In this document: positions 1-64,000 of the stretch, piece after piece
How the letters are laid out: the number at the start of each line of letters is the position of its first letter
How positions within the stretch are numbered: position 1 is the stretch's first letter
Source of the DNA: Magnetococcales bacterium
GTDB lineage: Bacteria; Pseudomonadota; Magnetococcia; Magnetococcales; JADFYX01
NCBI GenBank assembly: GCA_002753565.1
Contig: PEAM01000012.1
Coordinates: 1-64,000, forward strand
DNA length: 64,000 bases
Reading direction: 5' to 3'
The notes under the pieces: model-generated
What the model was told of the DNA's origin: nothing
Database searches by the model: none
Seen by the model: the letters and a program-made list of their open reading frames with translations, nothing else
Made by a program: the position numbers and the translations under genes

Positions 1-114
1 TGGTGGCGATGGCGAGGGGGAAACACCCGACCCCATCCCGAACTCGGCAGTTAAGCCCCTCAGCGCCGATGATACTGCATCTTAAGATGTGGGAAAGTAG
101 GTCACCGCCAGGAA
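1..114 (+). rRNA. rrf: 5S ribosomal RNA (5' end cut by window)
   Basis: The sequence has the 5S core ACCCCATCCCGAACTCGGCAG and the later AGCGCCGATGATACTGCAT block. The 3' end CACCGCCAGGA pairs with the opening TGGTGGCGATGG, so only the first two or three bases are missing at the window edge. It is the end of an rRNA operon lying to the left and is followed by an intrinsic terminator. Confidence 0.95.
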
Positions 115-142
115 TCTTTTTTTATCTTTTGTTCTTCGCTTC

Positions 143-169
143 AAAGTCCCGCTCAGTGCGGGACTTTTT
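143..169 (+). terminator. Intrinsic terminator of the rRNA operon
   Basis: A perfect 10-bp stem (AAAGTCCCGC / GCGGGACTTT) with a 5-nt loop ends in a run of T. It lies about 30 bases after the 5S gene and before rplM, so it separates the rRNA operon from the ribosomal protein genes. Confidence 0.9.
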
Positions 170-266
170 GCGGAGACACCTTCACTTGAAGACCTCCTTC
201 GTTCAAGCACGAAACTCCTATAAAATCGTTGCCTTGAGAGCAGGAGTGGAGAATGGAGCGAATGCC

Positions 267-704
267 GTGAAAACCTTTACCGCCACACCAAAGGATATCA
301 AGCGCGAATGGTTTGTCGTCGACGCTGAGAACGAAGTCCTGGGCCGTCTGGCCAGTGAAGTGGCTCTTCGTCTGCGTGGAAAACATAAGCCGATCTTCAC
401 TCCTCATATGGATACAGGAGATTTTATTGTTATCATCAACGCCGATAAGATTCGTCTGACGGCCAACAAGATGGATAACAAAATCTACTACCGTCACTCC
501 CGTTATCCCGGCGGCTTGAAGTCCAAGACAGCTCGTCAAGAGTTGACAGGGGCGACACCGGAGCGGGTTTTGGAGAGTGCCATCAGAGGCATGCTCCCCA
601 AGAATAAATTGGGCCGGGAGATGTATCGCAAGCTGAAAGTATACAAGGGTACCGAACATCCCCATGGGGGACAGAATCCGGTCGCCTTGAAATTTGGTCA
701 ATAA
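267..704 (+). CDS. rplM: 50S ribosomal protein L13
   Basis: Large-subunit protein L13, 145 residues, close to the usual 142. The family hallmarks are visible: [16 protein letters not shown] near the N-terminus, the [12 protein letters not shown] segment, [10 protein letters not shown], and the C-terminal PHGGQNP. The start is GTG at 267, with GGAG 8 bases upstream. The reading frame stays open further left, but that stretch is the 5S gene and its terminator. It forms the standard rplM-rpsI pair with the next gene, 33 bases downstream. Confidence 0.96.
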
Positions 705-737
705 AAGGTAATTAAGCCTGTTTGAGGAGCGAATGCC

Positions 738-1133
738 ATGTCACTGGCTGATGCAATTTATGCAACTGGAAGACGAAAAGAGTCTATCGCACGGGTTTGG
801 ATGCAAGCCGGCTCTGGAAAGATGACCATCAACAAGCGGGATTCCAAAAGCTATTTTGGTCGTGAAGTTCTAGAGATGATTACGCGTCACCCTTTTGAGT
901 TGACGGAGACTCTTGATCAATTCGATATTACGGTCAATGCCCACGGTGGTGGTATTTCGGGTCAGGCGGGTGCGATCCGGTTAGGCATCTCCAAAGCCTT
1001 GATTCTTCACGACCCTGAGTTGCGTGGAGTTCTGAAAAAAGCTGGCTTTCTTACCCGCGACTCTCGTGTGGTTGAACGGAAAAAATACGGACGTCGTAAA
1101 GCTCGTAAGAGTACGCAGTTCTCGAAACGTTAA
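738..1133 (+). CDS. rpsI: 30S ribosomal protein S9
   Basis: Small-subunit protein S9, 131 residues, full length. It carries [13 protein letters not shown] at the N-terminus, the central [19 protein letters not shown], and the basic C-terminal tail [18 protein letters not shown] whose last Arg reaches the P-site tRNA in known ribosomes. The start ATG follows a GAGGAG-type ribosome binding site. It is co-transcribed with rplM, and an intrinsic terminator follows directly. Confidence 0.97.
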
Positions 1134-1161
1134 TGGCGTTTACTCCATTGGAAGAATAGAG

Positions 1162-1190
1162 AAGGGGAGGCTTTTGCCTCCCTTTTTTTT
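1162..1190 (+). terminator. Intrinsic terminator after rpsI
   Basis: The stem GGGAGGC / GCCTCCC with loop TTTT, extended by A-T pairs, is followed by eight T. It closes the rplM-rpsI unit about 30 bases after the stop codon. Confidence 0.9.
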
Positions 1191-1227
1191 GCTAATGGCC
1201 TGGAAAATGGCTTAGGTAGGATGGTGA

Positions 1228-2277
1228 ATGATGACCATTAAAGTAGGAATACAGGGGGCTTCAGGCTATACGGGTGGAGAACTTGTCAGGCTGCTGGCAA
1301 GAGACCCGGAGGTTAGCATACAATTTGCCACCTCCCAGCGTTTTGCCGGGCAACCCATGTCGGCCATTTTTCCCCACCTCGGCAACGGTCCCGAGCTGAT
1401 CTGTACGCCTCTGGATGATCTTTCAGTTGTGGAGGGGTGTGATCTGGTTTTTTGTGCCTTACCCCATGTCACCTCCATGGAGGTGGTTCCAGAACTGCTG
1501 CAGAGAGGGGCACGGGTTGTCGACCTCTCCGCTGATTTCCGGATTGTGGAGGCTGAGACCTATCAAAGTTGGTATGGTGTGGCCCATAAAGCGCCTCAGC
1601 TTCTTTCTGAGGCCGTCTATGGTTTACCCGAGTTGACGGACCATGCTGAGATTAAAAAAGCCCGTTTGGTGGCCAACCCAGGCTGCTATCCCACCTCTGC
1701 TCTCTTGGCACTGGCCCCGTTGCTTTACAATCGACTCATTGAACCTGACTGTATTGTTATTGACAGTAAGTCGGGAACCAGTGGCGCTGGTCGTAGTCCA
1801 AGTCAGGGAACGCTGTTTTCTGAAGTTCAGGAAGGGTTCAAATCCTACAAGGCGGTAGGGCATCGTCACACACCGGAGATTGAACAGGGGTTGAGTCGCT
1901 TGTCGGGAGAGAAGGTCTCGGTACGTTTTTCGCCTCACCTTATTCCCCAATCTCGTGGTATTTTGACCACCTGCCATGTTAAGCCTCTTGTCCAAAGAAG
2001 TGGGCAGGAGTGGCAGGCTTTGTATGAGTCTTATTATGGAAAAGGTGGCTTTGTTCGGGTTCTTAGCCAGGGCAATCTTCCTGCTACCAATCATGTAAGA
2101 GGTTCAAACCATTGCCATTTATCTGTTATCGTAGATGAAAGAACGGGCTGGTTGGTGGTGGTTTCCGTTTTGGATAATTTGGTCAAAGGTGCGGCTGGGC
2201 AGGCGGTTCAAAATATGAATATCATGTTTGGCCGAGAGGAGGCTAAAGGGTTGGATCAGCTTCCCCTTTTTCCATAA
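1228..2277 (+). CDS. argC: N-acetyl-gamma-glutamyl-phosphate reductase
   Basis: Third step of arginine synthesis: NADPH-dependent reduction of N-acetylglutamyl phosphate to the semialdehyde, in the cytosol. The protein has 349 residues, typical length. The Rossmann motif GASGYTGGELVRLL is at residues 10-23, and the catalytic Cys lies in ANPGCYPTSALLALAPL. The downstream SGTSGAGR and GHRHTPEIEQ blocks are also typical. Two adjacent ATG codons (1228, 1231) could start it. It stands alone between rpsI and a ferredoxin gene; argB is 27 kb away, so the arginine genes are scattered. Confidence 0.95.
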   Translation: MMTIKVGIQGASGYTGGELVRLLARDPEVSIQFATSQRFAGQPMSAIFPHLGNGPELICTPLDDLSVVEGCDLVFCALPHVTSMEVVPELLQRGARVVDLSADFRIVEAETYQSWYGVAHKAPQLLSEAVYGLPELTDHAEIKKARLVANPGCYPTSALLALAPLLYNRLIEPDCIVIDSKSGTSGAGRSPSQGTLFSEVQEGFKSYKAVGHRHTPEIEQGLSRLSGEKVSVRFSPHLIPQSRGILTTCHVKPLVQRSGQEWQALYESYYGKGGFVRVLSQGNLPATNHVRGSNHCHLSVIVDERTGWLVVVSVLDNLVKGAAGQAVQNMNIMFGREEAKGLDQLPLFP

Positions 2278-2359
2278 ACTGGAGTCGATGAGGATCATTT
2301 TTTTTTTGGATTCTCTTGCTTATCAGGTTCAAGTCTGCTAAATCAGGCTGTTTTCTTAA

Positions 2360-2641
<282 letters not shown>

Positions 2642-2695
2642 TTGTTGTGAGCTGCGACCGGATTTACCCGGCATACTGGAATGATGGGTGAATCA

Positions 2696-2730
2696 AAAAG
2701 GGGCGTATGGTGATGTACGTCCCTTTTTTT
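2696..2730 (+). terminator. Intrinsic terminator after ferredoxin gene
   Basis: The stem AAAGGGGCGTA / TACGTCCCTTT (11 pairs including one G-U) has an 8-nt loop and is followed by a T run. Confidence 0.85.
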
Positions 2731-2812
2731 ATGAAAAAAGAGCAGGAGGGCAGAAATGACTCCTGTGTCATGGTTTATGACATGAGCCTGTATTGATAGG
2801 AATACCGATAGA

Positions 2813-3703
2813 ATGACACAGAGCATGACCGGTTTTGGAAGTGCTGAGGGCGTTTGTCACGGCGTTCGAGTGAGTTGGCAATTTAAATCGGTCAATCACC
2901 GTTTTCTGGATCTCTCTTTACGACTGCCTGAGGGGTATGGGGAGTTGGAGATTCTCTGTGCCAAGCGGCTTAAATCCCTTTTCAGTCGTGGACGGATTGA
3001 GGGGACCCTCTCTTTAAAGAGCCAATGGGAGGGAGGGGAAGAGCTGATTTTGAATCTTCCCTTACTGGGTGCGGTACGACAACTTGAAACCACGCTTCTT
3101 AAGGGGTCGGAGGATAGGGTTGGGTTGAGTGTGGCGGAAATACTCTCCTGGCCCGGCATGACGCAACAGCAAAGTCTGCCTGGGATTGATGAGAGTGAAG
3201 AGGGTAAGGGTTTTTTGGAGGCTGTCCTTGGCATTTTGGAGCAGGCGGCCCATAGCCTCAAAACCATGCGGGAAATCGAGGGAAGAGAGCTTGCCTCTGT
3301 GGTTGATGGGCTGACGACAGAGCTTGCCCTTTTGGTTGATCAGGTGGCAGAGAATCTGCCCAGGGTGCAGGAGAGTTTGGAAAAACGGCTTCAGGACCGA
3401 CTGTCGGAGTTGGCTGCGACGACGATTGATCAGGAGAGGTTGGCCCAGGAGAAGATCTATTTCATGAACCGCCTGGATCTTTCTGAGGAGTTGGATAGGC
3501 TTAGAATCCATTTGCGGGAGATTTCTCAGGTAGTGGCCTATGCGGAGCCGATAGGAAGGCGGCTTGATTTTTTGTGCCAGGAACTTAACCGGGAGGCAAA
3601 CACCCTCTGTTCCAAGGCTCAGGATGGGGAGATTTCCCGAATTGGTATCGATATGAAGGTGTTGGTAGAGAAACTTCGGGAACAGGTTCAAAATCTAGAA
3701 TAG
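2813..3703 (+). CDS. yicC: YicC family endoribonuclease
   Basis: 296 residues with the YicC signature MTQSMTGFGSAEG at the start, the VNHRFLDLSLRLPE block, and the conserved C-terminal DUF1732 region (GRRLDFLCQELNREANTLCSKA). Members of this family act as endoribonucleases in RNA turnover. It lies 33 bases upstream of gmk, a linkage common in proteobacteria, so the pair is probably one transcript. Confidence 0.92.
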   Translation: MTQSMTGFGSAEGVCHGVRVSWQFKSVNHRFLDLSLRLPEGYGELEILCAKRLKSLFSRGRIEGTLSLKSQWEGGEELILNLPLLGAVRQLETTLLKGSEDRVGLSVAEILSWPGMTQQQSLPGIDESEEGKGFLEAVLGILEQAAHSLKTMREIEGRELASVVDGLTTELALLVDQVAENLPRVQESLEKRLQDRLSELAATTIDQERLAQEKIYFMNRLDLSEELDRLRIHLREISQVVAYAEPIGRRLDFLCQELNREANTLCSKAQDGEISRIGIDMKVLVEKLREQVQNLE

Positions 3704-3736
3704 TAGTACCTTGGTATACGGAGGTTTGCACATAAG

Positions 3737-4378
3737 ATGAGCGAGAAAAGGAGAGGCTTTGTCTTAATTTTATCGGCTCCATCTGGTGCAGGGAAGAGTA
3801 CCTTGGCCCAGCATCTGATTCGATCGATGCCGGATATCTTGATTTCGGTTTCAACGACCACCAGAAAGCCCAGGCCGGGAGAGGTTGAGGGCCAGCACTA
3901 TTTTTTTGTTGAGAAAACTTTTTTTCAAAACGAGATAGAACAAGGCAACTTTTTGGAGTGGGCGGAGGTGTTTGGCAACTTTTATGGTACGGCCAAATCT
4001 TTTGTCGAGGCGACGCTCGCCAGCGGTCAGGATGTTGTTTTGGACATCGATTGGCAGGGAGCCAGGGTGGTTCGTGACCATTTGTCATCCGCTGATGTGG
4101 TTGGGGTCTCCATTGTTCCCCCCTCTTTGCAATCCTTGCGTGATCGTCTTGAAAGACGGGGCCAGGATAGTGCCGAGGTCATTGATGCCCGGATGGCTCA
4201 AGCTGGTGAGGAGATGTCCCACTGGCAGGAGTATGAGTATCTGGTGATCAATGACGATCTGGAAAAGTCGAAAGCAGATTTAGTGGCCATTGTTCGTGCG
4301 GAACGGCTTACACGGGATAGGATGGCGGGGCAAGTGAAAAAAATTACCGACGAATTTGGTGTAAATGGTGTAGTATAG
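3737..4378 (+). CDS. gmk: Guanylate kinase
   Basis: ATP-dependent phosphorylation of GMP to GDP. The protein has 213 residues. The P-loop SAPSGAGKST sits near residues 14-23, followed by the GMP-binding SVSTTTRKPRPGEVEGQHYFF. The lid region RLERRGQDSAEVIDAR and the closing YLVINDDLEKS are typical. It lies between yicC and rpoZ, feeding the same GTP pool that the downstream (p)ppGpp enzyme uses. Confidence 0.96.
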   Translation: MSEKRRGFVLILSAPSGAGKSTLAQHLIRSMPDILISVSTTTRKPRPGEVEGQHYFFVEKTFFQNEIEQGNFLEWAEVFGNFYGTAKSFVEATLASGQDVVLDIDWQGARVVRDHLSSADVVGVSIVPPSLQSLRDRLERRGQDSAEVIDARMAQAGEEMSHWQEYEYLVINDDLEKSKADLVAIVRAERLTRDRMAGQVKKITDEFGVNGVV

Positions 4379-4481
4379 GGAATTGGTGGGCCATATTTTT
4401 TTATTGAGAGTGTGGCTACCTGCTGATCTGGGCAAAAAAGCTGGTGAGAATCCAGGCAAAAATTGATGACAAGGATGATCC

Positions 4482-4856
4482 ATGGCACGTGTAACAATTG
4501 AAGATTGTTTGGAAAAAGTAGATAATCGTTTTGATTTGGTTATTTTGGCCGCCAAACGGGCCAGACAGCTAACCAGCGGTGCGGAAGCTACCGTACCATT
4601 GGATAATGATAAAATGACCGTTGTGGCTCTTCGTGAAATAGCCAAAGATACCATTGACCTGCAAGAGCTGCTGATTGAAAGTATGCCGGTTAAGCCGGAG
4701 ATTATTGAGGAGGAGGTGGTCATTGTGGAGGCAGAAGCAGAAGCAAAGGCCAGTGATCTGACAGCAGAAGAGACAGAACAACCAGAGGTTGATGCGGAAG
4801 CGGTGGATTTGAAAGCGGCCAATGATGGGGATGAGGAGAGCCAAGAGTCATCCTAG
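4482..4856 (+). CDS. rpoZ: RNA polymerase omega subunit
   Basis: Omega subunit, with [30 protein letters not shown] over the first 30 residues and [13 protein letters not shown] near residue 50. At 124 residues it is longer than the usual 70-90, because of a very acidic tail ([16 protein letters not shown] onward). The gmk-rpoZ-spoT order is a classic proteobacterial cluster, and omega is part of the ppGpp binding site in RNA polymerase of E. coli. Confidence 0.95.
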
Positions 4857-4891
4857 TGTGCGTTTAGGCGATTAGATAAGGGGGGCGGCCA

Positions 4892-7075
4892 TTGAAACAG
4901 TGGACGGAGTTGGTCAAGAAAATTCTTGAGTATCACTCCGATGCTGACCAGGAATTTCTGGAGCGGTTGCATCAGTTTATTGCCGCCATTCCCCAAAACA
5001 ATAAAAACCAGCAGGACCATTTCAGCCACTCCTTGGCGGTGGCCCGTACTCTGGTTGAGTTACGGATGGATACCGCTTCCATCTCGGCGGCTCTGCTCTC
5101 TGGAGCGGTTGAGTCCGGTCATGTTTCATTACAGACAGTTCGGGAAAAATTTGGCGAAGATGTCGCTTTTTTGACCGAGGGTCTGACAAAAATTCTGCAG
5201 CTTTCTCCTCGAACCCGTTCAGAAATTCAAGCGGAAGAGTTTCGTAAAATGATCTTGGCCATGGCCAAGGATATTCGGGTTATTCTTATTCGCCTGGCCT
5301 TCTGTCTTCAACAGATGCGTTTGGCCATCACGCAAAATCTGGATGTGGCCGATAAGTTGATCCAGGAGGTTGAGGAGACCTACGCCCCTATTGCTCATCG
5401 CTTGGGAATCTACTGGATTAAAAATGAGCTGGAGGATATGGCCTTTCGTCTGAAAGACCCGGTTGCCTATGCTACGTTGGGGGAGGAGGTTCGTAGACGT
5501 CGTAAGGGGGGAGAGGATGTTGTTCGTAAGGTTGTCTCCATCCTGAAGAAAAATTGTCGCAAGCATCACATTGCCGCCGAGGTGTTTGGTCGTGAAAAAC
5601 ATCTTCACTCCATCTATGCCAAACTGGAGCGGAAGAAGATCAGCCTGGAACATCTCTACGATCTGATCGCCTATCGTATCATTGTCCGAAAAAAGGCCGA
5701 CTGCTATAAGGTTTTTGGTATGATTCACGGGGAGTTTAGTCCGGTACCCGGTCGTTTCAAGGACTATATAGCCATGCCCAAGAGCAACGGTTACAAGTCG
5801 CTGCATACGGTGGTGATTGGCCCTTTTGGCAATCAGATTGAGATTCAGATTCGAACCGAAAAAATGCATCAGATTGCAGAAAGTGGTGTGGCGGCCCACT
5901 GGACCTATAAAGAGAAAGGGCTGGATACCAAGAAGCATTCGGCGGCTACCGGTTACTCCTGGTTGAAGCGAATGTTGGAGGTTCATCAAAAAACCGATGA
6001 TCCGGGCCAGTTTCTTGAGCATGTAAAAATAGACCTTTTTCCCAACGAAATTTATCTTTTTACCCCCAATGGAGACATTATCACCCTGCCGCAAGGGGCG
6101 ACTCCGGTTGATTTTGCCTATGCGGTGCATTCGGCGGTGGGAGATCACTGTCAGGGTGCGAAGGTCAATGGGCGGATGGTTCCCCTTAAAACCCCTCTGG
6201 AGACAGGGGATAGTGTTGAAATTATAACGGCTAAAAACCAGCATCCCAATCCAGCCTGGCTACGTTTTGTGGTTACCGGTCAGGCCAAATATCGTATCAA
6301 CCGTTGGGAGAAGGCCCGGAGGCGTGAGCAGGGGATTGTGCTGGGTCGGGAGTTGTTGGTGCGGGAGATCCAGAAAGTAGGCCAGGGGTTGGCATTAAGC
6401 AGCAAGGCGATTGTTCGCGGGGCAACCCATCTGCATATTGATGGGGAGGAGGAGCTTCTTTATCAGGTTGGAATCTCTGCCATCGGCCCGATTCAGGCTT
6501 TGCATGCCATGTTTCCGGAGACGATCAAGGAGAACAAGGAGAAAAAATCGCTACGGGAGAAGCGGGTGGAGGTCGAGCGTGAGGTTGTTCAGGCTCGGGC
6601 GAAGAACTCTATCGAAGGGTCGGGAAAATCCATGCGTCTCCTGGGGATTTTGCCGGAGATGGCCGTATCGGCGGCCCGCTGTTGCAGTCCGGTTCCTGGA
6701 GATACCATTGTTGGCATTATCAGTACGGGCAAGGGCATTGTCATTCATGGGGTTGAGTGTCCGAATCTGGCGGCCATGACCAATCAGCCGGAGCGTTGGA
6801 TTGAGGATATTGATTGGCCGGAATACACCTCCCAGTCCTATGTGACCAGTTTGCGTATTATGGCTCAAAATCAGCGTGATACCTTACCTTTGGTGAGTCA
6901 GACCGTCACCATGGCCAAGGGAAATATTGTTCAGATCAAGGTTCAGGATCGTGATCGTGACCCTTTTGTCTTGGTTATGGATGTTGAGGTAGAGGGGTTG
7001 GAGCTGTTGGAAGAGATTATCCGGCAGGTTGACGCTTTGAATGTGGTTCAGGAGGTTGATCGGTTACGGGGATGA
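4892..7075 (+). CDS. RelA/SpoT family (p)ppGpp synthetase with degenerate hydrolase domain
   Basis: 727-residue long RSH protein starting at TTG, behind a G-rich ribosome binding site. Order: HD-type domain (residues about 40-200), synthetase (about 230-350), TGS (about 380-445), the conserved AARCCSPVPGD Zn-finger region (about 590), and a C-terminal ACT domain (about 650-727). In the HD domain the His of HSLAVA remains. The HD pair is Ser70-Gly71 (ALLSGAVESG instead of ALLHDVVEDT), and the LADRLHNMR segment reads LAFCLQQMR, so hydrolysis is probably lost. The synthetase has RFKDYIAMPKSNGY, the RxKD form found in bifunctional SpoT/Rel enzymes rather than RelA's ExDD. It sits downstream of rpoZ where spoT is usually found. 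Confidence 0.93.
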   Translation: MKQWTELVKKILEYHSDADQEFLERLHQFIAAIPQNNKNQQDHFSHSLAVARTLVELRMDTASISAALLSGAVESGHVSLQTVREKFGEDVAFLTEGLTKILQLSPRTRSEIQAEEFRKMILAMAKDIRVILIRLAFCLQQMRLAITQNLDVADKLIQEVEETYAPIAHRLGIYWIKNELEDMAFRLKDPVAYATLGEEVRRRRKGGEDVVRKVVSILKKNCRKHHIAAEVFGREKHLHSIYAKLERKKISLEHLYDLIAYRIIVRKKADCYKVFGMIHGEFSPVPGRFKDYIAMPKSNGYKSLHTVVIGPFGNQIEIQIRTEKMHQIAESGVAAHWTYKEKGLDTKKHSAATGYSWLKRMLEVHQKTDDPGQFLEHVKIDLFPNEIYLFTPNGDIITLPQGATPVDFAYAVHSAVGDHCQGAKVNGRMVPLKTPLETGDSVEIITAKNQHPNPAWLRFVVTGQAKYRINRWEKARRREQGIVLGRELLVREIQKVGQGLALSSKAIVRGATHLHIDGEEELLYQVGISAIGPIQALHAMFPETIKENKEKKSLREKRVEVEREVVQARAKNSIEGSGKSMRLLGILPEMAVSAARCCSPVPGDTIVGIISTGKGIVIHGVECPNLAAMTNQPERWIEDIDWPEYTSQSYVTSLRIMAQNQRDTLPLVSQTVTMAKGNIVQIKVQDRDRDPFVLVMDVEVEGLELLEEIIRQVDALNVVQEVDRLRG

Positions 7076-7085
7076 AAAAGGTGTT

Positions 7086-7478
7086 ATGACGGCAATCAAA
7101 CGGTCTATCAACTCCACCCAGGCACCTCAGGCGGTGGGGGCGTATAGTCAGGCGATAGAGAGTGGGGGGTTGGTTTTTATCTCTGGGCAGATTGCCCTTG
7201 ACCCTGCGAGCGGTCTGTTAATCGGAGAAGATACGGTAAGTCAGGCTCGACAGGTGATGGAAAACCTCAAGGGAATTGTGACGGCGGCTGGTGGTGATTG
7301 GTCCCATTTGGTTAAAGTCACCATCTATCTGGTCGATCTGGCAGATTTTCAAGCGGTTGATGCGCTCTATTCCAGCTATCTTTCTCCCCCTTATCCCGCC
7401 AGGGCAACGGTTGGTGTGGCTGCTCTACCCAAGGGAGCGCGGATTGAAATAGATGCCATTGCTCATCTGGGCCGTTGA
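7086..7478 (+). CDS. ridA: RidA family reactive enamine/imine deaminase
   Basis: 130-residue YjgF/YER057c/UK114 family protein that hydrolyses reactive 2-aminoacrylate-type intermediates. Visible marks are INSTQAPQAVGAYSQAI, FISGQIALDP, and the catalytic Arg in PARATVGVAALPKGARIEIDAIA. ATG 7086 is chosen over an in-frame upstream start because it has AAAGG close by and gives the usual length. It follows the RSH gene by 10 bases, the same rpoZ-spoT-ridA context as in many proteobacteria. Confidence 0.95.
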   Translation: MTAIKRSINSTQAPQAVGAYSQAIESGGLVFISGQIALDPASGLLIGEDTVSQARQVMENLKGIVTAAGGDWSHLVKVTIYLVDLADFQAVDALYSSYLSPPYPARATVGVAALPKGARIEIDAIAHLGR

Positions 7479-7517
7479 GTGGATCTACGGATGGTTACAC
7501 CTGCTGGTATGGTTATT

Positions 7518-8015
7518 ATGGGAAAAAAGAGCGGAAAAATGATAGTCAGGATAGGGATCTGTTGTGCTCTGTTGCTGTTCTCTTCAGAGGTATCAGCCTC
7601 TCTGTATTGTGTGGTCGATTTCAGTGGTCGGCGGTGTAACTATACCGATATGACCACCTGTCAGCAGGCTGCTGGGGATCAGGGCGAGTGTGTTTTGAAT
7701 CGGCAGGAGATGATTGCTCCGGTTGGTGGGGCTGTTTATTGCCTGGTGGAAAAATGGAAAACCGAGTGTGTTTACCGAGATCTTGCCAGTTGCCAACGGC
7801 AGGCTTTACCCAGAAAAGCTTCGTGCCTGGCCAACCCCAACTTAACCCAGCCCTCTTTCAAGCCATCCATCGGTGATGCAGACGGGTGGTCTCGCCAGCC
7901 CAATCCAGAGAGCGGGGAGAGCCAACCCCAATGGGGCGGGCAGCCTTGGGATGGATCGAAACGAGGTAACTATCTACCCAGCCCTGGTTACAATCCCCGT
8001 CCTGGTTCTCGTTGA
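7518..8015 (+). CDS. Secreted Cys-rich protein with duplicated DUF3551-like unit
   Basis: No recognised function. From the ATG at 7518 the protein has 165 residues with a Sec signal peptide (IVRIGICCALLLFSS, cleavage near VSAS). Two similar units of about 32 residues follow, each YCxV, then C-x-Y-x-D, then CQ and a final C-x-x-N; the spacing recalls the DUF3551 motif. The C-terminus is Pro/Gly/Gln/Trp-rich and low in complexity. In-frame starts at 7479 and 7491 would only lengthen the part before the signal peptide. It lies 39 bases after ridA and just upstream of the TauE-type permease. Confidence 0.7.
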   Translation: MGKKSGKMIVRIGICCALLLFSSEVSASLYCVVDFSGRRCNYTDMTTCQQAAGDQGECVLNRQEMIAPVGGAVYCLVEKWKTECVYRDLASCQRQALPRKASCLANPNLTQPSFKPSIGDADGWSRQPNPESGESQPQWGGQPWDGSKRGNYLPSPGYNPRPGSR

Positions 8016-8022
8016 GCCTGGG

Positions 8023-8832
8023 ATGGCAGGAATGATGTTATTGGGAAGTGCCGTGATAACCGGGCTGTGTGCCGGAGTTGTGGCAGGGCTGTTTGGTGTG
8101 GGAGGGGGAATTATCATTGTCCCGGCCCTTCTGCTTTTATTCCATCTGGCCGATCTTCCCGCAGCTTATTTGATGCAAATGGCGGTGGGCACATCTCTGG
8201 CGACCATTGTGGTGACCAACCTGATGGCTACCTGGAAACAGCACCAACGGCAAAGTGTCAACTGGCAGGCGGTGGGCTATTATACACCAGGCATTTTAAT
8301 GGGGGCTTGGCTTGGCGCCCAACTGGCGGTTCGACTGGATGGTGGGCTACTACAGACTCTTTTCGGGCTTTTTGAAATCGGGGTCGGTTGGCGGATGATC
8401 ACCCTGGGTGGAGAGGATGAGATGGGGTGCAGGTCCCAGCCCTTAAGCCGAATTCTCTCGGCCTGTTTGGGGGGGGGAATCGGTCTGGTCAGCGCCCTGT
8501 TTGGTATTGGTGGTGGCACCCTTTCGGTGCCCGCCTTGACACTCATCTCCCGCCTGCCCATTCGCCTTGCTGTTGGTAGCTCCTCGGCGATGGGGATCTT
8601 TTTAGCGCTCTCCGGGGCTTTGGGTTATATTATGGCGGGGTGGAATAACACCGCACTACCGCTCGGTTCTTGGGGCTATGTCATACCAGAAGCCTTTTTT
8701 GGTATTATCATGGGTACCCTGCTCACCACCCCTTTTGGGGTTAAGTTAGCTCATACCCTGTCACCAACCCTCTTGAAAAAAGGTTTTGGCCTTTTTCTTG
8801 TTGTGATTGGTCTCAGGTTGGCTGTTGGATAA
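8023..8832 (+). CDS. TauE/SafE family sulfite or sulfonate exporter-like permease
   Basis: Integral membrane protein of about 270 residues with 8 or so hydrophobic segments and the duplicated TauE/SafE hallmarks: GLFGVGGGIIIVPALLLLF in the first half and GLVSALFGIGGGTLSVPAL in the second. The family exports sulfite, sulfoacetate or related organosulfur anions; the substrate here cannot be read from sequence. ATG 8023 is chosen because the open frame to the left overlaps the secreted-protein gene. ATG 8032/8035 are alternatives. It ends 11 bases from the convergent rloB gene. Confidence 0.85.
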   Translation: MAGMMLLGSAVITGLCAGVVAGLFGVGGGIIIVPALLLLFHLADLPAAYLMQMAVGTSLATIVVTNLMATWKQHQRQSVNWQAVGYYTPGILMGAWLGAQLAVRLDGGLLQTLFGLFEIGVGWRMITLGGEDEMGCRSQPLSRILSACLGGGIGLVSALFGIGGGTLSVPALTLISRLPIRLAVGSSSAMGIFLALSGALGYIMAGWNNTALPLGSWGYVIPEAFFGIIMGTLLTTPFGVKLAHTLSPTLLKKGFGLFLVVIGLRLAVG

Positions 8833-8849
8833 CCTGCCGTTTTTAGGTT
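8831..8849 (-). repeat. Short repeat AACCT(RR)AAACGGCAG, copy 1
   Basis: On the minus strand this reads AACCTAAAAACGGCAGGTT, matching the left arm of the foldback element at 18809 in 14 of the first 16 bases. It lies between the convergent tauE-like and rloB genes and covers the rloB stop codon (8843-8845). Confidence 0.55.
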
Positions 8850-9529
8850 GAAAGACGGCGATGGCGCTCCTGCAGTTTGAGCAGATAGATAATCAACTCA
8901 TGAATCTCTGTTTTGGGTCCCGCCTTGACGGACTGGATCAACAGCTGTTTTTGCCCCCGCTTGATGGCTAAGGCCATAAACTCCCGGGTTTTTTCGAAAT
9001 AGTGCTCCCGTGTATCGGCCTCTTGTGCGTTGGGAAGATAGGCTTCTAATTTATCGATGACCTTTTTGGGCCACTCTACGGCAGGTAGGGCGGAAAATTC
9101 CACCTCGTCAAAATGGAGCAGCAGCCAGAGCGGAAAGCCGGGAGCAGAGAGAATCAGCCGGAAAATACGATTGTTGGGTAGATCGTGATGGCGTGCCATC
9201 CGTTTGGCCTGAGAGATCGGGTCTGATCTCTCTTGAGAATCAGCCGGTGAGCCCTCCTGATCCAGTAAGGCAAAAAGACGGCGATGGGGAGCAGCCTGAT
9301 GGCTTATAGCCAGCGCCTCTTCCACCTGTTCAATCGGATCACAGCTATGGGTTGCACAGATGGTAATGCGTGAACCGAGCTGCAGATGGTCGACAATATC
9401 CTGGAAATAACAGGCCGACTCCGCTGAGCAGACAATGAGAATACGGTCTCTGGGTGAGAGCTTGGGATGGCTGCGTTCTAACGAGTTGGAACTGCGTTCA
9501 TTCCCCGGGGAGCTTTGACGAACAACCAC
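8843..9529 (-). CDS. RloB-like protein (AbiLii-like), divergent active site
   Basis: 228 residues, second gene of a RloA-RloB pair. The fold-defining pieces of RloB are visible: strand plus turn ILIVCSAESACYF near residue 35 (the family has CEGExTExxYF), a central FALLDQEG region (the family has an Asp-rich segment), and SAPGFPLWLLLHF near residue 130 (the family has SNPCFExWLLLHF). Three normally conserved acidic or polar positions are replaced, so it may be inactive or catalytically altered. RloB proteins accompany AAA ATPases as in AbiL abortive infection systems. It starts with GTG, 12 bases after rloA. Confidence 0.75.
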   Translation of the reverse strand: MVVRQSSPGNERSSNSLERSHPKLSPRDRILIVCSAESACYFQDIVDHLQLGSRITICATHSCDPIEQVEEALAISHQAAPHRRLFALLDQEGSPADSQERSDPISQAKRMARHHDLPNNRIFRLILSAPGFPLWLLLHFDEVEFSALPAVEWPKKVIDKLEAYLPNAQEADTREHYFEKTREFMALAIKRGQKQLLIQSVKAGPKTEIHELIIYLLKLQERHRRLST

Positions 9530-9541
9530 GGAAATCTTACC

Positions 9542-10813
9542 TTACCACCCTTCAAACTGTTTAAGAGCTGGCAGGCCACCATAGTGACCATCCAGATAAC
9601 GTTTTTGCAGCGGTTCCCCCTTCTCCACATCAAAATCGGAGACCGGGTAGAGTTCACTACAGCGGTCACCGCTTTTCTCGACCATCCAAAACTGATCTCT
9701 GCGGAAGATTTCATTATCCAGCAGAGCGGTATCGTGGGTGGTACTGATGAGTTGAGCACAGGTGGTATTCAATTTTGGGTCGTTGATCATGCCGATGAGA
9801 AACCGAACCAGATGATGATGAAGACTGGTATCCATCTCATCCATAAACAAAACCCGCCCCTGACGCAGTAGGTTGATCCAGGGCCAGGCCAAAGCGAACA
9901 ACTTTTGCGTACCACGAGACTCCGACTCCCATGGAAGCAAGACCGGCAGGCCGGTGTCAGCCATGGATCGCTCCAGGCGGACCTCCAACACCTCTTGAGA
10001 GGACATCTCTTTGACCAGGGCAGAACGGACCTCTTCTGGCAGATCCTCCATACCCAGATCTCCTAAAGCGCGCGTCTCCAGCTTGATATCTTCAATATCC
10101 AGATCGGCCTGGTTTAAAAATTTAAGCACCTCCAGCCGGCCGCTGGCATCCTGACAGAGGGTGGCGGAGTAGTCCTGGCTGATTTCTGAATGGGGGCGAA
10201 AAATCCGCAACCGCTTGTCAAACCAGTCAAATACCGGGCGCAAAGGGAGACTGTTGAGTTGGATGGCCGTGGAGAGAAACAGGGCATTATTACGGGTGGC
10301 ATCTTTCCAGACTTCCCGATTGCCGGGCAGAAATTTTTTGTGGAGCGTCCAACTTTCTTGATTGGTGCTTGCATCATAATAGCGTTCGAACCAGCGCTGA
10401 GGCCGGTTTTTGGGGTAGGCAATCAACCACTCATGGTGGACACGCTCTCGTGTGGCGGCAAATCCGTATTGATATCGAACACCCTCTTCGACAAAGATCA
10501 TCTCAAAAATGCTTGGTTCGTTGGCGTTGCGGGTATTGAGCAGAAAAGGAAAGAGATCGATAGCATCCCCCTCTTGGCCTTTTGCCGAATTGAGGACGAA
10601 ATCCCACATAAAGAGAGCGGCACGAATCAGATTGCTTTTACCCGAAGCGTTGGCTCCGTGGATAATGGTAGAGCGCAGCAGTTTGGGCATTTTGGGTACA
10701 TCGGTTGAGAAGGTGTTATCTGCCAACTCCCGATAGGAACCACTGGCCGCCATGGTGAGGGTCTGTCGCTCACAAAAAGAGAGATAGTTGGAAACACTGA
10801 ATTCGATTAACAT
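9542..10813 (-). CDS. RloA-like AAA/ABC-type ATPase (AbiLi-like)
   Basis: 423-residue SMC-like ATPase of the COG1106/RloA group. MLIEFSVSNYLSFCERQTL is the typical first strand, the Walker A is IIHGANASGKSNLIRA (about residues 50-65), and the Walker B is RVLFMDEMDTSLHHHLVRF (about residues 325-345), followed by the STTHDTALLD switch. RloA proteins partner RloB, and such pairs are linked to restriction loci and to abortive phage defence (AbiL). It is the promoter-proximal gene of a two-gene minus-strand unit. Confidence 0.85.
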   Translation of the reverse strand: MLIEFSVSNYLSFCERQTLTMAASGSYRELADNTFSTDVPKMPKLLRSTIIHGANASGKSNLIRAALFMWDFVLNSAKGQEGDAIDLFPFLLNTRNANEPSIFEMIFVEEGVRYQYGFAATRERVHHEWLIAYPKNRPQRWFERYYDASTNQESWTLHKKFLPGNREVWKDATRNNALFLSTAIQLNSLPLRPVFDWFDKRLRIFRPHSEISQDYSATLCQDASGRLEVLKFLNQADLDIEDIKLETRALGDLGMEDLPEEVRSALVKEMSSQEVLEVRLERSMADTGLPVLLPWESESRGTQKLFALAWPWINLLRQGRVLFMDEMDTSLHHHLVRFLIGMINDPKLNTTCAQLISTTHDTALLDNEIFRRDQFWMVEKSGDRCSELYPVSDFDVEKGEPLQKRYLDGHYGGLPALKQFEGW

Positions 10814-10875
10814 TGAATCCGGCCCGTCAAAGTAAAAGGTGAGTTGACCGAGTTATAACCTCGGCGAGCATTGAT

Positions 10876-10889
10876 CCTGGAAACGGCAG
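10876..10889 (+). repeat. Short repeat CCTGGAAACGGCAG, copy 2
   Basis: Fourteen bases identical to the core of the foldback arm at 18809. It lies 63 bases upstream of rloA, so the rloA-rloB pair has a copy on each side, in opposite orientation to copy 1. Confidence 0.5.
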
Positions 10890-11015
10890 CTGGCTGTGTG
10901 TGCCATGGAGCCAAGCAGAAGAGAAGGTTACCCACTCTGCCGACTTTTTCGGCAAACATCCTACCATTTTTCTTTTCTGGCGAACAGACGGATTCATGCC
11001 GTGGCTCTAAACCAA

Positions 11016-11056
11016 GAAACGGTGGAGAGCTGTTAGCCGCTCTCCACCGTTTTTTA
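11016..11056. terminator. Bidirectional-looking hairpin terminator after gapR
   Basis: A perfect 13-bp stem AACGGTGGAGAGC / GCTCTCCACCGTT with an 8-nt loop lies just after the gapR stop codon. On the plus strand it ends in a T run; on the minus strand, the direction of gapR, it is followed by a weaker T-rich stretch. Confidence 0.8.
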
Positions 11057-11059
11057 GTT

Positions 11060-11362
11060 TTATTGGATGGTGGTTGGCAACATGCCAAGTGCCTGCCGGT
11101 AGAGATGGAGAATGGCCTCTTCCTCGTCGATCTCATGTTGATCTTTTTTACGAAGGCTGACAATTTTGCGCATTATTTTAGGGTCGAAACCGTTACCTTT
11201 CGCTTCCAGATAGAGATCACGGATATCTTGGCCCAGCTCCGTTTTCTCCTCTTCCAGCCGTTCGATACGATCGATATACTGCTCCAGTTGATCACCAGTG
11301 ATTCCACCCACATCGGCAATTTGACCGGGTGCGATTTCAGTAGCTTCATTCAGTGCTGGCAT
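11060..11362 (-). CDS. gapR: GapR-family DNA-binding protein (DUF2312)
   Basis: 100 residues, the usual size for GapR. The long coiled helix GDQLEQYIDRIERLEEEKTE, then ALxLYxExKGxGFDPKIMRKIVSLRKKD in altered form (DLYLEAKGNGFDPKIMRKIV), identify DUF2312. GapR is a nucleoid-associated protein that recognises overtwisted DNA in alphaproteobacteria such as Caulobacter. The start at 11362 is preceded by AAGGAG; the frame stays open 13 codons further but without a comparable site. It is a monocistronic gene with its own terminator. Confidence 0.88.
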   Translation of the reverse strand: MPALNEATEIAPGQIADVGGITGDQLEQYIDRIERLEEEKTELGQDIRDLYLEAKGNGFDPKIMRKIVSLRKKDQHEIDEEEAILHLYRQALGMLPTTIQ

Positions 11363-11737
11363 GGTTGACTCCTTGATAATGTTTTGAAAAAGGGTTGTCA
11401 CACCTGACCCGAGCGGGGTTATGGCTTAGCCACCCACCTCGAGAAAAGCGTCGAAAAATTGTCAATAGATGGGGATATGCCCACCTGATGTACGTTAAAA
11501 GCAATATTGATGCCTAAAATGGAGACTGCCCTATTTTACCGGCAAGTCGTTGTTTCGCCCTCTATTGTTCGAAAGAGAGCTAAGCCGACCGATCCCATGG
11601 GGTTTCGTCCCTGCTTTGGGATTTTGGGTGTGGAAAGGTCGTCAAAATAGGCCTCTTTGTCTAAACGGTCTGCGTTTATTCCTATAAGTGTGATAGGATA
11701 ATGGGTTATTGGACTAAATAATGGGAAAAGAGAAAGA
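11363..11737. other. Divergent intergenic region between gapR and the GGDEF-EAL gene
   Basis: About 375 bases that must carry promoters for both divergent genes. A nested hairpin (ATCCCA / TGGGAT, with GGG / CCC inside) lies around 11594-11625. I compared it by eye with cyclic di-GMP and fluoride riboswitch consensus sequences and saw no match. No open frame of interest is present. Confidence 0.4.
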
Positions 11738-13840
11738 ATGAAACGGTCTTGGCGAATACTTATTGTTGATGACGATACCTTTTTGTGGAACTGGCTTAAA
11801 GATAGCCTGAGCCTGTTGGACTATGAGGTTGAAGCGGCAGAGAATGGTTTGCAGGGTATTGAGCTGTTTCAGAAGTTCACGCCCGACCTGGTCTTGATGG
11901 ATGCCATGATGCCGATTATGGGCGGTCTGGAAGCGTGCCAACAGATCAAAGCTCTGCCCGCCGGAAAAAACATACCCATCATCATGATGACCGGTATTAA
12001 AGAGGATGATGAGACGGTCATTCAATCCTTCGATGCCGGTTGCCACGATTTTGTAACCAAACCCATTAATCTGACGGTGTTGGAGCGACGCATCCATACC
12101 ATACTGAGTGGTATCTTGTCAGAAGAGAAGCTGGCCCTCTCCAATCGGGCTGCTCTGGAGTCCATTTCCGACCAGCTTAAAATAACCTCACTGGTCCTGG
12201 AAAAAGCCACGGAAGCGGTTCTTATTACCGATCTAGGCGGTACCATTCAATCGGTTAATCCTGCGTTTACCACTATCACCGGTTATTCCTTCAAAGAGGC
12301 TGTCGGTAAAAAGCCCAATATTCTCCGCTCCGAACACCATGAGGAATCTTTTTACAAAGCCCTCTGGGAGGCCCTTTTTTCCCAGGGTAGCTGGCGGGGG
12401 GAAATGTGGAACAGGCGCAAAAATGGTGAGGCCTTTCCGGTGATGCAGAACATTACCGCCATTCAGGATAAATATGGTGAGATAACCCATTTTGTCAGTA
12501 TCTTTACCGATTTAACCAACTGCAAAAAAAACCAGGATAATCAGGATCTCATCACAACCCACGACCCTCTGACCGGTCTGCCTGATCGCCATCTTTACAG
12601 TGAGCAGGTGAAACAGGCCGCTCTACGGGCTGGTCGAAATGGTAGTAAGGTTGCCATTCTTCTCATCAATATGAACTCCTTTCGGCGGGTCAACGATAGC
12701 ATGGGCTATCTGCAGGGCGATGCGGTTCTCAAGGAGATTGGCAGCCGATTGAAAGGGAGTATTAAATCGGGGGATCTGATCAGCCGCCTGCGTGGGGATG
12801 AGTTTGGCATTGTTCTGGTGGAGATCATCACCCTTCAAGATGTGACCGACACCATTCAAAAACTTTTCCAAAGTTTGAGTTGCCCTTTTATTCTTCAAGA
12901 GCATGAAATTATCATCACCGCCAGTATTGGTGTAACCCTTTTCCCCGATGATCATCAGGACATAGAAACTCTGCTCCAAAAGACCGACCGGGCTTTAAGT
13001 CAGGCCAAAGAGCAGGAGGGCAACAGCTTTCAATTTTTTACGCCAGACCTGGACTCTCAAGCCTGCCAGCGGCTCTCTATGGAGAGTAACCTGCGCAAGG
13101 CTTTAACCAACCAGGAGTTTACCCTTTTCTACCAACCTAAAGTTGATCTGATTTCTAAAAAAGTGGTGGGAACGGAGGCTTTGATTCGCTGGTTTCAGCC
13201 GGGTAGGGGGACTGTCCCCCCGGTTGAGTTTATCCCACTGGCCGAGGAGTCCGGCTTGATTATTCCCATGGGAAATTGGATCTTGAACACAGCCTGCCAA
13301 AATGCTCGGGAGTGGATTGAAAATGGAGCATGTTCCCTTCAAGTCAGTGTGAATATTTCCAGCCGACAGTTTCAAGACCCTTTTATTATCGCCACCCTTC
13401 AGGAGGCTTTGGAAAAAAGCGGGCTGCCTGCTTCCTGTCTGGAGCTGGAAATTACCGAGAGTCTGGTGATGGGAAATGTAGAGGAGGCGATCAGAATACT
13501 ACGAGAATTTAAGGATCTGGGGCTTAAAATATCCATGGATGACTTTGGAACCGGCTACTCCTCTCTAAGTTATCTGAAAAAATTCCCCATCGATATTCTG
13601 AAAATAGATCAATCGTTTGTGCGGGATTTAGTGCATGATGCCAGTGATGCTGCTTTGGTCAAAGCGATTATCTCCATGGGTAATAATCTTGGGCTGACGG
13701 TGATTGCCGAGGGTGTTGAGACGGTAGAACAGGCTCTCTTTCTCAGGCAGGAGGGGTGTGATATGGCTCAGGGCTATCTCTACAGTAAACCGATAGAAAA
13801 AAACCTGTTTGCCCAATTTTTCAGAGAGTATAATCGGTAA
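11738..13840 (+). CDS. REC-PAS-GGDEF-EAL cyclic di-GMP turnover protein
   Basis: 700 residues. Order: receiver domain (1-130, ILIVDDD, phospho-acceptor Asp in DLVLMDAMMP, Lys in VTKP), PAS domain (about 150-255, ILRSEHHEESFYKALW), GGDEF domain (about 265-435) and EAL domain (about 445-700). The GGDEF signature reads RGDEF, with Arg for the first Gly, so cyclase activity is doubtful. The EAL domain is intact (EALIRW, NISSRQF, ELEITES, DDFGTGYSSLSYL, EGVET, AQGYLYSKP). It is most likely a phosphodiesterase controlled by phosphorylation and a degenerate GGDEF. It is monocistronic, and a partner kinase is not adjacent. Confidence 0.92.
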   Translation: MKRSWRILIVDDDTFLWNWLKDSLSLLDYEVEAAENGLQGIELFQKFTPDLVLMDAMMPIMGGLEACQQIKALPAGKNIPIIMMTGIKEDDETVIQSFDAGCHDFVTKPINLTVLERRIHTILSGILSEEKLALSNRAALESISDQLKITSLVLEKATEAVLITDLGGTIQSVNPAFTTITGYSFKEAVGKKPNILRSEHHEESFYKALWEALFSQGSWRGEMWNRRKNGEAFPVMQNITAIQDKYGEITHFVSIFTDLTNCKKNQDNQDLITTHDPLTGLPDRHLYSEQVKQAALRAGRNGSKVAILLINMNSFRRVNDSMGYLQGDAVLKEIGSRLKGSIKSGDLISRLRGDEFGIVLVEIITLQDVTDTIQKLFQSLSCPFILQEHEIIITASIGVTLFPDDHQDIETLLQKTDRALSQAKEQEGNSFQFFTPDLDSQACQRLSMESNLRKALTNQEFTLFYQPKVDLISKKVVGTEALIRWFQPGRGTVPPVEFIPLAEESGLIIPMGNWILNTACQNAREWIENGACSLQVSVNISSRQFQDPFIIATLQEALEKSGLPASCLELEITESLVMGNVEEAIRILREFKDLGLKISMDDFGTGYSSLSYLKKFPIDILKIDQSFVRDLVHDASDAALVKAIISMGNNLGLTVIAEGVETVEQALFLRQEGCDMAQGYLYSKPIEKNLFAQFFREYNR

Positions 13841-13841
13841 C

Positions 13842-13957
13842 GGAGATTCCAACCCCAATGGCTACCAAACAGGAGGGGCGGATGGGTATGGGAAGGCATG
13901 AAGAAGGCCTTCCCAGTAGATTTGGGCAGCGCTCAAGGTTGCAAGCTTTAACCTTTA
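13842..13957. repeat. Structured intergenic repeat, truncated copy
   Basis: About 116 bases starting GGAGATTCCAA, then the GCGGATGGG segment, hairpin TGGGAAGGC / GCCTTCCCA (13889-13915) and the TTTGGGCAGCGCTCAAGG block. It lacks the second half seen in full copies. It fills the space between the convergent GGDEF-EAL and pyrK genes. Confidence 0.8.
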
Positions 13958-13960
13958 TCC

Positions 13961-14842
13961 CTAAAGCGTGTTATCCCACCCCACATCCTGGAGAGGAAAA
14001 ACCGGGCCATCCGTGCACACTCGACGATAGTGCCACGTGCCATCCTTCGCCCGAATAGGTGCCACACAACCGGCACATCCTCCAAATCCACACGCCATAT
14101 GCTCTTCCAACGAAACATACCCACCCAACTGAAACCGCGCCGCCATTTCTGCCGCCGCCTTCATCATGGGGGTCGGTCCACAAACAAAAAGATCGGTACG
14201 TTGTCGCTTCTCTAGCGAAAGGGCCTGCAACATTTCAGCCGCCAACTCCGTCACATAACCCTGGAAAAAACCAGGCTTGGCAACCAGTGAAGAGAGCCGG
14301 CTGGGAATACCCAAAAAAACTTGGCGAGCTACCGCAAGAGGTTGGATGATTGGATCGGACTCGATGGAGGTTGTGGCAGGGGTCAGCTCGAAAGGGGGGT
14401 CATCACTCTCCATACCGAGAAGAAAAAGGGTCTCAATACCCTGGGCCTTAAGTTGACGGGCATAAAAATCCAAGGGGGCATAACCAATACCTCCGGCAAT
14501 CAACAGAGCGCGACGTCCCGCATCGGGTTTGGGAAACCCCCGACCAATGGGACCAAGCAAGGTGATTTTCTCTCCAGGCTGCCAACGACTCATCCACCCA
14601 CTACCCTCTCCCACTACCTGATAAAAAATATCTACCGTCCCCAAGGCGATATCGGCATCCAGGATGGAAAACGGCCGGGGAAGTGTCAGGTTGGGATGGC
14701 AGTTGAGATGAACAAAATGGCCTGGCTCCGCTCCCCGTGCTACCTCGGGTGCGAGCAGACGCAGGAGAAATTGGGTCTTGGTCAACGGTTGGTTGAAGAC
14801 TACGACAGCGGTGGTTTGATGAGAGAGGGCAGGTTGGCACAT
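13961..14842 (-). CDS. pyrK: Dihydroorotate dehydrogenase electron transfer subunit (PyrK-type)
   Basis: About 293 residues of the ferredoxin-reductase-like PyrK family. FAD-binding LPRPFSILDAD is near residue 55 and the NAD-binding LLIAGGIGYAPLDFYARQL near residue 110. The [2Fe-2S] ligands are Cys in EEHMACGFGGCAGC and the later RRVC. It would pass electrons from a class 1B PyrD to NAD+; no pyrD lies in the window. ATG 14842 sits 5 bases after the pyrC stop; ATG 14856, overlapping pyrC, is an alternative. It is the last gene of the pyr cluster. Confidence 0.88.
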   Translation of the reverse strand: MCQPALSHQTTAVVVFNQPLTKTQFLLRLLAPEVARGAEPGHFVHLNCHPNLTLPRPFSILDADIALGTVDIFYQVVGEGSGWMSRWQPGEKITLLGPIGRGFPKPDAGRRALLIAGGIGYAPLDFYARQLKAQGIETLFLLGMESDDPPFELTPATTSIESDPIIQPLAVARQVFLGIPSRLSSLVAKPGFFQGYVTELAAEMLQALSLEKRQRTDLFVCGPTPMMKAAAEMAARFQLGGYVSLEEHMACGFGGCAGCVAPIRAKDGTWHYRRVCTDGPVFPLQDVGWDNTL

Positions 14843-14846
14843 GGCG

Positions 14847-16136
14847 CTATTGACCATCCTCATAAACCGTACGACCCGCCACCAGAGTGCGCTTGACCCG
14901 CCCCCGCACACGTCGACCATGAAAAGGGGTGTTCCGGGTGCTGCCGTGGAGGGCGTTGGCGTCCACCGTCCACCGTTCCCTTTCATCAAACAAGACAATA
15001 TCCGCCGGGCGGCCTGGGGATAGGGTTCCTCGGTTGATGCCCAATAGCTCGGAGGGTCGATGGGTCATGACCGCTATGCAGTCGCTCAGACTCATCACCC
15101 CATCCCGTACCAACTCCAGAGTGACAGGCAGCAGGGTCTCCAACCCCACCACACCATTGGCCGCACAACAAAACTCGACCCGTTTGCTATCCTCGTCATG
15201 GGGTGCATGGTCTGTGGCAATGGCTGCCACAATGCCACGAGACAGCCCCTCCAATAAGGCATTGCGGTCTCGCTCACTTCGCAAGGGAGGCGCCATCTTG
15301 GCATCAGTATTGTAGCCAATCACCGCCTCTTCTGTGAGGGCAAAGTGGTGGGGAGCAATTTCGCAGGATACCGGCAGGTTGCGTTGAATGGCCCGCTCAA
15401 CGCTCTGCAGTGCTCCAGCCGTCGAAAGATGGGCGACGTGATAACGTCCCCCGGTTAACTCCACCAGCCGAATATCCCGATCCACCAAAATGGATTCCGA
15501 CTCGGCGGGAATACCGGGGATTCCCAACCGGGTGGCTGTCACCCCTTCGTTCATACACCCTTCAGAGGCCAGGCTGGGGTCCTCGGCATGTTGGATGATC
15601 AAAGCCCCAAAAGCACGGGCGTAGTCCAGCGCTCGACGCATGACACTGGAGTTGGAAATAGCCCGACCATCATCGGAAAAAGCCACACAACCGGCCTTAA
15701 TCAGCAGACCCATTTCTGTCAGCTCTTTACCCTGCAGACCCTTGGTGACCGCACCAATGGGAAAGACGTTGACTATCCCCCCCATGCGGGCCTTATCCAA
15801 AACATACCCCACCACACTGGGGTCATCAGTAACCGGCTGGGTGTTGGGCATGGCCGCCACAGATGTCACACCACCCGCCGCTGCTGCTTGGGTGCCCCCG
15901 GCAATGGTCTCTTTATACTCATAACCCGGCTCTCTGAGATGAACATGCATATCCACCAGACCCGGCGCGACAATCAGCCCATCTGCGTCAATAATGCGGC
16001 AACCTTCAGGCTGATCAGGTCGACCCACCTCTCGAATCACCCCGCCCTCCAGTAGAAGATCCGCCGTTTCATCTATCTGATTGACCGGATCTATGATTCT
16101 GCCCCCCTTGATGAGGGTAAACTTTGCTTCGTTCAT
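14847..16136 (-). CDS. pyrC: Dihydroorotase (class I)
   Basis: 429-residue zinc amidohydrolase that cyclises carbamoyl-aspartate to dihydroorotate. Zn-binding DMHVHLREPG is near residue 62, with the substrate loop MPNTQPVTDD, a metal His in IIQHAED, VAHLST, and the catalytic ATDHAPH near residue 305. All motifs are intact, unlike the inactive PyrC-like partners of some transcarbamoylases. It lies 11 bases after pyrB and is closely followed by pyrK. Confidence 0.95.
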   Translation of the reverse strand: MNEAKFTLIKGGRIIDPVNQIDETADLLLEGGVIREVGRPDQPEGCRIIDADGLIVAPGLVDMHVHLREPGYEYKETIAGGTQAAAAGGVTSVAAMPNTQPVTDDPSVVGYVLDKARMGGIVNVFPIGAVTKGLQGKELTEMGLLIKAGCVAFSDDGRAISNSSVMRRALDYARAFGALIIQHAEDPSLASEGCMNEGVTATRLGIPGIPAESESILVDRDIRLVELTGGRYHVAHLSTAGALQSVERAIQRNLPVSCEIAPHHFALTEEAVIGYNTDAKMAPPLRSERDRNALLEGLSRGIVAAIATDHAPHDEDSKRVEFCCAANGVVGLETLLPVTLELVRDGVMSLSDCIAVMTHRPSELLGINRGTLSPGRPADIVLFDERERWTVDANALHGSTRNTPFHGRRVRGRVKRTLVAGRTVYEDGQ

Positions 16137-16147
16137 GGTTGCATCCT

Positions 16148-17101
16148 CTACGCTTCAACACCACACAGGCGATATAACACCGCCATTCGAATGGCCAATC
16201 CGTTTGCCACCTGCTCTAAAATGACCGAGTGGTTGGGGTCATCCGCCACCTTGGAGGTGATCTCCACGCCTCGATTCATGGGGCCGGGATGCATGACGAT
16301 GGCTTTGGGAGCCGCCAGCGCAAGCCGCTTATGGTTCAGGCCCCAAAATTCAAAATATTCTCGAATACTGGGTAAAAAAGCACCGGTCATTCGCTCCTGC
16401 TGCAGTCGGAGCATCATCACCACATCCACACCGGCAATTCCCTCTTCCATTCGGTAGTATACCTTGGCTCCAAACGCCTCTTCCGCTTGGGAGGGCATCA
16501 GGGTTGGCGGTCCGACAAACCGGACCGTAGCCCCCATGGTTTTTAAACCGATGGCATTGGAGCGGGCCACGCGAGAGTGGAGCACATCACCACAGATGGC
16601 AACCGTCAACCCTTCAAAATTTTCTCGACCCATCAAGGGGAGGTGATTCTCCATGGTCAGGATATCCAGCAGGGCCTGGGTCGGGTGTTCATGGCTGCCA
16701 TCACCTGCGTTGATAATGGCAGCGTCCAGATTACGTGCTAGAAACTCCTGGGCGCCGGACTCCGAGTGGCGAACCACCACCACATCCGGGTTCATGGCCT
16801 CCAGATTGGCCAGAGTATCGATGAGGGTCTCCCCCTTTTTAACCGAACTGGAGGCCACCGACATGTTGATGACATCCGCCGACATCCGCTTGCCTGCCAA
16901 CTCGAAGGAGGTGCGGGTTCGTGTGGAGTTTTCATAAAACAGGTTGATAACCGTCTTACCACGCAGAGTTGGAACCTTTTTTATCTCTCGGCGATTCACC
17001 TCCCGAAAAGAGGCGGCTGTATCGAGTATGGAGTAAATCTCCTCTCGGCTGAGGTCGGACATGCCAAGCAGATGTTTTCGATTCCAGATTGTTGCTTTCA
17101 T
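16148..17101 (-). CDS. pyrB: Aspartate carbamoyltransferase catalytic subunit
   Basis: 317 residues. The carbamoyl-phosphate site [13 protein letters not shown] is near residue 55, [12 protein letters not shown] near residue 138, and the aspartate site [12 protein letters not shown] near residue 270. First committed step of pyrimidine synthesis. No pyrI regulatory subunit is present; instead PyrR is encoded 12 bases upstream, so control probably works through PyrR or substrate supply. Confidence 0.96.
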
Positions 17102-17113
17102 ATTGCTTTTTAC

Positions 17114-17659
17114 CTATTCACCAAGCTGACGCCGTACCAAAATCAAACCCGCCTCTTTTTGATCCACCAGTTTGATGGACTCCATGGCATCGGTTTGGAC
17201 GTTAAGACCGGAATAGTCCGGCTGGATGGGTAACTGGCGTCCCCCCCGATCGGCCAATACCACCAGATCGACAATCTCCGGTCGACCATAATCGAACAGA
17301 GCATTGAGAGCCGCCCGTATGGTACGACCGGTAAACAGGACATCATCCACCAGGATAATCCGTTTGTCATCAATATCCATCGTCAGATCGGTGGCGCCGA
17401 TAACCGGGTTGGAGGCGACGGTGACATGGTCATCCCGATAAAAGGAGATATCCAGAAAACCGATGGGCAGTTCCCGGTCGAGCCGTTGGTTGAGCCGCTG
17501 CCTAAGTAGTCGAGCCACCAAGGCTCCACCCCGGCGAATACCGACCACTACCCGTTTTTGGGGCTGAGTTATATCCGCGACCAGGCGGTCGGCCAACTGG
17601 TCGATAATGTTGAGGATATCCAGGTTGGTGAGCACACTTTTTTCACTCTTGATAATCAT
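17114..17659 (-). CDS. pyrR: Pyrimidine operon regulator / uracil phosphoribosyltransferase PyrR
   Basis: 181 residues. VVVGIRRGGALVARLL is in the first half and the PRPP motif RIILVDDVLFTGRTIRAALN near residue 100; the tail VDQKEAGLILVRRQ is typical. PyrR in Firmicutes is an RNA-binding attenuator with weak UPRTase activity. I see no PyrR-binding loop in the leader here, so RNA control is unproven. A ribosome binding site CAAGGA lies upstream. First gene of pyrR-B-C-K. Confidence 0.92.
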   Translation of the reverse strand: MIIKSEKSVLTNLDILNIIDQLADRLVADITQPQKRVVVGIRRGGALVARLLRQRLNQRLDRELPIGFLDISFYRDDHVTVASNPVIGATDLTMDIDDKRIILVDDVLFTGRTIRAALNALFDYGRPEIVDLVVLADRGGRQLPIQPDYSGLNVQTDAMESIKLVDQKEAGLILVRRQLGE

Positions 17660-17698
17660 GGAAAAGCGTTCCTTGGCGTTAGAATCGTTATCATCTTA

Positions 17699-17724
17699 AA
17701 CCTGGAAACGGCTGTTTCCAGGTT
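17699..17724. repeat. Perfect 11-bp palindrome built from the short repeat
   Basis: AACCTGGAAAC-GGCT-GTTTCCAGGTT forms an 11-bp stem with a 4-nt loop, 40 bases upstream of pyrR and after murI. The left arm plus loop (AACCTGGAAACGGC) equals the start of the repeat arms at 18809 and 10876. It has no T run on either side, so it is not a standard terminator. Confidence 0.7.
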
Positions 17725-17786
17725 AAAACAAGAACTATTCATAAAAGGATACCCTAAAAGAGGGGGGGAGTGAATAGACGATCGGG

Positions 17787-18605
17787 TCAAAGATCAACCA
17801 TCTCCACCCGATCCACCGCAATCTCCCCCAGAAAACGTCCGGCAACCTCCTGGAATCGGTCGGCTACATCGGTTACATAAAAATCCACCCGCTGTTTGGC
17901 ATCCGGTTGTGTCGGCAGGAGGAGTTGGTTCATTAATTTTTCCAGCGCCTCCACCACCGCTTCCGCCGAGTCGATCAGCTGGGTACGGGGGCCAAGCACC
18001 TGGGCGATAATCGGCTTTAAGACCGGATAGTGGGTACAGCCCAAAATCAGGATATCGACCGGGTCTTTTAAGAATGGGGCAAGATTCTCCTCAACAATCA
18101 ACCGGGTTGCTCCATGGTTGATCCACCCCTCCTCAACCAATGGTACAAACAGCGGGCAGGCCAGAGAGCTGACCTTCAAAGCCGGCTTCAGCAGGGCCAG
18201 AGTGTTGGGGTAGGCGCCGCTGGCAATGGTTGAACGGGTACCGATAATACCAATATGGCCCGACCGACTCTTCATCTCGGCCAGGGCTTTTTGGCATCCG
18301 GGCTGAATCACGCCGAGTACCGGCGTCTCACAGTGGGCACGCAGTGCGCCCAAACCCAGCGCCGACGCGGTATTGCAGGCCGCAATCAACCCCTTGACGT
18401 TACGCTGGATCAAAAAATTGGCCACCTGGATGGTATAACGCTCAACCGTCCGAACCGACTTGGCGCCGTAAGGGACGCGTGCGGTATCGCCGAGGTAGAT
18501 AAAATGTTCATGGGGAAAGGCTGCAATCAGCTCTTTAAGAACGGTCAGTCCACCAACGCCGGAGTCAAAAATGCCAATGGGGCGGGAGTCATACGGAGTA
18601 TCCAT
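17787..18605 (-). CDS. murI: Glutamate racemase
   Basis: Supplies D-glutamate for peptidoglycan. About 272 residues from ATG 18605. GIFDSGVGGLTVLKEL is at the start, the first catalytic Cys in AACNTASALGL near residue 75, and the second in ILGCTHYPVLKP near residue 185. The frame is open upstream to a TTG at 18632 (ATG 18629), but no start has a clear ribosome binding site. It is on the same strand as the pyr genes, 127 bases upstream, and may be co-transcribed with them. Confidence 0.93.
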   Translation of the reverse strand: MDTPYDSRPIGIFDSGVGGLTVLKELIAAFPHEHFIYLGDTARVPYGAKSVRTVERYTIQVANFLIQRNVKGLIAACNTASALGLGALRAHCETPVLGVIQPGCQKALAEMKSRSGHIGIIGTRSTIASGAYPNTLALLKPALKVSSLACPLFVPLVEEGWINHGATRLIVEENLAPFLKDPVDILILGCTHYPVLKPIIAQVLGPRTQLIDSAEAVVEALEKLMNQLLLPTQPDAKQRVDFYVTDVADRFQEVAGRFLGEIAVDRVEMVDL

Positions 18606-18808
18606 GGGGTCCAGTTTACACCATCTCATCAAGGGCTGTAAAAATAAATAGGGTGGGTCATCCGAAGGGTTGTTGTCCGGTCGACGGTTTTTTTGGTGGC
18701 AATGCGTGAAGCCAGCTCTTCTCTACCGTGATATCTGACCAGTATTTGCAATATCTTGACGGCATCTATTTTGTCGCTTTTTGCTCGACGAGCACGTCGG
18801 TTTACTTC
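18606..18808. other. Region upstream of murI
   Basis: About 200 bases without a gene. It should hold the murI (and perhaps pyr) promoter, reading left. No clean -35/-10 pair was found by eye. Confidence 0.35.
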
Positions 18809-18975
18809 AACCTGGAAACGGCAGTTGTTAGCCCATACTTGGCATAACCTCGTGATTCACCTGCTGTCATAGAAAAAAGTCTCATCACGCATTGGGTGAG
18901 GTCGATTTTTTCTATGGCAGCAGCTAAACCGATATCTTGCACCATTCATGCACTTCCAACTGCCGTTTCTAGGTT
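18809..18975. repeat. 167-bp foldback (MITE-like) element
   Basis: Terminal inverted repeats of 19 bases (AACCTGGAAACGGCAGTTG on the left; the right reads the same on the other strand with one change). Inside lies a second inverted pair, CTGCTGTCATAGAAAAAA at 18861-18878 and its complement at 18906-18923, with one mismatch. No gene is inside. The right end meets the stop codon of the methyltransferase gene. No target duplication is obvious. Confidence 0.75.
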
Positions 18976-19952
18976 CAATAATCCTTTTTTTGTACGACAC
19001 AAAGTCCTGTCCCCTTGTCACGGTGCAGCGTCCCTTCCAAGAGCCTCAATTGGCTCTCAAAAAGATCAAGGACCTGAGACCGCTGAGCGTGGCCTTGGTG
19101 GTGATCAAGCCCCATGGGTGTGTCAAGGGTGGCCTCCAGGTCTGTCATGACATAATCGAAAATCAATATTCCACCCGGATTTAACAGGTCAATAAAACGC
19201 TGTGCCGTACGCAAGGGTTGGTCCAGATGCTCAAAAACAGCCCGACAGAAAATGACATCATAGTGAATATCCGCAGGAAGCTGAAACCCCTCTTCCGGTC
19301 GCAACAACAGGGGGATAATGTTTTGACAGTGGCGAAAACGGTAACACCCATAATGAAAAGGCAGATATTCCAGGTCGGCCAGATAGATTTTTTGCTGGGG
19401 GTCAGGGTTGAAAAATTCAAAATAACTGAGCGTAATCGGTGCGGTGGCGCAGCCATATTCGAGGATATTCCGAGGGGATGGGTGATAGGTGCGCATGAAC
19501 TCCAGAGGCAGCAACTGATGGGTGACATACTCCTTGTTCACCATATGAAAAAGTTTGGCGATCACCTTGGGATGTTGCCATTTTTTCAAATGGGCACCCT
19601 CAGAGATCTCAGGCTCGGCCTGGGCGTTATCGAGGGATTGATTGGCAGAAGCCACGGTATAGACCCCTTTCAGGAAAAAAAAATCCTGCACACTCCACAC
19701 CCCCCGCCCTTTTAAAACGGTTTTCCAATACTCTCTGAAAACCTCATACCAGCTAAGGTCGATATGGGTATTGCGCCCTATCTTCCAGAGCGCTTTCCGA
19801 TACCTGGCAGGTAGGAAGCGGTTTTTATAGATCCGATGCAGTCGAGTTTGCAGGAAGGGTACCTTGTTTACCGCCGGTGACTCTTTGGCATCGTAAGGGA
19901 ATGATTTGAAAAGCTCGGGAACGTTGACGACCAACTTATCAAATTTATTCAT
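18975..19952 (-). CDS. Class I SAM-dependent methyltransferase, substrate unknown
   Basis: 325 residues. The SAM-binding motif I is ILEYGCATAPITLSYFE near residue 165, followed by YLADLEYLPF (motif II acid), DVIFCRAVFEHLDQP (post-motif region) and LLNPGGILIFDYV. The first 150 residues have no domain I recognise. The gene is flanked by tRNA-Gly and the foldback element, without operon partners. The substrate cannot be inferred. The last codons and stop abut the foldback, so the C-terminus may have been trimmed by its insertion. Confidence 0.75.
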   Translation of the reverse strand: MNKFDKLVVNVPELFKSFPYDAKESPAVNKVPFLQTRLHRIYKNRFLPARYRKALWKIGRNTHIDLSWYEVFREYWKTVLKGRGVWSVQDFFFLKGVYTVASANQSLDNAQAEPEISEGAHLKKWQHPKVIAKLFHMVNKEYVTHQLLPLEFMRTYHPSPRNILEYGCATAPITLSYFEFFNPDPQQKIYLADLEYLPFHYGCYRFRHCQNIIPLLLRPEEGFQLPADIHYDVIFCRAVFEHLDQPLRTAQRFIDLLNPGGILIFDYVMTDLEATLDTPMGLDHHQGHAQRSQVLDLFESQLRLLEGTLHRDKGTGLCVVQKKDY

Positions 19953-20079
19953 GATTCAATCCACCATCAAACAGTTGTTTGGTTCGGTGCAGGCTTGGAA
20001 GGGGTGGGGAGATATTCGTGTCCAGGCTGGCAAAAAAACAGCCTTATCGTATGGTTAGCAACCTGTTGACGACAAATAA

Positions 20080-20153
20080 TGGAGCGGATGAGGAGAATCG
20101 AACTCCCGTCTTAAGCTTGGGAAGCTTAGGCCCTACCATTAGACGACACCCGC
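20080..20153 (-). tRNA. tRNA-Gly (anticodon CCC), CCA encoded
   Basis: On the minus strand the gene reads GCGGGTG ... CATCCGC, giving a 7-bp acceptor stem (one G-U), discriminator T and an encoded CCA. The anticodon stem is TAAGC / GCTTA with loop TTCCCAA, so the anticodon is CCC. The T-arm has GTTCGATTC. It stands alone between the methyltransferase and the anti-sigma-like gene. Confidence 0.93.
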
Positions 20154-20307
20154 ATTTTGGAAGATGATCCCAGTGGTATGTCTACCAAAAAAAGGGTGAT
20201 CAGGTCAATAGCTACCTCCCACCCAATGAACTTTACCTGTGAGGGGGTTACCTAATGACCAAGATGGGGTTTGGGACTTATTACCTGGCAGATGGTGAGA
20301 GTGAGAT

Positions 20308-21096
20308 ATGGAGAAGAAGACAATTCATCTATTGATCAGTCGGGGGCTGGACGGCGATCTAAACCGGGAGGAGATGGTTAAACTCTATCGGTTGGTGGCT
20401 AACGATCCCTCCTTGACCGTAGAGATGGGCGAGCTGGCTCGATTGCAAGAGGAGCTGCTCACCCTCTCCCAGCTAACCTCCGAACAGACCCCCACAACAG
20501 ACCTGGCAGCCCGGATGGCGGCGACCATCCAGAAGGAGCAGCAAAAAAAAATCTCTTTTTTTGCCCTGACGCAACGCCTTCATCAGTGGCTGCTCTCCCC
20601 TAAAGGGCTGGCAGTTCAGCCCCTCTCTTTTGCCGGCGGTATTCTGGCCTCGCTTCTGGTTGTCTGGCTGACGGCCCCCGGCATGAATCTTCCTCTGGAT
20701 AATAACCCCACCCTCCAGACCGCCCGCCTCAATATCCACGATGTCCAGTTTGTTAAAGCCAAGGCTCGGATAAGCTGGACCAACCAATTCATCATTCCTC
20801 CAGGAGGCTCTACCCGCTTGGCCCTCGACCAGGGGCAGGAGCCGGTTCAAATCCAGTTTGAAACCGTCGAACCAACCCGCTTGACGGTGACCCATACCTC
20901 CCTGAAACGGGGTGAGGAGGCGGTGCGAACCTTTGTGGTGACCGGCATTGGTTATGCTACCCTGCGCCAACCCCACACCGGTGATGCGGTTGGTATCGAG
21001 AACAGTGGTCAGGTTCCGGTCTTGGTCTACATGAGAAACGCCGGAGGTGTGACGGTCAGCGATTTTACGGCCCGAAACATGAGTCAGTCGTTATGA
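20308..21096 (+). CDS. Single-pass membrane protein with anti-sigma-like N-terminus
   Basis: 262 residues. The N-terminal helical part (LLISRGLDGDLNREEMVKL, then NDPSLTVEMGEL) resembles the cytoplasmic part of anti-sigma factors but lacks a zinc-binding HC2 motif. One membrane segment (FAGGILASLLVVWLTA, about residues 108-124) is followed by a periplasmic domain rich in beta strands (residues 130-262). No sigma factor gene is adjacent, so the role is open. It lies alone between tRNA-Gly and hfq. Confidence 0.6.
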   Translation: MEKKTIHLLISRGLDGDLNREEMVKLYRLVANDPSLTVEMGELARLQEELLTLSQLTSEQTPTTDLAARMAATIQKEQQKKISFFALTQRLHQWLLSPKGLAVQPLSFAGGILASLLVVWLTAPGMNLPLDNNPTLQTARLNIHDVQFVKAKARISWTNQFIIPPGGSTRLALDQGQEPVQIQFETVEPTRLTVTHTSLKRGEEAVRTFVVTGIGYATLRQPHTGDAVGIENSGQVPVLVYMRNAGGVTVSDFTARNMSQSL

Positions 21097-21412
21097 TTCC
21101 AATTGGTTGATGGGGTGCTGTTTTCTGACGGCAGAGCGTGGGGCAGGTGGCATTTTGCAGCGACTGCCAACAGCCAAACCGTTGAGATTGGACCAAGCTT
21201 ACAAATTGTTACACTGAGTCATTAACCATAATAATTATTGATTCTAACGTTTTATTGTAAATTTTCTTGCTGAAACTATCAATAATTCCTATCCTTACCG
21301 CTAGGTAATCCGGGGGGAGAATATCAAGAAGGGCTGTCTAGCTGTTGCCTGGATCCTTTTTTAATAAAAAAAGAGTGTTCAAATCATAAGAGTACAAAAA
21401 AGGGGAGTCACC
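21097..21412. promoter_or_regulatory. hfq upstream region with candidate promoter
   Basis: A 316-base gap, A+T-rich toward its right half. TTGCTG (21268-21273) and TATCCT (21291-21296) with a 17-base spacer could be a sigma-70 promoter for hfq. A T-run/A-run pair (CTTTTTTA ATA AAAAAAG) lies near 21356. AAGGGGAG before ATG 21413 is the ribosome binding site. No gene is seen. Confidence 0.4.
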
Positions 21413-21649
21413 ATGGCGAATCAAACCTCTCAGATGATCCAAGATCCATTCCTGAATGCGCTTAGGCGTGAAAAGGTGCCGGTAACTGTTTTTTTGGTTA
21501 ATGGCATTAAGCTGCAAGGGGTTATCTCCTCCTTCGACAACTACTGTCTTATGCTGAAAAACAGTGTGACCCAACTGGTTTTCAAACATGCCATCTCCAC
21601 CGTCATGCCCTCTCGTGATGTCGTGATCGACCCTGCCAACAAGGAGTAG
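21413..21649 (+). CDS. hfq: RNA chaperone Hfq
   Basis: 78-residue Sm-like protein. Sm1 is [21 protein letters not shown] and Sm2 carries [15 protein letters not shown], with the KH pair typical of bacterial Hfq. The C-terminal tail is very short, as in alphaproteobacteria. It is expected to form hexamers that pair small RNAs with mRNAs. The stop codon is followed within 4 bases by the apparent start of hflX. Confidence 0.97.
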
Positions 21650-21653
21650 TAAC

Positions 21654-22943
21654 CTGTTAGAGACCGCCCTGGAACCAGACCGAGCCCTACTGATTCAAAC
21701 CATCGTTCGAGATGTTGATCGAAATCGTGACCGAGCTGAACGTCTGGCCGATGAGCTGGACCATCTGGCCCGTGGTGCGGGCTTGGAGGTTGCCGCGTTG
21801 CAACTGCTCACCATTCCCCGCATTCACCCTGGCACCTTTCTCGGCAAAGGGCGGGTGGAGATTATTCGGGATGAGGTAAAAACGTTGGAGGTGACGGTGG
21901 TGGTGTTCAACCATGCCCTCACGCCGGTTCAACAGCGTAACCTGGAAGAGGTACTTCAGGCCAAGGTGGTGGACCGTACCGGCCTGATCCTGGAAATTTT
22001 TGCGGCTCGGGCCAGAACCAAAGAGGGGACCCTTCAGGTAGAGCTGGCCTCCTTGCTTTACCAGCAGTCTCGTCTGGTGCGTACCTGGACCCACCTGGAA
22101 CGGCAGCGAGGGGGGGTCGGACTGCGTGGTGGACCGGGTGAGACCCAGATTGAGGTGGATCGCCGCCTGATTCGAGAGAAGGTGACCCGGCTTAAAAAAC
22201 AGCTTGGTCAGGTAGAGCGTACCCGAACCCTTCAGCGTCAGTCCCGCAAGGATGTACCCTTTTTTACGGCAACCCTGGTGGGTTATACCAATGCGGGCAA
22301 ATCCACGCTGTTCAACCGCCTGACAGAGGCCAAGGTCTATGCGGCCGACCAGCTTTTTGCCACCCTGGACCCCACCATGCGTGGCTTGACCCTGCCCAAC
22401 GGCGAGCGGGTGATCCTCAGCGATACCGTGGGCTTCATCCGTGCCCTTCCTCATCAACTGGTTGCCGCTTTTCGGGCCACACTCGAAGAGGTCCTGACCG
22501 CCGACCTGCTGCTGCATGTGGTCGACCTTTCCGACCCCCAATGGCGGGAGCAGGAGGAGGCGGTCATGGAGGTGTTGCGAGATTTGGGTGCAGGAGACCG
22601 TCCCATGGTGACTCTGTTCAACAAGGTGGATTGCATCCGGGAAGATCAAGGGGGATTGCTGAGCCGCCTGGAGAGCCGCAGCGACGCCCTGCTGCTTTCG
22701 GCTACCACCGGAAAGGGTATTGACCCTCTTCTGGATAAACTTGCCGAGGCAGCCCAACAAGGCTCAACCCTCTACCATCTCGATCTACCAGCGACCGATG
22801 GCGCTTTTTTGGCCAAACTCTGTCAGGAGGGGCGGGTGGTGGAACGGCTTGAAGTGGAAGACCGCATCCATCTGAGCGTCTCTCTCTCTCAAACCATCTC
22901 GGGGCGCCTGCGTCAGGAAATTGAGGCCTACCGGAGATTTTAG
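21654..22943 (+). CDS. hflX: GTPase HflX, apparent CTG start
   Basis: Ribosome-associated GTPase. The G1 motif is VGYTNAGKSTLFNRL, G3 DTVGFIRALP, and G4 NKVD; the HflX N-terminal domain has PGTFLGKGRVEII and GLRGGPGETQIEVDRR. The first canonical start in frame is TTG 21783, which would remove the conserved helix AERLADELDHLARGAGLEV. Extending left to CTG 21654 restores it, gives 429 residues (the E. coli protein has 426) and places AAGGAG 7 bases upstream. No ATG, GTG or TTG lies in frame between the last stop (21624) and 21783. It is in an operon with hfq. Confidence 0.85.
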   Translation: MLETALEPDRALLIQTIVRDVDRNRDRAERLADELDHLARGAGLEVAALQLLTIPRIHPGTFLGKGRVEIIRDEVKTLEVTVVVFNHALTPVQQRNLEEVLQAKVVDRTGLILEIFAARARTKEGTLQVELASLLYQQSRLVRTWTHLERQRGGVGLRGGPGETQIEVDRRLIREKVTRLKKQLGQVERTRTLQRQSRKDVPFFTATLVGYTNAGKSTLFNRLTEAKVYAADQLFATLDPTMRGLTLPNGERVILSDTVGFIRALPHQLVAAFRATLEEVLTADLLLHVVDLSDPQWREQEEAVMEVLRDLGAGDRPMVTLFNKVDCIREDQGGLLSRLESRSDALLLSATTGKGIDPLLDKLAEAAQQGSTLYHLDLPATDGAFLAKLCQEGRVVERLEVEDRIHLSVSLSQTISGRLRQEIEAYRRF

Positions 22944-22997
22944 TTTTTTTCCCAATTCTCTCGCTTATTTAAAAAAAATGTGGCCCAAAACGGAAAT

Positions 22998-23042
22998 ATT
23001 CCTGCCTGAAAGGCTTGACAGGCAGGAATGAATGCTTACATT
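22998..23042 (+). promoter_or_regulatory. Candidate groESL promoter overlapping an inverted repeat
   Basis: TTGACA (23015-23020), a 16-base spacer and TACATT (23037-23042) look like a sigma-70 promoter upstream of groES. The -35 hexamer lies across the spacer and right arm of an 11-bp inverted repeat, ATTCCTGCCTG (22998-23008) and CAGGCAGGAAT (23019-23029), with a 10-base spacer. It has no T run, so an operator is more likely than a terminator. It does not match CIRCE. Confidence 0.5.
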
Positions 23043-23152
23043 AGCACCCAACACACTTCATTTTTTAATGAAGGTTTGAAAATATCATCTTGAAAATCCT
23101 TGTAAAAAAAACGATCACATCATCCCATTATCACTCTGGAGATAGGAAGAAC

Positions 23153-23446
23153 ATGAAAACTAAGTTTCGTCCGTTGCACGACCGAGTCGTGGTTAAGCGC
23201 ACCGAAGAAGATCAAAAAACGGCTGGTGGCATCATCATTCCCGATACTGCCAAGGAAAAACCCATTCAAGGCATTATTTTAGCTGTCGGCAAAGGCGCTG
23301 TTTCCGAAAGCGGAACATTGCAACCCCTGGAGGTTAAAGTGGGTGACAAGGTTCTGTTTGGCAAATATGGCGGTACAGAGGTCAAGATTGATGGCGAGGA
23401 GCTCCTGATTATGCGGGAGTCCGACATCATGGGCGTTTTGAAGTAG
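23153..23446 (+). CDS. groES: Co-chaperonin GroES
   Basis: 97 residues with [11 protein letters not shown] at the N-terminus, the mobile loop [16 protein letters not shown], and the C-terminal [10 protein letters not shown]. The start ATG 23153 has GGAGATAGGAAG upstream; the frame is open 21 codons further left but that part does not belong to the family. It caps the GroEL folding chamber. groEL follows after 86 bases. Confidence 0.97.
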
Positions 23447-23529
23447 TCCTGAGCTTGGAATTTTTCCAAACGGACTGACTGTTCACAAGACAGCTTTTTC
23501 AAGAGCTGTTATCAAATAGAGGTAGATAG

Positions 23530-25191
<1,662 letters not shown>

Positions 25192-25240
25192 TTTGCCCCC
25201 CCCCTTACTGACTGAAAGTTTGGAAAATAAGTGGGTTTGT

Positions 25241-25281
25241 GACACCCCCGGTTGCTTTTGTGGCCGGGGGTGTCTATTTTT
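25241..25281 (+). terminator. Intrinsic terminator after groEL
   Basis: The perfect 11-bp stem GACACCCCCGG / CCGGGGGTGTC with a 12-nt loop is followed by TATTTTT. It ends the groESL operon. Confidence 0.9.
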
Positions 25282-25355
25282 AGAGGTTGTGGCGTTGTAA
25301 GTAGGATGACTATCTATTGCTGTTCCCTTTGGGAGCGGTCAGGAGTTTAATCACT

Positions 25356-25523
25356 ATGGAAATTTTAAACCTTATTCCAATCGGTTTTTTGGTCTATGTC
25401 ATCTATCTGGCTGCCAAGCGGGGATTTGCGCACGGATATACCGACAACTATTTCCAGACGATAAAAATCAAGACCGGCAAAAAATTTGCCAATTTCTTCG
25501 GTATTCCAAAAGCCGACATGTAG
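25356..25523 (+). CDS. Small membrane protein, function unknown
   Basis: 55 residues from ATG 25356 with AGGAG 10 bases upstream. One hydrophobic segment (ILNLIPIGFLVYVIYLAA, residues 3-20), then a basic, aromatic tail (KRGFAHGYTDNYFQTIKI, KTGKKFANFFGIP). It is probably N-out or embedded in the inner membrane. I do not recognise the family. It lies between groEL and elbB with its own upstream space. Confidence 0.6.
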   Translation: MEILNLIPIGFLVYVIYLAAKRGFAHGYTDNYFQTIKIKTGKKFANFFGIPKADM

Positions 25524-25657
25524 GGTGTTGTTGATCGTTTAGCGTGTAAAAAGCCAAAGAGGTCAGCAGGTATCAACAGGCTTTGGCAAGCCGCCTTTTT
25601 CTTGGCCTTTTTGATCGCTGTATTGATGATCGGAACCCACTGAAAAGGAGATCTCTC

Positions 25658-26320
25658 ATGGTGCGCATTGGTGTCGTTTTATCGGGTTGTGGTTTTCTGG
25701 ATGGGGCGGAGATTTATGAATCGACCCTCACCCTCTTCTTTCTCGATCAAGCCGGGGCTGATGTTACCATCATGGCCCCCAATATCACCCAACACCACGT
25801 CATGAACCACCTCACCCAAGAGGTGACAGAAGAGAGCCGCAACGTTTTGGTTGAGTCAGCCCGGTTGGCTCGTGGCAAGATCAAAGACTTGGCGACCATT
25901 CAAGCCGACGACCTGGATGGGCTGATTATGCCCGGTGGGTTTGGTGCGGCAAAAAACCTCTCTACCATCGCTTTTGATGGCTCCAAAGGGGCCATCAACT
26001 CCGATCTGGCCGACCTGATCCAAGCTCTCCATCAAGCCAAAAAACCTATTGGTGCCATCTGCATTGCCCCGGCTGTTCTCTCCAAGGCTCTGGCCGACCG
26101 AGGCATCACCTTGACCATTGGCAACGACAGCGATACAGCCAACGCCATTCAGACCATGGGCAACAAACATCAAGAGAGCAGTGCGGACAATATTGTCGTC
26201 GATGAGAACAACCGGATTGTCTCTACAGCAGCCTATATGTGTGCTGCAAGCATTGGAGAGGCCGGTTCAGGTATTGAAAAACTGGTTAACCGTATCGTTG
26301 CCATGGCAGAAAAGTCGTGA
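25658..26320 (+). CDS. elbB: ElbB, DJ-1/PfpI superfamily glyoxalase-like protein
   Basis: 220 residues. VGVVLSGCGFLDGAEIYES-type start (IGVVLSGCGFLDGAEIYEST), LDGLIMPGGFGAAKNL near residue 88, and the nucleophile elbow IGAICIAPAVLSKAL near residue 130 with its Cys identify the ElbB branch of DJ-1/PfpI proteins. E. coli ElbB has weak glyoxalase activity and was linked to isoprenoid synthesis. ATG 25658 has AAAAGGAG upstream. Its stop overlaps the GTG start of the next gene (GTGA). Confidence 0.92.
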   Translation: MVRIGVVLSGCGFLDGAEIYESTLTLFFLDQAGADVTIMAPNITQHHVMNHLTQEVTEESRNVLVESARLARGKIKDLATIQADDLDGLIMPGGFGAAKNLSTIAFDGSKGAINSDLADLIQALHQAKKPIGAICIAPAVLSKALADRGITLTIGNDSDTANAIQTMGNKHQESSADNIVVDENNRIVSTAAYMCAASIGEAGSGIEKLVNRIVAMAEKS

Positions 26321-27447
26321 CGGCTCTTGTCATTTATGCTGATAGTGAACGGTCGGCCGATCTTTATTATGCCACCGGTTTTTTTGCGCCTGACCCTTTT
26401 CTTTTTTTGGCAGAGTCCAATGGCACCACCCATCTTTTCACCTCCTCTCTCGAAATTGATCGGGCTAGAAGGGTCGCCAAGGTGGATCATATTCATGATT
26501 GGGCGGAAATTCTTAAAAAATTCAAAAAAAAACATCCCGATAAAACGGTCCAAGAAGGGTCTCTCATCGCTTTTTTTCTGGCCAAAAAAAAAATCCTCGA
26601 TCTGGAGGTGCCCGGAGATTTTCCGCTCTCTCTGGCCGATGCCCTGCGTACGTTGGGTTTTCGAGTCAAAGCGGCTCCCGGACTGTTCTGGCCACGACGG
26701 GCTATTAAAAAGCCAGAAGAGGTTGCCGCCATTGAAACTGCTCTGGAGATAACAGGCCGGGGGTTGATGGCTGGGGTGGAGATGATTCGCTCGGCAGAGA
26801 TTGGCCAGGACGGCATGCTCTATCTTAATTCGGAGCCCCTTACCAGTGAGCGGGTTCGAGGAGAGATTAATGCCCGTTTGGTTCGAGAAGGGGCCCAACC
26901 CAGCCATACCATCGTTGCGGGTGGCTTACAGGGGGCCGACCCTCACGAAGAGGGTTTCGGACCCTTGCCTGCCCACCAGGCGATTATTCTGGATGTGTTT
27001 CCTCGGGTAGAAAAAAGTGGCTATTGGGGCGACATGACCCGCACCGTCTGCCGAGGTACTGCGCCGGATCGGATCAAGCAGGCTTGGGAGGTTGTCCATC
27101 AAGGACAGGAGATCGCCTTTGCTGCCATTCGTGGCGGAGCCTCTGGCCTGGAGATTCACACCAAGATTACCGACTATTTTACCGAGCAGGGTTTTCCCAC
27201 CGGGCCGGTTGAGGGGGGTCGCCAGGGAGGTTTTTTCCATGGCACCGGTCACGGTCTGGGGCTGGAGATCCATGAGTCCCCTCGTATCAGCAGTAAAGAT
27301 CAGACGCTGGAGGTGGGACATGTGGTGACGGTAGAGCCGGGCCTTTACTATCCGGATATGGGGGGAGTTCGTCTGGAGGATGTGGTGGTGGTCGAAGCGG
27401 GGGGATGCCGCAATCTGACCAAGGTACCCAAATTTTTGGAGCTGTAG
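26317..27447 (+). CDS. M24 family Xaa-Pro aminopeptidase-like metallopeptidase
   Basis: 376 residues: creatinase-type N-terminal domain (1-135) and pita-bread catalytic domain (about 140-376). The dimetal ligands are in place: Asp in IILDVFPR, Asp in WGDMTRTVC, His in GTGHGLGLEIHE, Glu in the same segment region and Glu in GGVRLEDVV. It probably removes an N-terminal residue ahead of proline or cleaves dipeptides. It begins with GTG overlapping the elbB stop, so the two are translationally coupled. A repeat element follows. Confidence 0.9.
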   Translation: MTALVIYADSERSADLYYATGFFAPDPFLFLAESNGTTHLFTSSLEIDRARRVAKVDHIHDWAEILKKFKKKHPDKTVQEGSLIAFFLAKKKILDLEVPGDFPLSLADALRTLGFRVKAAPGLFWPRRAIKKPEEVAAIETALEITGRGLMAGVEMIRSAEIGQDGMLYLNSEPLTSERVRGEINARLVREGAQPSHTIVAGGLQGADPHEEGFGPLPAHQAIILDVFPRVEKSGYWGDMTRTVCRGTAPDRIKQAWEVVHQGQEIAFAAIRGGASGLEIHTKITDYFTEQGFPTGPVEGGRQGGFFHGTGHGLGLEIHESPRISSKDQTLEVGHVVTVEPGLYYPDMGGVRLEDVVVVEAGGCRNLTKVPKFLEL

Positions 27448-27479
27448 AAGATTTTACCCAACAGAGAACATCCCGATGG

Positions 27480-27565
27480 AAGCAGGCAACGCCCAAAATT
27501 TTGTTTTTGCTTTTAATTTTAAAAATCGAGGGGGTCTGGGGGGATGCAAGACCTTCCAGGAGTTA
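27480..27565 (-). repeat. Structured intergenic repeat, decayed copy
   Basis: A degenerate copy, opposite in orientation to the neighbouring full one: GCCCAAAATTTTG, TTTTTGCTTTTAATTTTAAA and GGGGGTCTGGGGGGATGCAAG match, with many changes, the corresponding parts of the copy at 61640-61735. It suggests two independent insertions at the same spot. Confidence 0.5.
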
Positions 27566-27590
27566 CTTCCATTTTTCAATGATAATGACA

Positions 27591-27811
27591 ATATGGTCAG
27601 TTAAAACCAAATTGGGACAATGGTTAAAGGCAAAGTCAACACCTTGGGAGGCCTTGCAGGCCCCCAAATCCCCACGCTTTTAAAGGTAAAAAACAACTTA
27701 AAATAAAATACTTGGAACCTTGGGCGCTGCCCAAACCCGCCGGGAAGGCATTCATGCCTTCCCAGACCCATCCGCACTCTTTTTGTACAAATTTGGTTAG
27801 AAATCTCTATA
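27591..27811. repeat. Structured intergenic repeat, full copy
   Basis: Begins ATATGGTCAGTTAAAACCAAA and ends TTTGGTTAGAAATCTCTAT, giving imperfect terminal inverted repeats. It contains the stem-loops TTGGGAGGCC / GGCCCCCAA, TTGGGC / GCCCAA and GGGAAGGCAT / ATGCCTTCCC (27742-27763). It lies between the convergent M24 peptidase and PII-like genes. Confidence 0.88.
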
Positions 27812-27842
27812 AAAGGATGCGATCAGTTGAAAACCGGTCAGG

Positions 27843-28190
27843 TTAGGAAAATTGGCCTTTGACCTCTTTTGAAAAGTGGCTAATCTGGCTCTCCAACCCG
27901 ACAATATTATCAATATCCAACGCAAAGGCGATACCGGTTCCCGGTTCATGGAAACCGCCGGTCTCCTTGACTGTCTGTAGTACCGATTCAACCAGATGCT
28001 CCTCCAGAATAAAGAGAATGACATCCCGCTGAATCTCCAGGGAGAGGCCAAAGAAGGTTTTAGCCTCATGAATACCTGTCCCTCGGGCCGGAAGAATTGT
28101 CGCCCCGGTTGATCCAACCTTTTTTGCTGCCTCAACAATTTGGTCGGTAAGATCTGTCCGGGTAGTGACAACAACCAACTTAAAGTGCAT
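27843..28190 (-). CDS. PII-like signalling protein
   Basis: 115 residues with the PII fold pattern: MHFKLVVVTTRTDLTDQIVEAAKKVGSTGATILPARG (beta1-alpha1-beta2 and the G-rich turn), then RDVILFILEEHLVESVLQTVKE (beta3-alpha2) and PGTGIAFALDIDNIVGL (beta4). The T-loop Tyr of GlnB is absent, so uridylylation is not expected. No amtB, glnA or DUF1538 permease gene is adjacent, so the ligand and partner are unknown. Confidence 0.8.
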   Translation of the reverse strand: MHFKLVVVTTRTDLTDQIVEAAKKVGSTGATILPARGTGIHEAKTFFGLSLEIQRDVILFILEEHLVESVLQTVKETGGFHEPGTGIAFALDIDNIVGLESQISHFSKEVKGQFS

Positions 28191-28349
28191 GTGATATCTC
28201 CCTTATTAGAGTGTTTTCAACTAAATTAATACCTATCCAAGAGTACTATCCAACCCAGCCCTTCAGCCCGTCAAGGGGTTACCCTCGGTGATAAGTAAGG
28301 GTGGCCAGTAATGGGGCCTTTGGCATAGACCCCGCTGCTGCCTCAGAAA

Positions 28350-29003
28350 TTAGAGGGTGTCATAGGAGGGGCGCCGGCGACGAAAAAGAATGGCCCCAAT
28401 AATCACGCCCAAAATAAGAACGGCTGCCCCCGCAAGAAAAAAACGGGTATCCGCCTGCTTGGTCAATTTTTCATTCATCAGAGAGACCTCAGCAAACTTT
28501 TTCTCAATCTCTTCCAACTTGGTAACCAAGCTCTGGTTCTCCTCAACCAGATTGACCGCCTGTCCGGAAATGGCGCGAATCTGATCCAGCTCTTGGGCCA
28601 TCTCCTCTTGACCAAGCAGCTTTTGATTGGCCACCAGCAGCTGCTCCTGCAGAATATCCCGCTCGCTGCTGGCCTGTTCCAAAGCCCGTTCCATCTCGAC
28701 AATCCGCACTCTTGCCGGGGCTTCTGAACGGATAAACCGGCGCAGCACCCACCCCTCTTCACCCCTTTGGGTCTGTACCCGATCCCACCCCTCTGACCCT
28801 TTTTCCAGGAGAGTCAGCTTCATGCCGGTGCTTAACATGCGGACTACCTTGAAGGAGGCGGCCGGGCCTCGACGCATGGTAATGCGAAACTCATCGGCTA
28901 CATAACGATATTCCGGCTCTTCGCTCCAACCGGATAGAGGAGAAAAAACCGGTAAGAAAAGGGAGACAAACAGGAAAAAAAAGGTCATCTTTTGACTGAG
29001 CAT
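28350..29003 (-). CDS. TIGR04211-like SH3 domain protein
   Basis: 217 residues: signal peptide (MTFFFLFVSLFLPVFSPLSG), bacterial SH3 domain (about 33-92, YRYVADEFRITMRRGPAASF ... GWVLRRFI), a coiled coil (about 100-180, ERALEQASSERDILQEQLL) and a C-terminal membrane segment (FLAGAAVLILGVIIGAILF) with an RRRR stop-transfer. This order is that of the TIGR04211 family (YgiM-like in gammaproteobacteria). It is anchored with the SH3 domain in the periplasm. It is divergent from argB. Confidence 0.87.
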   Translation of the reverse strand: MLSQKMTFFFLFVSLFLPVFSPLSGWSEEPEYRYVADEFRITMRRGPAASFKVVRMLSTGMKLTLLEKGSEGWDRVQTQRGEEGWVLRRFIRSEAPARVRIVEMERALEQASSERDILQEQLLVANQKLLGQEEMAQELDQIRAISGQAVNLVEENQSLVTKLEEIEKKFAEVSLMNEKLTKQADTRFFLAGAAVLILGVIIGAILFRRRRPSYDTL

Positions 29004-29135
29004 GGATGAATTCGATGTCCGAAGTGATTAAAAAGAAATAAACAGTCTGTACATTACCGTGTCCCATAAGATAATAAAACGGGATTACATCCTAGTTTTA
29101 TGGAAAAAAGGCAGTTCGGCAAGGAGAAGATACGC

Positions 29136-30020
29136 ATGACCATCAATAAACGGGTTGAAAAAGCCCGTATTCTTATCGAGGCGCTTCCCTATATGCGCCA
29201 ATTTGAAGGCAAAACCTTCGTGATCAAGTATGGTGGCAATGCCATGGTCGAGGAGTCCCTTAAAACCGCCTTTGCTCAAAATATCATACTTCTGCGCCAA
29301 GTGGGAATTAATCCGGTGGTGATCCATGGTGGTGGCCCCCAAATTGGTCAAATTATGGCGCAGATGGGGCTGAAACCGCACTTTATCGATGGATTGCGGG
29401 TGACTGATCAAGAGACGGTCAATGTGGTGGAGATGGTGTTGGCTGGTAAGGTCAACAAGGATATCGTCAATTTGATCAACCTCAACGGTGGACGGGCAGC
29501 CGGTCTCTCCGGGAAGGATGGTCACACCATTATCGCCAAAAAGAGAAAACATCTGCGCCACAGCCCCGAACTGGCGACCCCGGAAATTATCGATTTGGGC
29601 TGGGTGGGAGATGTGGAACGGATTGAGACGCAACTGTTGAGTCTGTTCAAAAAGTCAGACATCATTCCGGTCATCGCTCCGGTTGGGGTGGGAGAGCAGG
29701 GAGAGACCTATAATATTAATGCCGATTCGGTCGCCGGAGAGATTGCCATCGCCCTGAATGCCGAAAAGCTGATTCTGCTCACCGACGTGCTGGGGGTAAA
29801 AAACGATAAAGGCCGTCTGATCAGCAAACTGGCGCCAGAACAGGTTCCCGAATTGATCAAGGCGGGAACCATTTCCGGCGGTATGATTCCCAAGGTCAAG
29901 ACCTGCGTCAAAGCACGAGCAGGTGGGGTCAACTCAGCGCACATCATTGATGGTCGCATTGAACACGCCCTGCTTCTGGAGCTCTTTACCAACCAAGGGG
30001 TCGGTACGGTCTTTCTATAG
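29136..30020 (+). CDS. argB: Acetylglutamate kinase
   Basis: Second step of arginine synthesis. 294 residues. VIKYGGNAM near the N-terminus, [12 protein letters not shown] (substrate and ATP binding), [17 protein letters not shown] and the C-terminal [10 protein letters not shown] are all present. ATG 29136 has AAGGAG 9 bases upstream; an ATG at 29100 in frame lacks one. The N-terminal helix upstream of the kinase core ([18 protein letters not shown]) is typical of arginine-inhibited hexameric enzymes. The stop codon overlaps that of the convergent K+ channel. Confidence 0.95.
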
Positions 30021-31574
30021 ACCGATACGGGCTGGAAAGGCAAAAGATTTCAGAGCATTTCTGAATCGGGCCAGATCATCCAGGTGACCAAAACAGATCA
30101 GAACATCCCCCGCGTGGAGCAGGACATCTCCCTTGGGATTAAAGCGGATATCCTGGGTCTGGCTGGCCATGTAGCCGGCGACAATCACATCATCAAACTC
30201 GGTGCAGCTGTATAGCGCCTCCAATTTAGCCCCGTCCAGCCGAGAGTCCTGGGGTATGGGCATCTCCTGCATCTCCACCTCGTCATTGTCGGACTTGAAG
30301 GCCATATCAAAAAATTGGATGACGGAAGGTCTCAAGACCGTATTGGCCATCTGGGCGCCACCAATCTGGGAGGGGGAGATGACCCGGTTGGCTCCTACCC
30401 GCATAAGCCGGGTTTCGGAGGTCGCACTCACACCACAGGCGACGATAAAACAGTCTGGTCGGATATCACGAACCAGCAGGATGATATAGACGCTCTCCAC
30501 CTCATTTTCGGTGCTGATGATCACCCCTTGCGCCCGGTGCAACCCAGCCCGAAGCCACAGATCCTCATCCTCGGTGACGTTACCCTGAAGGGTGATCCAG
30601 CCCTTTTTTCGGGCCTGGTCTACTTTGTTTTCATCCAGATCGATACCGACAAAGGGTTTTTTTTCCTCTGCCAGGGTGCGGCAGACAGCTCGGCCCAGGG
30701 CTTCCAGCCCAACGACGATAACATGATCCTGTAAACGGTCAATCTGACTTTCCATGCGAATCTCCGTGAGACTAACAAGACGTTCTGTGAGGGCGGATAC
30801 GACGATTGAGGTCATGAAAACCACCACCCACATACCAAACAGTGTACCGATAACGGCAATGGTCTGACCGGTTGGGGTTGCCGGGGTAATATCTCCGTAG
30901 CCGACGGTGGTAATGGTGATGATGGACCAGTAGACTGCCTCCCAGATGGTTGTTATTTTTGGGTTGATTCCTCGCTCGACCACAAAGAAGGCAACCGCAA
31001 CCATACCCCAGACAACAACGGCTACCGTGATGAGAGAGAAGATTTCATAGGACCTCTCTCGAACGATACTGCCGAAAAAAGAGAGCCTGCGAGAGTAGCG
31101 GAAAAGTTTAAGTACCCGCAGGACCCGCAGGACCCGAAAGAGCCGAAAAATACGAAAAACCGGCAGAATAGCCAGCAGATCAACAATAGCCAGAGGTTGC
31201 ACCATCCAAGCCAGCTTGGGTAGGAGCGCTCTCCCCAGAGCGTGCCATAAGGTTTTGAACGGGTTGGGGTTGTGGTTGCGGCGGATATATCGGCGGCGGG
31301 CGGTGGAAAAGGTCTCGCCAAAATCGGAACAGACCCAGATCCGTAACAGGTATTCGGTAATGAAGATGGTGATAAAAATATCTTCCAGCTTGGTAAAAAA
31401 GGTGATCTCTTCCTGGGTCAGGCTGGGGTCTACCTCCAACACCATGGCGGTGATAGAGGCCGCCACGACAACCATCATGGCCAGGTTGAAAACAGCCCGA
31501 GCCGAGCTATCCGGCTCTTCCAGCAGATGATAGAAAAAATGTTTGACTAAATGATATCCGCTCTTTCTCACCAA
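30015..31574 (-). CDS. Kv-type potassium channel with RCK (TrkA) domain
   Basis: 519 residues. Six membrane segments (about 25-250) including an Arg-rich S4 ([21 protein letters not shown]), a pore loop with the selectivity filter [12 protein letters not shown], a cytosolic RCK/TrkA-N domain (about 275-400, [26 protein letters not shown]) and a TrkA-C domain (about 425-505). It is likely a ligand-modulated K+ channel. It starts with TTG (31574) or the next codon GTG, after AGGAAAAG. The Arg-rich S4 is fuller than in most bacterial RCK channels, so voltage sensing is plausible. Confidence 0.92.
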
Positions 31575-31815
31575 CTTTTCCTACTCCATAAGTCGTTGTA
31601 AAGGACCATAAGCGATAGGCAAAACACTCTTTCATTTTGGTAAGCACCACCATCAAGCAGCCATTAATCCTATCACGGCAAGGGTAGTAGCGAGAAGCCC
31701 TCTTGAAAAGAGAGAGCAAAGTCTCTTTCATTTTCCAAAGGGTTCAGCTATAGTCTGCGGTCCTTTATGCTTTTATAAAAAATATTTTTTCTCGCCAAAC
31801 TTCATACTGATCACT
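31575..31815. other. Divergent promoter region between K+ channel and gshA
   Basis: 240 bases between two divergent genes; both promoters must be here. It has several A+T-rich stretches but no clear consensus pair. A pair of related direct segments (AAGTCTCTTTCATTTTCC at 31721 and ACTCTTTCATTTTGG at 31627) is visible; its significance is unknown. Confidence 0.35.
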
Positions 31816-33210
31816 ATGGCCGATACGCTCTCTTCCAAAAAAATACCGATCACCTCTAAAAATCAACTGATATCCTGGTTTGAGGCGGGCTGCAAGCCGC
31901 GAAAAAGCTGGCGAGTGGGTACGGAACACGAAAAATTTGGCTTCTGCACATCCGATCTCTCTCCCATCCCCTACGAGGGGGAAAAGGGGATTAAAAAGGT
32001 ATTGCAGGGCATGGCAGCCAACTTTGGTTGGCAACCTGTTGAAGAAGAGGGAGAGATCATAGCCCTTAAAAAGGGGGCTGCGGCGGTCACGTTGGAGCCA
32101 GGGGGGCAGCTGGAGCTTTCTGGCGCCCCCCTGGAGACCATCCACCAGACCCAAAACGAGATCAACGAACACCTCTCCCAGTTGGCGGTGGTCTGTCGGA
32201 CCATGCAGGTGACCTTTTTGGGGATTGGTGTCCAGCCCAAATGGGCCTTTGAACAGATCCCCTGGATGCCCAAGGGGCGCTATCGGATCATGCGTCACTA
32301 TCTTCCGACCAAGGGCCGACACAGTCTGGATATGATGACTCGAACCGCCACGGTTCAGGCTAATCTGGACTATTCGAGCGAAGCCGACATGGCCACCAAG
32401 TTTCGGCTGCTCATGGCCCTGCAACCCATGGCGACCGCTCTTTTTGCCAACTCCCCTTTTCTAGATGGTAAACCCAACGGTTTTCAATCTTTTCGGGCAG
32501 AGATCTGGAGATATACCGACCCGGACCGCTGCGGCTGGCTCCCTTTTGTGTTTGAGAACAGCTTTGGCTTTGAACAGTATGTGGATTATGCGCTGAAGGT
32601 TCCCATGCTGTTTCGCTACCGAGAGGGTCGTTATGAGGCCGGGGGCGGTATTCCCTTCCAGGTTTTCATGGATGGCAAGCTACCCGATCAGCCCGGTCAG
32701 TTGCCCACGCTGGAAGATTGGGAGACCCACCTCTCCACCCTCTTTCCCGATGTTCGACTTAAACAGTATCTGGAGGCCCGTGGAGCCGATGCGGGCAACT
32801 CACAATCTCTCTGCGCTCTCCCTGCCCTCTGGAAAGGGCTGCTCTACGATGATGAGGCCTGTCAGGCCGCTTGGGATCTGGTCTCTGATTGGAGCCTGGA
32901 GGAGCGGGCCAGAATCCTTGAAGAGGTGCCTCGCCTGGGACTGAACACCAAAACCCCCGATGGTGCCTTACTCAAAGAGTTGATTATCAATCTTCTCAAG
33001 TGGTCGCAAGCCGGCCTGGCTGCCCAGGACTGTCGAAATGGTGAGGGGTGTGATGAAACCATCTATTTAAAAAGTCTCTTTGCCATTGCTCAGAGTGGCA
33101 TCTCTCCGGCAGACCGTCTGTTGCAGGCCTACCATGGCCGATGGAACCAATCGGTCGATCCAGTCTTCCAGGAAGAGGAGTTTGAATCTTTTTTTGCCAA
33201 GTGCAAATAA
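31816..33210 (+). CDS. gshA: Glutamate-cysteine ligase, plant/alphaproteobacterial type
   Basis: 464 residues of the GCS2 superfamily branch found in plants and alphaproteobacteria: WRVGTEHEKFGF near residue 32, VTLEPGGQLELSGAPLETIHQT near residue 90, and RYRIMRHYLPTKGRHSLDMMTRTATVQANLDY near residue 155, ending with VDPVFQEEEFESFF. It ligates glutamate and cysteine in glutathione synthesis. gshB is not in the window. It is transcribed alone, 71 bases ahead of the hybrid kinase gene. Confidence 0.93.
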   Translation: MADTLSSKKIPITSKNQLISWFEAGCKPRKSWRVGTEHEKFGFCTSDLSPIPYEGEKGIKKVLQGMAANFGWQPVEEEGEIIALKKGAAAVTLEPGGQLELSGAPLETIHQTQNEINEHLSQLAVVCRTMQVTFLGIGVQPKWAFEQIPWMPKGRYRIMRHYLPTKGRHSLDMMTRTATVQANLDYSSEADMATKFRLLMALQPMATALFANSPFLDGKPNGFQSFRAEIWRYTDPDRCGWLPFVFENSFGFEQYVDYALKVPMLFRYREGRYEAGGGIPFQVFMDGKLPDQPGQLPTLEDWETHLSTLFPDVRLKQYLEARGADAGNSQSLCALPALWKGLLYDDEACQAAWDLVSDWSLEERARILEEVPRLGLNTKTPDGALLKELIINLLKWSQAGLAAQDCRNGEGCDETIYLKSLFAIAQSGISPADRLLQAYHGRWNQSVDPVFQEEEFESFFAKCK

Positions 33211-33281
33211 AAACCCCCTGTATTATGATCGGTGTGGATGGCTAATCGGATTTTGACCCCTTACTTTGGAGTACGGGCGTG

Positions 33282-34859
33282 ATGGCGCAACCACCCACCC
33301 TGTTGATTGTGGATGATGACGAGGATTTCCGTCGGATCGTGCATCTTTTTCTAAAGAAGCGCGGTTATGTTGTCCAGGAGGCCGGCAGTGGTGATCTGGC
33401 TCTCCTGGCTGCCTGCTCTCCGCCAGCCCCCGATCTCATCCTTTTGGATGTGGATATGCCGGGTCTGGATGGCCTTGAAACCTGTCGACGTTTCCGGCAA
33501 CACCCCACTACCAAACAGACCCCCATCCTGATGGTAACCGGTTTTTCGGATGACGGTACCATAGAAAAAGGCTTTACGGCGGGAGCGGAAGATTTTGTCA
33601 GCAAGCCCATTCAGTGGCCCCTTTTACGCCAGCGTATTGCCAATATTCTCCAAAAAAGTCAGGCCCTTCAAAAGCTTGAAGAGAAGGTCTCCCGTACAAA
33701 CCAGGAGAAAAACATCCTCCTTGCCTCCGTCAGCCACGATCTGCGCGCACCCATGAATGCCATTTTGGGCATGGGTGAGGTGTTGGCAGAAGGGGAGCTA
33801 ACCCCCCAACAGCGAGACTATCTGCAGATCATGACCCGAGCTGGAGAGAGTCTGCTGGTGCTCATCGATGATATTCTCGACTTTTCTAAAATGGAGGCTG
33901 GGTTCTCCTTGGTTGAGACCGTACAGTTCAACCCAAAAGAGTTGGTGCTGGGTATTCTGGAGATGTTTCAACTCCAGGCGAGTAAAAAAGAGGTTCAGCT
34001 TGATGGGGAGATCTCTGACGATCTGCCCGCCCTGGTTTTGGGAGACCCCCGTCGGCTTCGGCAGGTTTTTATCAACCTGCTGGGTAATGCCCTGAAATTT
34101 ACCCCGCCTGGAGGGACCATTACCTTTATTCTCTCCAAAAAAGAGAACCAGTCTCTCTTTTTTGCCGTCAAGGATACCGGCATTGGCATTGCGCCGGAGC
34201 GACAGAATCACATTTTCACCCCCTTTGTCCAGGCGGAGGCAGACACCGCAAAAAACTATGGCGGTACCGGCCTGGGGTTGGCCATCAGTCAAAAACTGGT
34301 GGGTGCGATGGGGGGAGATCTGCAGGTAGAGAGCGAGCAGGGGGAGGGGAGCTGCTTTTTTTTCAGCCTCTCTCTGGCATGGGTTGAGACGCAACCCAAT
34401 CAACAGGTGGACAGGGCAACCCGAAAAGATCGTCGACGGGCTTTCTCCTTGGCGGGAGAGAGGCGGCGTCTGGCTATTTTGGTGGTGGACGACTCTCCAG
34501 ATAATATACTCCTTACCAAGCTGTTTTTAAAAGATATCTGTCACCATTTTTACGCTGCCAACCATGGGTTGGAAGCCATAGAGTGTTTTAATAACAACCC
34601 GCTGGATGTTATCCTGATGGATATCAACATGCCCGGTATGGGTGGGTTGGAAGCAACCCGGCAGATTCGTATGCTGGAGAAACAGAGAGGTATCGGGCCT
34701 CTGCCCATTATTGCCTTTTCGGCCACAGTCAGTCGAAAAGAGAGCCAGGCGGCTCGTGAGGCAGGGTGTACCCTCAAGTTGGATAAGCCGGTCAAGAAGA
34801 GCCGGATGGTTGAGGTGATTCTTCAGTGTGTGAACGAACGTAGCCACAACCCTGAGTAA
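33282..34859 (+). CDS. REC-HisKA-HATPase-REC hybrid sensor kinase
   Basis: About 525 residues, with no membrane segment. First receiver domain (1-125, LLIVDDDEDF, Asp in LILLDVDMPG), dimerisation domain with H-box VSHDLRAPMNAILGMGEVL (about residue 150), ATPase domain with INLLGNALKFTPPGG, KDTGIGIAPE and GGTGLGLAISQKLV, and a second receiver (about 400-525, AILVVDDSPDNI, VILMDINMPGMGG, LDKPV). It is a cytosolic phosphorelay kinase. The start is ATG 33282 or the adjoining GTG 33279; GGAG lies upstream. The HPt gene follows, completing a REC-HK-REC-HPt relay. Confidence 0.93.
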   Translation: MAQPPTLLIVDDDEDFRRIVHLFLKKRGYVVQEAGSGDLALLAACSPPAPDLILLDVDMPGLDGLETCRRFRQHPTTKQTPILMVTGFSDDGTIEKGFTAGAEDFVSKPIQWPLLRQRIANILQKSQALQKLEEKVSRTNQEKNILLASVSHDLRAPMNAILGMGEVLAEGELTPQQRDYLQIMTRAGESLLVLIDDILDFSKMEAGFSLVETVQFNPKELVLGILEMFQLQASKKEVQLDGEISDDLPALVLGDPRRLRQVFINLLGNALKFTPPGGTITFILSKKENQSLFFAVKDTGIGIAPERQNHIFTPFVQAEADTAKNYGGTGLGLAISQKLVGAMGGDLQVESEQGEGSCFFFSLSLAWVETQPNQQVDRATRKDRRRAFSLAGERRRLAILVVDDSPDNILLTKLFLKDICHHFYAANHGLEAIECFNNNPLDVILMDINMPGMGGLEATRQIRMLEKQRGIGPLPIIAFSATVSRKESQAAREAGCTLKLDKPVKKSRMVEVILQCVNERSHNPE

Positions 34860-34925
34860 AACCTGTTTTCGGTAGCTGGGGCCTGTTGTATCGTATCGGT
34901 TTTTTTGTTTTTTCGATCCATCCTA

Positions 34926-35288
34926 ATGAATAAGAGCTTTTTTATGGAACCTGCAATTGACTTGGAAGAGTTTTCCTATTTAAAAGAGGATATGGGAAGC
35001 TCCCTTCCCTCTTTCCTTGAGCTGTTTTTACAGCGACTACCCACCTATCTTTCCAGTTGCCATACCTACCATAAAGAGAAAAAGTGGCCGGAACTCAACC
35101 GAGAGGCTCACTCTCTCAAAGGGTCCAGCCGCTATATCGGGGCGATGATCTTAGGTCTCTATTGTCAGGAGCTCGAACAGTTGGCTGGGGATGAGGTGGT
35201 GGATGAGCAGCAGATTGCCCAGACTCTCATCAAGCTAGATGCCGAAGCTCGGCGTGTTGTTCAGGCTCTTGAGCCATTAAAAGATTGA
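34926..35288 (+). CDS. HPt domain phosphotransfer protein
   Basis: About 120 residues, a four-helix histidine phosphotransfer domain. The phospho-accepting His is in NREAHSLKGSSRYIGAMILG. It should shuttle phosphate from the second receiver of the hybrid kinase just upstream to a target elsewhere, perhaps the response regulator of the REC-PAS-GGDEF-EAL protein. ATG 34944 (MEPAIDLEEF) is an alternative start; neither has a strong ribosome binding site. Confidence 0.88.
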   Translation: MNKSFFMEPAIDLEEFSYLKEDMGSSLPSFLELFLQRLPTYLSSCHTYHKEKKWPELNREAHSLKGSSRYIGAMILGLYCQELEQLAGDEVVDEQQIAQTLIKLDAEARRVVQALEPLKD

Positions 35289-35327
35289 TTTCCGGCCAAC
35301 CGAGGGTACAAGGGAGTAGATGAGGGC

Positions 35328-36077
35328 ATGGAACGGGTTATCATCCTGGATACGGAAACTACTGGTATTTCACCGGCTGATGGTCATCGAATTGTTGAGA
35401 TCGGCTGTATTGAGCTGGTTAACTACCGCAAAGGGGATCAGCATCAGTGGTATTTAAATCCGGAGCGGGAGATTCCTCGTGAGGCCACCAGAATTCATGG
35501 TATTACCAACGATCAGGTTGCCACGGCCCCCCCTTTTCGAGAGGTTGCGCAGACCTTTCTGGATTTTATTCAAACCGACCAACTGGTGATCCACAACGCC
35601 AGCTTTGATATGGGTTTTTTAAATATGGAGTTGGAGAGGTGCGGTCTGCCAACGCTCCCCAAAAGCCAAGCCATTGATACCCTGGCCATGGCCCGAAAAA
35701 AGTTTCCCGGCTCTCCAGCCAGCCTGGACGCCCTCTGCCGTCGTTTCAAGATTGACAACTCCAATCGAACCTTCCACGGGGCGCTGCTGGACTCGGAACT
35801 TCTGGCAGAGGTCTATATCGAGTTGATGGGGGGGAATCAGTTTAATCTGAACTTTGATCTGATCTCCTCAGCACCTGATGAAAGCCGTCGGGGGGGTAGT
35901 GATGCCGTTCAGGGAAATATCCAAGGTATTTCCCTGTCAAATCAGCCTTTGGAGCCGCTCCATTTTCCCAAAAGAACCTGGTCCATCAGCCAGGAGGAGG
36001 AGGCCAGCCATCTGGCCTTTGTCGAGCTTTTAACAAAAAAGTCGGGAAAAAACCTCTGGCCCTCTGAGGGTGGTTGA
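35328..36077 (+). CDS. dnaQ: DnaQ-type 3'-5' exonuclease (DNA polymerase III epsilon)
   Basis: 249 residues. DEDDh exonuclease motifs: ExoI VIILDTETTGISPADGHRIVEIG, ExoII IHNASFDMGFLNMEL, and ExoIII HGALLDSELLAEVYIEL with the catalytic His. A QFNLNF strand and a 60-residue tail follow, which could hold the clamp and polymerase contacts. It proofreads during replication. It lies 39 bases after the HPt gene on the same strand. Confidence 0.93.
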   Translation: MERVIILDTETTGISPADGHRIVEIGCIELVNYRKGDQHQWYLNPEREIPREATRIHGITNDQVATAPPFREVAQTFLDFIQTDQLVIHNASFDMGFLNMELERCGLPTLPKSQAIDTLAMARKKFPGSPASLDALCRRFKIDNSNRTFHGALLDSELLAEVYIELMGGNQFNLNFDLISSAPDESRRGGSDAVQGNIQGISLSNQPLEPLHFPKRTWSISQEEEASHLAFVELLTKKSGKNLWPSEGG

Positions 36078-36092
36078 ATGGTCTGTTTTTAA

Positions 36093-36171
36093 CTATGGAG
36101 ATTCCAAACCAAATGTGTATCAAACTCTTGCGGATGGGTCTGGGAAGGCTCCTGAGATAGCCCATTCCTGG
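36093..36171. repeat. Structured intergenic repeat, truncated copy
   Basis: Starts CTATGGAGATTCCAAACCAAATGTGT, then CGGATGGGTCTGGGAAGGC, and then diverges inside the hairpin. Only the left third of the element remains. It lies between the convergent dnaQ and TAXI genes. Confidence 0.7.
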
Positions 36172-36184
36172 TTACCGTGGCTGC

Positions 36185-37177
36185 TTATCGTGTTTCGGTA
36201 TACCAACCCTTCTCCTGAAAATAGTGGACCGCTCCCACATGGTAGGGAATCACAAAAGGGCTGAGCATTTTTCGGGGTGAGAGGTGATAGAAGGCTGGGT
36301 CTGAGCGGCGAAACTGTTCGACACCCTCAAAAGCGGCTTTAACCACCTCATAAACCACAGAGTCGGGCAGATCGGTGCTGGCCATCAACCAAACTTTGGC
36401 ACCAAACGAGGGGATGCTGCTGGCTAACCCCTGGTAGAGTCCCCCCGGAATATCCATCCGATCCAGAAAGGGGCTCTCATCAACCAACCGTTCCACACAG
36501 AGCCCGTTGACGGGGAGTAGTTGTAAGGCCATTTGGTTGGCAAGAGCCTTGATCTGTTCATCGGGATGGCTCAGAATCGTCAACCCGCCCTGGACAGCCT
36601 CCTGCTCCAAAAGTTTAGCTAAGGAGCCGCTCTCTTGATTGCTCAGACTATTGGTGAGTGGAATTTCACATTGATCCAACAACCCCAAAATCAACCCGCT
36701 GTTGCGGCTGTCGTCCAGACCCATATGGATGGCGCCGTTGTGGATCTGCTTGAAAGAAAAAATCTGAGCGTTCTCTTTGACCAAAAGGGTGAGAGCTTCA
36801 TGGTGCAGAGAGAAGAGTACCCGTAATTTGGGGTTACGCTTTACAAAGGGTTTCTGTCCATGCCAGGCTTGATAGGCGGAATCGGCCCGAACCAGGGCAA
36901 GGTCCACCTGTTTGTCCGCCATGGCAAGAATATTCTGTTGAGATCCGTTAGAGGCCAAGAGCTTGCAGGGTAGGGTGCTGCCACTTTTTTTCAGGGCGAC
37001 ACAGACCGCATTGCCAGCGGAATAGTTGGCGCCGCCTTGACCAAGCGCGATGGTCAATCGGCTTACAGCAGGTGCCTGGGCCTTTTCCGGGTCAACCTTC
37101 TCCTCGTCCCAGGGCATACAGGCAGAAAGGGTCAGCAGCAGACCAATGGCCATCCCTTTTATTCGTCTCATTTGCAT
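36185..37177 (-). CDS. TAXI-family TRAP substrate-binding lipoprotein (orphan)
   Basis: 330 residues. Lipoprotein signal LLLTLSAC with the lipid-anchored Cys20, then the TAXI solute receptor pattern: LTIALGQGGANYSAGNAVC, QQNILAMADKQVDLALVRADSAYQAWHG, and a C-terminal VVYEVVKAAFEG. TAXI receptors bind small carboxylates for TRAP transporters, but no DctQ or DctM subunit gene is near. It could serve a distant transporter or act as a sensor. It lies between two repeat copies. Confidence 0.82.
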   Translation of the reverse strand: MQMRRIKGMAIGLLLTLSACMPWDEEKVDPEKAQAPAVSRLTIALGQGGANYSAGNAVCVALKKSGSTLPCKLLASNGSQQNILAMADKQVDLALVRADSAYQAWHGQKPFVKRNPKLRVLFSLHHEALTLLVKENAQIFSFKQIHNGAIHMGLDDSRNSGLILGLLDQCEIPLTNSLSNQESGSLAKLLEQEAVQGGLTILSHPDEQIKALANQMALQLLPVNGLCVERLVDESPFLDRMDIPGGLYQGLASSIPSFGAKVWLMASTDLPDSVVYEVVKAAFEGVEQFRRSDPAFYHLSPRKMLSPFVIPYHVGAVHYFQEKGWYTETR

Positions 37178-37529
37178 TCAGTATCCCCCACAAAAACAAA
37201 GAATAATCGCTCACTCATAGAAAATTATATACAGTCAAAACCCAATGGGGACAAACGTTAAAGGCAAAACCTTGGGAGGCCTTGCAGGCCCCCAAACCCC
37301 CTCGCTTCTAAATTTAAAAACAAAGGCTTAGAACCTTGGGCGCTGCCCAAATCCGCTGGGAAGGTATGAATACCTTCCCAGACCCATCCGCAATAGTTTG
37401 GTACACATTTGGTTTGGAATCTCCATAAGTATGGCACTTCTGGTTCATAGGGTCCAAGGGCCTATAGAAAAAAACATGAACAAAGCCCCGCCTGACCCCT
37501 TCACAAACTTATTATCCGTCCATGATCCA
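37178..37529. other. Intergenic region holding a full repeat copy
   Basis: 352 bases between two minus-strand genes; the TAXI promoter must lie on the left side. The repeat at 37226-37428 fills most of it. The remaining 100 bases on the right, after the HD-gene stop, show no gene. Confidence 0.5.
37226..37428. repeat. Structured intergenic repeat, full copy
   Basis: About 200 bases in the same orientation as the 27591 copy: starts TATATACAGTCAAAACCC, ends GGTTTGGAATCTCCATA. The central hairpin is CTGGGAAGGTAT / ATACCTTCCCAG (37356-37381). One base pair differs from the 48836 copy in both arms (C-G to T-A), so pairing is kept. It is the only full copy between co-directional genes. Confidence 0.88.
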
Positions 37530-39494
37530 TCAGGACAGCCAGTGGTCGCCTATTTGAATGTCAGAGAGTTGGGAGGGAATTTCGAGAAGATCGGAAAAAT
37601 CCAGTTCGATGGTGCCGATGGATGCGTAGAGATAGTTCTGTATGGCATCAAGGGTGTTGGCCTTGTAGCCTTTCTCTAGCTCGTCGAGAGTATCCCCCTC
37701 ACGAACCAGGACAAATTCAGCTCGAACCTGGTTGATTGGCCGGGTAACAAGAATATCGTAGAAGATTCTTTTTTCCGGGTCGATCTGCGCCAGAGCCAGA
37801 TCTCGGCTGGTTACCTGCAACCCCTTTGCCCTGAGCAGAGTGATGGCCGCACCGTTACGAGATTTTTCGACCAGGGGCAAAAGACGCATTCTTTTAAGCT
37901 GTTCTGTAGTGTAGCCCAATTTAATCAGATCGTTTAGGTCCAGGCGATCCTCATAGCCAGGCAGTTTGACTTCAAAAGGGTTGATGGGATTGATACCCTG
38001 TTTTTTCAGCTTCTCCGGCTTGACCGAAATACCCCGTTTTTCCAGGCGACTGATGCGAATACCATCCGCCTGTTTAATCAACTGCAGGTCAAATCGTTTT
38101 TGCTCCAAAACAAAGAGCATATCCAATTGGACCAGATCTCTATAGGAGAGTCGCCGGGTAAAGGCCTCCAAGGTGATCAGCTGCCGTTCTCGTGGGCAGA
38201 CCATTTTGACAGGATCGATCTGCTTTTTTTTCAGCGCCTCCGGGGTGATCAGACGGCCCAGGCTGCCGGTCTCTCCCTCCACCCGTCGCAACCGCTCCAA
38301 CAGCAGTCCTCCCCGCCGACGAATACGGTCCACATCCAGACCCCGGCTGATCAGACGGGGGATGATCGAGAGTCGAGCCATCTCGGCATAGGTGAGGATT
38401 TCCAGGGGGCGAGACAGCTTTTTGGGGGTCCCTTTCTCAAATTGTTTTTTCTCTTTTTCCCGTGGCAGGGCAACCCGCAGTCCCGCAGGAAGCAGAGTGG
38501 CGTGTTTACGCAGATAGAGGCTGTGCCAAGCCCGATAGTGGTCCGGGTTGAAGTGGCCAATCCGGGCATCGCTGTTCATGATGACCAGCACCTTGAAAGG
38601 GGGTAAGGCCCCTTTGTAGGAGCGAATCTCCTCCAGAGCCGAAATCATGTCCGCCATGGCGCTGATCTGCATCGCCTGCCGGTCGTCATCTGTGGCCTGC
38701 TGCAGATAGGCGGGAATATCGATACCCATGCCTTTTTGTAAATAGCTGCGAAACTGGCTGAACCCTCCATACCCCTTGCCGGGAACCGCGCTATACCACT
38801 CATGGTGGGTCAGGGCCACCATCACCGGCAGATCCAGCTTGCCCTCATATAACAGCTTGGCGCCAAACAGGGAGTGGAGCTGGATCTCGCCCCATTTGGT
38901 CTTATCAAGCCGCCCAGGCCACTCCAGGGTATCGAGGCGAACCTTGATTTTACCGATATCATGCTGCATGGCCGCCATGACAGCCTGGAGAGTTCTCTCC
39001 TCTCCCCACCCCAACTCCTTGGCGATGGCCATGACGTTGAATCCCGTTATGACGCTATGGTGGGCGGTATCGGGATGGTGGTTGTTGAGCTCGATCATGG
39101 CATCGGCAGCCCGTTGATTGAACAGGTGAAAAATAGCGCCCATTCTATTTTTCACCATATCTCTCAAGGTTTTAACCTGCCCCATCTCCTGGAAGATGGC
39201 GGCAGCCGATTGAATGCTCTGACCCTTGTCGGTGATGATCCCTTCAACCAGAGAGAACACCTGTTTGACATCCTCCACCGCCGCATTCAACATCTCTCCT
39301 GCCAGAGGTTTAGCCTGAATGGTGGTAATACCTCGTGAGACCAACTGCTTGAGAATTTTGGGGGTGAGGGGGGTCTTGCGGGTGATCAGAACCACGCCGG
39401 TCTCCGGGTGTTTGACACTGACCGACAGCATCATGTTGCTCAACAGAGCCGGATCGTGAATATCATACTCTTGTCTGTCAGTTGTCTCTCTCAC
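37530..39494 (-). CDS. HD-domain (HD-GYP-like) protein with repeated C-terminal region
   Basis: 654 residues. An HD domain occupies about 130-290: HHSVITGFNVMAIAKELGW, AAMQHDIGKIKV (the HD pair) and LTHHEWYSAVPGKGYGG, followed by SAMADMISALEEI. The GYP segment is not standard, so cyclic di-GMP hydrolysis is uncertain. The last 250 residues hold three units about 72 residues apart, each with a motif like L-x(4)-L-x(3)-x-I-(D/N)-P (LITPEALKKKQIDPVK near 416, ISVKPEKLKKQGINPINP near 488, LQVTSRDLALAQIDPEK near 561). I do not recognise these. It starts with GTG and is monocistronic. Confidence 0.75.
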   Translation of the reverse strand: MRETTDRQEYDIHDPALLSNMMLSVSVKHPETGVVLITRKTPLTPKILKQLVSRGITTIQAKPLAGEMLNAAVEDVKQVFSLVEGIITDKGQSIQSAAAIFQEMGQVKTLRDMVKNRMGAIFHLFNQRAADAMIELNNHHPDTAHHSVITGFNVMAIAKELGWGEERTLQAVMAAMQHDIGKIKVRLDTLEWPGRLDKTKWGEIQLHSLFGAKLLYEGKLDLPVMVALTHHEWYSAVPGKGYGGFSQFRSYLQKGMGIDIPAYLQQATDDDRQAMQISAMADMISALEEIRSYKGALPPFKVLVIMNSDARIGHFNPDHYRAWHSLYLRKHATLLPAGLRVALPREKEKKQFEKGTPKKLSRPLEILTYAEMARLSIIPRLISRGLDVDRIRRRGGLLLERLRRVEGETGSLGRLITPEALKKKQIDPVKMVCPRERQLITLEAFTRRLSYRDLVQLDMLFVLEQKRFDLQLIKQADGIRISRLEKRGISVKPEKLKKQGINPINPFEVKLPGYEDRLDLNDLIKLGYTTEQLKRMRLLPLVEKSRNGAAITLLRAKGLQVTSRDLALAQIDPEKRIFYDILVTRPINQVRAEFVLVREGDTLDELEKGYKANTLDAIQNYLYASIGTIELDFSDLLEIPSQLSDIQIGDHWLS

Positions 39495-39641
39495 CGAATC
39501 TCACCATTAGGCAGGTTATGGAGTGAGAGGACAGGATGCCGAGGTTTTAAAAAAGAATCAAACACTATTCTTGCAAGTCTCCCTTAACGGTGGTGAAAAA
39601 TGCCCCTGCTCTCGGCGGGGAAATTCGGTTATCCTAAGACC

Positions 39642-41018
39642 ATGGTTCAGATATATTTTGATCAAGGCACCCTGAAAATTGAAGGCACCCCAGAGGCTCT
39701 TGCGCCAGTCGCCCTCTACATGCGCTGGGATGAGCGGGCTGAGTGCTATCGGGCAGAAGCCCGTTATTATGGCCCCATTATTTTGGCTCTGCATCGGCTG
39801 AAGACCCCCTTTGATGACCAGGCCAGACAGTTCAAGCCTCAGCAGTTTCACGCCCCCAACGAATTTTCGCCCCGCCCCCATCAGCAGGCCTCCCTGGATG
39901 GCTGGATTCAAGCCCAGAGAAACGGTGTGGTGGTGCTGCCCACCGGCGCCGGCAAAACCCTGGTCGCCCGCATGGCCATGCTTCGAACCCAGCGGGATAC
40001 CCTGATTCTGGTTCCCACCATCAACCTGATGCAGCAGTGGCATGAGCAGCTCAAAGAGGCTTTTGGCGTGGCGGTGGGGCTGCTGGGAGGAGGGGAGCAT
40101 CAACTGGAGCCCATTACCGTCAGCACCTACGATTCGGCCCTCATCCACATGGAGAACATCGGCAATCGGTTTGGTCTGCTGATCTGTGATGAGTGCCACC
40201 ATCTGCCAGCCCCCAGCACCCGGCTGGCAGCGGTGATGAGCATCGCCCCTTTTCGTCTCGGTCTGACTGCCACCCCTGAGCGCACCGATGGTCAGGAGTC
40301 CGATCTCTACGATCTGCTCGGCCCCCTCTGTCATCGGGTGGAGATCAACCAGTTGGAGGGGCGGTTTCTCGCCCCCTATCAGCTGGAACATGTGCCGGTT
40401 ACCCTGGACCCGGATGAGAGAGAAGCCTACGACAACGCCTATGAGCAGTATAAATCGTTTGCTCGCAGCAGTGGCATCAACTTTGGTCGTAAGGAGGGGT
40501 GGTCACAGTTTATCATGCTCTGTGCCCGCTCCAAGGAGGGCCGGGCCGCCTATGCCGCCTATCGGATGCAAAAAAAACTGGCACGGGCCTCTCGGGCTAA
40601 ACTGCGACGGGTGTGGGAGATTCTTCGCCTCCATCGCAAGGAGCGTATTATTCTGTTTACCGATGATAATGCCACCGCCTACGCCATCGGAGAGACCTTT
40701 TTTCTGCCGGTTATTACCCATAAAACCAAGCTGGCTGAACGTAAGCGACTGCTGGATGGATTCCGGGAGGGGAGTCTGCCGTTTTTGGTTAATTCACGGG
40801 TATTGAATGAGGGGGTGGATGTGCCGGATGTTTCGGTGGGGGTAATTGTCTCTGGCAGTGGCTCGGTGCGAGAGCATGTGCAGCGGTTGGGGCGTATTTT
40901 GCGCCCGAGAGAGGGTAAACAGGCGGTTCTCTATGAGCTGGTCTCGGAGGATACCGCCGAGCAGTTTACCTCAGAGCGACGCCGTCAACACACCGCCTAC
41001 CAGCGGGGAGACGGATAG
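39642..41018 (+). CDS. XPB-type SF2 DNA helicase
   Basis: 458 residues from ATG 39642 (ATG 39600 is in frame but less typical). N-terminal damage-recognition-like part (VQIYFDQGTLKIEG), RPHQQASLDGW (Q-like), Walker A VVLPTGAGKTLVAR near residue 97, Walker B LLICDECHHLPA near 180, motif III GLTATPERTDG, and helicase domain 2 with VNSRVLNEGVDVPDVSVGV and QRLGRILRPREGK. This is the layout of archaeal and bacterial XPB. The DUF790 gene follows by 3 bases. Confidence 0.9.
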   Translation: MVQIYFDQGTLKIEGTPEALAPVALYMRWDERAECYRAEARYYGPIILALHRLKTPFDDQARQFKPQQFHAPNEFSPRPHQQASLDGWIQAQRNGVVVLPTGAGKTLVARMAMLRTQRDTLILVPTINLMQQWHEQLKEAFGVAVGLLGGGEHQLEPITVSTYDSALIHMENIGNRFGLLICDECHHLPAPSTRLAAVMSIAPFRLGLTATPERTDGQESDLYDLLGPLCHRVEINQLEGRFLAPYQLEHVPVTLDPDEREAYDNAYEQYKSFARSSGINFGRKEGWSQFIMLCARSKEGRAAYAAYRMQKKLARASRAKLRRVWEILRLHRKERIILFTDDNATAYAIGETFFLPVITHKTKLAERKRLLDGFREGSLPFLVNSRVLNEGVDVPDVSVGVIVSGSGSVREHVQRLGRILRPREGKQAVLYELVSEDTAEQFTSERRRQHTAYQRGDG

Positions 41019-41021
41019 CCC

Positions 41022-42260
41022 ATGTTGACCAAAGATCTTTTGCGCTTTAACCGCAACCGCCAAGCCCGTCTGTTTCCCCGGTTTTTAAATCCCGAAGACC
41101 GCGTTACCCTCAATCTGGTCGAAGAGCTGGCCGGTCTTCTGCTTGCGGGCATCGGTCAGAGCCGGGAAGATCTGGCCGAGTTGGCCCAGCCCATCATCAA
41201 CGGCTATCGCTCTCCCCTGATTGCCAAAGGGGTCAACAAACTGCTCCTGGACCGCTGCCTTTTTCGGGAACCGGATGCCGGGGTAGAGCGTTTTCGAGGG
41301 GAGGTGTTTGCCACAGCCACCCAGCTGTTAACTCAAGACAACCCCGATATGGACAGCCTGACCCACTTCCGGGCGGCGGTTGGTCACGCTTTTGGCAAGG
41401 AGGCGGACAGCTTGGCGACAGAGCTTCATGGTGACCTGCCTATTCGTCAGCCATTGGAAGAGTTCGACCCCCTGCCAGCGGTTCGGTTGATCCATCGCTA
41501 CAATCTGGCTCAGGTTCAGGGGCTGCTGTTTAACGCCACACGGATGACGGTTACCTTTACCGAGGCGGATGTGGGCCGCAGACGGTTTTTTTTCCGCTAT
41601 CTTAAATTTTTCCGCCTGCTGGCTCGGGTCTATAGAGAGGGGCAGAGGAGCTATCGTCTGGAGCTGGATGGGCCGTTGAGTCTGTTTGATCAGACTCGGA
41701 AATATGGTCTGCGCATGGCCAATCTTCTGCCGGTCATCTGCCTGCTCTCCCAGTGGTCTCTCAAGGCCAATGTCAAACCCGAGCAGCGGGCCGGCACGCT
41801 GGAGATGGACCACAACGATGGATTAATCTCCCACTATACCCTGACCACCGCCTATGTCCCCGAGGAGTTCCAGATTTTTGCCAAACAGTTCAAGGATACG
41901 GTAAAGGAGTGGAAGATCCAAAAAAATGCCCCCCTGCTGGACCTCAGCAAGCAGGAGCTGGTCATCCCAGATTTCTCTTTCCGCCATTCATCCGGTCAGG
42001 TTGTCCATCTGGAGCTATTCCATCGGTGGCATAAGGGGGCATTGATTCAGCGCATCAAGCATCTACAGAGCAGCCGTAAACGTATCCCTCTTTTGATTGG
42101 CATCGATCGTCACCTGACCAAAGATCCACCCACCCTCAAACTGTTGGAAAAATCCGCCTGGTTTCAAGAGCACGGCTTTGCCTTCAACGCTTTTCCACCC
42201 GTTAAACGGGTGGTCAAGGCCTTGGCGGGGTTCCTGGATGCACCTGCCAATCCAACCTGA
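41022..42260 (+). CDS. DUF790 / Bax1-like nuclease, partner of XPB
   Basis: 412 residues. Family marks: MLTKDLLRFNRNRQARLFPRFL at the start, RYNLAQVQGLLFNAT near residue 160, the DGPLSLFDQTRKYGLRMANLLP block, and a PD-(D/E)XK-like core with LVIPDFSFRHSSGQVVHLELFHRW near residue 320. In archaea Bax1 binds XPB and cuts DNA bubbles in a repair-like reaction. Here the helicase and nuclease genes nearly touch, so a helicase-nuclease complex is likely. The spacing suggests translational coupling. Confidence 0.88.
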   Translation: MLTKDLLRFNRNRQARLFPRFLNPEDRVTLNLVEELAGLLLAGIGQSREDLAELAQPIINGYRSPLIAKGVNKLLLDRCLFREPDAGVERFRGEVFATATQLLTQDNPDMDSLTHFRAAVGHAFGKEADSLATELHGDLPIRQPLEEFDPLPAVRLIHRYNLAQVQGLLFNATRMTVTFTEADVGRRRFFFRYLKFFRLLARVYREGQRSYRLELDGPLSLFDQTRKYGLRMANLLPVICLLSQWSLKANVKPEQRAGTLEMDHNDGLISHYTLTTAYVPEEFQIFAKQFKDTVKEWKIQKNAPLLDLSKQELVIPDFSFRHSSGQVVHLELFHRWHKGALIQRIKHLQSSRKRIPLLIGIDRHLTKDPPTLKLLEKSAWFQEHGFAFNAFPPVKRVVKALAGFLDAPANPT

Positions 42261-42761
42261 TAGAGGGCCAGCTTGGGATAAAGAGCCCCAGCCAAAACCC
42301 CCACCGCCTTATATGGTATGGGCCAGCAGAATAACAGGGATATAGAGAGATGTTTTAATAAAGTATTGGAAAGTGTATAATGCTGAGTATTGACTGCAGA
42401 AGATATAAAGTAGTGAGTTCGATGGACGAGTAGCAAGTAAGCTGGAGATTACCTGTTTTTCAACATCAGTAGTATAAACCTGTACGATTGGTTGGGCCGA
42501 ACTGGTCTTGGACTAAGAGTGCAAGGTCCATATGGCCGGAACCTAAAAAAGTGAACGGGCTGCGCATATAAGATTTACAGATGTTTTCTATAGTTAATTG
42601 GTACCAGAACTGGACACTATCAGTGAAGGAAAACCGGCTTGATAAGCTGAGATAAAAATTAGCAAGCATTTGTTGTTTAATGGAAAACCCCACTATGGTT
42701 TGGAACAAGTTTCCCTTTTGGTTTTTAACAAGATTGATCCAAAACAGCCTTGAGGCTATCT
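42261..42761. other. Intergenic region at the left edge of the A+T-rich island
   Basis: 500 bases without a convincing gene. A TATAAT box is visible at 42376-42381 with no good -35. Base composition drops to A+T-rich about here and stays so for 4 kb. A minus-strand open frame (42466-42708) is short, has no ribosome binding site and matches nothing I recognise. Confidence 0.4.
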
Positions 42762-44177
42762 GTGAAAAATATTCTTCTTCTTAATCTACCTTCGGAAATC
42801 CCAAATTTTCGAAATTTACACCGGGCTAAGGTTGGTGATCCCAACTATATTCTGCCGACTGCAGATTTGATCTACATCAGTGGGTTTCTTTGGGATGCAG
42901 GATTTCACTTGAAATTTAAAGATTTCCAGCTTAAACAAAAGATGACATTAGAGGCCTATCTAGCCCAATCAACACCTGATATCATTGTTACCACCTACTC
43001 CCCATTTCTCCAAAAAGAAGATCTGTCCCAGCTAGAAAAAATTGCCGCCAACCATCCGGAGATCACCCTTATTCTTTTAGCGAGCCATAAAGATCGGCTA
43101 GATCCAACATTTACCGAACAGCTACTTCGGAAGTACCGTTTTATCACCGGGATGGTTGTTGACTACGCCTTCAATACGCTTGCTTCATTCCTCAAGGGGG
43201 ATCGTTCTGAGGCTTTATATAATGTCATGTACTTGGAAGATGAGCTCTACCGGGGTAATCTTCAAAATAGTCCCAAAGAGTTTAGTCTCCCTATTCCTCG
43301 GCATGAACTCTTCAAGTCAGATCACTATTTTCACTATGACGGTACTGGTGGTCATTTAACTATTGCCATGACCAATTTTGGCTGTAAACAGCCCTGTTCC
43401 TTTTGCTGGGCACCACAACTCTATGCAACAGTATCGGATCGAAGTCCGGAAAATCTGGTTGATGAGATGGAGCATATTGTCCGAAGTGGTTTTGATGAAG
43501 TCTATTTTCATGACTATACCTTTGGCTACCACCGAAAACATCTTTTACGCTTTTGTAAATTAATGGTAGATCGAGGTATAAAACTTCGTTGGTTTTGTTC
43601 GGCTCGTATTGATCTCATGTCTCCCCAGGTGATTAAAGCTATGGCAGAGGCTGGTTGTCGCTGTATTGAATTTGGTATTGAGAGTGGAAATTATGATGTT
43701 CGCAAACTTTATGGAAAAGATTTTACAGACGAGAAAACTAAAACCGTTATAAACCTCTGCCGGGAAAACGGGATTCATACCTCTGCCTATCTTATCCTCG
43801 GACTGCCTGAAGAAAATTTGGAAGATATGGATCGTTCCATACAGTTCGTAGCCAACCTCAAAGTAAACTATATTGCCTTAAATATTCTTTGGGCAGAGGA
43901 GCATACTGACTTGGTGAAAGATGTCCGCCAAGAAGAGGAGCAACCCAAACATGATGTTGCCATGCAGACCATTAATTTTTCTCATCCTCATGTCACCACA
44001 AATGAGGTCATTCAGCTGCGAAAAAAATGGATGTTCAAGATGTACCTGAACCCTCGTTTTATTTTTGAACAGCTACTCAATATTCGATCACTGAAAAAGA
44101 TAAAAGACCTCTTTTTTCTTTTCAATCAGATTGCCTTCTCCAAAGGCAAAAATAGGCCTGATATTCCAATAACATGA
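42762..44177 (+). CDS. Radical SAM protein with B12-binding-like N-terminal domain
   Basis: 471 residues from GTG 42762, which has GAGG 6 bases upstream. The N-terminal half (about 1-140) has the Rossmann-like pattern of B12-binding radical SAM enzymes (ILLLNLP, then TADLIYISGFLWDAGFHLKFKD) but no DxHxxG cobalamin motif. The radical SAM domain carries the cluster motif CKQPCSFC near residue 208, followed by FDEVYFHDYTF, a GIESGN loop and HTSAYLILGLPEENLED. The substrate is unknown. It overlaps the next gene (ATGA) and is A+T-rich unlike most of the window. Confidence 0.87.
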   Translation: MKNILLLNLPSEIPNFRNLHRAKVGDPNYILPTADLIYISGFLWDAGFHLKFKDFQLKQKMTLEAYLAQSTPDIIVTTYSPFLQKEDLSQLEKIAANHPEITLILLASHKDRLDPTFTEQLLRKYRFITGMVVDYAFNTLASFLKGDRSEALYNVMYLEDELYRGNLQNSPKEFSLPIPRHELFKSDHYFHYDGTGGHLTIAMTNFGCKQPCSFCWAPQLYATVSDRSPENLVDEMEHIVRSGFDEVYFHDYTFGYHRKHLLRFCKLMVDRGIKLRWFCSARIDLMSPQVIKAMAEAGCRCIEFGIESGNYDVRKLYGKDFTDEKTKTVINLCRENGIHTSAYLILGLPEENLEDMDRSIQFVANLKVNYIALNILWAEEHTDLVKDVRQEEEQPKHDVAMQTINFSHPHVTTNEVIQLRKKWMFKMYLNPRFIFEQLLNIRSLKKIKDLFFLFNQIAFSKGKNRPDIPIT

Positions 44178-45151
44178 ATATATTTATCACAGGGGCGACA
44201 GGTTTTATTGGGCAGGTTTTTTTAAAAGCTCTACTCCAAAGACTGGGTACTAAAGACAAAATTTATCTATTATCACGAAAGGCAGTTCAACATTCAGATT
44301 CTCGTATAGTCACCTTGCTTGGCTCTTTGAAAACCTTAGCTGACTTTTCCAACACTCTTCTGGAAGCCGATTATGTTTTTCATCTTGCAGCAGAATCTCG
44401 GATGGCCTTTAAAGCTAATGCAGAATATTTTTACCTTCAAAATGAGTATCCTACTCAGCTTATTGTCAACGTCCTGTCTCAGAGTAGCAGACTTAAAAAA
44501 ATAATTTTTCTCAGCTCCATTGCTGCCGTTGACCGGATAGATCAGGATCGTTGCATAGCTCCCCTTACTACTTCCAGCCCTATGGCTCCCCAAACCCTTT
44601 ATGGACAATCCAAACAACGAGCAGAAGATATTATCGTTAAAAGTGGGCAACCGTATGTAATTTTGCGACCCTCCTTAGTCTATGGTTGTCATATGCGGTC
44701 TGATTCTCACCTTAATCGTTTTACCACACTAGTCTATAAAAACTCTCTTATTTCTAGAATCAATTTTTCTGGTCTGGTTGCTCTAATTCATGTAAATGAT
44801 CTTGCCAATGCTCTTGTGAATACAATTTTTTCTCCTTTAGCTCTTAATAAAACCTATTTTGCTGTTACCGAAAATATTTCTCTTAGAGACATTTTTCAGC
44901 TTCTACATCAAAAAATTCACAAGAGGGGGGGCTGGATGATACCCTGGCCCCAGCTTCGTTTTCTTTGGTGTCGAATGCACACTCGCTTTTCACCATTGTT
45001 TTCTATGCTCTTTATCGACTATTACTGGACTAAAGACCCCACTTTTATCAATGAGCTGTTAACAAACAGCACACCCATTTCATTGCAACAGGGTATTGAA
45101 GACGTTATTGAAACCAACGCTCTGTCGGGAAGAAAAGATCGCATAAAATAG
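44174..45151 (+). CDS. NAD-dependent epimerase/dehydratase (extended SDR)
   Basis: 325 residues. NAD-binding TGATGFIGQVFLKALL at the start, YVFHLAAESRM, and the catalytic YGQSK (YxxxK) near residue 155. RPSLVYGCHMRSD is the typical sugar-nucleotide or sterol-type segment. The C-terminal half differs from well-studied sugar epimerases. It is coupled to the radical SAM gene by a 4-base overlap. The pair may modify a sugar or lipid, which is inference from context only. Confidence 0.88.
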   Translation: MNIFITGATGFIGQVFLKALLQRLGTKDKIYLLSRKAVQHSDSRIVTLLGSLKTLADFSNTLLEADYVFHLAAESRMAFKANAEYFYLQNEYPTQLIVNVLSQSSRLKKIIFLSSIAAVDRIDQDRCIAPLTTSSPMAPQTLYGQSKQRAEDIIVKSGQPYVILRPSLVYGCHMRSDSHLNRFTTLVYKNSLISRINFSGLVALIHVNDLANALVNTIFSPLALNKTYFAVTENISLRDIFQLLHQKIHKRGGWMIPWPQLRFLWCRMHTRFSPLFSMLFIDYYWTKDPTFINELLTNSTPISLQQGIEDVIETNALSGRKDRIK

Positions 45152-45209
45152 AAGTTAGAAGAGTATTTCTTCTTTTTTTACTTCGACAATAAATTGGAAT
45201 TTAGACCCA

Positions 45210-47219
45210 ATGACAAAAGAACACCTTACTCTCTCTTTTTTCTTCTCATCTCTCATTCTCTTTTTGTTTTATTATTTCTTTATCATTGGTTATCCTATCA
45301 TCAAGCGTGATGCACCCGTCGAGGTAGATGACTCTTACGGTTATTTATTAAAGTCAAGCAAGATAACCCAGTGTCTTCTCCAGGCTTGCCCAGGGCTAGA
45401 AACATTAAACAGACAGTTCTTCACCCCATCTGAAAGTCCTGAAGTTGCCTTTAATCGAATTCGCCAACATCAGAGAATCACCCATATTTACCACCCATTA
45501 CACTCTTTTTTGGTTTTAATGGTAAAACAGTTTGGCCTTACGTGGGAGCAGGCTGACTATACGGTAAAACTGTTAGGGGCAGCACTATTTGGCTTGGCTG
45601 TTGCTGGTTTCTTATACGTTCATTGGGGAGCATTGGGGGCAGGGATTTCTTTGATAATACTGCCTCTCATAGAGTTTCCTCGACAGGGGATTGTGGCAAT
45701 TATTCCCAGCACTCTTTCGCTTGCCATAGCTTTGGTTGCTTGGATCTTTATTGCGCGTCGCTCACCCAAACGGCACACCATTTTTTTAATCATAGCCTGT
45801 GCTCTCCCATTTATGCACTCAATGGGTAAACCCTATGCTGCGATGACATTGCTCTATTATTGGCTTATGGAAGACCATCCATGGCGAGGAGCTGTGTTCG
45901 TACGATGCTTGATTGCTGGAACAGTATTGGTAGCTTGGAGCTTGATTCCTAGCCTACTCTTTCCACTGGAGTTTTCTCCCGCACCAATCTCGACACCGGA
46001 GTTTGTCCACCAATCTTTCAGTACAGGGGTACAACGCAACTATTACGCTTTGGTTGAGGTGATCCAGAATTGGGTAAGTCAAATAGGATCTCCGTGGCTG
46101 GTCGGTATTGGAATGAGTGTTGGGCTGGGTGTAATCATTTGGGAGAGAAAAAAACAAACTCTACTAATACTTGTTATTTATTCTTTATTTATACTACTTG
46201 GCCTGTTCATCTTTTTACCGTACTTCTCCAGCTATAACCCCGGCCTGATCGCTATCCGGCTCTGGATAGGTTTAAGTCTATTTCTTACCGGTGCGGTAGC
46301 TTATGGTCTGGTTAATATCGCTTTCTGGATGTTGTCTTGGGTATTTACTGTTAGTCATTCTGAAAAAAGAATCCAGCTGAAAACTATTCTTCCACGAATG
46401 CTTTCCCTGATAGCAGTTTTTATTGTACTGGCCTCTCCCACCCATCATTTTCTCCGTCAGGCTTACTGGCAACTGTTGGATATTCCCGACCGGGCCGAAA
46501 AGAAGATCAACCGTCACGACATGATGTTTGATCCGACCCAACCCCAAACCCTGCTGGCTCGGTCCCGGCCCGATGATCTGGTGCTCTATTATGGGGAGAA
46601 GGCGCTCTACTATTTTTTGCTCAACGGTACCCTCTCCCGAAAGGCGATCTTTCCCACCGTAGGTAAAACCCTGCAAGAGACCGGCTATGGTTGGAACGAC
46701 CCCCACCTTAGGTTTATGGTCAGCGAACATGTGGTAGCCAATGGACGGGTGCGCATCTACCCTAAACACCCTGTGGTGATTACCCTCTCTCAACCCATCG
46801 CCAACCAAACCCTCTGGTTGCAACTGGATAACAGCAAAGGGGGGGCGCAAACCCTGCAACTGGAGGGTCGAACCCAGAAAGAGGAGAGGGTGGGGCTTGC
46901 CCGCCGCCTGCCCATCGCTTCAGGTTGGTCGGGGTGGCTCTCCGTCAACCTGTCGGATACGCTGCCCCTCTCCCATCTCACCCTGAAACTTCCCGATAAA
47001 CACAGTCGTGTTAAGTTGAGCGGCATACGGCTCGATCCCAACAGCCCACTGAACTGGAGCTGGAACAGGGGGGTACAGCTGCAAACGGTCTCCATCAAAA
47101 AAGGGATTGTCCACAACAGAACCATCGACTTCAACAGCCAGGCATTGATCCCCACCTCCGACCGACAGGTCAACCTCTTGGCAGACAAAGGGGGCACGAT
47201 TCTGGCGGAACTTTTGTAG
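45210..47219 (+). CDS. Polytopic membrane protein, GT-C glycosyltransferase-like
   Basis: 669 residues. A first membrane segment (LSFFFSSLILFLFYYFFIIGYP) precedes an acidic loop (RDAPVEVDDSYGY), as in GT-C glycosyltransferases where the loop carries the catalytic acid. About ten further membrane segments run to residue 430, then a 240-residue extracytoplasmic domain of beta-strand character. It is not a family I can name. The first about 1230 bases are A+T-rich and the last about 770 are G+C-rich like the rest of the window, with the change near 46440. It follows the epimerase by 58 bases. Confidence 0.65.
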   Translation: MTKEHLTLSFFFSSLILFLFYYFFIIGYPIIKRDAPVEVDDSYGYLLKSSKITQCLLQACPGLETLNRQFFTPSESPEVAFNRIRQHQRITHIYHPLHSFLVLMVKQFGLTWEQADYTVKLLGAALFGLAVAGFLYVHWGALGAGISLIILPLIEFPRQGIVAIIPSTLSLAIALVAWIFIARRSPKRHTIFLIIACALPFMHSMGKPYAAMTLLYYWLMEDHPWRGAVFVRCLIAGTVLVAWSLIPSLLFPLEFSPAPISTPEFVHQSFSTGVQRNYYALVEVIQNWVSQIGSPWLVGIGMSVGLGVIIWERKKQTLLILVIYSLFILLGLFIFLPYFSSYNPGLIAIRLWIGLSLFLTGAVAYGLVNIAFWMLSWVFTVSHSEKRIQLKTILPRMLSLIAVFIVLASPTHHFLRQAYWQLLDIPDRAEKKINRHDMMFDPTQPQTLLARSRPDDLVLYYGEKALYYFLLNGTLSRKAIFPTVGKTLQETGYGWNDPHLRFMVSEHVVANGRVRIYPKHPVVITLSQPIANQTLWLQLDNSKGGAQTLQLEGRTQKEERVGLARRLPIASGWSGWLSVNLSDTLPLSHLTLKLPDKHSRVKLSGIRLDPNSPLNWSWNRGVQLQTVSIKKGIVHNRTIDFNSQALIPTSDRQVNLLADKGGTILAELL

Positions 47220-47636
47220 CAGAAGATCAGCCATGAAGGTACGATTGAACCGGCTCACTTTGTCTACAAGCTGCCCCTTTTTTGCCTGCCTTGGGCAATA
47301 AATGCCTCCCCGCCCATCCCGCGCGACCGTCACCCCTGGCCCATCTGGCCAAAACAGCCTGTTGCCAATTCCTTGACGACAAGATTTTTAATAAAAGTCA
47401 GTATTTCAGCTAGTTAACGAATCATACCAAGAGATTTTAGTCGATTATTATCGGGGTTAACAACCCTTTACCCCCTCTATTCATCGGTTTACCGTCATGA
47501 TGAATAAGTTTGGCACGAACTTAGCGATGTATTCTGTGCGAGTAACATTATCTTCCTAAAAAATAAGATAATATCACAATTTGTAACAACTTATTCAAAA
47601 GAAGATGACCAATTCACCGGTCATGGAGGTTAAACC
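47220..47636. other. Intergenic region upstream of the GGDEF gene
   Basis: 417 bases with no gene, A+T-rich in the right half. A candidate sigma-54 promoter lies at 47511-47525. Nothing else is supported. Confidence 0.4.
47511..47525 (+). promoter_or_regulatory. Candidate sigma-54 (-24/-12) promoter
   Basis: TGGCACGAACTTAGC matches the sigma-54 consensus TGGCACG-N4-TTGC except for one base in the -12 box (TAGC for TTGC), with the correct spacing. It lies about 110 bases ahead of the diguanylate cyclase. No enhancer-binding regulator gene is near. Confidence 0.35.
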
Positions 47637-48662
47637 ATGGGGATCAGTGTCACCTTGTCGAGTAAGCGGGAGAGTAGTGTCAACCCTATTCTCTTTGCTT
47701 CCAAGCCAACCGACTTGATCGAAGAGATTGAACAGTTTCGTCTGGAGACAGCTCGACTGGAACGTGTCTATGAACTGCACCGAAAATTGGGAGAGTCCTT
47801 GGATCTGGACTCTATGATGGAGGCTTTCTCCAGATGGCTGGCCCCTTTGTTGCGCCACGATCTGGTTGCCTATCGTCATTTTGGCCGGGTTCGCATGCCC
47901 ACCGCCTGCTCCTGTCACGGTCCACACCGTCAACTATTGATGGAGTCGGCTTTTGAACTGCTGGAAAATCCGATAACAGAGGAAAAACAGGGTATTGTAG
48001 AATCCCTGGGTCTCTATTATCATATCTGGCCTCTGGGTAAAAGCGGGCGGGATAATTTACTTCTGGTTCATCGGCAATCCGACTCAACCTGGAAAAATCA
48101 TTCCAATAAGATTGAATCGATTCTTGAGGATCTACAAGGCCCCATCGAGCGGGCGCTGGTCTATGAGGATCTTTACGAGCAGGCCCGCAGAGATGCCTTG
48201 ACCGGCCTGGATAATCGCCGGGTTTTTCTGGAGAGGGCCAAGCAGGAGATGACCTGTTCGGAACGCTATGGTCAACCATTGATTCTGGCCTGTCTGGATC
48301 TGGACCACTTTAAATCCATCAACGACCAGCTTGGTCATGGCGAGGGAGATTTGGTTTTAAAGCGGGTATCGGAAGAGTTTACCCGATGCGTGCGAGACTC
48401 CGATGTACTGGCTCGTATTGGCGGTGATGAGTTTGCCATGATTCTTCCCAATACCCCGCTGAGCAACGCCCATTTTTTGATGGATCGAATCTGCCACTCT
48501 ATTAAAGGTTTGGGATTCAAGGCGCCGGACGCTGATGTCTTGGGCGTCAGTATCGGCCTGGCCCAGTGGCCTGCTGGAGCTACCTTGGAGGAGTGGTGGG
48601 AGCTGGCGGATGCGGCTCTCTATCGGGCCAAAAATAACGGGCGTTCCCAAGCCTCACTCTAG
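47637..48662 (+). CDS. Diguanylate cyclase with N-terminal sensor domain
   Basis: 341 residues. Residues about 25-180 look like a coiled coil plus a GAF-type sensor; the GGDEF domain occupies about 185-341. The signature is ARIGGDEFAM, with the metal site in CLDLDHFKSIND. The RxxD inhibitory I-site RDSD lies 5 residues ahead of GGDEF, so product inhibition is expected. It is soluble. It may be made from the sigma-54-like promoter upstream. It is a single gene, convergent with mnmE across a repeat copy. Confidence 0.93.
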   Translation: MGISVTLSSKRESSVNPILFASKPTDLIEEIEQFRLETARLERVYELHRKLGESLDLDSMMEAFSRWLAPLLRHDLVAYRHFGRVRMPTACSCHGPHRQLLMESAFELLENPITEEKQGIVESLGLYYHIWPLGKSGRDNLLLVHRQSDSTWKNHSNKIESILEDLQGPIERALVYEDLYEQARRDALTGLDNRRVFLERAKQEMTCSERYGQPLILACLDLDHFKSINDQLGHGEGDLVLKRVSEEFTRCVRDSDVLARIGGDEFAMILPNTPLSNAHFLMDRICHSIKGLGFKAPDADVLGVSIGLAQWPAGATLEEWWELADAALYRAKNNGRSQASL

Positions 48663-48671
48663 TCTCCCAAG

Positions 48672-48910
48672 GATTCCAAACCAAATAAGTCTAGAGGTTT
48701 CAAACCAAATGGGGACAATGGTTAAAGGCAAAGTCAACACCTTGGGAGGCCTTGCAGGCCCCCAAACCCCCACGCTTTTAAAATTAAAAAAAAGCAAAGT
48801 CAAAGGCTTAGAACCTTGGGCGCTGCCCAAACCCGCTGGGAAGGCATTCATGCCTTCCCAGACCCATCCGCAATCGATTTGTGCAAATTTATTTGGTTTT
48901 AAATCTCTAT
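48672..48910. repeat. Structured intergenic repeat, full copy
   Basis: About 240 bases. The left end motif is duplicated (GATTCCAAACCAAA and GTTTCAAACCAAATGGGG). It then follows TTGGGAGGCC / GGCCCCCAA, TTGGGC / GCCCAA and the hairpin CTGGGAAGGCAT / ATGCCTTCCCAG (48836-48861), and ends TTTGGTTTTAAATCTCTATA. It lies between convergent genes. Confidence 0.9.
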
Positions 48911-48939
48911 AACCAGAGCAGAATGAGAGGAAAAAGGCT

Positions 48940-50340
48940 CTATTTGCCAATGCAAAATGAGCTAAAAATGAGGTCGAGAAGATCTTCTTGGCTGGTTTGA
49001 CCAACCAACTCACCAAGAGAGCCAAGGGCCTCTCGAATGGATAGAGCTACCAGTTCTTCCTTTTCACCATGAAGCAGAATCGCCTCTGCCTGAACCAGAT
49101 GAGAAAGGGTTCTTTGAAGGGCCTCCCGTTGGCGAGAGACCATGACCACACACCCTTCACCATCCACAGGTAACGAACCAAAATAGTGGGCTATCTTTTC
49201 CAGAAGTTCCGCCATTCCCACCCCATTTTTACATGAAAGTGCGGTCGACTCCATCTCCTGGGGGAAGCCAGATTGCTGCAGGTTTGGCAAGGTAGTCTCT
49301 GGGTTTAAATCCACCTTATTCCACACAATCAGAGTTCGATCGATTGGAGCACTTTGAGCAATAATAAGGTCTTCCGGCAAAATACCCGTTCCAGAATCCA
49401 GCAGTAAAAGAACCCCGTCCGCCTCCTGAAGCCGCTCTTTGGCGCGACGAATACCCTCTTGTTCTATCCTTTCCTGAGTGTGGCGCAGTCCGGCGGTATC
49501 GATCAGCCGAATGGGTATGCCATGAATCTCAATACCGCTCTCCAGCAGGTCCCGCGTTGTGCCGGGTTGAGAGGTGACAATAGCGCGATCTTGACCACTC
49601 AATCGGTTGAACAGACTCGATTTACCGACGTTGGGCCGCCCAACAATGGCCAGGTCAAACCCTTCCGACAACTGTCGACCCAAGACCGCTCCCTGCAGCA
49701 AGGTTCCCAAATCTTCCGAAACCTGGGTCAAACGGCGGATAATGGCCTTTTGATCATCCGGATCAATATCTTCATCCGCAAAATCCAGTGTCGCCTCCAG
49801 ATGGGCTAAAGCCTCCAGTAGAATAGAACGGTTGTTCAGCAACCGCTTGGAAAGAGAGCCCTCCATCTGCCGGGCCGCCTCACGAGCTGCCCTTAAAGAG
49901 GCGGCATTGATTAAATTCATCAATGCCTCTGCCTGAGCGAGATCACTCTTACCGTTTAAAAAAGCCCGTTTGGAAAACTCCCCCGGCTGAGCCGGTCGAA
50001 TCATTAACTCTGCCAACCTCTCCATCATCCGAGCCACCACCACTGGTGAGCCGTGACCATGGATTTCTACCTGATCCTCCCCGGTAAAAGAGTGGGGACC
50101 TGGAAAGAAAACCACTAAAGTCTGGTCAAGAATCTGCTGATTGGGCTCGACAAAATCCAAGCGCTGCATCAGCCGAGGGGAAGGGGGCGTCGAATCGACC
50201 AGCTTACCGTTGGGATGGCGCAGCAAAGAAGCCAGCTTGGGCCAGACCCCTGTGCCACTGATACGAATGACCGCCACACCCGAGCGACCCGGTGGAGTGG
50301 CTAAAGCGGCGATGGTGTCGTTTGAGAGAGTCGTATCCAT
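48940..50340 (-). CDS. mnmE: tRNA modification GTPase MnmE
   Basis: 466 residues. N-terminal folate-binding domain (DTIAALATPPGRSGVAVIRISG), helical domain, and a G domain with IVGRPNVGKSSLFNRLSG, TTRDLLESGIEI and DTAGLRHTQERIE, plus NKVD. The C-terminal FCIGK with its Cys is intact. It makes 5-carboxymethylaminomethyl uridine on tRNA with MnmG. The start at 50340 lacks a good ribosome binding site; GTG 50361 is in frame but lies inside a hairpin. It is last in rpmH-rnpA-yidD-yidC-mnmE. Confidence 0.95.
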   Translation of the reverse strand: MDTTLSNDTIAALATPPGRSGVAVIRISGTGVWPKLASLLRHPNGKLVDSTPPSPRLMQRLDFVEPNQQILDQTLVVFFPGPHSFTGEDQVEIHGHGSPVVVARMMERLAELMIRPAQPGEFSKRAFLNGKSDLAQAEALMNLINAASLRAAREAARQMEGSLSKRLLNNRSILLEALAHLEATLDFADEDIDPDDQKAIIRRLTQVSEDLGTLLQGAVLGRQLSEGFDLAIVGRPNVGKSSLFNRLSGQDRAIVTSQPGTTRDLLESGIEIHGIPIRLIDTAGLRHTQERIEQEGIRRAKERLQEADGVLLLLDSGTGILPEDLIIAQSAPIDRTLIVWNKVDLNPETTLPNLQQSGFPQEMESTALSCKNGVGMAELLEKIAHYFGSLPVDGEGCVVMVSRQREALQRTLSHLVQAEAILLHGEKEELVALSIREALGSLGELVGQTSQEDLLDLIFSSFCIGK

Positions 50341-50354
50341 AAGGGGGGAATGAA

Positions 50355-50386
50355 TACCCACAGCCTCTTGGATGAGGCTGTGGGTA
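50355..50386 (-). other. 13-bp hairpin between yidC and mnmE
   Basis: TACCCACAGCCTC / GAGGCTGTGGGTA, a perfect 13-bp stem with loop TTGGAT on the plus strand, lies between the yidC stop and the mnmE start. In the minus direction there is no T run, so it may stall ribosomes or RNases rather than stop transcription. It covers the alternative GTG start of mnmE. Confidence 0.7.
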
Positions 50387-50395
50387 CTTTTATAC

Positions 50396-52063
50396 TCAGG
50401 CCGTTTTTTTCATGATGTACATCTGTTGGGCAATGGAGAGTACATTATTCAACAACCAATAGAGAACCAATCCAGCCGGAAAGGTTAAAAACATAAAGGT
50501 AAAGATCACCGGCAAAAACATCATGATCTTGGCCTGAACAGGGTCAGCCGGTGTGGGGTTCAGTCGAGACTGGAAGAACATGGAGGCGCCCATCAATAAC
50601 GGCAGGACATAATAGGGGTCCATGACAGAAAGATCGTTAATCCATAGCATAAAGGGAGCGTGGCGCATCTCTACCGACAAAAACAGCACCTTATACAGCG
50701 CAAAAAAGACCGGAATCTGAACAACCATCGGCAGACAACCCCCCAAAGGGTTGACCTTGTTGGTCTGATAGAGCTTCATCATATCTTCGTTCAGAGCTTT
50801 TTTGTTGTCTCCATGCTTTTTCTTCAGCTCCTCAATTTTGGGCTGAAGCTTCTTCATGGCATTCATGGAGACATAGCTCTTGTTGGCCAAGGGAAAAAGA
50901 ATCACCTTGATACCAAGGGTCAACATGATGATGGCCACACCAAAATTGTGGAAAATGCCGTTGAGAAAGAGCAATACCTGAACAATCGGCTCAGCCAGAA
51001 AATGGAACCAGCCATAGTCGATGGCCCGCTGTAGCTCCAGATTATGGCGCTCCAAGGTTTTGACCTCTTTGGGGCCAATGTACATCCGGGTTTGAACGGT
51101 TATATCACTTCCGGGTGCAATCTGTTTTTTGTCGGAAACCATGCCGGAACGGTGGGCAGGCAGATCGAAATCGAAATAGAAGTTTTTGTTGCTGCTCTCA
51201 TCTGTTGGGATCAGGGCCGCCAGAAAAAATTTGTCGCTGATGCCGGTCCAGCCTTTGGTGGCCTTGAGTTGTTGATCCGCCTCTTTGAGATCATCGTAGG
51301 TGTGTTGAACACGGGTATCGTTCAAAAAACCCATAGGCCCTTCAAAGTCGGCTATGGCTAAAGCCTGCTGCCCCTCGGGAGCAGAGGGCTGGACCCGAAC
51401 AAATTGCGCAAAATGGTAAAGCTCAAAAGCTTTGTTGGTGTGGTTGATCAGACGATCGGTCACCGTAAAAAGATAGGAGTCGGCCTCGAAGGCGTAAATT
51501 TTTTCGAAGGTGATGCCCTGATCATTGTTCCAGGTCATGCGGATTTGACCAGCCCCGGAAATCGCCTCTTCACCTGATACCCGCCAAGGGGTATCCCGTG
51601 TCGGCGTTGTCAATCCACCCGAACCCAGAAAACCCGATTCGGCAAAGAAAAACTCTCGTCCATCCTGATCCATATACTGGATGGGCTTCCCCTCAGGGGG
51701 CATCTCATCCAGATGTTTTAAAAAGGAGAGGGCTGCAATCCGACCACCAACCTGGGCGATCTCACCTTCCACCTTCTCATTTCTAAAGTTCAGCCGCTTT
51801 CCCTCAATGATTGGTGTGGAGCTGGAAGCGACCCCTGGAACAGGCTCCAGGAGTCTGGGTCCCTCTTCACCCTTGCCAACCCGAACCTCATCTCCTGTAA
51901 TCGGAGCCGGCTTGGGTTGGCTCAGGTCATCCGCAGGATTGACAACAGAGGATTCGATCTGTTGGGGAATGGGCTCGGGTGGATAGTAGATATCCATAAA
52001 ATATTGATAGCTCACCAGCAAGATGAATGAGAGGCTGATGGCCAGAAGGGTACGCTGGTCCAT
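50396..52063 (-). CDS. yidC: Membrane protein insertase YidC
   Basis: 555 residues. N-terminal membrane segment (LLAISLSFILLVSYQYFMDIYY), a periplasmic domain (about 60-340, EKIYAFEADSYLFTVTDRL), and the conserved C-terminal insertase core with KVNPLGGCLPMVVQIPVFFALYKVLF and FPAGLVLYWLLNNVLSI. It inserts membrane proteins alone or with SecYEG. It lies directly after yidD (8 bases). Confidence 0.97.
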   Translation of the reverse strand: MDQRTLLAISLSFILLVSYQYFMDIYYPPEPIPQQIESSVVNPADDLSQPKPAPITGDEVRVGKGEEGPRLLEPVPGVASSSTPIIEGKRLNFRNEKVEGEIAQVGGRIAALSFLKHLDEMPPEGKPIQYMDQDGREFFFAESGFLGSGGLTTPTRDTPWRVSGEEAISGAGQIRMTWNNDQGITFEKIYAFEADSYLFTVTDRLINHTNKAFELYHFAQFVRVQPSAPEGQQALAIADFEGPMGFLNDTRVQHTYDDLKEADQQLKATKGWTGISDKFFLAALIPTDESSNKNFYFDFDLPAHRSGMVSDKKQIAPGSDITVQTRMYIGPKEVKTLERHNLELQRAIDYGWFHFLAEPIVQVLLFLNGIFHNFGVAIIMLTLGIKVILFPLANKSYVSMNAMKKLQPKIEELKKKHGDNKKALNEDMMKLYQTNKVNPLGGCLPMVVQIPVFFALYKVLFLSVEMRHAPFMLWINDLSVMDPYYVLPLLMGASMFFQSRLNPTPADPVQAKIMMFLPVIFTFMFLTFPAGLVLYWLLNNVLSIAQQMYIMKKTA

Positions 52064-52071
52064 AAAATTTC

Positions 52072-52311
52072 CTAGGGTTTGATTTTTTCGGGAACGGGAT
52101 CAACGCCACCGGGATGAAAAGGGTGACATTTGACCAAACGACACAGGGCGAGCCAGCTACCTTTGATGGCTCCAAACGTAGTAACAGCACCAGCAGCATA
52201 TTCTGAGCAACTGGGATAAAAACGACAGCTTTTCGGTAACATCGGTGAGATACAGTACCGATAACACTGGATTAAAGCTAGAATAACAGGTTTCACACAG
52301 GTTCTCGCCAC
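52072..52311 (-). CDS. yidD: Membrane protein insertion efficiency factor YidD
   Basis: 79 residues with the family motif YRYCISPMLPKSCRFYPSCSEYA and CHPFHPGGVDPVP. A short amphipathic N-terminus links it to the membrane. It helps insertion together with YidC. It lies between rnpA and yidC in the standard order. Confidence 0.93.
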   Translation of the reverse strand: MARTCVKPVILALIQCYRYCISPMLPKSCRFYPSCSEYAAGAVTTFGAIKGSWLALCRLVKCHPFHPGGVDPVPEKIKP

Positions 52312-52383
52312 AATGAGGAGCGTTGACTTGGGAGCCTAACCAAAGACCGAACCAGAACAGAATCACCCCATAAGTCTGCTCGC

Positions 52384-52758
52384 CTATTCCGACTTGGGGG
52401 ATCCATAGGGCAAAAAAAGCTGGGTCAAGCTCTGGGTCAAAACAGTATTAGCGGTCCGACCAGCCCGAGGTCGAGAGATGACGACACACTCCAAAGAGGG
52501 GTCGAATCGGACCCTGTTCAGCCGAAAAAACTCTCGTATGACCCGCTTAACCCGATTTCGAACAACGGCATTTCCTACTTTCCGACTGACTGTCATACCC
52601 AGACGCGGCTCATGAATAGCCGGCTCAAAACGAACAAACAGTAAAAAATGGGGAGAGACCCCCTTTCTGCCAGGACCGGTTACCCGACGATAGTCAGCCG
52701 AAGCAAGCAGTCGGGCACATTTGGGAAACAGAGCGCCCTCTTTATTGTTACGCTTCAA
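52384..52758 (-). CDS. rnpA: Ribonuclease P protein component
   Basis: 124 residues with the RNR motif RNRVKRVIREFFRLNR, preceded by GMTVSRKVGNAVV. It binds the RNase P RNA and helps to cleave 5' leaders from pre-tRNAs. It lies 84 bases after rpmH on the same strand. Confidence 0.93.
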   Translation of the reverse strand: MKRNNKEGALFPKCARLLASADYRRVTGPGRKGVSPHFLLFVRFEPAIHEPRLGMTVSRKVGNAVVRNRVKRVIREFFRLNRVRFDPSLECVVISRPRAGRTANTVLTQSLTQLFLPYGSPKSE

Positions 52759-52842
52759 AGGTCGCAGCCCCCCGGCCCACTGTGGCTTGGAAAGGGCAGA
52801 ACATAGCCGGCAGGGATCACCGCTCAGATCTTGATCATGTTA

Positions 52843-52977
52843 TCAGGGACAAACGCGCTTACGACCACGGGCACGACGGCGAGAGAGAATGTTACGCCCG
52901 GCTTTGGTGGCCATTCGGGACCGAAATCCATGGGTGCGTTTACGACGAATGGTGCTGGGTTGAAAGGTCCGTTTCAC
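52843..52977 (-). CDS. rpmH: 50S ribosomal protein L34
   Basis: 44 residues beginning with GTG at 52977: [20 protein letters not shown] at the start, then [21 protein letters not shown], ending VCP. This is full-length L34. GAGG lies 7 bases before the start. A long-known neighbour of rnpA near the replication origin in many bacteria; no oriC or dnaA is seen here. Confidence 0.94.
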
Positions 52978-52990
52978 AGTATTACCTCAC

Positions 52991-53020
52991 AAAAAACCCT
53001 CCCCGACGACGGCCGGGAGG
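52991..53020 (-). promoter_or_regulatory. Terminator/attenuator-like hairpin ahead of rpmH
   Basis: On the minus strand CCTCCCGGCC ... GGGGAGG forms a stem and is followed by GTTTTTTG, ending 13 bases before the GTG of rpmH. It lies too far from def to be that gene's terminator, which has its own T run at 53141, so it may attenuate transcription into rpmH-rnpA. Confidence 0.5.
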
Positions 53021-53140
53021 CTTGGTTATCCAAAAAGAATTTCTTAAAAAAGCAGTTGATGTTGAACTAATTTCCTTCGTGCGTCAAGAAATTTCCATCC
53101 TACCAACCCATAGATTTTTAGTCTGATAGAGATTCTCCCG

Positions 53141-53165
53141 AAAAAAAACCGCCTTTTGGCCGTCT
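53141..53165 (-). terminator. Weak intrinsic terminator after def
   Basis: A short stem (GGCC / GGCgg with an A4 loop) is followed by eight T on the minus strand, just after the def stop codon. The stem is weak but the T run is long. Confidence 0.5.
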
Positions 53166-53170
53166 GTACC

Positions 53171-53746
53171 TTAGGAAGGAGAAGGTTGCTGGTCGGTATT
53201 TTTGGCGGGGCTGTTGGGGTCAGGCTTGCGTTTTTTTGGGCTGCGAACCTTGCGCCGAAACAGATCGGCCTTGCGGCTGACGATTCGATCGGTAAAAAGC
53301 TTCCCTTCCAGGTGGTCCATCTCATGTTGGATCACCCGTGCCTCAAAATCGGTCATGGTGACAACCTGCTCTTCCCCGTGGCGGTCTTGAAACTGGACCG
53401 TTACATCCACCGCCCGCATGACATTCCCCGTGTAGTCCGGCAGAGAGAGACACCCCTCCCGAGCCACATCCATGCCCGACCACTTGATAATAACCGGATT
53501 GAACACCACCAATTGACCGTGGTTACCCTCTGGTGGTTTCCTGGCCAGACTGCAATCCATGATCAGCAGACGAATGGGATTACCGGTTTGTGGGGCGGCC
53601 ACACCGACACAGGCGGGGCCGGCGTGCATGGTTTCGATGAGGTCATCGATATAGAGTTGAAGTTCAGGGTCGGAAAAATGATCGACCTCCTCCGAAACTT
53701 CCCGCAACCGTTCATTCGGATAGGTTAGAATGTCCAGTACAGCCAT
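53171..53746 (-). CDS. def: Peptide deformylase
   Basis: Removes the formyl group from new proteins. About 191 residues. Motif I GVAAPQTGN (normally GxGLAAxQ), motif II EGCLSLPDYTG with the metal Cys, motif III QHEMDHLEGKLFTDR with two metal His. The basic, Pro/Ser-rich tail after residue 165 (RRKVRSPKKRKPDPNSPAKN) is longer than usual. ATG 53746 is chosen; an in-frame GTG lies 12 bases upstream. Confidence 0.94.
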   Translation of the reverse strand: MAVLDILTYPNERLREVSEEVDHFSDPELQLYIDDLIETMHAGPACVGVAAPQTGNPIRLLIMDCSLARKPPEGNHGQLVVFNPVIIKWSGMDVAREGCLSLPDYTGNVMRAVDVTVQFQDRHGEEQVVTMTDFEARVIQHEMDHLEGKLFTDRIVSRKADLFRRKVRSPKKRKPDPNSPAKNTDQQPSPS

Positions 53747-53791
53747 GGGGTTTGCCACTTAAAAATAAAGAAAAAAAAGTTAAAAAAGGAC

Positions 53792-54349
53792 CTAAAGAGG
53801 GTCTGAACGAATGGGACGAACCGAGATCTCGACCTGTAATTCCTTGGCAATTCGGTCCAACCGCTCTTGAATGGCCTCAATATTGCTGTCAATATCACTG
53901 GAGTATTCGGTTTCGATGATGACAGAGTAGATCGGCTGGCCGGAAGATCCTATAACCTGGGTGTGCAGATCGGTAACGCTGCCTCCCGTCTCCTGGATTA
54001 CTTCGGTCACCCGATAGACGATACCAGGTTGATCCGCTCCCAAAACGCTGATAATACATTCCCTTTCTGGGAGGGTTGCATTAGGATTCAGGGCAACCTT
54101 GGGATCAAGCTCCTTGATATGGTGATCCAGCGCCATGGGTTTGACTACCGGTGTCAGCTTCTCGTAAAGACCGGCAGGGGATAAACCCTCTGGAATTTGA
54201 ACCACCAACATCACCGTAAACTCCCCGCCCAGACGGGTCATGCTGGAGTCGGCGATGTTACAGCCCGTTTCAAACAGGACTCGGGTTACCTGGGCAACAA
54301 TGCCGGGCCGATCCTGACCAAAGACAGTGAGTAGAGCGCAATGTTTCAT
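53792..54349 (-). CDS. GcvR-like protein with two ACT domains
   Basis: 185 residues. ACT domain 1 starts LLTVFGQDRPGIVAQVTRVLFETG and domain 2 IISVLGADQPGIVYRVTEVIQETGGSV, each with the ligand-binding GxDxPGI turn. In E. coli GcvR uses glycine binding to control the glycine cleavage system; no gcvA lies here, so the ligand is unproven. It precedes def by 45 bases and is probably co-transcribed. It is divergent from the SPOR protein. Confidence 0.85.
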   Translation of the reverse strand: MKHCALLTVFGQDRPGIVAQVTRVLFETGCNIADSSMTRLGGEFTVMLVVQIPEGLSPAGLYEKLTPVVKPMALDHHIKELDPKVALNPNATLPERECIISVLGADQPGIVYRVTEVIQETGGSVTDLHTQVIGSSGQPIYSVIIETEYSSDIDSNIEAIQERLDRIAKELQVEISVRPIRSDPL

Positions 54350-54414
54350 AAAAAGTAGAGTGCAAGGGAAATGATGGTTTCGTCAAGGTCAAAAATAGGG
54401 GTCTCATATCCTCA

Positions 54415-55467
54415 ATGAAAGCTTCACCCAATCGAGAACAGCAACTTTTCCTGATAACAGGCGGTGTCATCCTGTTACTGATATTGGCTGTGGTTATTTT
54501 CAATATGGTCCGCTCTCCGGCACAAAACGCCAGTGAGGAGGTCAAAAAGCGGCCCATGGTCAAGCTGATGACGGAAAACTCATCTCGGATGGGCTCTTTT
54601 TCTGGTCGTTCCTCCGTTGGAACGGCCCCCATCTTCAGCAACCAAGCCAACGAAGGTGGTCTGAATACGGAGGATGTCGGCACACGGACTGTACTTAAAC
54701 CCGGGGAGCAACTTCCGGTACCCAGCAACAATGGGCCAGGTCACGTCTTGGGTGGACAGACCCCGGATGAGCGATTGGTCGGTGGCTGGAACCGCTCCCC
54801 AGCCGATTTGGAAGCGGCTCGATTGGAGAACAACCAGAAACTTGTTGCGGCAAAGAAAAAGGTTGAACCACCCCACGCCCCCTCGGCCAAGTTGACACCA
54901 AAAGGTGAGCAGGCCAACCAGAGTGCCGATTTCAGCAAAGCCATTGCCAATGTGGTCTCCCAACAACAAAAAACCCGCCAAGCGGCCCAACAAGAGGCCG
55001 ATGAGCGCCAAACCGCCCAGCAGGAGGCAAAAGCCCGTTTGGCAGCCCAACAGGAGGCCCAGGCCCGTCTGGCGGCCCAACAGGAGGCCCAGGCCCTTCT
55101 GCTCGCCCAACAAGAGGCTCAAAGGCAGCTGGATCTGGCCGCCAAACCCATGCCCGCTACCGCCATTCAACCCAAACCTACCCTTCGGCCCCCTACCCCC
55201 ACGGTGACGGCATCGAGTGGCTATTCGGTACAGATTGCCTCCCTCTCCAGCCCAGAAAGGGCCCAGGCTCTGGAGAACAGATTGCGGGCTTTTCTGATTG
55301 ACGGCAAACGAATGCCGGTCTATCAAGGTACCGCCAATGTCAACGCCAGGACCTTCTATCGGGTTCGTCTTGGCCCGTTTCCAAGCCGTTCAAAAGCCGA
55401 ACAGGCGGAACGGCTCATCCGAACCAAAATGGGCATGCAGGGTAAACTGATCCAACCGGCCAACTGA
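54415..55467 (+). CDS. Cell-division-type SPOR domain protein
   Basis: 350 residues: a membrane anchor (LFLITGGVILLLILAVVIF, residues 11-29), a long Pro/Ser/Gln linker, a Gln/Ala-rich repeat (residues about 190-242) and a C-terminal SPOR domain (about 270-348, GYSVQIASLSSPERAQALENRL, FYRVRLGPFPSRSKAEQAE). SPOR domains bind denuded septal peptidoglycan, so a role in division is likely but not shown. It stands alone, divergent from the ACT gene. Confidence 0.85.
   Translation: MKASPNREQQLFLITGGVILLLILAVVIFNMVRSPAQNASEEVKKRPMVKLMTENSSRMGSFSGRSSVGTAPIFSNQANEGGLNTEDVGTRTVLKPGEQLPVPSNNGPGHVLGGQTPDERLVGGWNRSPADLEAARLENNQKLVAAKKKVEPPHAPSAKLTPKGEQANQSADFSKAIANVVSQQQKTRQAAQQEADERQTAQQEAKARLAAQQEAQARLAAQQEAQALLLAQQEAQRQLDLAAKPMPATAIQPKPTLRPPTPTVTASSGYSVQIASLSSPERAQALENRLRAFLIDGKRMPVYQGTANVNARTFYRVRLGPFPSRSKAEQAERLIRTKMGMQGKLIQPAN
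54985..55132 (+). repeat. Tandem 30-base repeat inside SPOR gene
   Basis: Five imperfect copies of a 30-base unit encoding a 10-residue AAQQEAQARL-type repeat. It gives a coiled or extended linker and may vary in copy number by replication slippage. Confidence 0.8.
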
Positions 55468-55607
55468 CCCAAACGGAACTCCTCCTGGAAAAATCTGCAG
55501 ACAAAGTGCGGTGAGTATCTGGAATTTTTTATACAATGGTTTCAGGTTGAGCGGGACGCCCGGTTCCCGTTGCACAGACTCTTTTTTCCCTGTTCGAATG
55601 GAGCAGC

Positions 55608-56267
55608 ATGGCTAAGCTGGTAGTATCGGACCTGCATCACCGCTTTGGTCGACATCGTGTCTTGAGAGGGGTCGACCTGACCATGTCTTCGGGGCAGTGC
55701 GTGGTACTTTTTGGCGACAACGGCTCGGGAAAATCTACCCTTCTCACCCTGCTATCCACACGATTTTCCCTGCAAAAAGGGCACTATAAACTAGACGACC
55801 TGGACGCTGCCGATCAGGGCGATACCATTCGAAGCCGCCTGGTATTCATCAGCCACAACAGCCACCTCTACGGTCACCTTACCTCTGTGGAAAATCTGCT
55901 TTTTTTTGCCGATCTTCGTGGTCTGGACTGCTCGGAAAAAAGGTTGAGAGCAGCGGTAGAGACAGTCGGGCTGGCTCCCTTTGCCGACCGACCAACCCGT
56001 TGGTTTTCCGCCGGGATGAAAAAACGGTTGACCCTGGCCCGTGTTTTGGTCGCCAAACCGGATCTTCTGCTTCTGGATGAACCCTATTCCGCTCTGGATG
56101 TCCAAGGTGTCAACTGGCTCAATACACTATTGGCCGATTTTATTCAGGGTGGTGGCATGATCATTATGGCCAGTCACGACCCCCAACGGGTGGCCGCCCT
56201 CAACCATCAGCCCCACACCCTGCGCAAGGGACGCTTGACGGCACAAAAGGAGCTTCTCGGGTGCTAA
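55608..56267 (+). CDS. ccmA: Heme exporter ATP-binding protein CcmA
   Basis: 219 residues. Walker A FGDNGSGKSTLLTLL, signature FSAGMKKRLTLARVL in the CcmA form, Walker B LLLLDEPYSALD and SHDP switch. With CcmB, CcmC and CcmD it drives transfer of heme to CcmE for cytochrome c assembly. It starts at ATG 55608 and overlaps ccmB by 7 bases. First gene of the ccm cluster. Confidence 0.94.
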   Translation: MAKLVVSDLHHRFGRHRVLRGVDLTMSSGQCVVLFGDNGSGKSTLLTLLSTRFSLQKGHYKLDDLDAADQGDTIRSRLVFISHNSHLYGHLTSVENLLFFADLRGLDCSEKRLRAAVETVGLAPFADRPTRWFSAGMKKRLTLARVLVAKPDLLLLDEPYSALDVQGVNWLNTLLADFIQGGGMIIMASHDPQRVAALNHQPHTLRKGRLTAQKELLGC

Positions 56268-56926
56268 AAGCTGTCTATCGAATAGCCTGGAAAGATGTGG
56301 TTGGCGATTTGCGCCGACGGGCAACCCTCTCCTCCATGCTCTTTTTCTCCATCGCCGTCCTGGTTGTTTTCCAAGCCGCCTTCGAACCCGATCGGCAGGC
56401 CGCTACCAAGCTGTTACCCGGTCTGCTCTGGGCGACGGTCCTCTTCACCAGCCTGATGGGTTTGGGGCGGGTTTTTCAGGCCGAGGAGGAGAATGGTGCC
56501 TTTGAAGGGTTGATGTTGGCTTCGGTGCCTCGAGGGATTATTTTTCTCGGCAAATGGCTGGGAAATCTGTTATTAACCTTGCTGGTTCAGGCGATGATTT
56601 TGCCGTTGACACTGATTTTATTCAACGTTGACGCTTGGCACCTGATACCCCATATCTTCGGTGTATTGATATTGGGTATTCTGGGATTGACCGGCTTGGG
56701 TGTCTTACTGGCAGCCATGACCCAGGCGGCCCGCTCCCGAGAGACCTTGCTGGCTCTGCTTCTCCTTCCTCTGGTTGCCCCCTTGCTGATTGCCGGTGTT
56801 CAGGCGACGGCCGGGGTCATGGTTCCAGATGGTCAGCCCGGTCCTTGGATTCGTCTTCTGCTTATTTTTGATACGGTTTATCTGGCTCTGGCTCCATGGG
56901 GGTTTGGCTGGCTGGTAGAGGAGTAA
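56261..56926 (+). CDS. ccmB: Heme exporter membrane protein CcmB
   Basis: 221 residues, six membrane segments, beginning with GTG. ALPTWKDVV-type start (IAWKDVVGDLRRR), FQAEEENGAFEGLMLASVPRGIIFLGKW and LLPLVAPLLIAGVQAT are typical of the family. The permease part of CcmABCD. 10 bases before ccmC. Confidence 0.93.
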   Translation: MLKAVYRIAWKDVVGDLRRRATLSSMLFFSIAVLVVFQAAFEPDRQAATKLLPGLLWATVLFTSLMGLGRVFQAEEENGAFEGLMLASVPRGIIFLGKWLGNLLLTLLVQAMILPLTLILFNVDAWHLIPHIFGVLILGILGLTGLGVLLAAMTQAARSRETLLALLLLPLVAPLLIAGVQATAGVMVPDGQPGPWIRLLLIFDTVYLALAPWGFGWLVEE

Positions 56927-56936
56927 CGAGGAAACA

Positions 56937-57632
56937 ATGAATTTTTTAGCACGTATTCAACGGCCTTTGGGTATCATCACCCTCCTTGCCCTGGGCGCAA
57001 GTACCTGGATGGTTTTTAATGCGCCACTGGATTTTCAGCAAGGCAATTCGGTGCGTATTCTCTATGCCCATGTACCCTCTGCCAAAATGGCCCTTTTTTG
57101 TTATATTCTGCTTACCCTCTCCAGCATTGTCTATCTCTGGAAAAAAAATGAGACGGCCGATATTCTTGCCGAGGCTGCAGCGCCGGTAGGGGCAGCCTTT
57201 ACAGCTGTTACCCTGGCCTCAGGCGCCATCTGGGGAAAGCCCATGTGGGGAACCTGGTGGGCCTGGGATGCCCGTTTAACCTCCATGTTGGTACTGCTGA
57301 TTCTCTATATGGGTATCATGGCTCTACGCAACGCTCTGGACGAACCCTTGAAAGCGGCTCGGGCTACGGCGGTCTTGGCTATTATTGGTGCGGTTGATCT
57401 ACCTATTATCCACTATTCAGTGGTTTGGTGGCGCACCCTGCATCAGCCGGCCTCCTTTGGTGGTTCATCGGGAAACCCTTCTATAACCGGCGATCTACTC
57501 CCCCCTCTGTTGGCCATGGCGATCTCTTTTATTCTTTTGGGGGGGTATCTGGTGGTACTCAAAGCACGAGAGGTTGAAGCCCATCGACAGTTGGAACAGC
57601 TGGATGTGGAAAGGATGGAAGAAGATGATTGA
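56937..57632 (+). CDS. ccmC: Heme exporter protein CcmC
   Basis: 231 residues with six membrane segments. The tryptophan-rich heme-binding motif WGTWWAWDARLTSMLVLLILYMG is near residue 105, and periplasmic His residues are in HVPSAKMAL and PIIHYSVVWWRTLHQPAS. It hands heme to CcmE. It overlaps ccmD by 8 bases. Confidence 0.95.
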   Translation: MNFLARIQRPLGIITLLALGASTWMVFNAPLDFQQGNSVRILYAHVPSAKMALFCYILLTLSSIVYLWKKNETADILAEAAAPVGAAFTAVTLASGAIWGKPMWGTWWAWDARLTSMLVLLILYMGIMALRNALDEPLKAARATAVLAIIGAVDLPIIHYSVVWWRTLHQPASFGGSSGNPSITGDLLPPLLAMAISFILLGGYLVVLKAREVEAHRQLEQLDVERMEEDD

Positions 57633-57756
57633 TTATACCCCTTTTGTGGTTGCCGTTTATGGTATCACCGTAGTGATCTACGGCCTTCTGACCCTCAAAT
57701 GGCAACGGAGTCTGAAACGGGCGCAACAACAGCTGAGTGAGCAGGAAAATCCATGA
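57625..57756 (+). CDS. ccmD: Heme exporter protein CcmD
   Basis: 43 residues: MIDYTPFVVAVYGITVVIYG, one membrane helix followed by a basic Gln-rich tail (KWQRSLKRAQQQLSEQ). Small partner of CcmC that helps release holo-CcmE. ATG 57625 overlaps the end of ccmC; the stop overlaps the ccmE start (ATGA). Confidence 0.88.
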   Translation: MIDYTPFVVAVYGITVVIYGLLTLKWQRSLKRAQQQLSEQENP

Positions 57757-58208
57757 ACAAAAAAGGACAAAAACGGCTATTTCTCATCTTGACCGTGTTG
57801 GTGGTGGGGGGTGCCTTGATCTCCCTGGTCTTCTCCTCTTTTACCGGAGCGCTGGTCTATTTTTACACCCCGACCGAAATTCTCCAACAGACCGACTCGT
57901 TGAGTGGTAAGAAGGTCCGCATTGGTGGCATGGTCCAGGAAGGGACGTTGGTCAAGGAGAGCGGTACGTTGAAAATCCGCTTTATGGTCACCGATGGTGA
58001 AAAGCTCTTTCCGGTTCAATACGACGGAATGTTACCCGATCTTTTTCGTGAGGGGCAGGGGGTGATTGTCGAGGGGACCTGGCAGCCGGACCAGGATTTT
58101 ATCGCCTCCTCTATTTTGGCTAAACATTCCGAAGACTATATGCCGGTGGAGATGTCCGAAGAGGGTATCGCCAAGGCCAAAAAGTCCATCCTGAAATCAA
58201 TGCAGTAA
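57753..58208 (+). CDS. ccmE: Cytochrome c-type biogenesis heme chaperone CcmE
   Basis: 151 residues with one N-terminal membrane anchor. YFYTPTEI near residue 36, and the heme-attachment segment ILAKHSEDYMP near residue 127, where His binds heme covalently and Tyr is an axial ligand. It carries heme to CcmF/H in the periplasm. Confidence 0.94.
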   Translation: MNKKGQKRLFLILTVLVVGGALISLVFSSFTGALVYFYTPTEILQQTDSLSGKKVRIGGMVQEGTLVKESGTLKIRFMVTDGEKLFPVQYDGMLPDLFREGQGVIVEGTWQPDQDFIASSILAKHSEDYMPVEMSEEGIAKAKKSILKSMQ

Positions 58209-58251
58209 TATCGATAAGAATTGGCTCTACCGAGTTGATTGAGGAGTTGTT

Positions 58252-60219
58252 GTGTGGATTGAGATTGCCCATTTTTCTGCCCTGTTGGCGCTTATATTAA
58301 CCGGCATGCAGGTGTTTACCTCGCTGTATGGTGTCCACCAAAACAGCCCGGCTTGGATTCGGGTTGGTCGTCAGTCGGCCATTATGGTTGCCCTTCTTCT
58401 GACGATCTCCTCGTTTGGACTGATCAACTCCTTTTTATTGCACGACTTTTCTGTTCTTTATGTGGCCAAGCACGCCTCGTTGGATCTCCCCTATTTCTAC
58501 CTGGCTACCGCCATGTGGGGGGGGCATGAAGGGTCCCTGTTGCTCTGGGCCTGGTTTCTCTCCGTCTATATTGCCGTGGCAGCTTGGCGACACTGGAAAA
58601 CCCACGCCGGATCCATCCCTTATGTGTTGGCCATTTTGGGCTGTGTGCTGATCGGTTTTTTGCTGCTGGTGCTGTTTCTCTCCACCCCCTTTGAGCGGCT
58701 GATTCCCCCCCCCATGGATGGACGGGATCTCAACCCCCTTTTACAAGATCCGGGCATGGTATTCCATCCACCGTTTCTCTATATGGGTTATGTGGGATTT
58801 GCCATTCCCTATGCGTTTGCCATGGCGGCCCTGATTACCGGTCAGGCTGGAGAAGAGTGGGTTCTTGCTACCCGCCGTTGGACCCTCTTTTCGTGGTCCA
58901 TGTTGACCACCGGCATCGTTTTCGGCGCCTATTGGGCCTATTACGAGCTGGGGTGGGGCGGTTATTGGGCTTGGGACCCGGTGGAGAACGCCTCGTTCAT
59001 GCCATGGCTGACGGCTACCGCCTTTTTACATTCGGTGATGGTGCAAGAGCGCAGAAAGATGTTCAAGGCTTGGAATGTCTTTCTGATCACCGCCACCTTT
59101 GCCCTCTCCATTTTGGGTACGTTCCTGGTCCGTTCCGGGGTACTCTCATCGGTTCATGCTTTTGCAGCCGATCCGGGTCGGGGTGTCTATATCCTGGCCT
59201 TCATGACGGTACTGCTGCTCTTCTCCTTTGGTCTGCTCACCCTGAAATCCGACCAGTTGGAGACCGATATTCGTCTGGAAAACCCTCTCTCTAAAGAGTC
59301 GGCTTTTTTATTCAACAATCTTTTTCTGCTGGTGGCTACCCTCACCGTTCTTCTGGGTACCCTCTATCCGTTGGCGGTAGAGACCTGGTCGGACTCCAAG
59401 GTTTCGGTTGGTGCCCCTTATTATAATACGGTCTTTATCCCCATCATGCTGGGTATTTTTCTCATGATGGGGATTGGTCCGGTCATCGCTTGGCGCAAGG
59501 CCACGTGGCTTCAGCTTAAACGAGATCTTACCCTTCCGACGATCCTGGGCTTGGTGGCCGGGGTATTGGCTTGGCTGTTGGGTATCCATAACCTGTACGG
59601 TGCGGTGACGGCAAGTATGATCGCCTTTGTTCTCACCTCGCATCTGCTGGATACCCGACGGGGGGTTGTGGCACGCATGAAAAGTCCGGGGGCTGCTTCG
59701 GCCATGCGGGCGTTGGCGCAACTTTTGGGCCGGAACAAGCGTCGTTATGGTGGATTTGTGGTCCATTTCGGCATTCTGGTCATGGCGGCTGGCTTTATTG
59801 GTTCCGGGCTTTTTCAAGAGGAGAAAAACCTCTTCATGACCCCTTCGGATACGGTCAAGGTCGGGAAGTGGACCATCACCCTGCAATCCATTGAAAAGGT
59901 CAGAAAATACAACTGGAATGCGCTCCAAGCGAATATGGTTGCTACCCATGATCAAGGCTTTTCCGTTGAGCTGAAACCGCAAAAACGTGTATATGATAAA
60001 AGCTCTCAACCGACAACCGAGGCGGCTATTCACACCACATTGTGGGAGGATATCTATGTTGTCTTGGGGGATGAGGTGAAAAAAGATACCTGGTCGATTC
60101 GGGTCTATCGAAACCCTCTGGTGGTTTGGGTCTGGTCGGGGGCGGGTATCATGGCCTTGGGGGTTATCTTTTCCCTGATGCAGGGGCGGGTGTTAAAAAG
60201 AAAGTCCCAAGAGGCCTGA
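58252..60219 (+). CDS. ccmF: Cytochrome c heme lyase subunit CcmF
   Basis: 655 residues with about 14 membrane segments, beginning with GTG. The WWD domain GGYWAWDPVENASFMPWLTATAFLHSVM is near residue 240; periplasmic His residues flank it, and the C-terminal domain (KQAVDLGRNKRRYGGFVVHFG-like, here LGRNKRRYGGFVVHFG) is present. It ligates heme to apocytochrome. It is followed by a 308-base gap before ccmG. Confidence 0.95.
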   Translation: MWIEIAHFSALLALILTGMQVFTSLYGVHQNSPAWIRVGRQSAIMVALLLTISSFGLINSFLLHDFSVLYVAKHASLDLPYFYLATAMWGGHEGSLLLWAWFLSVYIAVAAWRHWKTHAGSIPYVLAILGCVLIGFLLLVLFLSTPFERLIPPPMDGRDLNPLLQDPGMVFHPPFLYMGYVGFAIPYAFAMAALITGQAGEEWVLATRRWTLFSWSMLTTGIVFGAYWAYYELGWGGYWAWDPVENASFMPWLTATAFLHSVMVQERRKMFKAWNVFLITATFALSILGTFLVRSGVLSSVHAFAADPGRGVYILAFMTVLLLFSFGLLTLKSDQLETDIRLENPLSKESAFLFNNLFLLVATLTVLLGTLYPLAVETWSDSKVSVGAPYYNTVFIPIMLGIFLMMGIGPVIAWRKATWLQLKRDLTLPTILGLVAGVLAWLLGIHNLYGAVTASMIAFVLTSHLLDTRRGVVARMKSPGAASAMRALAQLLGRNKRRYGGFVVHFGILVMAAGFIGSGLFQEEKNLFMTPSDTVKVGKWTITLQSIEKVRKYNWNALQANMVATHDQGFSVELKPQKRVYDKSSQPTTEAAIHTTLWEDIYVVLGDEVKKDTWSIRVYRNPLVVWVWSGAGIMALGVIFSLMQGRVLKRKSQEA

Positions 60220-60527
60220 CAAAACAAAACCATGGCAGGGGTCCGGGGGCCGTGACGGTCCCTGGCGGGGTTTGGGCAGAGCCCCATAAGCAGAGGTGAG
60301 GGGTACTGCCCGCATCCACGGTGCATGACTCTACCCATTGGAATACCTTGGGAAGGCTTGCAGCCGCCAACTCCCCCTGCTGTTGTATGTCTAAAGGCAA
60401 CAATACGAACAAAACCCAGGTCTTTGCCTTACAATCCACCAGAGATAGACTCCTAAGGGTATAGTCGCCCTTTGTTAGGATGGATGAAGTCACCTTTTTT
60501 TGCGCCTTTTCCTTATCGGATTGAACA
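60220..60527. repeat. Gap with decayed structured-repeat remnants inside the ccm cluster
   Basis: A G+C-rich hairpin region (60231-60290) contains GGCGGGGTTTGGGCAGAGCCCC, like the GGGTTTGGGCAG part of the repeat family. CCTTGGGAAGGCTTGCAG at 60343-60360 then resembles the CCTTGGGAGGCCTTGCAGG part. The order differs from full copies. It is an old, rearranged copy that may end transcription after ccmF. No gene. Confidence 0.55.
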
Positions 60528-61079
60528 ATGAAACTTTCTTGGAAAATCATACTTTTACTTTCAATTCTTGTCATCCTTGCCCTGTTTGCCGGTGGCCTTG
60601 GCAATAATCCCCGGGATATTCCCTCCCCCCTGGTCAATCGCCCGGCTTCCCCTTTTGAAGCGCCTGCCCTGGATGGCCAGGGGATGGTCTCCCTGAAGGC
60701 CCATCTGGGCAAATGGGTCTTGGTCAATTTTTGGGGCTCCTGGTGTGTAAGTTGTGTCGCAGAACACCCCTATCTGATGGATCTGGCCAATATTGCTCGT
60801 AGTCGGAGTGATTTTGTTCTGATTGGTGTGGATTTTCGAGATACTGTTGAAGGGGCCAACACCTTTTTGCGTCGCCACGGCAATCCAGGTTATCGCCACG
60901 CCCTGGATCCAAAACAAAAAATTGCCATTGATTGGGGTGTATACGGCGCACCAGAGTCCTATCTGGTGGATCCCACCGGCATGATTATCCTCAAACATAC
61001 CGGCCCTCTCTATCCCGGTTGGTTTGAAAAAGTGGCTTTGCCCCATATTGAAAAAAAACGCACGGAATCAGGAGAGTAA
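60528..61079 (+). CDS. ccmG: Thiol:disulfide interchange protein CcmG/DsbE
   Basis: 183 residues: membrane anchor (KIILLLSILVILALFAGGL), then a thioredoxin fold with the active site NFWGSWCVSCVAEHPYL. The dithiol is WCVSC rather than the common WCPxC. The cis-proline loop is VYGAPESYLVD. It keeps apocytochrome cysteines reduced for heme ligation. 1 base before ccmH. Confidence 0.93.
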   Translation: MKLSWKIILLLSILVILALFAGGLGNNPRDIPSPLVNRPASPFEAPALDGQGMVSLKAHLGKWVLVNFWGSWCVSCVAEHPYLMDLANIARSRSDFVLIGVDFRDTVEGANTFLRRHGNPGYRHALDPKQKIAIDWGVYGAPESYLVDPTGMIILKHTGPLYPGWFEKVALPHIEKKRTESGE

Positions 61080-61080
61080 G

Positions 61081-61566
61081 ATGAGACCACTTAATGGGCT
61101 GGTGTTTCTAATCGGAACACTACTGCTGTTGACACCTTTCTCTACCACTCTGGCGGCCAATCTGAATGAAGACCCCAGCGAAGCCACGGTTAGACACATT
61201 GCCAAAGATCTGCGCTGTGCTGTTTGCCAAAATCAGTCGGTATATGAGTCCAACTCCGATCTAGCCCAAGATATGTTGGGGGTTATTCGGGATAAGGTCC
61301 AGGCTGGAGAGAGTGAAGCCACTATCCGAGACTATTTTTTTCAACGGTATGGGGACTATATCTACTTGGAGCCAACCAAAAAAGGGATGAATCTACTTCT
61401 ATGGTTTGGCCCGATATTGGGACTGTTTATTGGGGCCTATGCACTTTTGGCAGCCTTTAAAAAATGGAAAGCCAGAGGGGATGATGCCATAAAGCCTGCA
61501 GAGGGGAGCAAGAGCCAGGCAATGCAGGAAAGAATCGAAAAAGAGCTTAACGATATCGAAATATAG
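61081..61566 (+). CDS. ccmH: Cytochrome c-type biogenesis protein CcmH
   Basis: 161 residues from ATG 61081: signal peptide (GLVFLIGTLLLLTPFSTTLAA), the redox motif LRCAVCQNQSVYESNSDLAQDM, and a C-terminal membrane helix (LLLWFGPILGLFIGAYALLAAF). This is the short form without a TPR (CcmI) domain, and no ccmI follows, so that part is elsewhere or absent. The stop lies at the edge of a repeat element. Confidence 0.94.
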   Translation: MRPLNGLVFLIGTLLLLTPFSTTLAANLNEDPSEATVRHIAKDLRCAVCQNQSVYESNSDLAQDMLGVIRDKVQAGESEATIRDYFFQRYGDYIYLEPTKKGMNLLLWFGPILGLFIGAYALLAAFKKWKARGDDAIKPAEGSKSQAMQERIEKELNDIEI

Positions 61567-61818
61567 TATAGAGATTTCAAACCAAATGTGTACAAAACGA
61601 TTGCGGATGGTTCTGGAAAGGCATGAATGCCTTTCCAGCGGGTTTGGGCAGCACCCAAGGTCCTAAGCCTTTGACTTTGCTTTTTTTCTTATTTTTTAAA
61701 AGCGTAGGGGTTTGGGGGCCTGCAAGGCCTCCCAAGGTGTCGACTTTGCCTTTAACCATTGTCATTGTCCAAGTTTGGTTTTAACTGACTATACCCATTG
61801 GGTCTGGAATCTTTATAT
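61567..61818. repeat. Structured intergenic repeat, full copy in inverse orientation
   Basis: TATAGAGATTTCAAACCAAA at the left, hairpin CTGGAAAGGCAT / ATGCCTTTCCAG (61613-61638), GGGTTTGGGCAGCACCCAA, TTGGGGGCC / GGCCTCCCAA and, at the right, TTGGTTTTAACTGACTATA plus a second end-like segment to 61818. Its right 67 bases are translated as the last residues of the HAD protein. The hairpin carries a G-C to A-T change in both arms compared with other copies. Confidence 0.9.
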
Positions 61819-62780
61819 ATCCCCCCAATACTGTTGACAATATAATCCGGTTGAATAGCCCAGTCGCAACAGAGTGACTCCATCTGCTCCGCCTCTTGTG
61901 CATGGATTCCCGAAAGCGTCAGGCAGGTGGCGAATCCCATGGCACACCCCCCCAAAATATCAGTGGTTAGAGAGTCTCCTACCATTAAAATTTCTTGGCT
62001 CAACAGATGGGGAAACCGAGCCATGACCAGTTGATAGACCGGAGAGAACGGTTTACCAATACCGATAATCTCACTACCAAAGCGTCTGGCCAGTTCATCT
62101 GCCGTATATCCCGCCACAACAACCGGTTCTCCCTGTTGGCTTTGTACCACCATATCAGGATTGGCAACCAGAAGTGGAAGAGGAGCCTTGTCCAGCCAAC
62201 TCTCCACTACCTGCTGTTGTGCCTTTCCGTAGTAGTCCCGATTACTACAGATCAACACATAAGACGGTTTTTTGTCCGTTTTAAGGGGGGCACCAGGGGG
62301 GTTGATTAACAGGTTATCAGGGTTGGGGGCATAATCAGAGGCGCTATCTGGCGTGCCAATCAGCAGATAGGGCTGGCTTCGAAAAGGGGAGTTTGCCACA
62401 AACGACTTAACAGCCATGCCAGAGGTGATGATTTGATCCAGATGGATCTCAAACCCCAGCTTCTGCAATTTTTGCCATACTCCTTGAGGTCTCTCTGATG
62501 CGTTGTTGGACACCACCAAAAAAGGGGTCTCATGCTGGCGACAGAGATCCACCGCCTCTACAGCCCCTTCAATACCCCCTTCACCCCGGTTTAAAACCCC
62601 GTACGCATCAAACAGAATCAGCTTGTATGGCTCAATAAGAGAGGAAAAACAGCAGCGTTGCATCTTTCCCGATCGTAAGTCAGCATCCAATAAAGGGGTG
62701 TCGTGACAGAGTTGCACGCGATAGCGGGCTACTGCAGAGGTTAACAGTTTGCCATCGGTCATTGTCGGTTTTTTGTTCAT
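61752..62780 (-). CDS. HAD-superfamily phosphatase, IIA (NagD-like) subfamily
   Basis: 342 residues. A 50-residue N-terminal extension precedes the nucleophile motif LILFDAYGVLNRGEGG (DxY rather than DxD). VVSNNASERP is motif II, and ILMVGDSLTTDILGGCAMGF motif IV; the cap is type IIA. The usual second Asp being Tyr, phosphatase activity needs checking. The last 22 or so residues (from KDSRPNGYSQLKPN) are encoded by the repeat element, so the original C-terminus was probably replaced. The substrate is unknown. Confidence 0.85.
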   Translation of the reverse strand: MNKKPTMTDGKLLTSAVARYRVQLCHDTPLLDADLRSGKMQRCCFSSLIEPYKLILFDAYGVLNRGEGGIEGAVEAVDLCRQHETPFLVVSNNASERPQGVWQKLQKLGFEIHLDQIITSGMAVKSFVANSPFRSQPYLLIGTPDSASDYAPNPDNLLINPPGAPLKTDKKPSYVLICSNRDYYGKAQQQVVESWLDKAPLPLLVANPDMVVQSQQGEPVVVAGYTADELARRFGSEIIGIGKPFSPVYQLVMARFPHLLSQEILMVGDSLTTDILGGCAMGFATCLTLSGIHAQEAEQMESLCCDWAIQPDYIVNSIGGIYKDSRPNGYSQLKPNLDNDNG

Positions 62781-63018
62781 TTTATATCCATAAAAGAGGA
62801 GATGAATGTAAAATTTTGGAAAAGTAAATTTAATGGTATTATAAAATAACTTTACTATAATAGGGTGAAAATGTAGTTTGCACCTGTACTTCGATCAAAT
62901 TTTTTTTTAGCATATGAATTCAACTTGGTCATTTATCGCACCATTAATAGAGTTTACTTCGAAGGGTGAAAGGTGTTCAAACACCTGATCTCCCAACTTT
63001 TGTATCTGAGGGGTCTCC
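62781..63018. promoter_or_regulatory. Divergent region between HAD and LysR genes
   Basis: 238 bases, A+T-rich in the middle. LysR regulators often bind such divergent regions, so both genes could be controlled from here; no dyad of the T-N11-A type is clear by eye. Confidence 0.35.
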
Positions 63019-63936
63019 ATGAGTTTTTCCGATACCCGATTGCGGGTTTTTCACTCAGTCGCCAAACATCTCTCGTTTACTCGAGCTGCCGAGGAGCTCT
63101 ATCTAACCCAACCGGCTGTCACGTTTCAAATACGGCAACTTGAGGAACATTTCAATACCCGTCTATTTGACCGGCACCACAATCGGATTACCATGACCGA
63201 AGCAGGGGTGATGGTTTTCAACTATGCTGAGCGGATTCTGGAGCTCTATCGGGAGACGGAAAAAGCCATCAACGAAATGACCGGTATGACCCGTGGTATT
63301 GTCAAGTTGGGGGCTTCTACCACTATCGGTGAGTATATTCTTCCCATGATATTAAGCAGCTATCATGAGGCTTTTCCTAGTGTTCGGGTTCGAATGACGG
63401 TGGATAATACCCGGCTTATTGTACGCAAACTCGAGGATGCTACCATTGATGTTGGGATGGTGGAAGGACCTGTTCAGAACAAAAATATTCAGATTACCCC
63501 CTGTTTGGAGGATGAGTTGATTCTGGTTTTGCCTCCCAATCATCCTCTTGCCCACCTGAAAGAGATCCCCATGGCCAAGCTCAAGGATCACCCCTTTGTC
63601 TCTCGGGAGGAGGGATCGGGAACCCGTGCGGTGATTGCGGAACATCTACTCAAGGCTGGAATCAACTATGATGATCTCAATATGGTGCTGGAGTTGGGAA
63701 CAACAGAGTCGGTTAAGGCGGCTGTGGAGGGAAATGTGGGTTATAGCATTGTCTCCAGCGTTTCAATCCGCAAAGAGTTGCGATTGAAAAGCTTGACGGC
63801 GCACCGAATCAAAGGGGTCTCCATGAAGCGGCGGCTGAATTTTGTCCATCAAAAACAAAAATTCCGCTCCAAGGCGGTTGAAGAGCTACTCAATTTTGCT
63901 AAAGCCAAATGTAGCGAAATGAAGGTTGAACTTTAG
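63019..63936 (+). CDS. LysR family transcriptional regulator (CysL/CbbR-like)
   Basis: 305 residues. Winged helix-turn-helix at the N-terminus (FHSVAKHLSFTRAAEELYLTQPAVTFQIRQLEEHF), then the periplasmic-binding-protein-like effector domain (about 90-300, GASTTIGEYILPMILSSY, EEGSGTRAVIAEHLL). The layout resembles CysL/CbbR regulators. The target could be the divergent HAD gene; the effector is not known. Confidence 0.92.
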   Translation: MSFSDTRLRVFHSVAKHLSFTRAAEELYLTQPAVTFQIRQLEEHFNTRLFDRHHNRITMTEAGVMVFNYAERILELYRETEKAINEMTGMTRGIVKLGASTTIGEYILPMILSSYHEAFPSVRVRMTVDNTRLIVRKLEDATIDVGMVEGPVQNKNIQITPCLEDELILVLPPNHPLAHLKEIPMAKLKDHPFVSREEGSGTRAVIAEHLLKAGINYDDLNMVLELGTTESVKAAVEGNVGYSIVSSVSIRKELRLKSLTAHRIKGVSMKRRLNFVHQKQKFRSKAVEELLNFAKAKCSEMKVEL

Positions 63937-63970
63937 AGGCTCTACCTACTCTGGTATCCACTTCCTGTCA

Positions 63971-64000
63971 GAGATTCCAAACCAAAACAATAAGTGGATG
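63971..64000. repeat. Structured intergenic repeat, copy cut by the window edge
   Basis: GAGATTCCAAACCAAAA at 63971 is the left end of the repeat family. The rest lies outside the window. It again follows the 3' end of a gene. Confidence 0.6.

Follow-up and report, generated by a model that had tools for sequence, protein, structure and literature searches.

The closest described relatives of the gene pair analyzed here are the archaeal XPB(II)-Bax1 complexes of Archaeoglobus fulgidus (6p66) and Sulfurisphaera tokodaii (6p4f, 6p4o and 6p4w). According to the structural work on them (PMC7293015), the archaeal xpb and bax1 genes also lie close together, their products form a heterodimer that cuts bubble DNA, and a role in repair is argued from biochemistry. 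In the archaeal crystals, the thumb (ThM) of XPB touches Bax1. The link of the Bax1 family to helicases has been in print since 2005 (Kosinski et al.), while a 2012 paper states that no bacterial complex of this kind had been identified and describes Mycobacterium tuberculosis-type XPB as having no thumb and no identified Bax1 partner (PMC3353954). Deletions of xpb2 and bax1 in Sulfolobus islandicus gave no observed phenotype (PMC4471258), so that even in archaea repair is a putative role.

Here, we describe an XPB-Bax1 pair in a 64,000-nucleotide stretch of a Magnetococcales genome (the window). It shares with the archaeal complexes the domain architecture of both proteins, the thumb, the catalytic D and E of Bax1 and the full-length predicted fold. 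It differs from them in its bacterial host, which also has UvrA, UvrC and Mfd, in a Bax1 of 412 residues without the long C-terminal domain of AfBax1 (468 residues), and in carrying P140 for E135 and R-T-D for RED. The helicase-DUF790 pairs of Deinococcus are likewise adjacent and in the same order (XPB 47% and Bax1 29% identical at locus L061) but, unlike the window pair, lie on plasmids among varying neighbors and form a separate clade in both gene trees. Mycobacterium tuberculosis-type XPB shares the superfamily 2 XPB helicase core. Like UvrABC and Mfd, the pair would open and incise damaged DNA, whereas the UvrABC nuclease is unrelated and the genome has separate genes for UvrA, UvrC and Mfd.

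Identity and architecture of the two proteins

Both open reading frames and their domain matches bear out the first-pass annotation, which had described an XPB helicase adjoining a DUF790 Bax1-like nuclease (Table 1). The XPB stop codon occupies 41016-41018 and the Bax1 ATG lies at 41022, leaving the 3-base gap given there. The XPB frame is open for 14 codons farther 5', to 39600; however, the alignment of four congener XPB proteins begins at the ATG at 39642, which is therefore the better start.

Table 1. Features of the XPB-Bax1 pair in the window
Feature	Coordinates	Strand	Basis
XPB-type superfamily 2 helicase, archaeal short form with DRD and thumb (ThM), 458 aa	39642..41018	+	Pfam, PDB, model
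Damage recognition domain (PF18458), XPB residues 5-61	39654..39824	+	Pfam, above cut-off
Walker A PTGAGKT, residues 100-106	39939..39959	+	G102, G104, K105 invariant in 23/23 rows
DECH box, residues 183-186	40188..40199	+	D183, E184, H186 invariant in 23/23 rows
RED-like motif R-T-D, residues 214-216	40281..40289	+	Aligned to Sulfurisphaera XPB R205-D206-D207
Thumb (ThM), about residues 256-319	40407..40598	+	Gap-free alignment to AfXPB and StXPB
Bax1 (DUF790) structure-specific nuclease gene, 412 aa	41022..42260	+	PF05626, PDB, model
Central ferredoxin-like (Cas2-like) domain, about residues 172-264	41535..41813	+	Model and structure matches; named in PMC7293015
E282, motif I acidic residue, likely equivalent of AfBax1 E275	41865..41867	+	E in 50/54 rows, A in 4
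D317 of the P-D motif (AfBax1 D305)	41970..41972	+	D in 53/54 rows
E331 (AfBax1 E318)	42012..42014	+	54/54 rows

The helicase matches the Pfam models XPB_DRD (1.7e-14), ResIII (1.2e-27) and ERCC3_RAD25_C (1.9e-17), and its best solved relatives are the XPB proteins of Archaeoglobus (E 4e-106) and Sulfurisphaera (E 3e-92). Its predicted model (m43025e61af83, mean pLDDT 88.8) has as its top PDB match 6p4f_C (Z 37.8, rmsd 2.6, 432 residues aligned), which is XPB crystallized with Bax1 and forked DNA. The NCBIfam model 'DNA repair helicase XPB' (NF045503), which appears to stand for Mycobacterium tuberculosis-type XPB, scores 227.8 bits, below its curated cut-off of 610. In the XPB alignment, made up of the window protein and 22 of 60 listed sequences, R418 and R421 are invariant in all 23 rows. 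The RED-like motif retains R in 18 and D216 in 20 rows, its middle position being variable among relatives. The thumb has a constant length of 64 residues throughout, and F273, its putative wedge residue, is present in 22 of the 23 rows.

The second protein matches PF05626 with E 1.7e-71 and 241.5 bits (cut-off 28.8), its best solved relative being Archaeoglobus Bax1 (E 2e-18). For its predicted model (ma863d5100144, mean pLDDT 93.0), the top five PDB matches are all Bax1 (Z 20.8-24.2) and the next match falls to Z 7.2. As modeled, the protein has the N-terminal domain (NTD), the Cas2-like CRD and the nuclease domain of the DUF790 family. The NCBIfam endonuclease Bax1 models NF053694 and NF053695 give 90.8 and 81.1 bits, below the curated cut-off of 500; judging by their names (ARCFU, SULTO), these are probably narrow archaeal models.

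The Bax1 alignment contains 54 rows, the window protein and 53 of 80 named loci. D317 and E331 align directly to their archaeal counterparts, while pairwise alignments place E282 against AfBax1 E275 with differences of one or two residues. The substitutions D305A in AfBax1 and D301A in SsBax1 weakened incision (PMC7293015). A second, N-terminal nuclease site proposed for AfBax1 (D133/E135) is half retained in the window protein: D138 is present, and kept in 54/54 rows, but the position of E135 is taken by P140, with P in 45/54. As a whole, the window pair is an archaeal-type XPB-Bax1 helicase-nuclease by sequence, predicted fold and catalytic residues, and the archaeal likeness proposed in the first pass extends to the domains through which archaeal XPB and Bax1 associate with each other and with forked DNA.

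Distribution and linkage of the pair

Among 48 Magnetococcia genomes, 42 encode Bax1 and 44 an XPB ortholog, mostly side by side. The single genome of the 42 that has Bax1 without an XPB ortholog is 57% complete, and three genomes have XPB without a detected Bax1. Outside this class, Bax1 was found in none of 350 sampled genomes of Pseudomonadota, but in 81 of 195 Myxococcota, in 100 of 387 genomes of the phylum sample around Victivallis, and on plasmids of Deinococcus and haloarchaea. Myxococcus xanthus has the pair (L127). The pair is thus a standard, inherited, class-wide trait of Magnetococcia that is also present in several other bacterial groups. The first-pass annotation had called a bacterial pair unusual, a description that is not supported: although Bax1 is absent from the sampled Pseudomonadota beyond the class, within Magnetococcia, and in other phyla where Bax1 is common, the pair is ordinary and not an oddity.

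Of the 80 named loci, 69 have XPB as the next gene upstream of Bax1, within 100 bases in 62 of these, and a helicase gene is immediately 5' of Bax1 in 11/11 Deinococcus and 3/3 inspected haloarchaeal plasmid loci. Because this adjacency recurs in Magnetococcia, Lentisphaerota, Myxococcota, Deinococcus and haloarchaea, it is not due to chance. XPB is also the sole neighbor present at almost every locus in the three main groups. The neighbor clustering used open reading frame calls that include antisense frames, so that some clusters are artifacts, and a real gene was masked by them in two loci (L067, L068).

Neighbors of the pair within the window are ordinary, and none is a defense, transposase, integrase or other mobile gene. 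Two genes upstream of the pair are common to 4/4 congener loci, indicating a conserved local order in the genus. An operon with repair genes was considered and rejected, as only 1 of 11 Deinococcus plasmid loci (L147) has a repair gene, for spore photoproduct lyase, directly upstream. Inspection of the upstream regions by eye gave no obvious conserved LexA-like palindrome; we know of no verified LexA box in Magnetococcia. Promoter predictions matched the chance expectation (2, against 2.0 in shuffles) and terminator predictions came close to it (6, against 3.9 in shuffles, sd 1.8).

Co-inheritance of the two genes

The first pass had suggested comparing the phylogenies of both genes. The XPB and Bax1 trees agree at the level of groups, their path lengths correlate (r 0.92 overall and 0.87-0.99 within groups), and the pairing is widespread; the refuting outcome named in the first pass, different phylogenies and no pairing in relatives, did not arise. 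The trees hold 62 rows: the window, 22 further Magnetococcia pairs (16 named and six from further genomes, three of the six being unlinked), 14 Lentisphaerota, 8 of 11 Deinococcus, 3 of 29 non-Deinococcus plasmid records and a Myxococcota-like set of 14, which includes records titled Comamonas (L116), Deltaproteobacteria (L129) and uncultured proteobacterium (L130). Eleven named loci without XPB and two with truncated XPB (L100, L134) were left out. A Bax1 clade joining Magnetococcia and haloarchaea was rejected (p-AU 5e-64), which disfavors a direct haloarchaeal origin; an older archaeal origin may still apply, since archaea are represented by three haloarchaeal plasmid loci.

Alternative explanations

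Helicase-nuclease pairs are a common design among defense systems, and XPB could open foreign phage or plasmid DNA for Bax1 to degrade. In its helicase region, XPB is similar to PADLOC PbeA helicases (best E 1e-54), and 11 Deinococcus records place the pair on plasmids, in one case at about 1 kb from genes for restriction-modification. However, Bax1 has no PADLOC family match at E 0.01, and defense systems are usually patchy, whereas this one is found across the class Magnetococcia, its two trees agree by group and its local gene order is conserved in the genus. We found no copy of the pair in phage records, no relative among 22 pattern matches in viral contigs, and no match at E<=0.001 in the predicted viral structure library (best E 8.7e-3, TM-score 0.18), so that neither PADLOC nor these three sources support defense, which we consider unlikely, although a system of an undescribed kind may still fit. 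The searches of phage records and viral contigs, the lack of a transposase or integrase beside the window pair and its class-wide pattern in Magnetococcia argue against a selfish or mobile module, a possibility left by Kosinski et al. (2005); despite the plasmid sites in Deinococcus and haloarchaea and the patchiness among phyla, this reading is very improbable.

The two proteins might instead be separate enzymes, Bax1 working with other partners, for instance in RNA or tRNA repair, and its adjacency to XPB being historical. The genes are unlinked in 7 of the 41 Magnetococcia genomes that have both, and in five of these seven Bax1 follows a gene resembling poly(A) polymerase or CCA-adding enzyme. 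More specifically, in one genus (code g13) this gene directly precedes Bax1 in 5/5 loci, with an RtcB gene farther upstream in all four loci that extend that far and XPB elsewhere; in another family, a divergent RtcB gene adjoins Bax1 (L083). The aligned XPB of five g13 genomes contains one TGA or TAG, and in the four g13 loci inspected the XPB frame terminates at a stop of its own around query residue 455, which is compatible with a natural stop falling within the aligned end. Yet the two genes have stayed adjacent in four bacterial phyla as well as in haloarchaea, Bax1 residues D138, Y160 and N161 are retained in 54/54 rows, seven unlinked copies included, and three unlinked pairs (G022, G023 and G024) fall inside Magnetococcia in both trees. 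We therefore regard independent functions as improbable.

Proposed mechanism and role

Our preferred reading is that XPB and Bax1 work together as a single helicase-nuclease machine, which probably serves chromosome maintenance beside UvrABC and Mfd. In favor of this reading are the arrangement and co-inheritance of the genes, the family and predicted fold of each protein, the conservation of catalytic and thumb residues, the heterodimer formed by the archaeal pair, the presence of UvrA, UvrC and Mfd in the genome and the lyase gene upstream of one Deinococcus pair. Against it stand the seven unlinked pairs, the three XPB-only genomes, the half-kept N-terminal site, the restriction of the lyase link to one of 11 Deinococcus loci and the lack of an observed phenotype in the Sulfolobus islandicus deletions. 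The first-pass annotation had left the choice between repair and defense. Chromosome maintenance is favored because no phage or viral copy was found and the window pair has no defense or mobile gene next to it, although both roles are putative. We found no biochemistry or genetics of a bacterial XPB-Bax1 pair in the open-licence literature, and for the window pair we infer complex formation, incision polarity and the repair role.

In such a machine, XPB would bind the double-stranded DNA in front of a bubble or fork and translocate with ATP, while its thumb, acting as a wedge, would open the strands further. Bax1, docked on this thumb and on the second motor domain of XPB, would then cut one strand near the junction via its C-terminal PD-(D/E)XK-like site (E282, D317, E331). 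Its substrates in the cell may be bubbles at bulky lesions, stalled forks or stalled transcription, and the pair would probably add to UvrABC and Mfd and not replace them.

A more speculative extension, which we hold only tentatively and think somewhat doubtful, is that several phyla keep a second, TFIIH/XPG-like incision path beside UvrABC for bubbles that UvrABC handles poorly, such as stalled transcription bubbles, R-loops and crosslinks, working with a single nuclease site after loss of the archaeal N-terminal one. Magnetococcia, Myxococcus xanthus and Deinococcus, which carry the pair, are bacteria in which the cellular role of XPB-Bax1 could be examined with and without uvrA.

Gene pair, predicted folds and catalytic residues

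Coordinates and Pfam matches confirmed the adjoining XPB helicase and DUF790 (PF05626) Bax1-like genes of the first-pass annotation, which run in the same direction with a 3-base gap. Both sets of gene coordinates held, and comparison with four congeners favours 39642 over 39600 as the XPB start.

Features of the XPB–Bax1 region and its surroundings
Feature	Window position	Strand	Length	Description
AGAATCAAACAC	39554-39565			upstream of XPB; conserved in 5/5 genomes of the genus
XPB helicase gene	39642-41018	+	458 aa	Pfam XPB_DRD, ResIII, ERCC3_RAD25_C
Bax1 (DUF790) gene	41022-42260	+	412 aa	Pfam DUF790, 241.5 bits (cut-off 28.8)
Low-G+C stretch	42001-46000			G+C 0.40-0.43, against 0.57 over 40001-42000; just downstream of the pair

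In a sequence search, the solved structures nearest the window helicase were Archaeoglobus and Sulfurisphaera XPB, and those nearest the DUF790 protein were five Bax1 chains (Archaeoglobus, Pyrococcus, Sulfurisphaera). AlphaFold2 models were built on alignments of the window proteins and their relatives, with mean pLDDT values of 93.0 for Bax1 and 88.8 for XPB. After re-alignment against the PDB, the top five matches of the Bax1 model were all Bax1, near full length (Z 20.8-24.2), with the next row at 7.2. The XPB model best matched an XPB chain crystallised with Bax1 and forked DNA, over 432 residues at Z 37.8 and rmsd 2.6.

The window protein was compared with Archaeoglobus fulgidus Bax1 (AfBax1; PMC7293015), whose catalytic residues include D305 and E318. 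D305 corresponds to window D317 (kept in 53 of 54 alignment rows) and E318 to E331 (54 of 54), while window E282 (50 of 54) is most likely the counterpart of E275, pairwise alignments shifting by one or two residues at this position. The proposed N-terminal second nuclease site of AfBax1 is half retained, as D138 is invariant and the E135 position is P140. R344 is invariant in all 54 rows; by our own assignment, it may be equivalent to the basic residue whose migration in DUF790 is described in PMC1913061. The XPB thumb, which in archaea touches Bax1 and wedges the DNA (PMC7293015, PMC7672443), is 64 residues long in 23/23 rows, with F273 in 22/23, and the RED motif of the window XPB reads R-T-D.

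Occurrence in Magnetococcia

The Magnetococcia pair is a bacterial XPB–Bax1 that is ordinary for its class, which holds a single order. The first reading, an archaeal-type pair unusual for a bacterium, stands as to its known XPB–Bax1 kind but not as to its rarity. DUF790 is present in 42 of 48 Magnetococcia genomes (26 of the 27 of good quality), and an XPB ortholog in 44 of 48 (45 over threshold; G047, a 36% partial match, is left out of the count). Across the phylum sample, DUF790 was found in 42/398 genomes, every one Magnetococcia, and was absent from all 350 sampled outside the class. By contig positions from both searches and locus checks, the 41 genomes with both genes comprise 32 with the pair adjacent, 7 with it apart (G017, G020-G024, G031) and 2 at contig ends where adjacency is undecided (G008, G013). 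Bax1 lacks an XPB ortholog in only one genome, the 57% complete G034, and XPB stands without detected Bax1 in G016, G019 and G025.

At five loci of the genus coded g13 (L067, L068, L069, L084, L086), Bax1 is separated from XPB and, in all five, directly preceded by a poly(A)-polymerase/CCA-adding-like protein; the three scanned carry PolyA_pol, PolyA_pol_RNAbd and HD domains, their ORFs overlapping Bax1 by 7 bases. RtcB lies farther upstream in L067-L069 and L086, and in L083, of a different family, it adjoins Bax1 divergently. A VanZ-like gene sits upstream of XPB in five other Magnetococcales loci (L066, L072, L073, L082, L085), and both that were scanned (L066, L073) match PF04892 and overlap XPB by 4 bases.

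Occurrence beyond the phylum

Scanning named genome contigs with the Bax1 alignment yielded 175 confirmed relatives, the best 80 of which belong to Magnetococcales, Lentisphaerota (Victivallis and kin), Myxococcota (Myxococcus, Corallococcus, Nannocystis, Archangium) and a few other or vague titles. In 69 of these best 80 loci, a same-strand XPB gene immediately precedes Bax1 (two XPB copies truncated), and in 62 it does so within 100 bases; four of the 11 without it store less than 3 kb of upstream DNA. DUF790 was present in 81/195 genomes of the phylum to which Myxococcus xanthus belongs and in 100/387 of the phylum sample centred on Victivallis vadensis. It is also found in 40 plasmid records, from Deinococcus (11) and haloarchaea, with a helicase gene directly upstream in 11/11 Deinococcus and 3/3 opened haloarchaeal loci. 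Bax1 searches gave no match in phage records and zero confirmed relatives in viral contigs. On Deinococcus gobiensis plasmid P1 (L147, 1-3637), a gap of 54 bases separates XPB–Bax1 from an upstream gene of the spore photoproduct lyase family, a neighbour that is suggestive of a UV-repair link and is present in one of the 11 Deinococcus plasmid loci.

Phylogeny of the pair

Maximum-likelihood trees of 62 paired proteins were built for Bax1 and XPB separately, with haloarchaea as the outgroup in both. This check, suggested at first pass, gave an identical group order (haloarchaea, Deinococcus, locus L130 alone, Myxococcota, Lentisphaerota with Magnetococcia), but a differing branching order inside Magnetococcia. 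The Lentisphaerota–Magnetococcia grouping is strongly supported for XPB (99/97) and weakly for Bax1 (70/79), and Magnetococcia monophyly receives 100/99 and only 65/74, respectively. The correlation of path lengths between the two trees is 0.92 for the whole set and 0.87-0.99 inside single groups, a level that none of 2000 permutations reached in any group, and the three unlinked pairs form a single clade within Magnetococcia in both trees. Given the tree agreement, correlated path lengths and unlinked-pair clade, XPB–Bax1 looks to be inherited, and sometimes transferred, as a unit; the trees neither date nor polarise its transfer to bacteria.

A tree test, in which archaea were thinly sampled, rejected a clade joining the Bax1 of Magnetococcia to that of haloarchaea. 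The record titled Comamonas sp. KCTC 72670 (BNCN01000001.1, L116; genome 9.0 Mb) is placed beside Myxococcus xanthus by the Bax1 and XPB trees alike, and its title is probably wrong.

Genomic neighbourhood

The pair is flanked on one side by genes for a histidine kinase and for Hpt, exonuclease-domain, NMT1-like and HD-domain proteins, and on the other by genes for an epimerase and for radical SAM, Pfam-unmatched and GGDEF proteins. No known defence or mobile genes were found among these window neighbours. The upstream HD and NMT1-like genes are common to all four congener loci (identity 65-67% and 51-58%). The low-G+C stretch, which covers the radical SAM, epimerase and large Pfam-unmatched genes, is possibly acquired DNA.

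Excision repair and possible role

UvrA and Mfd are present in the window's own genome, and UvrC in 43/48 Magnetococcia genomes including it (42 over cut-off) and in 5/5 other Bax1 carriers tested. Since these are also encoded, XPB–Bax1 would be an addition to bacterial excision repair. By homology with the archaeal complex (PMC7293015, PMC7672443), XPB would most likely bind Bax1 and move along duplex DNA ahead of the junction, its thumb separating the strands, while Bax1, seated on this thumb and the second motor domain, would use its C-terminal site to cut one of the strands close to the junction, an activity restrained during bubble extension. Repair is a putative role only: in archaea, no phenotype was observed for xpb2 and bax1 mutants of Sulfolobus islandicus, and the sensitivity of an xpb mutant of Thermococcus was no more than marginal (PMC4471258).

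When Kosinski et al. described DUF790 in 2005 (PMC1189080), it was known almost only from Archaea and Cyanobacteria; they reported it usually beside SSL2-type helicases and proposed repair or recombination, with selfish behaviour left possible. A 2012 paper places prokaryotic XPB in few if any proteobacteria and describes an XPB–Bax1 complex in bacteria as not identified (PMC3353954). Among open-licence papers, we found no literature on these bacterial pairs (Magnetococcus or Myxococcus XPB, DUF790, COG3372). The interest of the finding is modest: the XPB–Bax1 question becomes testable in tractable bacteria.
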